Part shown: one piece after another, positions 1-31,778 of the stretch
How the letters are laid out: every line of letters starts with the position of its first letter
How positions within the stretch are numbered: the stretch's first letter is position 1
Source of the DNA: a virus
Virus record (IMG/VR): IMGVR_UViG_3300034375_000036
Coordinates: 1-31,778 of that record
DNA length: 31,778 nucleotides
Reading direction: 5' to 3' (one strand)
Program-made: the position numbers and the translations under genes
The notes under the pieces: model-generated
Told to the model about the DNA's origin: nothing
The model's input: only the letters and a program-made list of their open reading frames with translations
The model's database searches: none

Positions 1-77
1 GGTTTTGCCTTACTTTCTTTATCAGAAAGAAACTTAGTATTCATATTTGCTAAACGTGTAAGATTTTTATGACTCAT
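1..77 (-). CDS. N-terminus of an unidentified late protein (runs off the left edge)
   Basis: A reading frame opens at the ATG at 77-75 and stays open to the window edge, giving 25 residues that begin MSHKNLTRLANMNTKFL. An AGGT-type ribosome binding site lies a few bases upstream, and the start is 12 bases past the stop codon of the 1040-residue gene, so it fits as the next gene of the leftward late operon. The visible part is polar and basic, with no recognisable domain. Its position after the putative ejection protein suggests another virion or late protein, but that is only context. Confidence 0.6.
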   Translation of the reverse strand, partial: MSHKNLTRLANMNTKFLSDKESKAK

Positions 78-89
78 TTTACTACCTAA

Positions 90-3000
90 CTAGAATCCCA
101 TAAACCCGCCAGAGCCTAAACCAATTTTAAGAATGTCTGTTACAAAGCCACCAACTGCAGCACTTGATTCATAGTCACCCTTAATTTTTTGTACGTCTTT
201 ACTTGAATCTGCATTAATATGTGCTACTGCTAATTGCATAGCACGTTGTGCTTCATTCTCTGCAGTGGTCCATGCCCATTCCATTGTATCTGCATAGTAA
301 GACCACATATTATTATATGCTGAATCTGACATACCAAGTATAGCTGCTGCATTGATTTCATTAGCACGGTTAACTGCGGCTGTATCTGCTGTAGCAATCT
401 GTCTACGCCATTGTGCATTTGACTGTGCAATCACTGTCTGGTTCTGTGCGTTAAACTGGTCACGTTGATTGTTCATTTCAGCATTAAATCGCTCTACTGT
501 ATTACGCTGACCTGCATTAAACTGTGACTGTGCATTTTGCTGCGCTGCATTAAACTGTGATGTTTGTTGTGCTAGATTAGCAAAGAACTGGTCAGTTTGA
601 TTCTGACTCGTAGCATTAAATTGCTTTGCTGCATTAGTAGCTGCTTGGTCTGTAAACAAAGACTGTGTACGCTGTTGTGCTTTGAACAACTCTGTCTGCT
701 GCTGGTTAGACAGGTTAGCCATATCAGTCTGTAAAAATGTCTGTGCGTTTTGTACTGCTGCTTGCTGTCGGTTGTTTAAGTTAGATGCATCCATCTGTCC
801 TAATGCAGCAGCCTCTGCCATAACCATTGCTTGTGAGTTAGACAGGTTGTTAAGGTTCATAGTATTTACAGCACGAGAGTTTTCTAGCTGTACCTGCTGT
901 TCAGCAGTGAAGTTCATGTTAGCTATATCACCAATACGTGCAGAGTTTTGTACACGTGACTGGAATGCTTGGTCAAACTCCTGACCCATGAATGTGGCAC
1001 GTTGCTGTGCAGATAGCATAGCACGTTGTTGGCGATTAGATAGGTTCTGTGCCTCAAACTGTGCAGTTACTGCTGCATCAGCCTGTGCAATAGGCAGTGC
1101 AGCTTCTAGTGTAGCCTGTACAATAGCCTGACCAGCGAGGCTACTTGCACCTAGTCCACGTGCAGCCATAGCTGCTGTAGCATTACGCATAGCACCTGCT
1201 GCCCATGAAGGTGGGTTACTGGCATCAAAGTTAGCAGTAAGTGATGCAAGTTGTCCCTGCACTGTAGCTTGTACAGAAGGTGTAGCTGTTGCTGCTTGTA
1301 CTTGCTCTGTAAAGGCAGCGGCAGTTTGTGCATCAGCAGCACCTGTAATTAATTCACCAGCTTGAATGTTTCTTTGTACTGGATTATCAATAAGTGTGGC
1401 TGTACCCTGTGCAGCAGATAGATTACTTACACTAGAAGCAAGTTGTTGTTCTGCGAGTACTTTTGCTCGTGGGTCATTTGGGTCTGCCTGTGCAGCTTGC
1501 GTTGCGTTTACAGCAGCATCTATTTTAGGTGCGACTTGAGTAGCATCCATTAGTGATGTATCTGTTTTTTGTGGCATCGCGGAAGTCGTGCTACTAGCCA
1601 TAGCGGTAGGTACAGCTACTGCACCTCTAACTTGTCCCATATTTGGATTTATATATTGACCAGATTCAGATGGTGTCATAGCAGCCTGTGTTACACCACC
1701 TTGAGGCAGTGCGGGATTAAACATACGTTGAGTTGTAGCGTCACCAATAGTAGTAGGTGCAGTCGGCGCACGACCTAAACCTTCGCGCATTGCAACTGCT
1801 AGTGGGTCTGTTGATGTGTAAACTGATGGGTCAATTGGATTATCATTATATGTACCACCAGCAGGTAAAGGTGGTTGACCTGTAAATGGAATACGACTAC
1901 CCGGCCCATCTTCAGGTATTATACGTGGGTCAATCACAGCACCACCCGTCTGCATCTTTACTAAGCCACCCTGCGCCATCTGTTGTGGTTGTTGTTGTGT
2001 TATGTCCATAATAGGTTGCTGTTGTTCATTGTCCCCCCTATACAAATTAGCTTGATATGGTATAAAAGGTTGAATAGCATACATTGATGGCATTGTGCCA
2101 CCACCTGTTGTGTATGTACCTGCCTCTGGATTATATGTAGGTGGCTGATACATAGGTGGACTTTGTATAGGTTGCGATATAGGTTGCGATATAGGTTGAT
2201 ACGCAGGTGGTCTCTGCATAGGTTGTCCTACAATTGGCCTTTGTCCGGGGTCTGGCTGCGGCTGTGGGTCTGGCTGCGGCTGTGGGTTTGGCTGTGGTGC
2301 TACAGGTACATCTGTAATAGGCTCTGGTGTTATTCCGACAGGTGGTGTAGGCTCTGGTGTAGGCTCTGGTGTAGGCTCTGGTGTAGGCTTTGGTGTAGGC
2401 TCTTTAGGTAATTTACTAAATCCTTCTTCCCTACTTTTAATTTTCTCAAATTGTTCGGTACGTTTTAAATAATCTGTGTAGAAACGAGCCATAGTAGCGG
2501 TACGTGGACCGTTACCAAAACCATACGCATCCTCTATTACTACGGCTGGTTGAGCGGCATTATGAGGATTATCTACTAAAAACTTTTTAAACTCTTCAGA
2601 GTTAAAAAATTCTTTATCTGCACCGCTTTCAATACCCCTTTCACGTAGGAAGTTTATATCTTTTTGACGCATTTCCTCTTGAAAATTAGTTAAATCTGAT
2701 TCTTTTTTCAGCTTTTCTTGTTCTTTTTGAAAAGCATCAAATTCTCCACGTGCTTTTTCTAAATCTTTTTTTGCTTGTGTATACGCAGCATATTGTAAAG
2801 CAGCTTGCCTACCTTCTGCACCGTCTAAGCGAATGGCTCCGGTTTTTCCATCGCCATATTGATACGTTAACTGAGGCATACGACCATGTCTTTCGCTATC
2901 ACGAACATTATATGTTGTGTTATCTAAATTTATACCATTTAACATTCTATTTTTATTTACAGTATCTTGTAAGTTTGCAATTCTATCTTGAAATGTTTTT

Positions 3001-3212
3001 GATTTATCAGGAAGCATACCACCCGTCTGCATCTTACGTACCATACCACCTTTAGCCATCTGCTGTGCAGCTTGGACAAAGCCATTCATACGTGCCTGAC
3101 GTGCTGGGTCTTGTTCAATATACTGCTGGAACTGGCCCATGTCACCAGAGTAACCCATAGCGTTTGCAATCTTATTCATTGCTTCAGGTTTAAATGCTTT
3201 GAACATCGCCAT
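90..3212 (-). CDS. Large internal virion / ejection-type protein with hendecad repeats
   Basis: 1040 residues, started by ATG with an AGGA site upstream, immediately after the XhlA-like gene. No enzymatic domain is recognised. Layout: a Met/Gln-rich N-terminus; a motif QMAKGGMVRKMQTGGML at 51-67; a charged helical stretch at about 143-210; Pro-Thr-Glu and Pro-Gln repeats at about 270-355; a second copy of the motif, QMAQGGLVKMQTGGAV, at 411-426; then a long Ala/Gln/Asn-rich helical region. Late in that region QFNA recurs every 11 residues about seven times. The C-terminus contains an aromatic patch (NNMWSYYADTMEWAW). Long helical low-complexity proteins at the end of podovirus structural clusters often are ejection proteins that pass through the tail, and I infer that role here. 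A tail-associated scaffold is the alternative. Confidence 0.75.
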   Translation of the reverse strand: MAMFKAFKPEAMNKIANAMGYSGDMGQFQQYIEQDPARQARMNGFVQAAQQMAKGGMVRKMQTGGMLPDKSKTFQDRIANLQDTVNKNRMLNGINLDNTTYNVRDSERHGRMPQLTYQYGDGKTGAIRLDGAEGRQAALQYAAYTQAKKDLEKARGEFDAFQKEQEKLKKESDLTNFQEEMRQKDINFLRERGIESGADKEFFNSEEFKKFLVDNPHNAAQPAVVIEDAYGFGNGPRTATMARFYTDYLKRTEQFEKIKSREEGFSKLPKEPTPKPTPEPTPEPTPEPTPPVGITPEPITDVPVAPQPNPQPQPDPQPQPDPGQRPIVGQPMQRPPAYQPISQPISQPIQSPPMYQPPTYNPEAGTYTTGGGTMPSMYAIQPFIPYQANLYRGDNEQQQPIMDITQQQPQQMAQGGLVKMQTGGAVIDPRIIPEDGPGSRIPFTGQPPLPAGGTYNDNPIDPSVYTSTDPLAVAMREGLGRAPTAPTTIGDATTQRMFNPALPQGGVTQAAMTPSESGQYINPNMGQVRGAVAVPTAMASSTTSAMPQKTDTSLMDATQVAPKIDAAVNATQAAQADPNDPRAKVLAEQQLASSVSNLSAAQGTATLIDNPVQRNIQAGELITGAADAQTAAAFTEQVQAATATPSVQATVQGQLASLTANFDASNPPSWAAGAMRNATAAMAARGLGASSLAGQAIVQATLEAALPIAQADAAVTAQFEAQNLSNRQQRAMLSAQQRATFMGQEFDQAFQSRVQNSARIGDIANMNFTAEQQVQLENSRAVNTMNLNNLSNSQAMVMAEAAALGQMDASNLNNRQQAAVQNAQTFLQTDMANLSNQQQTELFKAQQRTQSLFTDQAATNAAKQFNATSQNQTDQFFANLAQQTSQFNAAQQNAQSQFNAGQRNTVERFNAEMNNQRDQFNAQNQTVIAQSNAQWRRQIATADTAAVNRANEINAAAILGMSDSAYNNMWSYYADTMEWAWTTAENEAQRAMQLAVAHINADSSKDVQKIKGDYESSAAVGGFVTDILKIGLGSGGFMGF

Positions 3213-3213
3213 A

Positions 3214-3420
3214 TTAATTCATTCCTATAAATACTGTAACTACCATAGCCACTACCATAATTGTACTGCCCATAATCATTGCTTCTAAACGCCACATGCG
3301 CTTGTCCAGACCATCAAGTTTACCATGCACCAACTCACGAAACATGGCACATTCTTTTTCATGTGCATCCAGTTCCATCTGTACCTTCAGTGCAGGTTCT
3401 ACTTGCTGTGTCATTTTCAT
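3214..3420 (-). CDS. Small membrane protein, XhlA / holin-like
   Basis: 68 residues. I start it at ATG 3420 because GGAG lies six bases upstream and because this ATG overlaps the stop of the preceding fibre gene (TAATG). A longer in-frame opening up to 3495 would lie wholly inside the fibre gene. The N-terminal two thirds is an amphipathic charged helix (HEKEC...LDKRMWRLEAMI), and the last 20 or so residues form one hydrophobic transmembrane segment. That layout, and the HEKEC...LD-R-WRLE pattern, resemble the haemolysin XhlA family of small phage membrane proteins (established family; assignment by pattern only). It may help lysis, or anchor the adjacent ejection machinery. Confidence 0.65.
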   Translation of the reverse strand: MKMTQQVEPALKVQMELDAHEKECAMFRELVHGKLDGLDKRMWRLEAMIMGSTIMVVAMVVTVFIGMN

Positions 3421-5318
3421 TATGTCTCCAATGCCGCGATACGGGCTTCTAATGCTATAATTGTTGCTTGCTGCTCTTGGATAGCCTTGATACACAGCGA
3501 CACCATATTGCTATATGCTAGTGCATCTGGCTCATCGTTATCGTTGTAGGTAACAAACTCTGTGAGGCCAGCATCGTGAACTTCTTCAGCAATTAAGCCA
3601 CCAAATACTGTGTCGCCATCGTTGTTGCCTTTGTAGGTGACTGGACGCAGTGCAAGTAACTCTGTTAAACCGTGTGTCGCATCTTCTATTGAATTTTTAT
3701 AACGTCTAGATGACGTAGACCTTTGTAGCGTCCCTGCCGAACTGACAAATACATTTGCTCCACTGCCTGTTGTTAGGTTGTATACTCCCGGAACTACAAG
3801 ATAACCATTACTACTTGTTATTTTTAAACGAGTTGTTCCGCTGATACCTGTTTCACGTATTGTAAATGCGCCATTATCTACGCCTTGGTCGCCTACTTGA
3901 AGTGTAAAAGTAGCACCACCACCAGCCGTGTTTGTTAGTGCAATACCATATCCAGAGGAATTGTTCGTTCCATCAGTATCAATATTTAGTCTTGCTCTTG
4001 TTGTTGTAGTTGTAGAAATGCCCACGTTGCCACTGTTGTCGATGCGCATACGTTCTGATTGAGAACCTGCATTTGACGTAGAGAATGTTAAATAACTTGA
4101 GTTATTTGCACCAGACGTTCCGCTAAGTATTTTAGACAAGGTTGAGTCAACATTGTTCCCAAAGTGAATTGCGCCAAGATTGTCGGTGGTATTGTTATTG
4201 TTGACTTGCAAATACAGTTCTGCGCCATTGGAGTTGGTGTCTCCAGTGATGTCCACAGAACCTGCCACTGAAACCAAACCATCATCTCTCACAGAAAACT
4301 TAGGTGAAAGACTGGAGTTATAACAAACAAGAATTGACGAACCGCTACCATCTGTTGCACCAGCCACGGTCAGTGCGCGTGTGCTAGCTATCGCGTCAAC
4401 TCCAATAGACGCATGACCTGTGATAGCTGTATCGCCAGTGACATCCACGCCTGTGGCGGTGGTGGCAAGTTTGGCTGACCCATCATAATAAATATTTACT
4501 GCGCCATCTGTGTTGGCGAGTATCATATTTTCACCGTCGTCCTTTTGTATTCGGACAGCAGTGCCGTTCGACATAATTTTTAATTCGCCACCGCCATTAT
4601 CATAAATGCGACTATGGCTACCATCGTGATAAATCTGCAAGTCAGACCCAGCACCGAAGATGGCCTTGTCGTTGTCAGCAAATGTAGCATTGCCAGTTAC
4701 AGCAACGCCTGTGGCGGTGGTGGCGAGTTTGGCTACGTTGTTGTGGTAAAGCGTGACTGCACCATCAGCCGCCCCCAACATCACGCTTTCAGTGCCAGCA
4801 GCATTTTTTACACTCAACGCATCTGTTTGAATAAACAAAGTGCCTGTGTCGTTATCAAGAAAAGCGTTGTTGCCGTTATGAAATAGCGACATATCACTGT
4901 CAGCACCAAACACGGCCTTGTCGCTGTCGCCAAAGTTGATGTCGCCAGTTGTGGTCAGGCCAGTAACAGTTGTTGCGCCTGTAAATGCAGTTGTACCAGT
5001 GACACTTAAATTACCACCCACACTAAAGTCACTATTTACATTACCACTAAACACACTGAAGACATCATACACGACAATCTCAACTACATCAGATGCAGTC
5101 AGTGCAGACAAGCCAGCAATGGTATTCGCTGTACTTGTGTTGTAGTCCGTACCAGCTACTAGGGTCACACCATTCAAGTTAACGTCAACATAGTTGCCAT
5201 CAGTGAATGTCAGGGTGCCACCTGTCAGCGCACCGCTGATTGATGTCTCACCGCCTGATGCAGTGAAGTAGTACCGATTACGTACACCCTGTGATGGTGA
5301 TTTTCCTAAGTATGCCAT
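3420..5318 (-). CDS. Tail fibre/spike with C-terminal S74 intramolecular chaperone (fibre 3)
   Basis: 632 residues, ATG with a GGAGAA site. The N-terminus (MAYLGKSPSQGVRNRYYF) is a probable virion-attachment domain. The shaft carries repeated beta units of the kind ATTATGVAVTG and D-KAIFGAGSDL-IYHDG, and later RMRIDNSGNVGI. The C-terminal 97 residues match the Peptidase S74 endosialidase-type chaperone, which trimerises the fibre and then cuts itself off. The Ser and Lys of the S-x-x-x-x-K signature are S536 and K541 (SSRRYKNSI). The usual Asp after the Ser is replaced by Ser here. A terminal leucine-zipper-like helix ends the protein. It should act in host recognition, being one of three long fibres in this cluster. 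Confidence 0.88.
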   Translation of the reverse strand: MAYLGKSPSQGVRNRYYFTASGGETSISGALTGGTLTFTDGNYVDVNLNGVTLVAGTDYNTSTANTIAGLSALTASDVVEIVVYDVFSVFSGNVNSDFSVGGNLSVTGTTAFTGATTVTGLTTTGDINFGDSDKAVFGADSDMSLFHNGNNAFLDNDTGTLFIQTDALSVKNAAGTESVMLGAADGAVTLYHNNVAKLATTATGVAVTGNATFADNDKAIFGAGSDLQIYHDGSHSRIYDNGGGELKIMSNGTAVRIQKDDGENMILANTDGAVNIYYDGSAKLATTATGVDVTGDTAITGHASIGVDAIASTRALTVAGATDGSGSSILVCYNSSLSPKFSVRDDGLVSVAGSVDITGDTNSNGAELYLQVNNNNTTDNLGAIHFGNNVDSTLSKILSGTSGANNSSYLTFSTSNAGSQSERMRIDNSGNVGISTTTTTRARLNIDTDGTNNSSGYGIALTNTAGGGATFTLQVGDQGVDNGAFTIRETGISGTTRLKITSSNGYLVVPGVYNLTTGSGANVFVSSAGTLQRSTSSRRYKNSIEDATHGLTELLALRPVTYKGNNDGDTVFGGLIAEEVHDAGLTEFVTYNDNDEPDALAYSNMVSLCIKAIQEQQATIIALEARIAALET

Positions 5319-5336
5319 TAATAGTTCTCCGGGTTA

Positions 5337-5582
5337 TTATTCGGCAGTGTAGCCGTTACCAGCCGTGATAGCAGCATTAACCGCAGTCATATCCTCATCT
5401 GTCCAGTAGTCTTTAGCTACCATCAGTTCCAGATGCTCAACATTCCTGTCTACGCAATCCTGCTTATCTGCGGCATCATCTTCTGCCATAGCTGTGCCAG
5501 CAATAACAGCAGTGATAAGGTCAACGCTGTGACCCATTGCTGTGTAATTTTGTGCGATTTGTTCTGCTGTTAGTTCGTCCAT
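5337..5582 (-). CDS. Small acidic fibre-associated protein, function unknown
   Basis: 81 residues, ATG directly after the stop of fibre 2 (TAA ATG), with a strong GGAGG site. Very acidic and Ala-rich, and predicted helical (MDELTAEQIAQNYTAMG... then a conserved-looking HLELMVAKDYWTDEDM block). I recognise no catalytic motif. It sits between two S74-type fibre genes, so a fibre assembly helper or a minor tail component is the simplest guess. The placement is clear; the function is not. Confidence 0.7.
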   Translation of the reverse strand: MDELTAEQIAQNYTAMGHSVDLITAVIAGTAMAEDDAADKQDCVDRNVEHLELMVAKDYWTDEDMTAVNAAITAGNGYTAE

Positions 5583-7532
5583 TTAAGCCTCCAATGCTAC
5601 GATGCGTGTTTCAAGCGCATCAATCTTTGTTAGTGCTTCCTGCAACGCTGCGGTTAGCAGTGGCACAAGTTTGCTTTGGTCAATGCCTTGATATTCTGGG
5701 TTGCCATCTGCATCTACTGCATCTTTTGCGCCTGTAATAGCCTCTGGCACAATGTCAGCAACTTCGTGTGCAAGGAAGCCATCAACGGTCTTGTCGGCAT
5801 CTACAATGAAGTTAAATCGCTTTGGTGCAAGCTGTTGAACACGGTCTGCTGCGCCTGTCAGGTCGGTTACATTTTCTTTGAGGCGGTAATCGGATGAGGT
5901 GTTGTAAGCAGTGCTTGAGCCAGTGACTGAGATAGACCCGACAGTGGTTGCGCTTTTTTGGAATAGCGCAAGGCTACCATCACTGGTTTGTCTATTCAAA
6001 ATAAGCGCGTGATTGCCATCTCTAACTACACTTAATTCACCAGCAGGTTTGAATTGTAGTCCAGCGGTTGTACCACTAAGAGACGTCTTCCCAACCAGCA
6101 GATTGCCACTAGTATCAACAACAGCACGAGGATTACCAGCACCATCCGACAGCACGATGTAGTTGCTGGATGTGCGGATGTCTAGGCCGCCGCCGTTGCC
6201 ACTATATGCACCAATAACAGTGTTGTCAGAGCCAGTTGTAATTAGATAACCAGCCTGTCTACCTACGAATGTGTTAGTCGTGCCTGTAGTCACAGACTCA
6301 CCAGCACCTTGACCAACGGCAGTGTTGCGCTGGCCTGTTGATGCTGTAAGTGCATTATAACCTACGGCAGTGCTATTAGATGCTGTTGTGTTTGCGTCAA
6401 GTGCTTGATAGCCTAAAGCCGTATTACTTGCGCCAGTGGTGTTTGCGGTGAGTGCGGAATCACCAACAGCGGTATTATTCGATGCGGTAGTGTTTGCGTC
6501 TAAAGAAGCCGTACCAACTGCTACGTTATTAGTACCTGTCGTGTTTACTAGCAGTGCATTATTTCCAACTGCAACATTTCCATCTGCTGTAGTATTAGCA
6601 CCAAGTGCGTTCCTACCAACTGCGGTGTTAAATTCACCTTCTGTATTAGAGTCTAAAGCAGTATAACCCACTGCTGTATTCTTTGTGCCTATGGTGTTTC
6701 TTAGTAAGGCTTGATAACCCACTGCGGTGTTTTCGGATGCGGTGGTATTTGCGCTGAGTGCCTGATAACCAACCGCAGTGTTGTTAGATGCAGTGGTGTT
6801 TGCGTCAAGTGCAAACGTGCCAACAGCAGTATTACTAGCACCAGTAGTGTTTACACCAAGCGCATTTGCACCAATGCCCACATTATAACTAGCCGTAGTC
6901 GCGGCATCCAAAACAGACTGCCCGACAGCCGTGTTTTGGATTCCTGTTGTGTTTAAAAGAAGCGCATTATAGCCAACAGCCGTATTGTTGTCTGCTGTAG
7001 TAGCTGTCTTTAATGCGTCACGCCCAACAGCCGTGTTATTGTTGCCATCAATATTATTAGCAAGTGCTGTACGACCTACGGCAGTGTTGTTTGCACCTGT
7101 GGTATTGTCTTCCAGTGCAGCAGCACCAACAGCCGTGTTGTTGTCAGCGGTGGTGTTGGAGCCTAGAGAAAGATAACCCAGAGCAGTGTTTTGTGTGCCA
7201 GTAGTGTTTTGATACGCCGCACCACCACCAACTGCTGTATTAAATTGAGCCGCATTATTTTGTAACGCCGTATGTCCTAAAGCCGTACTGCCATTTGTTG
7301 AATTAGAGACAGTCATAGATTGATTGCCAATGGCAGTATTATACGACCCAGTTGTAGAGTCTAATGCACCATCACCCAACGCTACGTTGCCTGTGCCTGT
7401 CGGGTAGTTGCCGTCCAGCTTGATTGTGCCGCTATCCTGCGAGATGTTACCACCAATAGTGATATTGTCTACAGTAACGGTGCCACTGAAGTCCTTATCG
7501 GCTGCATCTGCTAAGTCTCTTGCTCTAGTCAC
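5583..7532 (-). CDS. Tail fibre with YadA-head-like NTAVG repeats and S74 chaperone (fibre 2)
   Basis: 649 residues, started at GTG 7532 with AGGAG nine bases upstream; no ATG lies near. After a short N-terminal domain (about 1-45) come some 25 imperfect repeats of about 14-15 residues, built on NTAVGxxAL-xNTT. These resemble the left-handed beta-roll repeats of YadA/Hep_Hag trimeric adhesins. A linker at about 440-545 leads to the C-terminal S74 chaperone, SDYRLKENV, with predicted catalytic S547 and K552 and a terminal coiled coil (ALETRIVALEA). The expected product is a trimeric adhesin whose chaperone is removed after folding. The repeats are near-identical in places at the DNA level, so copy number could vary by recombination. 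Confidence 0.9.
   Translation of the reverse strand: MTRARDLADAADKDFSGTVTVDNITIGGNISQDSGTIKLDGNYPTGTGNVALGDGALDSTTGSYNTAIGNQSMTVSNSTNGSTALGHTALQNNAAQFNTAVGGGAAYQNTTGTQNTALGYLSLGSNTTADNNTAVGAAALEDNTTGANNTAVGRTALANNIDGNNNTAVGRDALKTATTADNNTAVGYNALLLNTTGIQNTAVGQSVLDAATTASYNVGIGANALGVNTTGASNTAVGTFALDANTTASNNTAVGYQALSANTTASENTAVGYQALLRNTIGTKNTAVGYTALDSNTEGEFNTAVGRNALGANTTADGNVAVGNNALLVNTTGTNNVAVGTASLDANTTASNNTAVGDSALTANTTGASNTALGYQALDANTTASNSTAVGYNALTASTGQRNTAVGQGAGESVTTGTTNTFVGRQAGYLITTGSDNTVIGAYSGNGGGLDIRTSSNYIVLSDGAGNPRAVVDTSGNLLVGKTSLSGTTAGLQFKPAGELSVVRDGNHALILNRQTSDGSLALFQKSATTVGSISVTGSSTAYNTSSDYRLKENVTDLTGAADRVQQLAPKRFNFIVDADKTVDGFLAHEVADIVPEAITGAKDAVDADGNPEYQGIDQSKLVPLLTAALQEALTKIDALETRIVALEA
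6180..7390 (-). repeat. Tandem coding repeats of the NTAVG adhesin
   Basis: About 25 imperfect tandem units of 42-45 bp encode the NTAVG beta-roll shaft of fibre 2. On the plus strand the recurring core reads like aacagcagtgttgtt, or close variants. Units differ by point changes and small in-frame length changes. The boundaries given are approximate. Confidence 0.8.
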
Positions 7533-7550
7533 GGCTACGTTCTCCTAAAA

Positions 7551-7898
7551 TTACCAGCTTGATGGTACTTTGCCTACGATAGACGGTGTTGCCATTTCAG
7601 CAATCTGTGCATCAAGTAATGTCTGCACTTCTTCTTCAGTCTTTGTCATGTCAGCCAAGACCTTTGCCTTGCACCAGTCTTGTGTAACACTCTCAAATGC
7701 AATGAAGTCTGCATCGTCATCTACCTCAACACCAGTAGTGCCGTACATAGATGTTGACAGGTAATTGTTATCAGCGTCTTGCTCACTGTCACTAACAGCA
7801 GTGATGCGCCAGTGGATTGTCTTGATTACGTCTGACAAGTCACCTTCCGTGGGTGCTGTGTCTAGTGTCGGGAAATCCCAAGTATATGTGTTAGCCAT
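7551..7898 (-). CDS. Small fibre-cluster protein, DUF7936-like
   Basis: 115 residues, ATG with an AGGAG site. The beginning MANTYTWDFPTLD, followed by DVIKTIHWRI and a short region ending in a polar helix, matches a small family I know from phage tail-fibre neighbourhoods (I believe DUF7936; the name is from memory). Acidic, soluble, no membrane segment. It lies between fibre 1 and fibre 2, which suggests a structural adaptor or fibre chaperone. No enzyme motif is visible. Confidence 0.65.
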   Translation of the reverse strand: MANTYTWDFPTLDTAPTEGDLSDVIKTIHWRITAVSDSEQDADNNYLSTSMYGTTGVEVDDDADFIAFESVTQDWCKAKVLADMTKTEEEVQTLLDAQIAEMATPSIVGKVPSSW

Positions 7899-7927
7899 TT
7901 TCTACTCCTGTTAGTTGGCCCCAGCAG

Positions 7928-9625
7928 TCAGCCTATTTTTACAGCAACGGTGTGTTGACTACTGCCTAATTTCCACACTTTGCCAATTGCTACAGAGTAT
8001 TGTTCAAAAGTTGGGGAGGTCACTGCTACTGCTTCAATACCGCCATCTGACTTTGCTTGCGCTATAACAAAGTCACCAACTTTAGTAATGCCAGTAATGG
8101 TGCAGGGAACCTGACCACTAAACGCAATACGGTCAACTGTTTGCCTCGCAGCCTCTAGCGCATCGCCTTCCAATGTTGTCTGATTACCATCAGCGTCAGT
8201 TGAAGCAATACTCCATACATCACCTCCAACATATGACGGGTCTGTTGATTTAATTACAAAGCTGTGTGCGTTAGCAAATACGTCAGTTAGCTTGCCATCT
8301 GCGTCAACTCCGCACACTGCACCTTTTGCAATAGTGCCGCAACCATCAGCTTTAGTCATGTATTCAGCGTAGTCAGCACCGCTAGCATTAACTGTACCAC
8401 CAGCATTGATTGCTCTGCTTGTAGCATTCATGCCCCGCACTTTTAAAGTGGCATTTGCTGCGTTTGGTGTCTGACCACCTTCGTTTGCGTTAAACACGCC
8501 AAAGTATTCAGTGGGAGATGTATCAGCAATTCTAATAGCTTGCAACGCAGTTGTGTTTCCACACAGAATGTCTAAGACATGTGAAGGACTCCGACCAATG
8601 CCAACTTTGCCTGACGCATCAACAGAAACAGCCTCAAGACCAGTACCTACATAAAGTCCAAGCGTTGTACCAGCCGCACCGCCGCCAGTGCTTCCAATTC
8701 TGGCTTTACCACTAGTAAAGTCTATAAAGGAACGCTGACCACCAGCCGCAAAATTACCATCAGAACCCGTCACGCTGATTGAGCCAGCCCCTCCAGCAAC
8801 AGTTAATTTACTTTGCGCTATTGGCGAACTCGTCCCAATGCCCACACTGCCACTGCTGTCGATACGCATACGTTCTGTGTTGTTAGTGCCGAATATCAGC
8901 GGATTGTTAGACACATTTTTAAGAGTGCTTCCACCATTGCTTGCAAGAAGCTGAACAGTATCTGTGTTTACTAGCTGTAGAACACCAGTGCCACGAACAT
9001 CTAGTTGAACACCTCCGCTTGGCGAACTCGTCCCGATTCCGACCAATCCCGCCGATGTGATGCGGAATTTTTCACTGCCCTCATAGTCAACTGTCAGTCC
9101 GGTCTGTTCAGCGTTGATGTCCCAGTTCAAAGTGCTTGATGCGCTGGATGACAATGCAAACTTTAGCGAAGCCTCGTTGTAGCTACCCGGCGTTGAATTG
9201 TGGCTTTGCACCTGTATTGCGTTGCTTGCGCCCGACTTGTACAGCGACAGTTGCTCCGATGGCGAAGTCGTCCCAATACCAACATTACCGCTGCTGTTGA
9301 TGCGCATACGTTCTGTTGGAGTTGCGCTGTTCGTTCCTGTGCCAAAGATGAAGTTACCAGAACCATCATTATGTATACGGCTATCAAGACCGCCACTAGG
9401 AACGCTAAACAATAGCTGTGGGGTTGATGCTGCAATCTCCAACAGCCCTTCTGTTGTTTGGTCGCCAGATACTACCAATGTTCTATATGGCGAACTCGTG
9501 CCAATGCCAACCCGATTGTTAGTCGAATCTACGACAAGCGTAGTGGTGTCAATAACAGCATCGCCAGTGACAGTCAGTTCATCTGCTGTGTTAAATCTTG
9601 ATATACCTGAACCGATATAAGCCAT
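7928..9625 (-). CDS. Tail fibre with VGIGTSSP repeats and G2-like C-terminal chaperone (fibre 1)
   Basis: 565 residues, ATG with AAGGAA upstream. The shaft contains at least four copies of a unit ending in RMRI-SSG-VGIGTSSP, a common phage fibre repeat. From residue 416 the sequence GADYAEYMTKADG, followed by a beta-rich region with GDVWSI and a C-terminal VAVKIG, resembles the Peptidase_G2 intramolecular chaperone domain, a different self-processing module from S74 (family assignment by pattern). I infer a receptor-binding fibre. The first ten residues (MAYIGSGISR) resemble the first residues of fibre 3 (MAYLGKSPSQ), so both may dock at the same virion site. Confidence 0.8.
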   Translation of the reverse strand: MAYIGSGISRFNTADELTVTGDAVIDTTTLVVDSTNNRVGIGTSSPYRTLVVSGDQTTEGLLEIAASTPQLLFSVPSGGLDSRIHNDGSGNFIFGTGTNSATPTERMRINSSGNVGIGTTSPSEQLSLYKSGASNAIQVQSHNSTPGSYNEASLKFALSSSASSTLNWDINAEQTGLTVDYEGSEKFRITSAGLVGIGTSSPSGGVQLDVRGTGVLQLVNTDTVQLLASNGGSTLKNVSNNPLIFGTNNTERMRIDSSGSVGIGTSSPIAQSKLTVAGGAGSISVTGSDGNFAAGGQRSFIDFTSGKARIGSTGGGAAGTTLGLYVGTGLEAVSVDASGKVGIGRSPSHVLDILCGNTTALQAIRIADTSPTEYFGVFNANEGGQTPNAANATLKVRGMNATSRAINAGGTVNASGADYAEYMTKADGCGTIAKGAVCGVDADGKLTDVFANAHSFVIKSTDPSYVGGDVWSIASTDADGNQTTLEGDALEAARQTVDRIAFSGQVPCTITGITKVGDFVIAQAKSDGGIEAVAVTSPTFEQYSVAIGKVWKLGSSQHTVAVKIG

Positions 9626-9634
9626 TATTATTCC

Positions 9635-9964
9635 TTACGTAATTTCAAGAATAGACAAAGCAACGTCTGCGCTAGATGCAACATTTGACGTAACTTTTAA
9701 GACATCACTTGCATTCATTACTACTTTTTGTTCACCGCCCACAACAACAAGGCTGCTACCCACAGGAATAGGTGCATCCTTTATAATATAGATATTGTCA
9801 CCGTCATTGTTTTCAAGCTGTACATCTACCTCAATTTGTGCAGTGTGTATGTTAGCAATCGACATGCCAATGATTGTTGTTTCGGTAGAACCAGCACCAG
9901 TATGAATCGTAGCAGGGGATGTACCCACTGCAGTGTCTGTCACCAGTTTAAATGAGTTTGCCAT
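9635..9964 (-). CDS. Small beta-rich virion protein, first gene of the adhesin module
   Basis: 109 residues, ATG with TTGGAG upstream, 22 bases downstream of a consensus promoter. The sequence is almost wholly beta-strand-like, with alternating hydrophobics (TETTIIGMSIANIHTAQIEV) and no cysteine or catalytic motif. It resembles, in layout and several positions, the 119-residue product at 26,845-27,204, and may be a distant paralogue. Small immunoglobulin- or jelly-roll-like proteins of this type decorate fibres or heads. The strong promoter suggests a high copy number. The function is inferred. Confidence 0.7.
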   Translation of the reverse strand: MANSFKLVTDTAVGTSPATIHTGAGSTETTIIGMSIANIHTAQIEVDVQLENNDGDNIYIIKDAPIPVGSSLVVVGGEQKVVMNASDVLKVTSNVASSADVALSILEIT

Positions 9965-9985
9965 TTATTTCTCCAATTATGTATA

Positions 9986-10014
9986 ATTATACCACAATCA
10001 TACGGATTTGTCAA
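9986..10014 (-). promoter_or_regulatory. Consensus sigma70-type promoter for the adhesin module
   Basis: On the minus strand: TTGACA (10,014-10,009), a 17-base spacer, TATAAT (9,991-9,986). Both hexamers are perfect. It occupies the only real gap in this stretch, between fibre 0 and the 109-aa gene, with GGAG and the ATG following at 9,964. Confidence 0.85.
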
Positions 10015-10019
10015 GCATA

Positions 10020-11723
10020 TTATCCTAGTGCGATTGCTAAAGCCACCGCTGCATTATCTGCTGCTGTTGCTGCAAAAGCTGTTGTAGCAATTGTTGTATT
10101 GTTTGTACCAGCAGATTGCGTAGTACCCGTAACTGTGCTTGACAGTGAGCCACCATTAATAGTGGGGCTAGTCAGGGTTTTATTTGTAAGTGTCTGTGTA
10201 CCTGTAAGTGTTGTTACTGTGCTGTCAATTGCAATATCATCAGCATTAGCAGTAATACCTGTACCACCAATCACATTCAATGTAACATCACCAGATGTAC
10301 CACCACCTGTCATACCAGAGCCAGCAACTACAGATGTAATGTCACCGACAGGTACAGTAGCTACTTGTGTATCTACGTATGCTTTGATTGACTGTTGTGT
10401 TGCAAGATGAGTAGCACTGTTAGATGCCATATTGTCTTCATCTTTTATAGAAGTTCCACTTATTGTACCGTTTAATACAGCACTTGTCAAGGTTTTATTT
10501 GTAAGAGTTTGTGACCCTGTTAGTGTAGCTACCGTGCTATCAATAGCAAAGGTCATTGTCTGTGATGACCCTGTTGTATCAATACCTGTGCCACCTGTGA
10601 ATGTTAGGGATTGACTGTCAAGGTCTACACTCTGTGCGCCTCCACTGTCACCAGAAAAATCAAAGTCTTGTGCAGTTACTTGACTATCTACATATGCCTT
10701 AATAGACTGCTGTGTAGCCAGATGGCTTGCGCTGTCTGAAGCCATGTTATCTTCATCTTTAATAGATGTACCACTGACTGCACCGTTAAGTACGCCAGTA
10801 GTAATAGTTGGGCTTGTAAGAGTTTTATTGGTGAGTGTATCAGTCGTAGCACGGCCTACAAGCGTGTCTGTGCTTGTAGGTAAGGTAAGAGTACCTGAGT
10901 TACTGATAGAGGAGATGACGGGCGTTGTAAGCGTCTTGTTGGTGAGTGTCTGTGTTCCAGCGAGTGTGGTTACAGTTGAGTCAATAGCAAAAGTAACAGC
11001 ATTACCTGAACCAGAAGTATCAATCCCTGTACCACCTGTAAGCGTAAAAGTCTCGCTGTCAAGGTCAATAGAGAGAACACCACCGCTATCTGCTTGGAAG
11101 TCAAGGTCTTGCGCTGTGACTTGGGCATCTACATAAGCCTTAATAGATTGTTGCGTGGCGAGTTTAGTCGCACTATTAGAAGACATGTCATCTTCATCTT
11201 TAATGCCTGTGACAGTGGCTCCATCACCTGCAATGTTTATGCTTGTGTTAGCTACGATTGTTGTGCCTGTAATAGCAGCAGCAGATGCCCCACCAATTAC
11301 TGCACCATCAATTGTACCACCGTTGATATCAGCAGTGTCAGCTATAAGTGCGTCAATGTTGGCTGTGCCATCAATAAACAAGTCTTTAAACTCTGTGCCG
11401 GATGCACCCAAGTCAATATCGTTATCTGTTACAGGAACAATGGCACCGTCTTGAAAGCGTATTTGTTCTGTTGAACTTGCACCTACATCTACAAAAACAC
11501 CAATACGATTGTTTGTATCACTAACTACAACTTTGTTAAGTGGGGTGGTAACACCGGGGTCTCCAATCAAACCTATGACTGGACCTTCTGCGGCTGTACC
11601 ATCGTGTTTATGACCTGATGTATTATTAAATGTTGCTAGTAGCTGGTCAAATTCATCATTGCTATCAGCAGCATCAATAACGTCACCGTCAGTGTACGTA
11701 GATTGCCTAGTATAACCTGCCAT
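10020..11723 (-). CDS. Tail fibre with repeated TLTNKTLTSP modules (fibre 0)
   Basis: 567 residues, starting at an ATG that overlaps the preceding stop (TAATG). The N-terminus (MAGYTRQSTYTDGDVIDAAD... then GHKHDG at 37-42) is the type that anchors podovirus fibres to the tail and includes a His-x-His metal-binding-like turn. The shaft repeats a module about three times (roughly residues 174-265, 321-410 and 425-520): IKDEDNMAS-SA, then LATQQSIKAYVD, GGTGIDT, FAIDSTV, and TQTLTNKTLTSP. The C-terminus is Ala-rich (ATTAFAATAADNAAV). There is no S74 or G2 domain, so it may fold without an intramolecular chaperone. It probably forms the proximal, tail-attached fibre segment to which the other fibres connect. 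Confidence 0.85.
   Translation of the reverse strand: MAGYTRQSTYTDGDVIDAADSNDEFDQLLATFNNTSGHKHDGTAAEGPVIGLIGDPGVTTPLNKVVVSDTNNRIGVFVDVGASSTEQIRFQDGAIVPVTDNDIDLGASGTEFKDLFIDGTANIDALIADTADINGGTIDGAVIGGASAAAITGTTIVANTSINIAGDGATVTGIKDEDDMSSNSATKLATQQSIKAYVDAQVTAQDLDFQADSGGVLSIDLDSETFTLTGGTGIDTSGSGNAVTFAIDSTVTTLAGTQTLTNKTLTTPVISSISNSGTLTLPTSTDTLVGRATTDTLTNKTLTSPTITTGVLNGAVSGTSIKDEDNMASDSASHLATQQSIKAYVDSQVTAQDFDFSGDSGGAQSVDLDSQSLTFTGGTGIDTTGSSQTMTFAIDSTVATLTGSQTLTNKTLTSAVLNGTISGTSIKDEDNMASNSATHLATQQSIKAYVDTQVATVPVGDITSVVAGSGMTGGGTSGDVTLNVIGGTGITANADDIAIDSTVTTLTGTQTLTNKTLTSPTINGGSLSSTVTGTTQSAGTNNTTIATTAFAATAADNAAVALAIALG
10164..11204 (-). repeat. Three large direct repeats inside fibre 0
   Basis: Three diverged modules of about 270-290 bp encode the IKDED...YVD...FAIDSTV...TLTNKTL units (approximately 11,204-10,929, 10,763-10,494 and 10,451-10,164). 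The segment between copies 1 and 2 carries extra TLTNKTL strands. The third copy has lost the DFDF...SGG central part. Confidence 0.7.
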
Positions 11724-13237
11724 TATCTTCTTGCTCCCGCATTAAATTCTAACTGAAAACCTTTTAGTGTGTATACAGAAGATTCAGCGTTGTCCACTAC
11801 CCGTAGTGCAACTGCAAATCCACTACCTTCAATTGGTTGTCTAACAAGTGGATTAGCTTGACCACCGTAAGTAACTGTTCCATACGTTCCTGTACCATAC
11901 AATGCAACAATAGATGAACTGTCAAAAGGATAAGCTGCTGGTCTAGCTACATTAGGAGATTCATAGTCATACCTAATAAACAAATCAGAATTAATAACAC
12001 CCGTAGGTGCATAGTTAATAATTACACGCTGAAATGTTTTTCTTATACCAGCATCACCCATAGTTAAATCAGGTGAACGATAACGCCCTACTATAGCTGT
12101 GCTATCAAAAGTGTTACCTTGTTCTTGCCGATATACATAACCATCAAAGCCACCATGCAAAACGTAAGACTCACCTTGTACAGTTAAAAAATCAGTACAT
12201 GCAGGTTGTATACCTTCTATTTCAGAAAACTCAAACCCTTTTTCTTTAAGTACAGTTACAATACCTTTTGTTCGTTGTTGACTATCTTTAGCTGTATTAG
12301 TCATAAATAATCGGTATTGAGTTTTACCCGGAATAACAACACTATCAAATTGGCTAATGTCAGGTATGTTAGCAAATCTTTCTTGAATAGGTTTACTAAT
12401 AGCACCCAAATTAACATCGTTGATTTTTTCAGTAGCTGCTACTGTACGTAATCCATCTTTACCTAAAAATAGTATTTCCCCAGCTAGTTCTTGTATAGTA
12501 AACCCGTTAGCGCAACCTATGTCTCTAGTTACTGGCTGTACCTGAAAATCTGCAATTGTATTTCCTATAAGACGAAATATTCTTTCTTCACAAAAAATAA
12601 ATAACTCATTACGAAAAGGAAACAATCCTGTTATTCTGCTATCTACTCTTATTGCACCTGCACCATTAGCAGTGTTAAAGTCATTATCTGTATAAGGTGC
12701 AGTAAATACAAGTTCTTCTACATTAGCACTATGACCAGCAAAGAAAAAAGCATTTTTATAACCAATTACAAACTTAGGATTAGCAGGTGCGCCAGTAGTA
12801 TTCAGGTCAGTTACAGTGCTTCCATCATATTTTGATGCATGATTTGCGCCATCAGCCCAAATAATATGTTCTGTTCCATTTAAGTTATATCTAAAATGCG
12901 TGTATTTACCGGCACCAGTCCTGCCTGTATCAATAGCTGTCCATGAACCTGTAGTACCAGCTTTATATACACTTGTTCCTCTAGCTGCTATAACACTATT
13001 GTTACCTGCAAAAAAAGCAGCCATAAGTACAGGCTCATTAGAAGATGATGTTTGTGGAACTACATTAGGATTCCATTTTAAATAGCCTTCTATTCTTCTA
13101 TATCCACCACGAATATCAGGTTCAAAGTTAAGTAGTTCAAGAGCCATACCGGGAGCCATGTTAAAGGTAGGCTGGTCAAGAACTAAGCCCCCTTCTAATG
13201 GAAAGTAATATGGGTTGAGGCCAGTTTCATCTGCCAT
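11723..13237 (-). CDS. Tail nozzle / stopper-like structural protein
   Basis: 504 residues, ATG with GAGG upstream, eight bases after the adaptor gene. The sequence is beta-rich throughout, with repeated short strands and turns (GLNPYYFPLEGGLVLDQPTF; later FFAGHSANVEELVFTAPYTD and LFPFRNELFIFCEERIFRLI) suggesting a beta-propeller-like body. Position between the head-tail adaptor and the first fibre is where podoviruses encode the T7 gp12 or P22 gp10-type tail tube/nozzle. The assignment rests on order, size and fold impression; I see no catalytic residues. Confidence 0.7.
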   Translation of the reverse strand: MADETGLNPYYFPLEGGLVLDQPTFNMAPGMALELLNFEPDIRGGYRRIEGYLKWNPNVVPQTSSSNEPVLMAAFFAGNNSVIAARGTSVYKAGTTGSWTAIDTGRTGAGKYTHFRYNLNGTEHIIWADGANHASKYDGSTVTDLNTTGAPANPKFVIGYKNAFFFAGHSANVEELVFTAPYTDNDFNTANGAGAIRVDSRITGLFPFRNELFIFCEERIFRLIGNTIADFQVQPVTRDIGCANGFTIQELAGEILFLGKDGLRTVAATEKINDVNLGAISKPIQERFANIPDISQFDSVVIPGKTQYRLFMTNTAKDSQQRTKGIVTVLKEKGFEFSEIEGIQPACTDFLTVQGESYVLHGGFDGYVYRQEQGNTFDSTAIVGRYRSPDLTMGDAGIRKTFQRVIINYAPTGVINSDLFIRYDYESPNVARPAAYPFDSSSIVALYGTGTYGTVTYGGQANPLVRQPIEGSGFAVALRVVDNAESSVYTLKGFQLEFNAGARR

Positions 13238-13246
13238 GTAAAACCT

Positions 13247-13969
13247 CTAAAATCTACCAGCAATAGTACTAGCACCATATCTTTGTGAGTATGGAATATA
13301 TGTAGACCTAACATAGTCAGCACGGTTAAGCAAAATAGTTTGCATCTGTTTAATGCCTTCTTCAAATCGTGAAAAGTTAATGCCATACTGTTGTGCTTCT
13401 CCACGATACTGATAAGCATATGCAGTTGCACCATCCACAATTACCTGTCGGTACTGTTCAGGTACAGTTGGTACATCTGTTGCGGCTGTCAGTAAAGTAG
13501 GCTTTTTGTAATATTCATATTTTAATTCATAGGCTTTATCAGGATATGGATACAAGCCGTAGTTATTATCTGGTGTGCGGAATACATAGATAGGAACTGC
13601 ACCTACATCAGATGTAGTTTCTTGGTCAATATATTTTTGTGTATATTCTTTGTAGTCTAAAATACGTAGGGTAATTCCTGATACAGCCAGAGTGTCATCT
13701 TTACTAATTCTAAATGTGTCATAATCAATTGACTGTGTATCGGTTGGAACCGTATATCGTGTTTGCCCAGCTACTAATGTCTGTGTTTGTGTAGCGTGGG
13801 TAAAAGGCCAGCCAAATTCGCGCTGGTTAATATAATTAATAGAATCATTAACAGCATTCTTACATTGTACTTGAAAGCCCCTAGCTGTAGCAAAATTAGC
13901 TGCAGTAAGAGATACCTCGTTCATACGAGCAAGTACTTCATTAGTAATGTCTAGGTAAGTATATGCCAT
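13247..13969 (-). CDS. Head-tail adaptor (tail tubular protein A-like)
   Basis: 240 residues, ATG with AAGGATG upstream. N-terminal helices (YLDITNEVLARMNEV, and NDSINYINQREFGWPF) are followed by a beta region and a C-terminal helical segment ending ISRF/GRF-like. This matches the general plan of podovirus adaptor proteins (T7 gp11 / P22 gp4-like), which bind below the portal ring. It lies just downstream of the capsid unit's terminator and just upstream of the nozzle gene, as expected. It must be transcribed either by read-through or from a promoter I do not recognise. Confidence 0.72.
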   Translation of the reverse strand: MAYTYLDITNEVLARMNEVSLTAANFATARGFQVQCKNAVNDSINYINQREFGWPFTHATQTQTLVAGQTRYTVPTDTQSIDYDTFRISKDDTLAVSGITLRILDYKEYTQKYIDQETTSDVGAVPIYVFRTPDNNYGLYPYPDKAYELKYEYYKKPTLLTAATDVPTVPEQYRQVIVDGATAYAYQYRGEAQQYGINFSRFEEGIKQMQTILLNRADYVRSTYIPYSQRYGASTIAGRF

Positions 13970-13981
13970 CGTGCATCCTTA

Positions 13982-14018
13982 TAAAGAAAGAAAGTAAAGG
14001 GGCAAGTTGCCCTGCCCC
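13982..14018 (-). terminator. Intrinsic terminator after the capsid unit
   Basis: On the minus strand a stem GGGGCA / TGCCCC (14,018-13,999, eight-base loop) is followed by the T-rich run TTTACTTTCTTTCTTT. It sits 13 bases after the stop of the head decoration gene. Confidence 0.8.
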
Positions 14019-14031
14019 AATACTATGTTAT

Positions 14032-14511
14032 TTAAGCAAAGTCACGTGCTACTTCTTGAGCAGTCAAATCACCTTCATCATTACAATCCATGATGACAGC
14101 CCAGATACGGAGTTTACCCGTAGTCACTGCGCCACCTGAAAGTGTAACAAGTTTAAGGTCGATGTTATCATCAGCAACAGCCATTCGTGGAGAATAGGCT
14201 GCTGGATTCTGTGCTACAACACCTGCTGCTGAAGTTCCATCAAAACCGTCAATGAAATCTTCTGCAGCAATCATGCCAAGGTCTACAGTAAGAGTAGAAC
14301 CATCGGAAGCAGTATCAACTTCGATACCTGCATTCATCACCATCATTCCTTTTTTAACAGCAATTACTGGAATGACATCGCCAGCAGCAAGTGCGCTACC
14401 TTTGTCAGACAGTGCTGTTGCAAAGTCAAATGTGGTTTGAACCATGTATGGGTTGCGACCACGCTGCGAGTTGCCACGTGCCGCTTGGAGTGTATTATCA
14501 CCTAGTGCCAT
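14032..14511 (-). CDS. Head decoration / capsid-associated protein
   Basis: 159 residues, ATG with GAGGAG upstream, 13 bases after the major capsid gene and before the terminator. The protein is Ala/Gly/Asp-rich and beta-like (MALGDNTLQAARGNSQRGRN..., then KGMMVMNAGIEVDT and LTVDLGMIAAEDF). Co-transcription with the capsid gene from a strong promoter, small size and lack of enzymatic motifs fit a decoration or cement protein. A head-completion role is the alternative. Confidence 0.7.
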   Translation of the reverse strand: MALGDNTLQAARGNSQRGRNPYMVQTTFDFATALSDKGSALAAGDVIPVIAVKKGMMVMNAGIEVDTASDGSTLTVDLGMIAAEDFIDGFDGTSAAGVVAQNPAAYSPRMAVADDNIDLKLVTLSGGAVTTGKLRIWAVIMDCNDEGDLTAQEVARDFA

Positions 14512-14524
14512 AATTCAATCTCCT

Positions 14525-15580
14525 CTACAGCAAGCAGTATTTGGCGTTAACAAGTGCTTCAGGACGAAGAATCTTGCGGCCATACAGATGCATACCACGA
14601 ACAATGTCAGCAAAGCTGTCCGGGTCGCGGTAAGTTTCAGTCTTGTTGATTTGGTCAGCAGTAGCAACGGCTGAAGAATGACCAGCAACAATCATGCCAA
14701 AGTTATTAGCATTAGTTCCACCTGTAGTAGATGGACCTGTACCAATAGAAGGCAGGTTGTTAGAGACATGGACTTTAAAGCCATGCAGGTTATTCAGAAT
14801 CAAACCGTTTTGTAGACCAGCACCACCGAAGTCTGAATCAAACAAACGTGAGTCTTCATCTTTCAGCAGTTCAACAAACACTGGGTCAACTACCAACCAA
14901 CGACCTTGTGAGTCCACGTTTTGCAGGTCAAGTTGGCGACCCATACGTGCAATCACTGTCAGTGGGTTAGCAACACCAGCAGTTGTTGGTACAGCTTCAG
15001 ATGCGCGAGGCTTCAAGCCCACACAGTTAGCTGCGTTACCAGCATTGAAGTCAGCAGCAGTCAGTTTCATTGAGGCAAGAAGTTCATCTGTACCTGCTGT
15101 TGGAACTGAAACAGTACCGTTAACAATGTTGTTAACTACGTTAGCGTTGCCGCTAATTGCAGCTTGTTTGAAACCAGTCAAGTAGCCAAGAACATCTTGG
15201 TCAAACTGGTCAGCTAGGCGGTATGCAGCACGGTTACTTGAGAGAGACTCAAAGTTAATGTGCGAATGTGCTTCTTCAATGTCATCGACTTTAAATGCAA
15301 AGTAGTTTGCTTTGTCAACAGTCAGTGTGAAGTCTTCGTCATCAAGGTCTTGCGGTGTAATTGTAGTACCACGCTCGTATGCCTTAACGGTGATTTCTGG
15401 TTCTTTAATGATTTTAACTGAATCACCAAAGTTTGCGATTTCACCAAAGTAGTCGTTATTCGTAATTGCGTCACAAACAGCGGCCTTGCGGAATGCAAGC
15501 TGCACCTGTTTGGAGTAAATTACTGGGCTAAAATTGCCATTCGGCAAGTTGTTATAACCCGGTGCCCTTGGAAAAGCCAT
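14525..15580 (-). CDS. Major capsid protein
   Basis: 351 residues, ATG with a strong AGGAG site. The sequence has the usual features of an HK97-fold phage coat: a short N-terminus (MAFPRAPGYNNLPNGNFSP), then IYSKQVQLAFRKAAVCDAIT, a beta strand pair with FGDSVKIIKEPEITVKAYE, a long helix at DLDDEDFTLTVDKANYFAF onwards, and a late NNFGMIVAGH...VRGMHLYGRKI strand. Its position after the scaffold, the dedicated promoter and leader, and the terminator downstream all agree. No protease gene is recognisable nearby, so maturation cleavage, if any, is not evident from this window. Confidence 0.88.
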   Translation of the reverse strand: MAFPRAPGYNNLPNGNFSPVIYSKQVQLAFRKAAVCDAITNNDYFGEIANFGDSVKIIKEPEITVKAYERGTTITPQDLDDEDFTLTVDKANYFAFKVDDIEEAHSHINFESLSSNRAAYRLADQFDQDVLGYLTGFKQAAISGNANVVNNIVNGTVSVPTAGTDELLASMKLTAADFNAGNAANCVGLKPRASEAVPTTAGVANPLTVIARMGRQLDLQNVDSQGRWLVVDPVFVELLKDEDSRLFDSDFGGAGLQNGLILNNLHGFKVHVSNNLPSIGTGPSTTGGTNANNFGMIVAGHSSAVATADQINKTETYRDPDSFADIVRGMHLYGRKILRPEALVNAKYCLL

Positions 15581-15745
15581 AATCCATCTCCTATTGTTTT
15601 GGATTTTTACAGATGCAAACAGTACAATTCTTGGCAGAGGCTGTCTAACGTAGGGTGTACTTTGTATAAAAGTTGCAACTAATATACTTAGTAGGCCATG
15701 TTATTCAGGTAATCTTAAAGATTTTTGTCGTTTGCGGATTGTTAG

Positions 15746-15770
15746 GTAAGCAAGGAGCGACCCTGCTTAC
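15746..15770 (-). promoter_or_regulatory. Stem-loop near the 5' end of the capsid mRNA
   Basis: Perfect 7-bp inverted repeat GTAAGCA / TGCTTAC with an 11-base loop in which GG can pair with CC. It lies about 20 bases downstream of the -10 box, so it should be close to the 5' end of a leader of some 190 bases. No T-run follows it, so I read it as an mRNA-stabilising or processing structure rather than a terminator. Confidence 0.65.
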
Positions 15771-15786
15771 ACTACATATGAATATA

Positions 15787-15814
15787 GTTATACTTAAAAA
15801 TAACTACTTGTCAA
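15787..15814 (-). promoter_or_regulatory. Sigma70-type promoter of the capsid gene
   Basis: Minus strand: TTGACA (15,814-15,809), a 16-base AT-rich spacer, TATAAC (15,792-15,787). It begins 8 bases after the scaffold stop codon and leads into the 241-bp gap ahead of the capsid gene. Confidence 0.75.
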
Positions 15815-15821
15815 CTCTTTT

Positions 15822-16682
15822 TTATCTAGCAGAACCAGATACATCATAAATAAACTTACCACTACGGATAGCATCCATGATTTCATCAGCATTCTTTTCG
15901 TATTCTTGTGCTGACATTCTTTCTACTTGAGATTCACGAAGGTAAGTAGAAGCCTCATCACTTTGCGGCTTACTCTTTTTACTTTTCGTAGTAACAGCTT
16001 CCGCTGCACCCTTGTCATTCTTGCTCTTAGTTGCCTTGCTAATTCCCTTGTCTGTTTTATACAAGTCGATTGCTCTGGCTGCTGAACGAGCATCACTATC
16101 GTTTTCATACAATGCATCTTGTACCCACTTAGGTTGTTCTTCTGCCCACTCGTGGAAGTCATCGCTGTCACGAATCTCGTCAAAGTCTGGATGCATCTGC
16201 ATAAGTGTTGCTTCTGCTTTTTCCTTTGTTACAGAGTTTTGCATTTCGTCAATTACTTTAAGACGTTCTTCAAGTGCGCTAGACTGCTCACGTGCCTTCT
16301 TCATTGCAATTGTTTCTACGATAGCAGCTACATCTGGATAATCTGATGCCCACTGTTCAATGTCTTCATCAGACTTAGGCAGCTTCATTTCTTTTTTAGT
16401 AGCACTTTCTAATTGACTTTTAAGTGCAGCTAGTTCAGTTTTAAATTCTTCTGCTTGTTTCTGTTGATGTCGGCGTAAGTCAGAGTAACGCTTCTTAAAT
16501 GTTTTTTCTTCTGCGCTAGTAGGTTCAGCTTCTACTTCCTCTACTTCACCATCACGTGCCTTTATTAGTTCTTCTAATTCTTCCTCATCACGCTTTACTC
16601 GTTCTTCTTGCGTATAAGGTTTATTCATAAAAGCAGTCTTTGGTGTTGACTGCATTTCTTCTGCCATTATTGTATCATTCAT
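15822..16682 (-). CDS. Scaffolding protein
   Basis: 286 residues. ATG 16,682 is preferred because AAGGAG lies at the right distance; a second in-frame ATG (MAEEMQ) is 15 bases on. Highly charged and almost entirely helical, with acidic N-terminal and coiled-coil segments (EEELEELIKARDGE, then FKTELAALKSQLE and ALEERLKVIDEMQ) and a Lys/Ser-rich C-terminal region. That profile and the position directly before the major capsid gene are typical of podovirus scaffolds, which guide procapsid assembly and then leave. There is no protease motif. Confidence 0.82.
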   Translation of the reverse strand: MNDTIMAEEMQSTPKTAFMNKPYTQEERVKRDEEELEELIKARDGEVEEVEAEPTSAEEKTFKKRYSDLRRHQQKQAEEFKTELAALKSQLESATKKEMKLPKSDEDIEQWASDYPDVAAIVETIAMKKAREQSSALEERLKVIDEMQNSVTKEKAEATLMQMHPDFDEIRDSDDFHEWAEEQPKWVQDALYENDSDARSAARAIDLYKTDKGISKATKSKNDKGAAEAVTTKSKKSKPQSDEASTYLRESQVERMSAQEYEKNADEIMDAIRSGKFIYDVSGSAR

Positions 16683-16754
16683 TGTAGTCTCCTTGTTGGG
16701 GCCACTGTAGCCACACTGTCGGGCGTAGGGAGTGAGTAGCCAACTAATTGTGGA

Positions 16755-19241
16755 TTATTTTTTAGAAGCTAGTCCACCCTTCTTCATTTTCTTTTTAGCT
16801 TTAGGCTTTGGTCTATTAATTAAGCCGCCTTTAGCACGGCCTCTGTCACTCTCACTGCTATAACTTGAGCCGCCACCGCGATTGCCTTCACCACCATAAC
16901 CACCACCATAATCACGGTCTCCACTATAACTTGAGCCACCACCGGGATTTCCATCACCACCAGATTGAGCATAGCCACCTGTTTTATCTCCTGCATTTAA
17001 TGCAGCTTCATCTGCAGCTTTTTTATCTGCGGCACGTTGAGCAGCAGTATCTTGTCCTTCCCCGCTTTTTCTAGCACCGGGTAACTCAGATGGATTGATA
17101 ACATTACCTTTGCTGTCTATATTACCTTTCTTTGCCTGTTCATCCTTTATATCTTTAATTTGCTTTGCAATTTTTCGTGCATCATTGTCATCTGTATTTT
17201 TTATTGCATTTTCAAATTCTTCTTGAATAGCTTTACTACCTAATTCTGTAATCTGATCTTGTACTTTTTCATAAAAATCTCTATCTTTTTTAATATTGTC
17301 TGGTAAAGCATCCATAAAATTTTTACCAAATGCAGTTTGATTTTTATATCTAGGATCAGAAATACTAGAAATAAGATTAAGAGGGTTCACAGAAGTGTCA
17401 CCACCCCTAACTAACGTACCCGTTAGCGGGTCTAATAATTGACCACCTTTACCTATTATATAACCTGTACCTGTTGTTTTACCTATGCTATCTTCACCAT
17501 ATTTGCCAAATGTACCGCCTATACCTTCAAATACACCTTCTACTTCAGTAATTCCGAATAACTTAGATAAATCTTTTCTATTTTTAATGCGTTGTTTATC
17601 TGCAATTCTAGCTGCTCTTTCTTCTGGAGAATTATTATTATCTTCACGTACACTTGTAGTTTGAGGTGTTGTAGGTGTAGTCGCTACTTCTTCAGTTTTA
17701 GTAGCCTCTGGGTCTACAAATGTATATCCTTCTGGTACGGGGTCAAGTAGTTCACCTGTTGTTTTACTTTTACGTAACTTAATAACATTACCTGCTTCGT
17801 TAGTATATTCTACGTATTCAAAGTCTACACCCGGAATATTTTCTCCAACAAAACCTTTAAAAGTAGGAACTTCTGCAGGTGTATACACAGGAGCAGTAGG
17901 TACTGCAGCCTGTTGTGGTCGCATAGGCTGTACAAACTGCTGTGATGCTGCTTGTGTTGGAGCAGCCGCTACTCCTGTTGTTGGTGCAGTAGGAGCAGGG
18001 CTATAAAATACACCAGTATTAGGATTAGGAGTAGGCATACCACCAACTGCAAACTCTTGAGGAGTATTATACTCGTCTTCATCTTCCATGTCAAGGTCAT
18101 TAATGTCAAAAGGTAAATCATCTGGTATAGTAGCTTCTTCACTATTACCCATCTGCCCCATTTCATCCATCATTTTCAAACCCATCTTAGCTTCTTGACG
18201 CATACGCATCAAGTTACCCAGACCAATAAAACGTACAACGTCAGCAGGAAATACAAACTCACCTTCACTAAGCTGTGCAGGAATGTCATCACGTACTTCT
18301 TCTTGTGTAGAACCGGGTGGCACATCATTACCAGATACAGGGTCTACTGTGCCGCCTTCGTCCATAAGACCGCCATCTTCAAACATGCTCATTTGTTCTT
18401 TCATAGGTACTGCTCCACCTTCTGCTAATCCAAGTAATTTTTGTACTGGTTTATACCGTAAAAAAGGTACATCTTTATATTTATTTTCTTCTTCGGGGGG
18501 TAAGTCAATAACACGTTCTTTAGGAAACTTACTTTTATTTTCGGGTAAAGGTATATCTTCGCCTGTATCTGCAATAGGCGCAGGTTGATTTATATTTTGA
18601 TTTGTACCTTTAATTTCTTGAAAGTAAGGTTTTTCTGTAAATCTTTTTTCTCTAGGATTGTTTTTTCTAAAATTTGTTAATTTTGCTGCGCTGTCTAATA
18701 GTTTAGGTTGATTTCCTTTATTATATAAATTGCTAACAATAGAAGCATATTCATTGTGTTTTAGTCTGGATGTGTCTACACCTTTATTTTTTAACATTTT
18801 ATTTATTTCAGTATCTATATATTTAGATACTAATTCTTCTTCTGCTTCAGGGTTATTTAATATATACCTATGATACTCTGTCGTAGTCATATCTTTTATT
18901 TCAGGATTAATTAATGCTGCTTTATTCTGTTGTATATGATATCTACCAACAGTATTACCCGCAGACTCTAATCCTAAATTTTGACCACCACTAGACTCTT
19001 CTCTAATTAAAAGATTTAAAGCTGCTCTTTTTTGAATTTGAGATAAATCTGCATCCTCAGAAATATCTGTTGGAAAAGCTGGATTAATATCTTCTGCATT
19101 ATCTTTTTCTCTACTGCGCCTATTCACTAAACCTTGAACAACTTTACCCCCAGAACGTACAACATCCATATTGTCTAATGTATCTAGTAATAATTTACGG
19201 TCCATTTCAGATGGAGAAATAGGTACAGATATATCAGACAT
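16755..19241 (-). CDS. Internal virion protein with lysozyme/transglycosylase-like N-terminal domain
   Basis: 828 residues from ATG 19,241, chosen because AGGGATG lies upstream and it overlaps the previous stop by 8 bases; another ATG at 19,253 has no spacing for its site. Residues 80-105 read REESSGGQN...TVGRYHIQQ, recalling the Glu and GxYQIQ motifs of SLT/lysozyme-like enzymes. Next come GG motifs (LAEGGAVPM, FEDGGLMDEGG), then a block DIPAQLSEGEFVFPADVVRFIG I associate with marine phage virion proteins, a Pro/Thr linker, a charged helical part, and a Gly/Ser/Tyr-rich tail ending KKMKKGGLASKK. I infer a virion-carried peptidoglycan enzyme that is ejected at infection. The enzymatic call is tentative; the virion role is likelier. 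Confidence 0.65.
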   Translation of the reverse strand: MSDISVPISPSEMDRKLLLDTLDNMDVVRSGGKVVQGLVNRRSREKDNAEDINPAFPTDISEDADLSQIQKRAALNLLIREESSGGQNLGLESAGNTVGRYHIQQNKAALINPEIKDMTTTEYHRYILNNPEAEEELVSKYIDTEINKMLKNKGVDTSRLKHNEYASIVSNLYNKGNQPKLLDSAAKLTNFRKNNPREKRFTEKPYFQEIKGTNQNINQPAPIADTGEDIPLPENKSKFPKERVIDLPPEEENKYKDVPFLRYKPVQKLLGLAEGGAVPMKEQMSMFEDGGLMDEGGTVDPVSGNDVPPGSTQEEVRDDIPAQLSEGEFVFPADVVRFIGLGNLMRMRQEAKMGLKMMDEMGQMGNSEEATIPDDLPFDINDLDMEDEDEYNTPQEFAVGGMPTPNPNTGVFYSPAPTAPTTGVAAAPTQAASQQFVQPMRPQQAAVPTAPVYTPAEVPTFKGFVGENIPGVDFEYVEYTNEAGNVIKLRKSKTTGELLDPVPEGYTFVDPEATKTEEVATTPTTPQTTSVREDNNNSPEERAARIADKQRIKNRKDLSKLFGITEVEGVFEGIGGTFGKYGEDSIGKTTGTGYIIGKGGQLLDPLTGTLVRGGDTSVNPLNLISSISDPRYKNQTAFGKNFMDALPDNIKKDRDFYEKVQDQITELGSKAIQEEFENAIKNTDDNDARKIAKQIKDIKDEQAKKGNIDSKGNVINPSELPGARKSGEGQDTAAQRAADKKAADEAALNAGDKTGGYAQSGGDGNPGGGSSYSGDRDYGGGYGGEGNRGGGSSYSSESDRGRAKGGLINRPKPKAKKKMKKGGLASKK

Positions 19242-19446
19242 TATTAATTTCATCCCTAAGTTGTTTAAGTCTACGTAATACTGCTATTGCGCCTTGTTGT
19301 CTATGTAATGCAATAACATCTGTTGATTGTTCCATTACTTTATGATGTTGCTCAATTGCATCATCCAAGTAATTATTGAATGCCTCCCATTGGCGGTTGT
19401 TGCCCACCAGCGGCTTGAGGTTGCTGAGTATTTGCTTCTTGTCCAT
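19234..19446 (-). CDS. Small helical protein between portal and internal virion protein
   Basis: 70 residues from ATG 19,446 (AGGGA about nine bases upstream); a GTG at 19,467 is a less likely start. It overlaps the end of the portal gene by 74 bases in another frame and overlaps the next start by 8. The sequence is amphipathic helical with a conserved-looking core (WEAFNNYLDDAIEQHHKVME, then HRQQGAIAVLRRLKQLRDE). I associate this pattern with small proteins next to portal genes in many phages; its job is not established to my knowledge. A portal-associated or head-completion role is possible. Confidence 0.75.
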   Translation of the reverse strand: MDKKQILSNLKPLVGNNRQWEAFNNYLDDAIEQHHKVMEQSTDVIALHRQQGAIAVLRRLKQLRDEINNV

Positions 19447-21514
19447 TTGCACTAAATCCCTGTTCACCCGGCATAGGAGCCTGTCCTACGCCTATTGTGC
19501 CTCCACCTGCACCTGTAGGGTCCATTGGGTTAGCACCCGCTGGTGCGCCTTCTTGCCCCGGTACAGGAGCAGGTGCTTGGAAGCCTTTCATAATCTCTGC
19601 TTGCAGAGCCGCTTCGTCCATATTGTTGGTTACTTTGTCAGGGTCTAAATCTAATGATGTAGCAATTTCACGAATTACATACTGAAACTTAGCAAAAGGT
19701 GCAAGTGCTGGGCTGCTTGCTACTTGTAAGAATTGCATCAGACGCTGGCTACGTACTTCGTTAGCCATAAGGCTTTCTGTACCACGTGCTTTAACTTCTA
19801 GGTCGCCTTTAATTTCTGGGTCAAAGTCAAACTGCATGTTAAAACGAAAGAAACCTTCGCCAATAGGACGCAAGAGATAATCATCTACGTTCTTTACTAC
19901 AGTTTTAATGCTGCCAGAGGCTGCACCCATAAGCATAGAAATACCTGATGCAGTACGACCTACACCTGATATACCTGTTTGCCCATGTGCAAAACTAGGC
20001 AAGCCTGTTGATTCATCTGAAAGCTGACGTGCTTTGTCAAACAACATCATATTCTCACTGGATACGTTAGGAAACTTTGTACCAAAGATAGCCTGACCCG
20101 GTGCGCCGCCTTGTCTGCGGAATACCTTACCCGGATACAGTGACAAGTCTTGGCCCGGTACAAGATTAGTTTCATCCAGTTCCATAATCAAGTTGCCTGA
20201 TAACACGGCGTTATCCACAGCCATACGCATAAAACCATTCATCAAGGTCTGCGTATCGTCCATGTTTTCTGCAATACCTACACCAAAGAATGAATAAGGG
20301 TTTAATTCATATGGTGCAGCATGGTATGGAATCTTAGCTGGCTTAAATGGGTTAAGAACCATACGAATAAGTTTGTCGTTACATATCCATACGTTTGCTT
20401 GTAATTCGTCAAAGTCTTTTAGTTCATCTGGAATATTGATGTCTTGGTCTTCCAGCATATCAATGTCAACTGTACCCCAATACTCAAGAACTTCAAAACG
20501 GTCAATAGCACTTTCAGGTGCATAATCAGACAAGTCATCTTCCCAGTATTTTTTAGTGTAGTTTTCACCAATAGAAATAACTTCATCAATAACTTGACCA
20601 CGAAAGTATGGGCGTTTCTTTAGTCCACGCAACTGTGTACGAGACATTTTATGTCTTTCGATTACATATTGTGCATCGTCCATACTAGTAGCGTCTGGGT
20701 CAGGATAAAAATTCCATACTGATACATGTTGTATTTGTGGTACAGTTTTAAAACGTGGGTCGTACTCACCATCGTCATTCCAATTAGGATATTCTTTATC
20801 TACTGCAAATGGGCCTTTCATTACACCTGTACCAAACAAAGCCATTTCAAATGCAGAGTTACGCATATGTTTACTTGCACCAGACTCTTCTAACTGATCA
20901 TGTATTTTCTTCTGCATTTTCTTAGCTGCAATCATCGCAGGACTAAAAGTAATTGCAGTAGGCGTTTTACCCGGACCTTCTTTTAATTTATCAGATACAG
21001 GTTCTAGTTTTTCTGTAAGAGAACCTAACTTTTCTTGCAAAGATACTGCAGTAGCACCCGGAGCCAAGTCATTACCGTCACCAGCAAAACCATACGGGCT
21101 AGATAATGCAGTTTCTCCACGTAGTTGTTCTGGTTCTTGTGGGTCAAAGCTAACAGATTCTACCACACCTTCTGGAAGTTCTGTTGGGTCTACGGTCAAA
21201 GGAAACTTTTGATTAGCAAATAGTACATCTACAACTTGACCGTATGCAGCTAATGTTTTTGTTTTAGTTACTTTAATAAATACACGAGACTTTTCTGCTT
21301 CCGTAAACTGCACGTCAGGCCCATACAAACCACGGTAGTTACGATAAGAACGTAACCAACGGTCTTCATCTTGTTCACGATAGTCTTCTGCTCGTTGATA
21401 CTTTTCGTTAATATAAGGAATAATTGAAGAAAGTTCTGCATCCTCAACAATAGAATCATCAGTATCTTCTAATGCAATTGCATCGTCTTCAATCATAATT
21501 TCATCTTCAGCCAT
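19373..21514 (-). CDS. Portal (head-tail connector) protein
   Basis: 713 residues from ATG 21,514, chosen over an upstream in-frame TTG because AAGGA is ideally placed and the TTG would overlap the terminase stop. The acidic N-terminus is followed by YREQDEDRWLRSYRNYRGLYG, a typical podovirus portal start, then the wing/stem-like region (VWNFYPDPDATSMDDAQYVI, and later GLPSFAHGQTGISGVGRTAS near a channel-loop-like segment). The C-terminus is rich in Gly, Pro and Gln. Size and order (TerL, portal, scaffold, capsid) make the call firm. It should form the dodecameric vertex through which DNA is packaged and ejected. Confidence 0.88.
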   Translation of the reverse strand: MAEDEIMIEDDAIALEDTDDSIVEDAELSSIIPYINEKYQRAEDYREQDEDRWLRSYRNYRGLYGPDVQFTEAEKSRVFIKVTKTKTLAAYGQVVDVLFANQKFPLTVDPTELPEGVVESVSFDPQEPEQLRGETALSSPYGFAGDGNDLAPGATAVSLQEKLGSLTEKLEPVSDKLKEGPGKTPTAITFSPAMIAAKKMQKKIHDQLEESGASKHMRNSAFEMALFGTGVMKGPFAVDKEYPNWNDDGEYDPRFKTVPQIQHVSVWNFYPDPDATSMDDAQYVIERHKMSRTQLRGLKKRPYFRGQVIDEVISIGENYTKKYWEDDLSDYAPESAIDRFEVLEYWGTVDIDMLEDQDINIPDELKDFDELQANVWICNDKLIRMVLNPFKPAKIPYHAAPYELNPYSFFGVGIAENMDDTQTLMNGFMRMAVDNAVLSGNLIMELDETNLVPGQDLSLYPGKVFRRQGGAPGQAIFGTKFPNVSSENMMLFDKARQLSDESTGLPSFAHGQTGISGVGRTASGISMLMGAASGSIKTVVKNVDDYLLRPIGEGFFRFNMQFDFDPEIKGDLEVKARGTESLMANEVRSQRLMQFLQVASSPALAPFAKFQYVIREIATSLDLDPDKVTNNMDEAALQAEIMKGFQAPAPVPGQEGAPAGANPMDPTGAGGGTIGVGQAPMPGEQGFSANGQEANTQQPQAAGGQQPPMGGIQ

Positions 21515-21524
21515 AGTTTTTTCC

Positions 21525-23084
21525 TTAATAACCAAATGTACTGTCTGCTACACGCATACCAGTGCTAGGTCTTCCCATTGGGTCGTAGTCAAATATACTA
21601 AATCTTGGTCTGGACATTATACCATATCTCAACGCATCATACAAGTGGTCTTCACTATGCGTATCAATGTCTTCTGGATTTTTCTTGTCCAAAGGGATGG
21701 ACGGTAACTGTGATATGACATTTGTGCAGCTATTAAAGAATACAAGTCTAGGCTCCTCTGTAAATTCATCTACCTGTAAGCGTCTGTGTATTTCATTCTT
21801 ACCTGCTACACGACTGCCTTTACTTCTGTCTGATGGTCTCCAACGACATCCCCTGCCAATCATTTGTTCTGCAAGGCTAGGGCCAGTATCCCCACGCTTA
21901 TGCCACAAAGAAGAGTCAAGCACTCCATATTTAATATTACCATCGCCAGCTTCTAAGTCTAATATCATATCTGCCAAATCTGTGGCAAGGACTTTAGAAA
22001 CGTATAGTTCTCTGTAAACAAAAAGTTGTTCATTAGGTGCAACAGCAAACCATATAACACCAGACTTACTCCCATAGCCATAGTCACAAGCACGAAACTT
22101 AACCCAATTGTTAGGTATATCGAAAGGCTCAACAACATGAATATGACGGTCAAACTCAGTAAATGCTGCACCTTCTTTAATATCCCAGTCACCTTCAAGA
22201 AGTTGTCTTCTTTGTTGTTCAGGCATGGAGAGTAGCATTGCTTCGTAATCACCCGACTCTGCCAAATAAGGATTGTCTGATAATCTTGCTGGGATAAATT
22301 TCCGTTTAAATAGTGCCTTCCCAGCTTTTGCATGTCCTGCTGGGTAGCGGAGTACTTCTCCTGTTTCTGTGTCTGTTGCATCGAATGCTCTATTGTAAGG
22401 TGCAGGGTCGATAAATGTTTTCTTAACCCAATGATGTCCCCGACCACCGGGGTTAGTTGTTGCTCTCATGTATATAGGCAAGTCAGGTGCAGTGGACCGT
22501 AGACGAGACCGCATGTAATTCCATGCGTATGGTGTGGCCCATTGGGTTAGTTCGTCAAAGCCTATCCAGCTAAACGCTAGACCCTGATAACGCAAGACAT
22601 CATCATCTCTATCCAGATACGACATCCACAACCTTGCGCCAGATGGTGCGACCCACTGCATTTTTCTTTCTGACCATTTAATACCGGGCCAGATTTTTGG
22701 GTACAACTCCTGCGATTTAAATACAAGTTCTCGTAATTCTTCTGTTGTATGTCGCAGTAGCAATCCACTGAATGCAGGATGCCCCATGTAGCGTAGTGGG
22801 TCAGCTAACATGGCGTAAGACTTACCACCACCAGCACTACCACCATAAAGTACTTCTCGTTCTGCTGCAGCTAGAAAATCTGTCTGTGGACCACTATTAG
22901 GTTTAAATAGTACGTTAGCTGTTTCTTCAATAGCCTGTGTTTCATACTCAATAGGTTGTATCTCAACCGTTGGCTTTGGAGCCGGTTCTTTCTTCTTGGA
23001 GGGCTTTCGCTTTGGCGATTGCCGTTTCCGCATATTCTGCCCACTTGAGGAGGCTTTTAGCTTGGTTCTTACGTCTTCGCTCAT
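21525..23084 (-). CDS. terL: Terminase large subunit (ATPase-nuclease)
   Basis: 519 residues. The Walker A loop is GGSAGGGKS (81-89), the Walker B is SWIGFDEL with D177 and E178, and a coupling-type motif ATTNPGGRGHHW (208-219) follows. The C-terminal RNase H-like nuclease shows its acidic residues at D334 (CDYGYG), D390 (VLDSSLW) and D479/D483 (EDHLYDALRYG). It packages DNA into the procapsid via the portal encoded next. The N-terminal 60 residues are a Lys/Pro-rich extension; the start at 23,084 overlaps the upstream gene by 122 bases, and an internal ATG at 23,033 is an alternative start. Confidence 0.95.
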   Translation of the reverse strand: MSEDVRTKLKASSSGQNMRKRQSPKRKPSKKKEPAPKPTVEIQPIEYETQAIEETANVLFKPNSGPQTDFLAAAEREVLYGGSAGGGKSYAMLADPLRYMGHPAFSGLLLRHTTEELRELVFKSQELYPKIWPGIKWSERKMQWVAPSGARLWMSYLDRDDDVLRYQGLAFSWIGFDELTQWATPYAWNYMRSRLRSTAPDLPIYMRATTNPGGRGHHWVKKTFIDPAPYNRAFDATDTETGEVLRYPAGHAKAGKALFKRKFIPARLSDNPYLAESGDYEAMLLSMPEQQRRQLLEGDWDIKEGAAFTEFDRHIHVVEPFDIPNNWVKFRACDYGYGSKSGVIWFAVAPNEQLFVYRELYVSKVLATDLADMILDLEAGDGNIKYGVLDSSLWHKRGDTGPSLAEQMIGRGCRWRPSDRSKGSRVAGKNEIHRRLQVDEFTEEPRLVFFNSCTNVISQLPSIPLDKKNPEDIDTHSEDHLYDALRYGIMSRPRFSIFDYDPMGRPSTGMRVADSTFGY

Positions 23085-23364
23085 TTTGTAACCGTTTCCT
23101 TAATCCCACGTGTGAAATGTATCTACCTGTATTTGTACTAAGCCAGTTAGCTACTTCACGATAACTATATTGATTTACGTGGCTACGTGCTTTTTCTAAT
23201 AGGTCTAACTCTGTTGGTATAGGGTCAAGAATGTCGGGGTCTTCATCGTTCTGTTTATAGCCGAAAGGTACAGTCCTTGCAATGCGAGGTATTTGCACCC
23301 ATTCGTTTTCTTCTTTAATGTCTGTTGGCTGTGGTAGTTTCCACTTGCCTATGTTTCGTGTCAT
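22963..23364 (-). CDS. Helix-turn-helix protein next to terL, candidate small terminase
   Basis: 133 residues from ATG 23,364; an upstream in-frame GTG (23,391) lies inside the preceding gene. The middle (66-95: YSYREVANWLSTNTGRYISH, then VGLRKRL) looks like a helix-turn-helix of the resolvase or terminase type, followed by a basic helical tail (NERRRKNQAKSLLKWAEYAE). It overlaps terL by 122 bases, which suggests coupled translation. It could be the small terminase that recognises packaging sites, with the 124-aa product upstream as an alternative candidate. A DNA-binding role is well supported by pattern; the exact function is not. Confidence 0.65.
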   Translation of the reverse strand: MTRNIGKWKLPQPTDIKEENEWVQIPRIARTVPFGYKQNDEDPDILDPIPTELDLLEKARSHVNQYSYREVANWLSTNTGRYISHVGLRKRLQNERRRKNQAKSLLKWAEYAETAIAKAKALQEERTGSKANG

Positions 23365-23515
23365 TTGTTGGCCTAATAAATAATGTATCACAATCTAAAC
23401 ATATACGTCTGTTTTTGCCCTTACGTTTCATATTTTTAGTTACGCAGTTAGGGCAAGTATCTTTTTTTCTACCTTCTTTAATGGGTGCATCCCAATGAAT
23501 AAAGCTAGTCATCAT
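23315..23515 (-). CDS. Small Cys4 zinc-ribbon protein
   Basis: 66 residues, with adjacent ATG codons at 23,515 and 23,512. CPNC (21-24) and CLDC (39-42) form a four-cysteine zinc ribbon separated by a basic loop (VTKNMKRKGKNRRI). The rest is short and polar. It overlaps both neighbours, as expected in a tightly coupled packaging operon. Such ribbons bind nucleic acid or protein partners, so a role as accessory factor for packaging or for transcription is plausible. I cannot tell which. Confidence 0.6.
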   Translation of the reverse strand: MMTSFIHWDAPIKEGRKKDTCPNCVTKNMKRKGKNRRICLDCDTLFIRPTNDTKHRQVETTTANRH

Positions 23516-23879
23516 CCTCTACAATTGCTTTAGGTGGCATAAGCATTACACCGCCCGATGCTTCTACTTGCATCTTCTCAGTCTTAACCAATCCTGTACG
23601 GTCAAGTAGTTCTTTAGCTGCTGCCATCTTGTCACGAATGCCTAGTTCAGTTGGGTCATGTAGACCACCTACCATAGCCATCGCAGCCTTCGGCGCATTA
23701 CGTGCCATGTACATTTGAGTTGCCTCAAGTATTTCTTCTTTAAGACCTTTAACAATTTCTGAAGTACTAGAAGTGTCAGCATATCCCGCCAGTTTCTTTG
23801 CTTGCACTAAGTCACCACCCGCTTCTTCAAAGAGGACGTTGAGTAGTGCTTGTTGTTTATCCGTTAGTTGTCTAGCCAT
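23505..23879 (-). CDS. Candidate small terminase / packaging regulator
   Basis: 124 residues, ATG overlapping the lysozyme stop (TAATG). The N-terminus (MARQLTDKQQALLNVLFEEA, then GDLVQAKKLAGYADTSSTS) has the layout of phage small terminase DNA-binding domains: a K-Q-FL-like helix followed by a sequence-specific helix pair. Next comes a helical segment with YMARNAPKAAMAMVGGLHDP and RDKMAAAKELLDRTGLVKTE. The C-terminus ends acidic (VEDDD). Position one gene cluster upstream of terL supports a packaging role. The 133-aa helix-turn-helix protein nearer terL competes for the same label. Confidence 0.7.
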   Translation of the reverse strand: MARQLTDKQQALLNVLFEEAGGDLVQAKKLAGYADTSSTSEIVKGLKEEILEATQMYMARNAPKAAMAMVGGLHDPTELGIRDKMAAAKELLDRTGLVKTEKMQVEASGGVMLMPPKAIVEDDD

Positions 23880-24364
23880 TAAAACTCACCATTATGCATT
23901 GCGTTTGCTAATTTTGTACTACGTGATTTTACCTGAATTGCCCACCTACTGTCAAGCATTTCTTTTGCCGCAGCAATATAATTTTCTTCGTGGATAGCAT
24001 TCCACATGTTTTTAAACTTACATAGACGTGGCACACCCATATTAAATGCCATATCCATAACTACAAGTTGACGTACAGCGTCTAGCTTGTTAACGCAAGG
24101 GTGCGCACGAACAAGTTCTTCTTCGACTATCTGCACGTCATTCTCTGCTAGATACATAGCATCAGCTTCAGTAATACCCATTGTGTGAACAATAGCCATA
24201 TTAGGAATGTCCATCCAATCAAGTTCTTCTTTAGTAATGCCACGGTCTTCTAGGTTACGTCCGATACCAATAGTATCAATTCCAAGTGAGTCTTTATATA
24301 CTTCAAGGCGTAGACCTTCATGCGCAATTAATTTTTTTATAAAGTCGTGTCTGTTATATTTCAT
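23879..24364 (-). CDS. Endolysin, T4-type lysozyme (GH24)
   Basis: 161 residues, ATG overlapping the preceding stop by ATGA. The active-site region HEGLRLEVYKDSLGIDTIGIG places Glu16, Asp25 and Thr31 with the same spacing as the catalytic Glu11, Asp20 and Thr26 of T4 lysozyme (9 and 6 residues), which cleaves the bond between MurNAc and GlcNAc. The C-terminal helical part includes the usual AFNMG-like segment (DMAFNMGVPRLCKFKNMWNA). There is no signal peptide, so it needs the holin to reach the wall; holin candidates lie immediately upstream. Confidence 0.92.
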   Translation of the reverse strand: MKYNRHDFIKKLIAHEGLRLEVYKDSLGIDTIGIGRNLEDRGITKEELDWMDIPNMAIVHTMGITEADAMYLAENDVQIVEEELVRAHPCVNKLDAVRQLVVMDMAFNMGVPRLCKFKNMWNAIHEENYIAAAKEMLDSRWAIQVKSRSTKLANAMHNGEF

Positions 24365-24564
24365 TTTTCATGCCCCATCCATACCGCAAATGCACCTGTC
24401 ATAGCCCCCGTGACTACACTTACTAGTGCTGCTTGCTGACTTGTTGGTTCTGGTAGTGACATGAACCATTCCACTACCCGCCAAGCCGATAGCGACATCC
24501 CAATCATCATCAGACGGGGTAGTATCTTCCACCGTAGAAATCTTTCCATTGTTACTTCTGCCAC
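24361..24564 (-). CDS. Small membrane protein of the lysis module
   Basis: 67 residues, started by GTG 24,564 because GAGG precedes it at eight bases; longer frames across this stretch are shadows. Two hydrophobic helices are evident, around 15-35 (LPRLMMIGMSLSAWRVVEWF) and 44-63 (AALVSVVTGAMTGAFAVWMG). It sits between the 3-TM holin-like gene and the lysozyme, with an ATGA overlap into the latter. Two-helix membrane proteins in this position serve as holins, antiholins or pinholins in other phages, and I infer a lysis-timing role. Confidence 0.75.
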   Translation of the reverse strand: MAEVTMERFLRWKILPRLMMIGMSLSAWRVVEWFMSLPEPTSQQAALVSVVTGAMTGAFAVWMGHEK

Positions 24565-24618
24565 GATTTTTCCTCGCTTGTTCTTCTGTTGTTATGTCGT
24601 GCATACTCCACATCCGCA

Positions 24619-25008
24619 TTAGGACTTCCCTTTACCAAACAACCTAGTAGCACTGCGTACACCAAAGCTGGCAGCAACAATAACACCAAGGCTATACTGA
24701 TACCACTCAGGCATTGCGTTGAGTTGTTCAAATCCGTTTGCAACTACTTCTTCCATCCCCGGAATAAACGCCATAACGAGAGGAATAGAGAACAAAACGG
24801 TAAGCCACTCATCTTTCCACGAAGACTGACTTCCTTTAGCCATCTCCAAATCCCAGTCAAGTTCGCCTGTAGCTTTCTTTTCCATGATTGTAGCTTCAGC
24901 TTTAGCCCGTGCAACTTTTGCACCAGTTTCTGCTTTAGTCTTTTCAACTTTTCCATCTAACCAAGTTCCTGCTAGTTGTGTAATTGGACCAATTAATAAA
25001 TTTAACAT
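24619..25008 (-). CDS. Holin of the 3-TM (gene-transfer-agent) type
   Basis: 129 residues, ATG with GGAGAGG upstream, overlapping the preceding stop (TAATG). An N-terminal amphipathic or membrane segment (LLIGPITQLAGTWL) is followed by a charged helix, then WKDEWLT (64-70) and two hydrophobic segments at about 69-85 and 103-120. This matches the family described as holin of 3TMs for gene-transfer release (established family, assigned by pattern). Together with the lysozyme two genes on it should open the inner membrane at lysis. Confidence 0.78.
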   Translation of the reverse strand: MLNLLIGPITQLAGTWLDGKVEKTKAETGAKVARAKAEATIMEKKATGELDWDLEMAKGSQSSWKDEWLTVLFSIPLVMAFIPGMEEVVANGFEQLNAMPEWYQYSLGVIVAASFGVRSATRLFGKGKS

Positions 25009-25247
25009 TAACCTCTCCGAAACTTTGCTGTTTTCTTTGCAATGCTTTTAGGTTGCTTTACAAATTGTTTACCCGCAGCTTTACCTTTTCTCTTGGCCTT
25101 AGTTGTAGCAGCATATTCGCTACTTGTCAAGGATTTAATTGCTGCAGCAGGTAAATAACGCTCTCCTGTCTTAGCAGAAGGCTTACCTGATTTAGTGCGC
25201 CAATCTTGTTTAGTCCAGTTAGCTAGGCTCTTCTGTGACTTTTTCAT
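25008..25247 (-). CDS. Small basic conserved phage protein (DUF5872-like)
   Basis: 79 residues, very basic. The blocks LANWTKQDWRTKSGKPS, then TGERYLPAAAIKSLTSSEYA and GKQFVKQPKSIAKKTAKFR belong to a small protein type frequent in marine phages; I believe the family is DUF5872, from memory. It has a Trp-containing helix pair and a Lys/Arg tail suited to binding nucleic acid. The function is unknown. It is one of several basic proteins in this cassette. Confidence 0.7.
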   Translation of the reverse strand: MKKSQKSLANWTKQDWRTKSGKPSAKTGERYLPAAAIKSLTSSEYAATTKAKRKGKAAGKQFVKQPKSIAKKTAKFRRG

Positions 25248-25945
25248 TACTTTTGTGACTCTCTAATTTTTTTAAATGTTTCTTGAATACTTGCAGGTTT
25301 TTCTTGTTTAGGGTCATATTTACATTGTATTTCATTTGGCACGTACTCTCCATAATCTATCCATACTTGGTCTACAGTATTATTTGCACCGTGATAAATA
25401 CATACTTGTTGATTATTAATTGTCTCACAACCTTTAAGTCTGCAAGCTACATATTCAGGAAAAGTTTCTGCTTTAGCTTGCTTCGACATAAGAAATGCTA
25501 CAAGCCCGTAAAGAATACTAGCGCAGACACATACCATTACAATCCATGCTATAATCTCTACAAATTTCTGTCTACGTTCACGTTGTTTGTACAGTGTCTC
25601 TTTACGTTGCTTACGTATCTGTCCTTCTGTACGAACAAGTTCATCCCATTTAGACCTGCCCAGTGTCATGCTAATCCACTGTTGTAGTTCGTACCGTTGT
25701 TGTTCTGCTTTAGTCTTGTTAGTAAATGCAAGTATGGCTTCTTGTTCTACTGATTGTCCAGCAAATAACTTTTTAAATATCGGAGGATTCTTAGCTTCTT
25801 TCTCTGCCTGTTCCAAATCAGACATGGCACCCATCCACCGTGACAAGTCACCTGACATTTGTTCAATGTCACGACCTATGGCAAAACCTTTTTTAATTGC
25901 ACCGAAAGCAGCCGATGCTGTTGCCATTGCACTAATAGGGTCCAT
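25247..25945 (-). CDS. Membrane-anchored protein with cysteine-rich C-terminal domain
   Basis: 232 residues from ATG 25,945, which overlaps the preceding stop by one base (TGATG); an in-frame TTG one codon earlier is unlikely. A helical, charged N-terminal region of about 125 residues ends in a basic stretch (RKQRKETLYKQRERRQKF), followed by one transmembrane segment at about 130-154. The remaining region has four cysteines (two near FPEYVACRLKGC, then QVC and IQC) that could form disulfides outside the membrane. Topology would be N-terminus in. I do not recognise the family; a spanin-like or envelope-linked lysis role is possible but not supported by a clear motif. Confidence 0.65.
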   Translation of the reverse strand: MDPISAMATASAAFGAIKKGFAIGRDIEQMSGDLSRWMGAMSDLEQAEKEAKNPPIFKKLFAGQSVEQEAILAFTNKTKAEQQRYELQQWISMTLGRSKWDELVRTEGQIRKQRKETLYKQRERRQKFVEIIAWIVMVCVCASILYGLVAFLMSKQAKAETFPEYVACRLKGCETINNQQVCIYHGANNTVDQVWIDYGEYVPNEIQCKYDPKQEKPASIQETFKKIRESQK

Positions 25946-26172
25946 CAATATATCCTTACGTTGTCGGGGCTAACATACTTAGGTACGCAATATGCTGTGA
26001 CCCTATCCTTTGGGTCTAAGTAGTCATAGTATAGGTAATTACCGTAGCGTTTAGATGTCTGACTAGCAAAGTAATTACATTCGTTTATATCTCTGAAATA
26101 CATATCGCCGCTGGTTAGTTTGCGAAAGTCTCCTGTGCCTAAATAGACAAGAAGCAGAAATACATGTTCCAT
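25945..26172 (-). CDS. Small exported or membrane-associated protein, unknown function
   Basis: 75 residues from ATG 26,172, one base after the upstream stop; the longer open frame up to 26,256 lies inside the upstream gene in another frame. A short hydrophobic N-terminus (MEHVFLLLVYLGTGDF) is followed by RDINECNYFASQTSKRYGNY and VTAYCVPKYV, with two cysteines. This pattern is familiar from small proteins in marine phage late regions, but no function is known to me. Confidence 0.65.
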   Translation of the reverse strand: MEHVFLLLVYLGTGDFRKLTSGDMYFRDINECNYFASQTSKRYGNYLYYDYLDPKDRVTAYCVPKYVSPDNVRIY

Positions 26173-26173
26173 G

Positions 26174-26422
26174 TTATTTGTAGCCGCCACCTGCTGACTT
26201 GTAAGCCTTGGCAAGCATCTGGGCTTTACGTGCTGACCACTGACCGGGTGCGCCACCTTTACCGCCAGCTTTGATACGGCTAAACTGTTGCTTCCTCATT
26301 CCGGGCTTAGTATAGTTGCCAGCTTCATTAACTCTCCTCTTGCTTTTCGGCGCACCGCCTTGCGAAAGGCTAACCCTTCTAGCTGGTTTCTTTTTCGCTT
26401 TTGTTTTTGCTGTCTTCGCCAT
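26174..26422 (-). CDS. Small, very basic conserved phage protein
   Basis: 82 residues. The N-terminal 20 are mostly Lys, Ala, Thr and Arg; then RRVNEAGNYTKPGMRKQQF, KAGGKGGAPGQWSARKAQML and GGGYK. The C-terminal block (PGQWSARKAQ-LA--Y---GGGY) is one I have met in small proteins of cyanophages and other marine phages. It may be a DNA-associated or virion-internal protein. The ATG at 26,422 has only a weak ribosome site, and the start lies inside another possible reading frame (26,296-26,472), so coupling is possible. Confidence 0.72.
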   Translation of the reverse strand: MAKTAKTKAKKKPARRVSLSQGGAPKSKRRVNEAGNYTKPGMRKQQFSRIKAGGKGGAPGQWSARKAQMLAKAYKSAGGGYK

Positions 26423-26472
26423 CTCGCTAATCTCGCTTCTCTGTGTTGGTCTGATGCTATACGTTCATACAT
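26296..26472 (-). CDS. Possible overlapping small basic gene
   Basis: A 58-residue frame starts at ATG 26,472, with a strong purine-rich site (GGGGGAAG) five bases upstream, in the otherwise empty 62-bp gap after the SET gene. It runs into the 82-aa gene in a different frame and ends at TGA 26,298-26,296. The peptide starts MYERIASDQHREARLARWRR, is arginine- and lysine-rich and ends ILSPE. The good ribosome site and placement argue for translation; the overlap with a conserved gene means its composition could be a by-product of that gene's codons. Confidence 0.4.
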   Translation of the reverse strand: MYERIASDQHREARLARWRRQQKQKRKRNQLEGLAFRKAVRRKARGELMKLATILSPE

Positions 26473-26484
26473 AGGTACTTCCCC

Positions 26485-26835
26485 CTATCTACTTTTCCAA
26501 TATCCTTCGCCATAATCGTGCAGTATTTCTTCGTCTTGCTTTATATCTGTTAAAGCAAAAAACTTAACAAAACGGTCATCTGATTCACAGGCTTCCCATT
26601 CTGCATTTGGAGCATCACTGTGGTTGTAGACCATGCCTAATCCTAACACAACCATGAAGTCAGTGTCACCTTCATATGGAGAGTAGAACATATAGTTATG
26701 AAGAATACACTCATCACCTACGTCATTTTCAGTGACAAACAAATAAGGACATAACTCAATCGTATCGCCTTGAGCATAATCCCTATCTGCAAAAACACCA
26801 TGACCATGTATCTCAGAATCTTTTACATAGGGCAT
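26485..26835 (-). CDS. SET-domain protein lysine methyltransferase (compact, vSET-like)
   Basis: 116 residues, nearly all SET domain. Seen: IHGHGVFADRDYAQGDTIE (9-27) matches the N-terminal G-x-G SAM-binding strand; YNHSDAPNAEW (70-80) matches the NHS-x-x-PN motif of SAM and substrate binding; EEILHDYGEGYW (102-113) matches the C-terminal GEE-x-x-x-DYG motif carrying the catalytic Tyr (Y108). The protein should transfer methyl groups from S-adenosylmethionine to lysine. There are no pre-SET or post-SET zinc clusters, and the size is close to the 119-residue PBCV-1 vSET. It lies among Lys-rich phage proteins, which are the nearest candidate substrates. Host ribosomal or nucleoid proteins are alternatives. 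The family call is firm; the substrate is inference. Confidence 0.88.
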   Translation of the reverse strand: MPYVKDSEIHGHGVFADRDYAQGDTIELCPYLFVTENDVGDECILHNYMFYSPYEGDTDFMVVLGLGMVYNHSDAPNAEWEACESDDRFVKFFALTDIKQDEEILHDYGEGYWKSR

Positions 26836-26844
26836 TATTTTTTC

Positions 26845-27204
26845 TTATCTATTAGGGTCATAAAATTCTTCACAGGCTGTAGTTACAACTAGCTTACTAG
26901 CCGTACCTGCGGTGCATTTAATAATATCACCTGCATGTAGATACAAAGGTCTGTCTACACTAAAGATAGACTCGTATGAACCACCCGCAATATTATGGGC
27001 AGTCAACAAGTCATACTCTGCATTATCATCTGCATGAAAAAGATGTAGGCTCAAAGTCACGTTACCCGTGTGATTATTACTTACAAACAAGTTCTCTAAA
27101 TGAGAAGAAAAGTTTGCAGGTACGGTGTACACATTAGTCTTGTTAGTATTACCCAACGCAACTACTTCTGTACGAAACTTTGAGCCTGTTCCTAGTATTG
27201 GCAT
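26845..27204 (-). CDS. Small beta-rich virion protein, relative of the 109-aa adhesin-module protein
   Basis: 119 residues, ATG two bases after the stop of the 46-aa gene. Beta-sandwich-like: YTVPANFSSHLENLFVSNNH, then VTLSLHLFHADD, GGSYESIFSVDRPLYLHAGD and KLVVTTACEEF. The plan matches the product at 9,635-9,964 strand for strand (a II or L-NLFVSN-like strand, a D-rich turn, P(I/L)-GSS or GGSYES, and a V-TS or VTTACE end), so both may share a fold and origin. It is presumably a head or tail surface component. No active site is visible. Confidence 0.68.
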   Translation of the reverse strand: MPILGTGSKFRTEVVALGNTNKTNVYTVPANFSSHLENLFVSNNHTGNVTLSLHLFHADDNAEYDLLTAHNIAGGSYESIFSVDRPLYLHAGDIIKCTAGTASKLVVTTACEEFYDPNR

Positions 27205-27206
27205 TG

Positions 27207-27347
27207 CTACTTCTTCTTAGCCATGCCGCCACGCATCATCTTTTTCTTAGACATCTTAGCCATGCCGCCGCCCATCATTTTCTTTTTAGCCATGCCGCCA
27301 CGCATCATTTTCTTCTTCTTAGCCATTTTAGCTTTACCCATTGCCAT
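27207..27347 (-). CDS. 46-residue Met/Lys/Gly repeat peptide
   Basis: ATG 27,347 to TAG 27,207, beginning MAMGKAKMAKKKKMMRGGMA. The peptide consists of four imperfect copies of a unit K-K-K-M-M-(R/G)-G-G-M-A, contains no aromatic residue and has a strong positive charge. The start overlaps the end of the preceding gene by 14 bases, and the next gene's ATG follows its stop after two bases, so it lies squarely in the operon. The KKT-AMMRGGMSGG block of the 104-aa protein at 28,120-28,434 is the same motif. The function is unknown; a DNA-condensing or capsid-packed peptide, or a substrate of the nearby SET enzyme, are guesses. Confidence 0.65.
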   Translation of the reverse strand: MAMGKAKMAKKKKMMRGGMAKKKMMGGGMAKMSKKKMMRGGMAKKK

Positions 27348-27864
27348 CACGCAATCTCCTTCTTTCCACCACTAGGGTTTCATAAATGTCATCTGGAAAA
27401 TGTTCGTAGTAATTAGATTTTTCCAGATACAAAGCTGCATCGTCTAGTTTAGAAAGTTTCTGCACAAAGACCATACAGTACGATAAGCTGTTATCTGTAA
27501 CTCCATCATCTACGAGGAAGTCTAGTCCAGCTTCTGCTGCGTCATAGTCAGGGTGAAACACCATTAGGTGTAAATCAATACCAGCTATAGACATCAACTC
27601 ATTCATGCCATCACATAGACCATCAAGGTAATCCATGTCCGGCAAATCTTCATTAGCCCATACTACAATATCATATTCGTGGCTATCGAACTTACGGATA
27701 GCTTGTAGCAGTCCGTCTATACCTGTGTTTATACTAAAGACTACTTTATCATCAGCCCATGCTTTACGGGCGTATGGACAAGGTGGCAATCCATTTAGCT
27801 TTGCATTGGGTACTTCAAGAAAGTCTTTTGACCAAGTGCGTATATCTTGTTCAACTCTATGCAC
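27334..27864 (-). CDS. Conserved-looking phage protein of unknown function
   Basis: 176 residues if started at GTG 27,864, which overlaps the upstream stop by 8 bases; an upstream in-frame ATG at 27,966 would overlap the 87-aa gene by 110 bases and is less likely. The N-terminal part VHRVEQDIRTWSKDFLEV is followed by LNGLPPCPYARKAWADDKVV, a pattern (dWs...L..CP-AR.AW) reminiscent of the DUF1415 family; then the DYDAAEAGLDF and SNYYEHFPDDIYETL segments. The C-terminus is acidic to basic. I cannot assign a reaction; it is a soluble protein. Confidence 0.65.
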   Translation of the reverse strand: MHRVEQDIRTWSKDFLEVPNAKLNGLPPCPYARKAWADDKVVFSINTGIDGLLQAIRKFDSHEYDIVVWANEDLPDMDYLDGLCDGMNELMSIAGIDLHLMVFHPDYDAAEAGLDFLVDDGVTDNSLSYCMVFVQKLSKLDDAALYLEKSNYYEHFPDDIYETLVVERRRLRDGNG

Positions 27865-28120
27865 GTCTGTTCCGTTTACCAGCCGTAGCAGTACGTGGAA
27901 AAGACCTATTCTGTGAAGCCCTTTGCAGAGTAAGATTGCCCCTACGATTGTCACGAGGATTGCCATTCTTGTGTGCTATATCCTTACCAGCCGTATTTAC
28001 GCCAGACTTCTTGACTATTTTACGTGCAGCATTACGCCCAGCACGATTAGCCTTTTGTACAGGCTTAGAGTGGTAGTTAGCATACTCTTTCTTGTAGTTA
28101 CGTTTTTTAGTGGGAGCCAT
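27857..28120 (-). CDS. Small basic protein with HNH-like motif
   Basis: 87 residues, ATG overlapping the previous stop (TAATG), with AGGTAA upstream. Strongly basic N-terminal helix (KKRNYKKEYANYHSKP...NRAGRNAARKIVKKSG) followed by DIAHKNGNPRDNRRGNL (47-63), the HKDGNP-x-DNR-x-NL pattern typical of HNH and HNH-like proteins. It lacks the other conserved histidines and metal-binding cysteines of an active HNH nuclease as far as I can see, so a DNA-binding or structural role is more likely than cutting. Confidence 0.7.
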   Translation of the reverse strand: MAPTKKRNYKKEYANYHSKPVQKANRAGRNAARKIVKKSGVNTAGKDIAHKNGNPRDNRRGNLTLQRASQNRSFPRTATAGKRNRRA

Positions 28121-28434
28121 TACTTACCTGTAATTTTTTTATAGGCTTCTGGGCTTGCAGCTTTTAGTGCCTTCAGGCCGGGGTTATCTTTAACCATACC
28201 ACCTGCTGCATACATATGCTCTTTGCCGCCAGACATACCGCCACGCATCATAGCAGTTTTCTTCTTAGGGTTTTTCATTTTACCCATGCCAACACTAATA
28301 GCAATTACTGGTACATCTTTTTTCATGTCACCGCCCTTACTTAATTCACGTATCATCTTCTTAGCGTCTTTAACTTCTTGCACTGTATGTTCAGATTTAT
28401 TCTCAAGAATTGATCTAGCTTCTGTTACGGTCAT
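28120..28434 (-). CDS. Basic protein with KKT-AMMRGGM motif
   Basis: 104 residues, ATG overlapping the previous stop (ATGA). An acidic/basic helix (VTEARSILENKSEHTVQEVK) is followed by KKDVPVIAISVGMGKMKNPK, then KKTAMMRGGMSGGKEHMYAA and GGMVKDNPGLKALKAA. The central segment repeats the unit found in the 46-aa peptide, and the GGMV motif occurs in the 1040-aa and 828-aa virion proteins. It could be an internal head protein or a DNA-binding factor; no domain is identified. Confidence 0.62.
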   Translation of the reverse strand: MTVTEARSILENKSEHTVQEVKDAKKMIRELSKGGDMKKDVPVIAISVGMGKMKNPKKKTAMMRGGMSGGKEHMYAAGGMVKDNPGLKALKAASPEAYKKITGK

Positions 28435-29339
28435 TTCTTTTTACCTTTTTTAAGATTACCCTGTGTCCCACGTGCTGCTGCAGCGGCAGCTTTACTACCT
28501 GTACCGCCGTACAAAGCCATAAGTCTTTTACGATCTGCATCACTGCTAGGGAAAATGTTACCCTTTGGTCCAAACCCAGCATTTTTACCTGCAGAGATAC
28601 TTGTGCGTTTTGCGGCTGCACCCTCTTTTGCTTTATCGGGTGATGTACCCGTAGTAGATTTTCTATTTTTATCACCTGCATTAGCTGGTCGATACTGTGG
28701 GGCTTTTTTTGTACCTGCATTGCCGGGTTGATACGAGGCTCTAGGTTTTGATTTAGATTTATCTGGGCCTGTCTCACCTACACCAACTACAGGCTTACGA
28801 TCTGCTTTTACCTTAGTATTTTTACGGGTAGCACGTTCTAATACTGCTAAACCAACAACCCCAGCTGCAACTTTTTGTGCGTTAGTGAGTCCCTTTTCAG
28901 CTGGTGCTTTAGGTGGAGACTTTAAAGTTTTCTTAGGAACTGTTTTGTCTGTACCCTGTACACGTTTCATAGGTTTAGGTTGCGCAGTTTTCTTAGCGGC
29001 ACTACGGCCTCGTACTGCGACTGCTGTACCGGGTTTTGACATAACTGTTGTTTTGCCTGACTCTGGTTTAGGTTTAGGTGTTGACTTAGATACTGTCGGG
29101 GACTTTGTTTTACTAGATGCTTGCTTTGCTTTCTTTGCAGCAGCAATAGCCTTACGTGCAGCGGCAATAGCCCTAGCACCCTTTAAACCCTTATAAACTA
29201 ACATTCCTCCACGAATTACCGCACCCGCAGGTAAAAGAGTCAAAGCAGCAATGCCTAACTCTTTCATAATCATATTAGCATTTTCATTTTGCTGGCGACT
29301 TCCACTAGTACGTGGTTTATTTCTTCCTGATGTAGCCAT
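28431..29339 (-). CDS. Lys/Ala/Pro-rich basic protein
   Basis: 302 residues, the largest product of the cassette. After a polar N-terminus there is one hydrophobic segment (25-45, LGIAALTLLPAGAVIRGGML), then an Ala/Lys helix (RAIAAARKAIAAAKKAKQAS), long Lys/Pro/Ser stretches, a short hydrophobic stretch near 155-165 (VAAGVVGLAVLERA), and repeated YQPGNAGT/YRPANAGD units. The C-terminus is Lys-rich (GNLKKGKKK). Composition resembles histone H1-like or nucleoid-binding tails, so DNA binding or packing inside the head is a reasonable inference. I recognise no named domain. ATG 29,339 lies 12 bases after the stop of the upstream gene. Confidence 0.62.
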   Translation of the reverse strand: MATSGRNKPRTSGSRQQNENANMIMKELGIAALTLLPAGAVIRGGMLVYKGLKGARAIAAARKAIAAAKKAKQASSKTKSPTVSKSTPKPKPESGKTTVMSKPGTAVAVRGRSAAKKTAQPKPMKRVQGTDKTVPKKTLKSPPKAPAEKGLTNAQKVAAGVVGLAVLERATRKNTKVKADRKPVVGVGETGPDKSKSKPRASYQPGNAGTKKAPQYRPANAGDKNRKSTTGTSPDKAKEGAAAKRTSISAGKNAGFGPKGNIFPSSDADRKRLMALYGGTGSKAAAAAARGTQGNLKKGKKK

Positions 29340-29351
29340 TGGTATCTCCTA

Positions 29352-29645
29352 TTACCATTTTACTTTATGAGACCAGTACTTCGCTGACAGCTTGCTGGTC
29401 GGCTTGCCCTGTGCATTGTGACGTGCATAGTAGGACTTCTTACGTGCTTTGTCTTTAGCAGACTTAGGATTCTTCCCAGCACCTGATACGCCCTGCTGTC
29501 CAAAGCGAATGAATTTATATGTGTCACCTTCTTTAGCCATGACACAGTGTGACTTAGTTTTATGATTAGGTGTACGTTTAGGAACATTAACTTTCGTTAA
29601 TCCTTCCTCTTTCATTTTAGTTTTTACTCTTTCAGGTATAGCCAT
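29352..29645 (-). CDS. Small basic conserved phage protein
   Basis: 97 residues, ATG one base after the preceding stop. The sequence begins MAIPERVKTKMKEEGLTKVN and continues with CVMAKEGDTYKFIRFGQQG, GKNPKSAKDKARKKSYYARH and LSAKYWSHKVKW. The GKNPKSAKDKARKKSYYARH segment is a small-protein block I associate with marine phages. Basic, one cysteine, no signal peptide. Function unknown. Confidence 0.68.
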   Translation of the reverse strand: MAIPERVKTKMKEEGLTKVNVPKRTPNHKTKSHCVMAKEGDTYKFIRFGQQGVSGAGKNPKSAKDKARKKSYYARHNAQGKPTSKLSAKYWSHKVKW

Positions 29646-29646
29646 C

Positions 29647-29841
29647 TTACGTGGACACTCCCGTAGTACACTTATACTTAAATGTATGAGGTGCAGGTAA
29701 CATCATTTGCATAGCTGTTATCATTTCATATGACCTTAACACACATTCCTCTTGAGTTTTATATGGGCCACGAGTGTCCTCTGCTTTTACACAGTTATCT
29801 GGCATACCAATGACACAAGCTAGTACTATTGCTGTAAACAT
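29647..29841 (-). CDS. Small secreted-looking protein with conserved cysteines
   Basis: 64 residues. A short hydrophobic N-terminus (MFTAIVLACVIGMPDNC) looks like a signal or lipoprotein-like segment. Cysteines at about 9, 17, 33 and 59 could form disulfides outside the cytoplasm. The middle carries YKTQEECVLRSYEMITAMQM. I cannot assign a family. A periplasmic or envelope-located role, perhaps superinfection exclusion or lysis, is possible. Confidence 0.6.
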   Translation of the reverse strand: MFTAIVLACVIGMPDNCVKAEDTRGPYKTQEECVLRSYEMITAMQMMLPAPHTFKYKCTTGVST

Positions 29842-29843
29842 AT

Positions 29844-30056
29844 CTATTCGTTTCTTTCTGTCCAGCCTTCGGCTCTCATAGCATCCTCTACATGCTTTAA
29901 AGTAAAGGAACGACCATAGTGTGCCTCTACTGCCTGTCTCACGTAGAACACATCACTGTGGGGTATATGAAGTTTATCTAGGGTATTGTTAACTATTGCA
30001 CTGTAAAATGCTTCAAGTACATTGTCTGTGTATAGTTTTACAGATTTCTTCGTCAT
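29844..30056 (-). CDS. First gene of the late operon, unknown small protein
   Basis: 70 residues if started at ATG 30,056 (MTKKSVKLYTDNVLEAFYSA), the first plausible start after the regulatory region; a longer frame reaches 30,143 but would run back through the operator-like repeat. The ribosome site is weak. Helical, with VRQAVEAHYGRSFTLKHVED, which could be a winged- or helix-turn-helix-like segment; the evidence is too thin to name it. If it binds DNA it would be well placed to regulate the operators just upstream of it. Confidence 0.6.
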   Translation of the reverse strand: MTKKSVKLYTDNVLEAFYSAIVNNTLDKLHIPHSDVFYVRQAVEAHYGRSFTLKHVEDAMRAEGWTERNE

Positions 30057-30115
30057 TGTCAAGAACTTTCTTCTTAAACACGGATATATCACTCTAGTTT
30101 CATGTATGTGTATAG

Positions 30116-30131
30116 TTAAGTGTACACTTAA
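30116..30131. promoter_or_regulatory. 16-bp perfect palindrome, operator-like (site 2)
   Basis: TTAAGTGTACACTTAA, symmetric over all 16 bases, about 60 bp upstream of the first late gene. It has the same half-site (TTAAGTGT) as site 1. Confidence 0.7.
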
Positions 30132-30203
30132 GTGTATTAACAAAGAAACTTTAGGCCAGTTAAATGTTATATCTAAGTGTTTTTATAATTTAACTAAGGA
30201 CAG

Positions 30204-30220
30204 TTAAGTGTAACACTTAA
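30204..30220. promoter_or_regulatory. 17-bp palindrome, operator-like (site 1)
   Basis: TTAAGTGT-A-ACACTTAA lies just downstream of the late promoter, roughly +14 to +30 from the expected start. A repressor bound here would block the promoter or early elongation. Confidence 0.75.
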
Positions 30221-30240
30221 GTGATTCTAGTTATAGTGTA

Positions 30241-30269
30241 ATTATACTCAATTTTAGCATGTTTGTCAA
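30241..30269 (-). promoter_or_regulatory. Consensus sigma70-type promoter of the leftward late operon
   Basis: Minus strand: TTGACA (30,269-30,264), 17-base spacer, TATAAT (30,246-30,241), both hexamers perfect. It is the only strong promoter seen upstream of the 30,056 start. A TATAGTGT motif lies at the expected start site (30,232-30,239). Confidence 0.85.
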
Positions 30270-30291
30270 TAGCACTTTTTATACATATACG
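30263..30291 (+). promoter_or_regulatory. Possible rightward promoter
   Basis: TTGTCA (30,263-30,268), 17-base spacer, TATACG (30,286-30,291). It overlaps the -35 of the leftward promoter face to face, so the two would compete. Match to consensus is moderate, and the first rightward gene is over 500 bp away. Confidence 0.35.
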
Positions 30292-30302
30292 TAAATTAAA
30301 TA

Positions 30303-30330
30303 TATAGTGTGACATTTTTGCAACACTATA
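30303..30330. repeat. Inverted repeat TATAGTGT / ACACTATA
   Basis: Perfect 8-bp arms with a 12-base loop. The TATAGTGT arm also occurs at 30,232-30,239, so it looks like a second, related binding motif of this region. Confidence 0.6.
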
Positions 30331-30338
30331 GGTATAGT

Positions 30339-30355
30339 TGCCTAAAAAATAGGCA
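30339..30355. repeat. Short perfect hairpin TGCCTA-AAAAA-TAGGCA
   Basis: 6-bp arms with a five-A loop. No T-run follows on either strand, so it is a structural or protein-binding element rather than an intrinsic terminator. Confidence 0.5.
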
Positions 30356-30449
30356 TGTTGCACACTACTTGTGCATGTGTATGTGTCTATTACCTTTGTG
30401 GTTAACACTTAATTTTACTGATCTGTGTATTTGTACATGTATATATACT

Positions 30450-30481
30450 CCCCTACGTGGGGTGGCTCCTGCCCGTACCCC
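30450..30481 (+). other. GC-rich island with two mutually exclusive hairpins
   Basis: CCCC (30,450-30,453) can pair with GGGG (30,459-30,462), or GGGGT (30,459-30,463) can pair with ACCCC (30,477-30,481), with an inner GGC / GCC stem. It is markedly GC-rich in an AT-rich background and is followed by an A-rich tail. It may be a switch-like leader, ncRNA or protein site. Confidence 0.4.
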
Positions 30482-30649
30482 TCAAAAACAAATAGTAGTG
30501 TCACCATGCAGCCAAAATAAAAACATTATGCGACAAAATAGCTATAAATCACTGTTTTTATTAACGTTTTAACAGCCCATGTGTAAAAGATAATAGAACA
30601 TGCATCAATTGACGTTTGAAAACATGGGATTGAAGGCACGTTTTACCAG

Positions 30650-30681
30650 ATCATACCCCGTGCTTTATGGCCGTGTATGAT
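30650..30681. repeat. Inverted repeat ATCATAC / GTATGAT
   Basis: Perfect 7-bp arms separated by 18 bases, in the leader ahead of the rightward genes. A GATC site overlaps its left arm (30,649-30,652). Confidence 0.45.
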
Positions 30682-30801
30682 ATCCCCTATCAATACTTAT
30701 ATAATACAAATAAAAAAATTTATTTTTGATCGTGCTATTGAATAATGGTAATTGATACCTATCTAAGAATTACATTCATTTTTAATTGAAAGGCGTTAGC
30801 T

Positions 30802-31026
30802 ATGAAACAAATTGAAACAAATACAGGCGATATCGTGAACGAGATAGCATTGCGGCACGTTGGCGTTGGCGATATTCTAAAGCGCAAGCCCAATGCCAAA
30901 ACAGTCTTTATCGTCAATCATTACGATCGTGCCAGCAAAACATGGTCTTTGTCTGACTGGCATGATATGAACCGCGAGATATTCTTAAAATCTGATACGC
31001 TAGTTTATGTGGGTTTTGAATTTTAA
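30802..31026 (+). CDS. Small protein, first gene of the rightward set, function unknown
   Basis: 74 residues, ATG with AAAGGCG upstream. The sequence begins MKQIETNTGDIVNEIALRHV and goes on VGVGDILKRKPNAKTVFIV, then NHYDRASKTWSLSDWHDMNR and TLVYVGFEF. It looks like a compact beta-rich domain, of the kind seen in small early phage proteins, but I know no family. Opposite orientation to the late operon makes an early role likely. Confidence 0.7.
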   Translation: MKQIETNTGDIVNEIALRHVGVGDILKRKPNAKTVFIVNHYDRASKTWSLSDWHDMNREIFLKSDTLVYVGFEF

Positions 31027-31051
31027 TTTTACAGGATAAGGGAATAAACCA

Positions 31052-31669
31052 ATGGAAAAAGTTTACACGCAAGTTTCACACAAAATCGCTGTCAAAAACA
31101 TTAAGGCAATGTTTAAAGCATCGTCTCAAACACAAATTGACGCTGGCATGGCATGGTATCAAAACGCGCAAGATCAGGCGCAAGCGATAGCCATAAAGCA
31201 CGACATGCCGGTTTATATCGTTGTTGCTGTTATTGCCGCATTGTCGCCTAATAATAAATGGGCGCGTAACTTGCAAAATGCCGATGATCTTATCGCCGGT
31301 TTTATTGCCGGTGATGCAATTGAAACAATCAAAGTTTCCACATATCACAAGATGAAAGCGAAAGCATGGGCAATTCTGCAAGATATCCCCGATTATGACA
31401 TGGCAAAAACCATGCTAAACGGTCAAAAAATTACGTCATTTTTCATGGATATTATGGGCGAGTTTAATGTCACGATAGACGGACATGCGCGTAATATCGC
31501 TTATAATGAAAGAGTAGGATTAACAGACGATCGCACAAATATAGGCGTTAGAGAATATCGCGCATTGCAAGAGGCCTACTATGAAGCGGCGCGTGATCTT
31601 GATCTGATGCCATATCAATTACAGGCCATTACATGGACAACATGGCGCGAATTACACGGGATTGTATAG
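31052..31669 (+). CDS. Probable nucleic-acid enzyme, HhH glycosylase-like pattern (DUF7178-like)
   Basis: 205 residues, ATG with AAGGG upstream, 25 bases after the preceding gene. The protein is all-helical. Conserved-looking blocks: VVAVIAALSPNNKWARNLQN (57-76), LNGQKITSFFMDIMG (122-136), VTIDGHARNIAYNERVGL (140-157), and YQLQAITWTTWRELHG near the end. The G-x-K-x-x-x-F block followed by a V-x-x-D-x-H segment recalls the HhH-GPD DNA glycosylase arrangement, in which Lys and Asp are catalytic. I also associate the whole with a phage family, DUF7178 (name from memory). A base-excision or DNA-modification role is inference. Confidence 0.65.
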   Translation: MEKVYTQVSHKIAVKNIKAMFKASSQTQIDAGMAWYQNAQDQAQAIAIKHDMPVYIVVAVIAALSPNNKWARNLQNADDLIAGFIAGDAIETIKVSTYHKMKAKAWAILQDIPDYDMAKTMLNGQKITSFFMDIMGEFNVTIDGHARNIAYNERVGLTDDRTNIGVREYRALQEAYYEAARDLDLMPYQLQAITWTTWRELHGIV

Positions 31670-31672
31670 ACA

Positions 31673-31778
31673 ATGGATATTCAAAACTTATCACCTAATA
31701 GGCTCGTGCCTTATTATCTAATGTCGGGCTATCTGTACTATCATGCCAATGCGCAAGTTTTATCAGATGATGACTACG
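31673..31778 (+). CDS. N-terminus of an early protein, LigA N-domain-like (truncated by window edge)
   Basis: 35 residues visible (MDIQNLSPNRLVPYYLMSGY, then LYYHANAQVLSDDDY). The YYH-x-x-x-x-x-LSDDDY pattern recalls domain Ia of NAD-dependent DNA ligases (Y-x-x-D-x-P-x-x-SD-x-x-YD), which binds the nicotinamide half of NAD. Only the beginning is present, so this is tentative; small phage proteins with a stand-alone version of this segment are the alternative. Confidence 0.5.
   Translation, partial: MDIQNLSPNRLVPYYLMSGYLYYHANAQVLSDDDY

Follow-up and report, generated by a model that had tools for sequence, protein, structure and literature searches.

The window analysed here, a stretch of 31,778 nucleotides of viral DNA, is a 31.8-kb fragment of a genome whose replication module falls outside it. 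Its TerL, portal and coat proteins are 94%, 90% and 77% identical to those of Puniceispirillum phage HMO-2011, and the core late genes of the two are collinear. The TerL identity together with the common gene order places the window among the HMO-2011-type podoviruses, a common group of ocean bacteriophages. On the minus strand it carries a block that runs from a consensus promoter through small genes and then lysozyme, terminase, portal, coat and tail genes, and that can reasonably be read as a late operon. The preliminary description, made from the letters alone, had located a phage-encoded SET gene in a late operon, and the gene is indeed there, among genes for lysis, packaging and virion structure. 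The features of the region are as follows.

25008-25247, minus strand: gp59-like Lys-rich protein, 92% identical to its counterpart in SET-less HMO-2011
26174-26422, minus strand: gp63-like Lys-rich protein, 83% identical to its counterpart in SET-less HMO-2011
26485-26835, minus strand: predicted SET-domain protein lysine methyltransferase (Pfam, vSET match in the PDB, AlphaFold2 model, dN/dS)
26512-26514, minus strand: Tyr108, predicted catalytic tyrosine (vSET Y105 in the alignment)
26620-26625, minus strand: Asn71-His72 of the NHS motif (vSET N69-H70 in the alignment)
26692-26694, minus strand: Tyr48, predicted lysine-pocket tyrosine (vSET Y50), kept in every phage and host row
26797-26805, minus strand: G11-x-G13, predicted SAM-binding turn (aligned to vSET G15/G17)
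26845-27204, minus strand: gp64-like 119-aa protein, between MKG and SET in the window lineage
27207-27347, minus strand: MKG, a 46-aa Lys/Met/Gly repeat protein of AKKKKMMRGGMAKKK units, candidate substrate by position and conservation
27334-27966, minus strand: gp66-like protein (phrog_28122), with which the conserved gp66-MKG-SET run opens
28120-28434, minus strand: gp67-like Lys-rich protein with one KKTAMMRGGM motif, 83% identical to HMO-2011 over the C-terminal half
29352-29645, minus strand: gp69-like Lys-rich protein (phrog_7595), 93% identical to its counterpart in SET-less HMO-2011
30241-30269, minus strand: sigma-70-type consensus promoter TTGACA-17-TATAAT (12/12 match), upstream of the SET block

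SET is a minus-strand reading frame of 116 codons that runs from 26835 to 26485; on the plus strand, the frame of this interval is interrupted by stop codons. Residues 11-109 of the 116-aa product match the Pfam family PF00856 over its full length (model positions 1-105 of 105, E=3.3e-13, 50.4 bits against a cut-off of 22.4), and no pre-SET, post-SET or other domain accompanies the match. The preliminary description credited the protein with all three SET core motifs, and GxG, NH and the catalytic Tyr are indeed present. In the putative SAM-binding turn G13 is invariant and G11 conserved to at least 90% (alignments of 60 and 69 rows). Asn71-His72 and Tyr108 are invariant in alignments of 20 and 60 relatives; the former pair is kept at 95% or more in the phage group and in the host group, and Tyr108 is also retained in host homologues. 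Tyr112, the equivalent of vSET Y109, is common to phage and host homologues. Tyr16 of vSET is not conserved, being His12 in the window and Leu in most relatives.

Among all PDB chains, phmmer ranks the vSET protein of PBCV-1 first (E=2.8e-12, co-linear up to the last residue), followed by S. pombe Set7 and a Plasmodium SET protein. The likeness to vSET (A612L, the chlorovirus H3K27 methyltransferase) extends to size, as had been remarked earlier (116 residues against a 119-aa chain), to the isolated SET domain lacking pre- and post-SET parts, to the collinear sequence and fold, and to the equivalents of Tyr50, Tyr105, Tyr109 and Asn69-His70. The two proteins differ in that their identity is only about 30%, Tyr16 is replaced by His or Leu in the phage SETs, and the phage proteins form a separate lineage in the tree; moreover, the window phage infects bacteria and hence has no histone H3 target. 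The window enzyme adds a phage member to the vSET-type SET proteins, a kind already known.

An AlphaFold2 model built from 69 phage and related sequences has a mean pLDDT of 87.4; a first model from 20 close relatives was poor (62.8), and the value rose once remote phage SETs were added. Foldseek places the same three proteins on top as the sequence search, with probability 1.00 to many SET structures, and the model has the SET beta-fold. The comparison with PBCV-1 vSET that had been proposed as a check gives TM scores of 0.78 (query) and 0.86 (target) to 3kma over 107 columns. The dN/dS ratio is 0.06-0.13 between the window and its relatives, with a family median of 0.14 in pairwise comparison, which indicates strong purifying selection on the gene. 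The window protein used alone as a query finds 62 IMG/VR loci with SET, and with two conserved patterns 140 contigs were later confirmed; encoding at this many loci argues decisively against a chance ORF. Sequence, fold model and selection make it almost certain that the gene specifies a real, selected SET enzyme, the activity being the one expected of the family: it would carry out SAM-dependent lysine methylation.

SET enzymes had been called uncommon in phages, which holds for deposited genomes and fails for uncultured HMO-2011-type phages. A tblastn search of 50,697 GenBank phage records matches SET in two only, both from one 735-kb metagenomic huge phage (LR756501); no isolate of the HMO-2011 type with SET is among these records. 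Among the uncultured HMO-2011-type phages the gene is frequent, and its apparent scarcity reflects which phages were sequenced from culture. A separate search from the huge-phage protein adds another 34 proteins of vSET size (L233-L266), and many of their contigs are large. These large-phage proteins share with the window protein a vSET-size SET domain carried in a phage genome, but are only 27-40% identical to it, and a search for MKG-like neighbours of SET in these contigs and in LR756501 found none. The open-access literature that was searched contains no description of phage SET enzymes, although absence from such a sample is weak evidence.

A genome scan reveals a SET gene (122 aa, 57% identical) in an alphaproteobacterial metagenome-assembled genome (L114), on a chromosomal contig where genes for a membrane protein and an acyltransferase-like protein flank it. 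Of 136 genomes of the same order, 54 have chromosomal homologues, which are flanked by cellular genes and share 59-86% identity with the L114 protein. One of the 54 carriers, a single contig of 2,753,527 bp, we take to be Puniceispirillum marinum IMCC1322, and the order hence presumably is SAR116/Puniceispirillales. P. marinum IMCC1322 is the host of HMO-2011. In a maximum-likelihood tree all 77 phage SETs group as a single clade (SH-aLRT 99) that falls within the host rows (forks 86-94) and has a stem of 1.03 changes per column; with a short alignment and a distant outgroup, the exact branching point is uncertain. Because the phage clade nests inside the chromosomal SETs of the inferred host order, the phage gene probably derives from that order, and the simplest reading of the tree is one old host-to-phage transfer. 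Given its chromosomal homologues in the likely host order, the phage SET is not a purely viral invention.

The chromosomal SETs of this order are the nearest cellular relatives and resemble the phage proteins in size and core motifs; they differ in being solitary genes with changing neighbours and no MKG seen alongside, the phage clade standing apart on its long stem. Host copies lie in several unrelated gene contexts that differ between host subclades. We therefore rejected the gene neighbours as a guide to the target of the host SET, whose function is unreadable from such contexts. A search of the host genomes for an MKG-like protein, made with a low-complexity query and no positive control, found none.

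The Lys-rich small neighbours of SET mentioned in the preliminary description are real, and its Met/Lys/Gly repeat is the 46-aa MKG ORF at 27207-27347. In the window MKG contains 16 Lys, 13 Met and 8 Gly residues and has a pI of 12; its 5' end overlaps the 3' end of the gp66-like gene. At every HMO-type SET locus with enough flank, the window lineage excepted, the gp66-like gene and MKG lie directly upstream of SET. The start codon of SET overlaps or abuts the stop of the approximately 50-aa MKG gene at 78 distinct loci, mostly as TAATG. The trio is intact in L027, L040 and L113, where the operons are rearranged and TerL is only about 55-65% identical. The window has the opposite arrangement (26485-27204) to that found elsewhere among the relatives examined, in which SET precedes the gp64-like gene; an independent contig from a 98% relative (L001) shares the junction, with the gp64-like gene directly before SET.

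Of the 134 distinct gp66-like loci with enough flank to be scored, 133 have MKG after the gp66-like gene, 78 with SET adjoining and 55 without SET, counts that include many near relatives and so do not represent independent events. A substrate confined to genomes with the enzyme is not what we find, since MKG occurs at these 55 loci without SET; the reverse holds, and SET is never seen without MKG at HMO-type loci with enough flank. As far as gene order tells, SET is tied to MKG in position, but MKG is not tied to SET. In the SET-less phages other genes occupy the junction after MKG, namely gp65, a 249-aa family and a 74-aa family. HMO-2011 illustrates the SET-less state: it shares the gene order and MKG with the window, and differs in the absence of SET, in gp65 following MKG and in a methanesulfonate monooxygenase gene nearby. 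Its MKG, an intact 50-aa gene between gp66 and gp65 (4503-4655 of our HMO-2011 locus, L064), is missing from the annotation. In some phages (L004, L012, L014, L041, L058, L163, L300, L311 and L330) MKG is extended at its N-terminus by a domain of some 40-70 residues that differs between phages, so that the repeat may be a tail attachable to several domains.

The composition of the MKG repeat varies with the presence of SET. The lysine run is unbroken in SET-carrying phages (AKKKKMMRGGMAKKK units) and interrupted by Ser or Ala in their SET-less relatives (ASKKKMMRGGMAKKK units). Position X of the motif M-[AST]-X-[KR]2-3-M-GG is Lys in 169 and Arg in 6 of the 175 motifs from SET-carrying loci, against Ser in 42, Ala in 17, Gln in 1 and Lys in 1 at SET-less loci (Ser, Ala or Gln in 60/61). 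Counted by locus, 74/78 of the SET carriers have Lys or Arg and none has Ser or Ala only, the other 4 lacking a scorable motif; the SET-less loci have Ser, Ala or Gln only in 43/55 and Lys in 1, with 11 not scorable. The tree of the gp66-like protein requires four changes of the SET label (two of them forced by its starred branches), and the type of MKG follows SET each time. Four loci (L080, L083, L071 and L074) have gp66-like genes of SET-less kin, yet an MKG of the SET-carrying type, and in two others (L082 and L023) several downstream genes are closer to those of SET-less phages. From these mosaics, MKG and SET appear to travel together while their surroundings change. Such co-travel fits an enzyme and its substrate, and also fits two adjoining genes exchanged together in a single recombining segment. 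The related motif of the gp67-like protein, which is encoded 1-1.5 kb away, served as an unlinked comparison and displays no difference in its lysine run with respect to SET, with few cases to compare.

We tentatively propose that an HMO-2011-type lineage acquired a vSET-sized SET gene from a SAR116-type host, and that the acquired gene landed directly after MKG, in the block of lysis, packaging and virion genes. The enzyme would use SAM to methylate lysines; the most likely acceptors would be the lysine runs (AKKKKMMRGG) of MKG, a very small basic protein encoded in the same operon, and methylation would tune the binding of this protamine-like protein to DNA or virion parts. The chain as a whole, from host-acquired SET to methylated MKG, we consider somewhat short of an even chance. 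MKG is the best candidate substrate because SET adjoins it and its lysine run is unbroken in the SET carriers but interrupted in their SET-less relatives; judged from this linkage, its chance of being the main target ranges from somewhat to appreciably below even. In the window itself SET lies one gene away from MKG, and the search of the host genomes, limited as described, showed no MKG-like partner for the host homologue; both points count against the assignment. The occurrence of MKG at SET-less loci implies that its basic function needs no methylation, and the association with the lysine run could be explained by plain linkage of SET and MKG alone. A stronger version, in which SET and a protamine-like MKG make up a chromatin-like system of the phage, move as a cassette and have lysine runs adapted to the enzyme, seems to us unlikely.

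The main competing explanation is that the phage SET, as an auxiliary gene, retains the role of the host enzyme: it methylates a host protein, for example one of translation or the nucleoid, and thereby reinforces or alters a host modification, with the adjacency to MKG reflecting an insertion slot. The junction after MKG may indeed be a mere slot of this kind, since the gp65, 249-aa and 74-aa families also occupy it. The clear kinship with a chromosomal host gene, the core residues common to phage and host enzymes, the persistence of MKG without SET and the presence of other accessory genes in the same operon stretch, above all the methanesulfonate-monooxygenase-like gene of HMO-2011, all speak for a host target. 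However, the long stem between phage and host SETs suggests a changed specificity, the position of SET is constant outside the window lineage, the lysine run of MKG varies together with SET, and the unrelated contexts of the host genes hide any target from view. We regard a host target as possible, though on the doubtful side.

Returning to targets within the phage, SET could instead methylate other phage proteins (gp63-, gp59-, gp67- or gp69-like, or structural ones) for virion stability or DNA packing. These four are Lys-rich and share the block with SET, and the preliminary description had paired the enzyme with its Lys-rich neighbours at large. As dedicated substrates the neighbours in general were rejected: HMO-2011, which lacks SET, retains the gp63-, gp59- and gp69-like proteins at 83-93% identity, so none of these needs the enzyme, and the pairing survives for MKG only, through its adjacency and the difference in its repeat. 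In addition, no gp63 was found in the SET carriers with rearranged operons (L027, L040 and L113), and the gp67-like motif, also present in relatives, shows no covariation with SET; a target of this kind is improbable. A SET fold that has decayed or lost catalysis, and that is either retained for binding or there by chance, would accord with an activity known by family only and with the replacement of vSET Tyr16 (His12 in the window), but is very hard to reconcile with a dN/dS near 0.1 and with catalytic tyrosine, NH and SAM motifs invariant across diverged phages and hosts.

If the reading of a host-derived, selected lysine methyltransferase in many such phages is true, protein methylation would take part in their infection cycle, for which the literature searched yielded no describing paper. 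Because the host has a homologous gene, MKG is a candidate and matched phages with and without SET occur naturally, the question of the target is directly testable. Methylation of MKG, if shown, would raise the novelty beyond that of the vSET-type enzyme itself.

Several further observations concern the surroundings of the block. No RNA families were found in the window. Relatives of the methanesulfonate monooxygenase of HMO-2011 (Rieske type; 73-81% identical in SET-carrying loci) occur in phages with and without SET (L079, L082, L086, L269, L270 and others), and mutual exclusion of the two genes was rejected (15/67 versus 14/49, Fisher p=0.52). Short motifs resembling scattered MKG units (AKGGMV, MQTGG, KKKMKKGGLASKK and MMRGGM) recur in otherwise unrelated phage proteins (90-3212, 16755-19253 and 28120-28434, minus strand) and possibly represent a shared virion or DNA-binding tag. 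On the plus strand, past the promoter that serves the block, lies a gene for a DUF7178 protein (31052-31669, Pfam E=6e-42). The gp71-like gene of HMO-2011 and of many relatives is likewise preceded by the exact consensus promoter. In the stretch that separates this promoter from the first gene of the block, both the window (30120-30270, minus strand) and HMO-2011 (L064 1887-2120) contain the palindrome CACTTAAGTG in several copies, along with half-sites, and these look like operators for a phage regulator.
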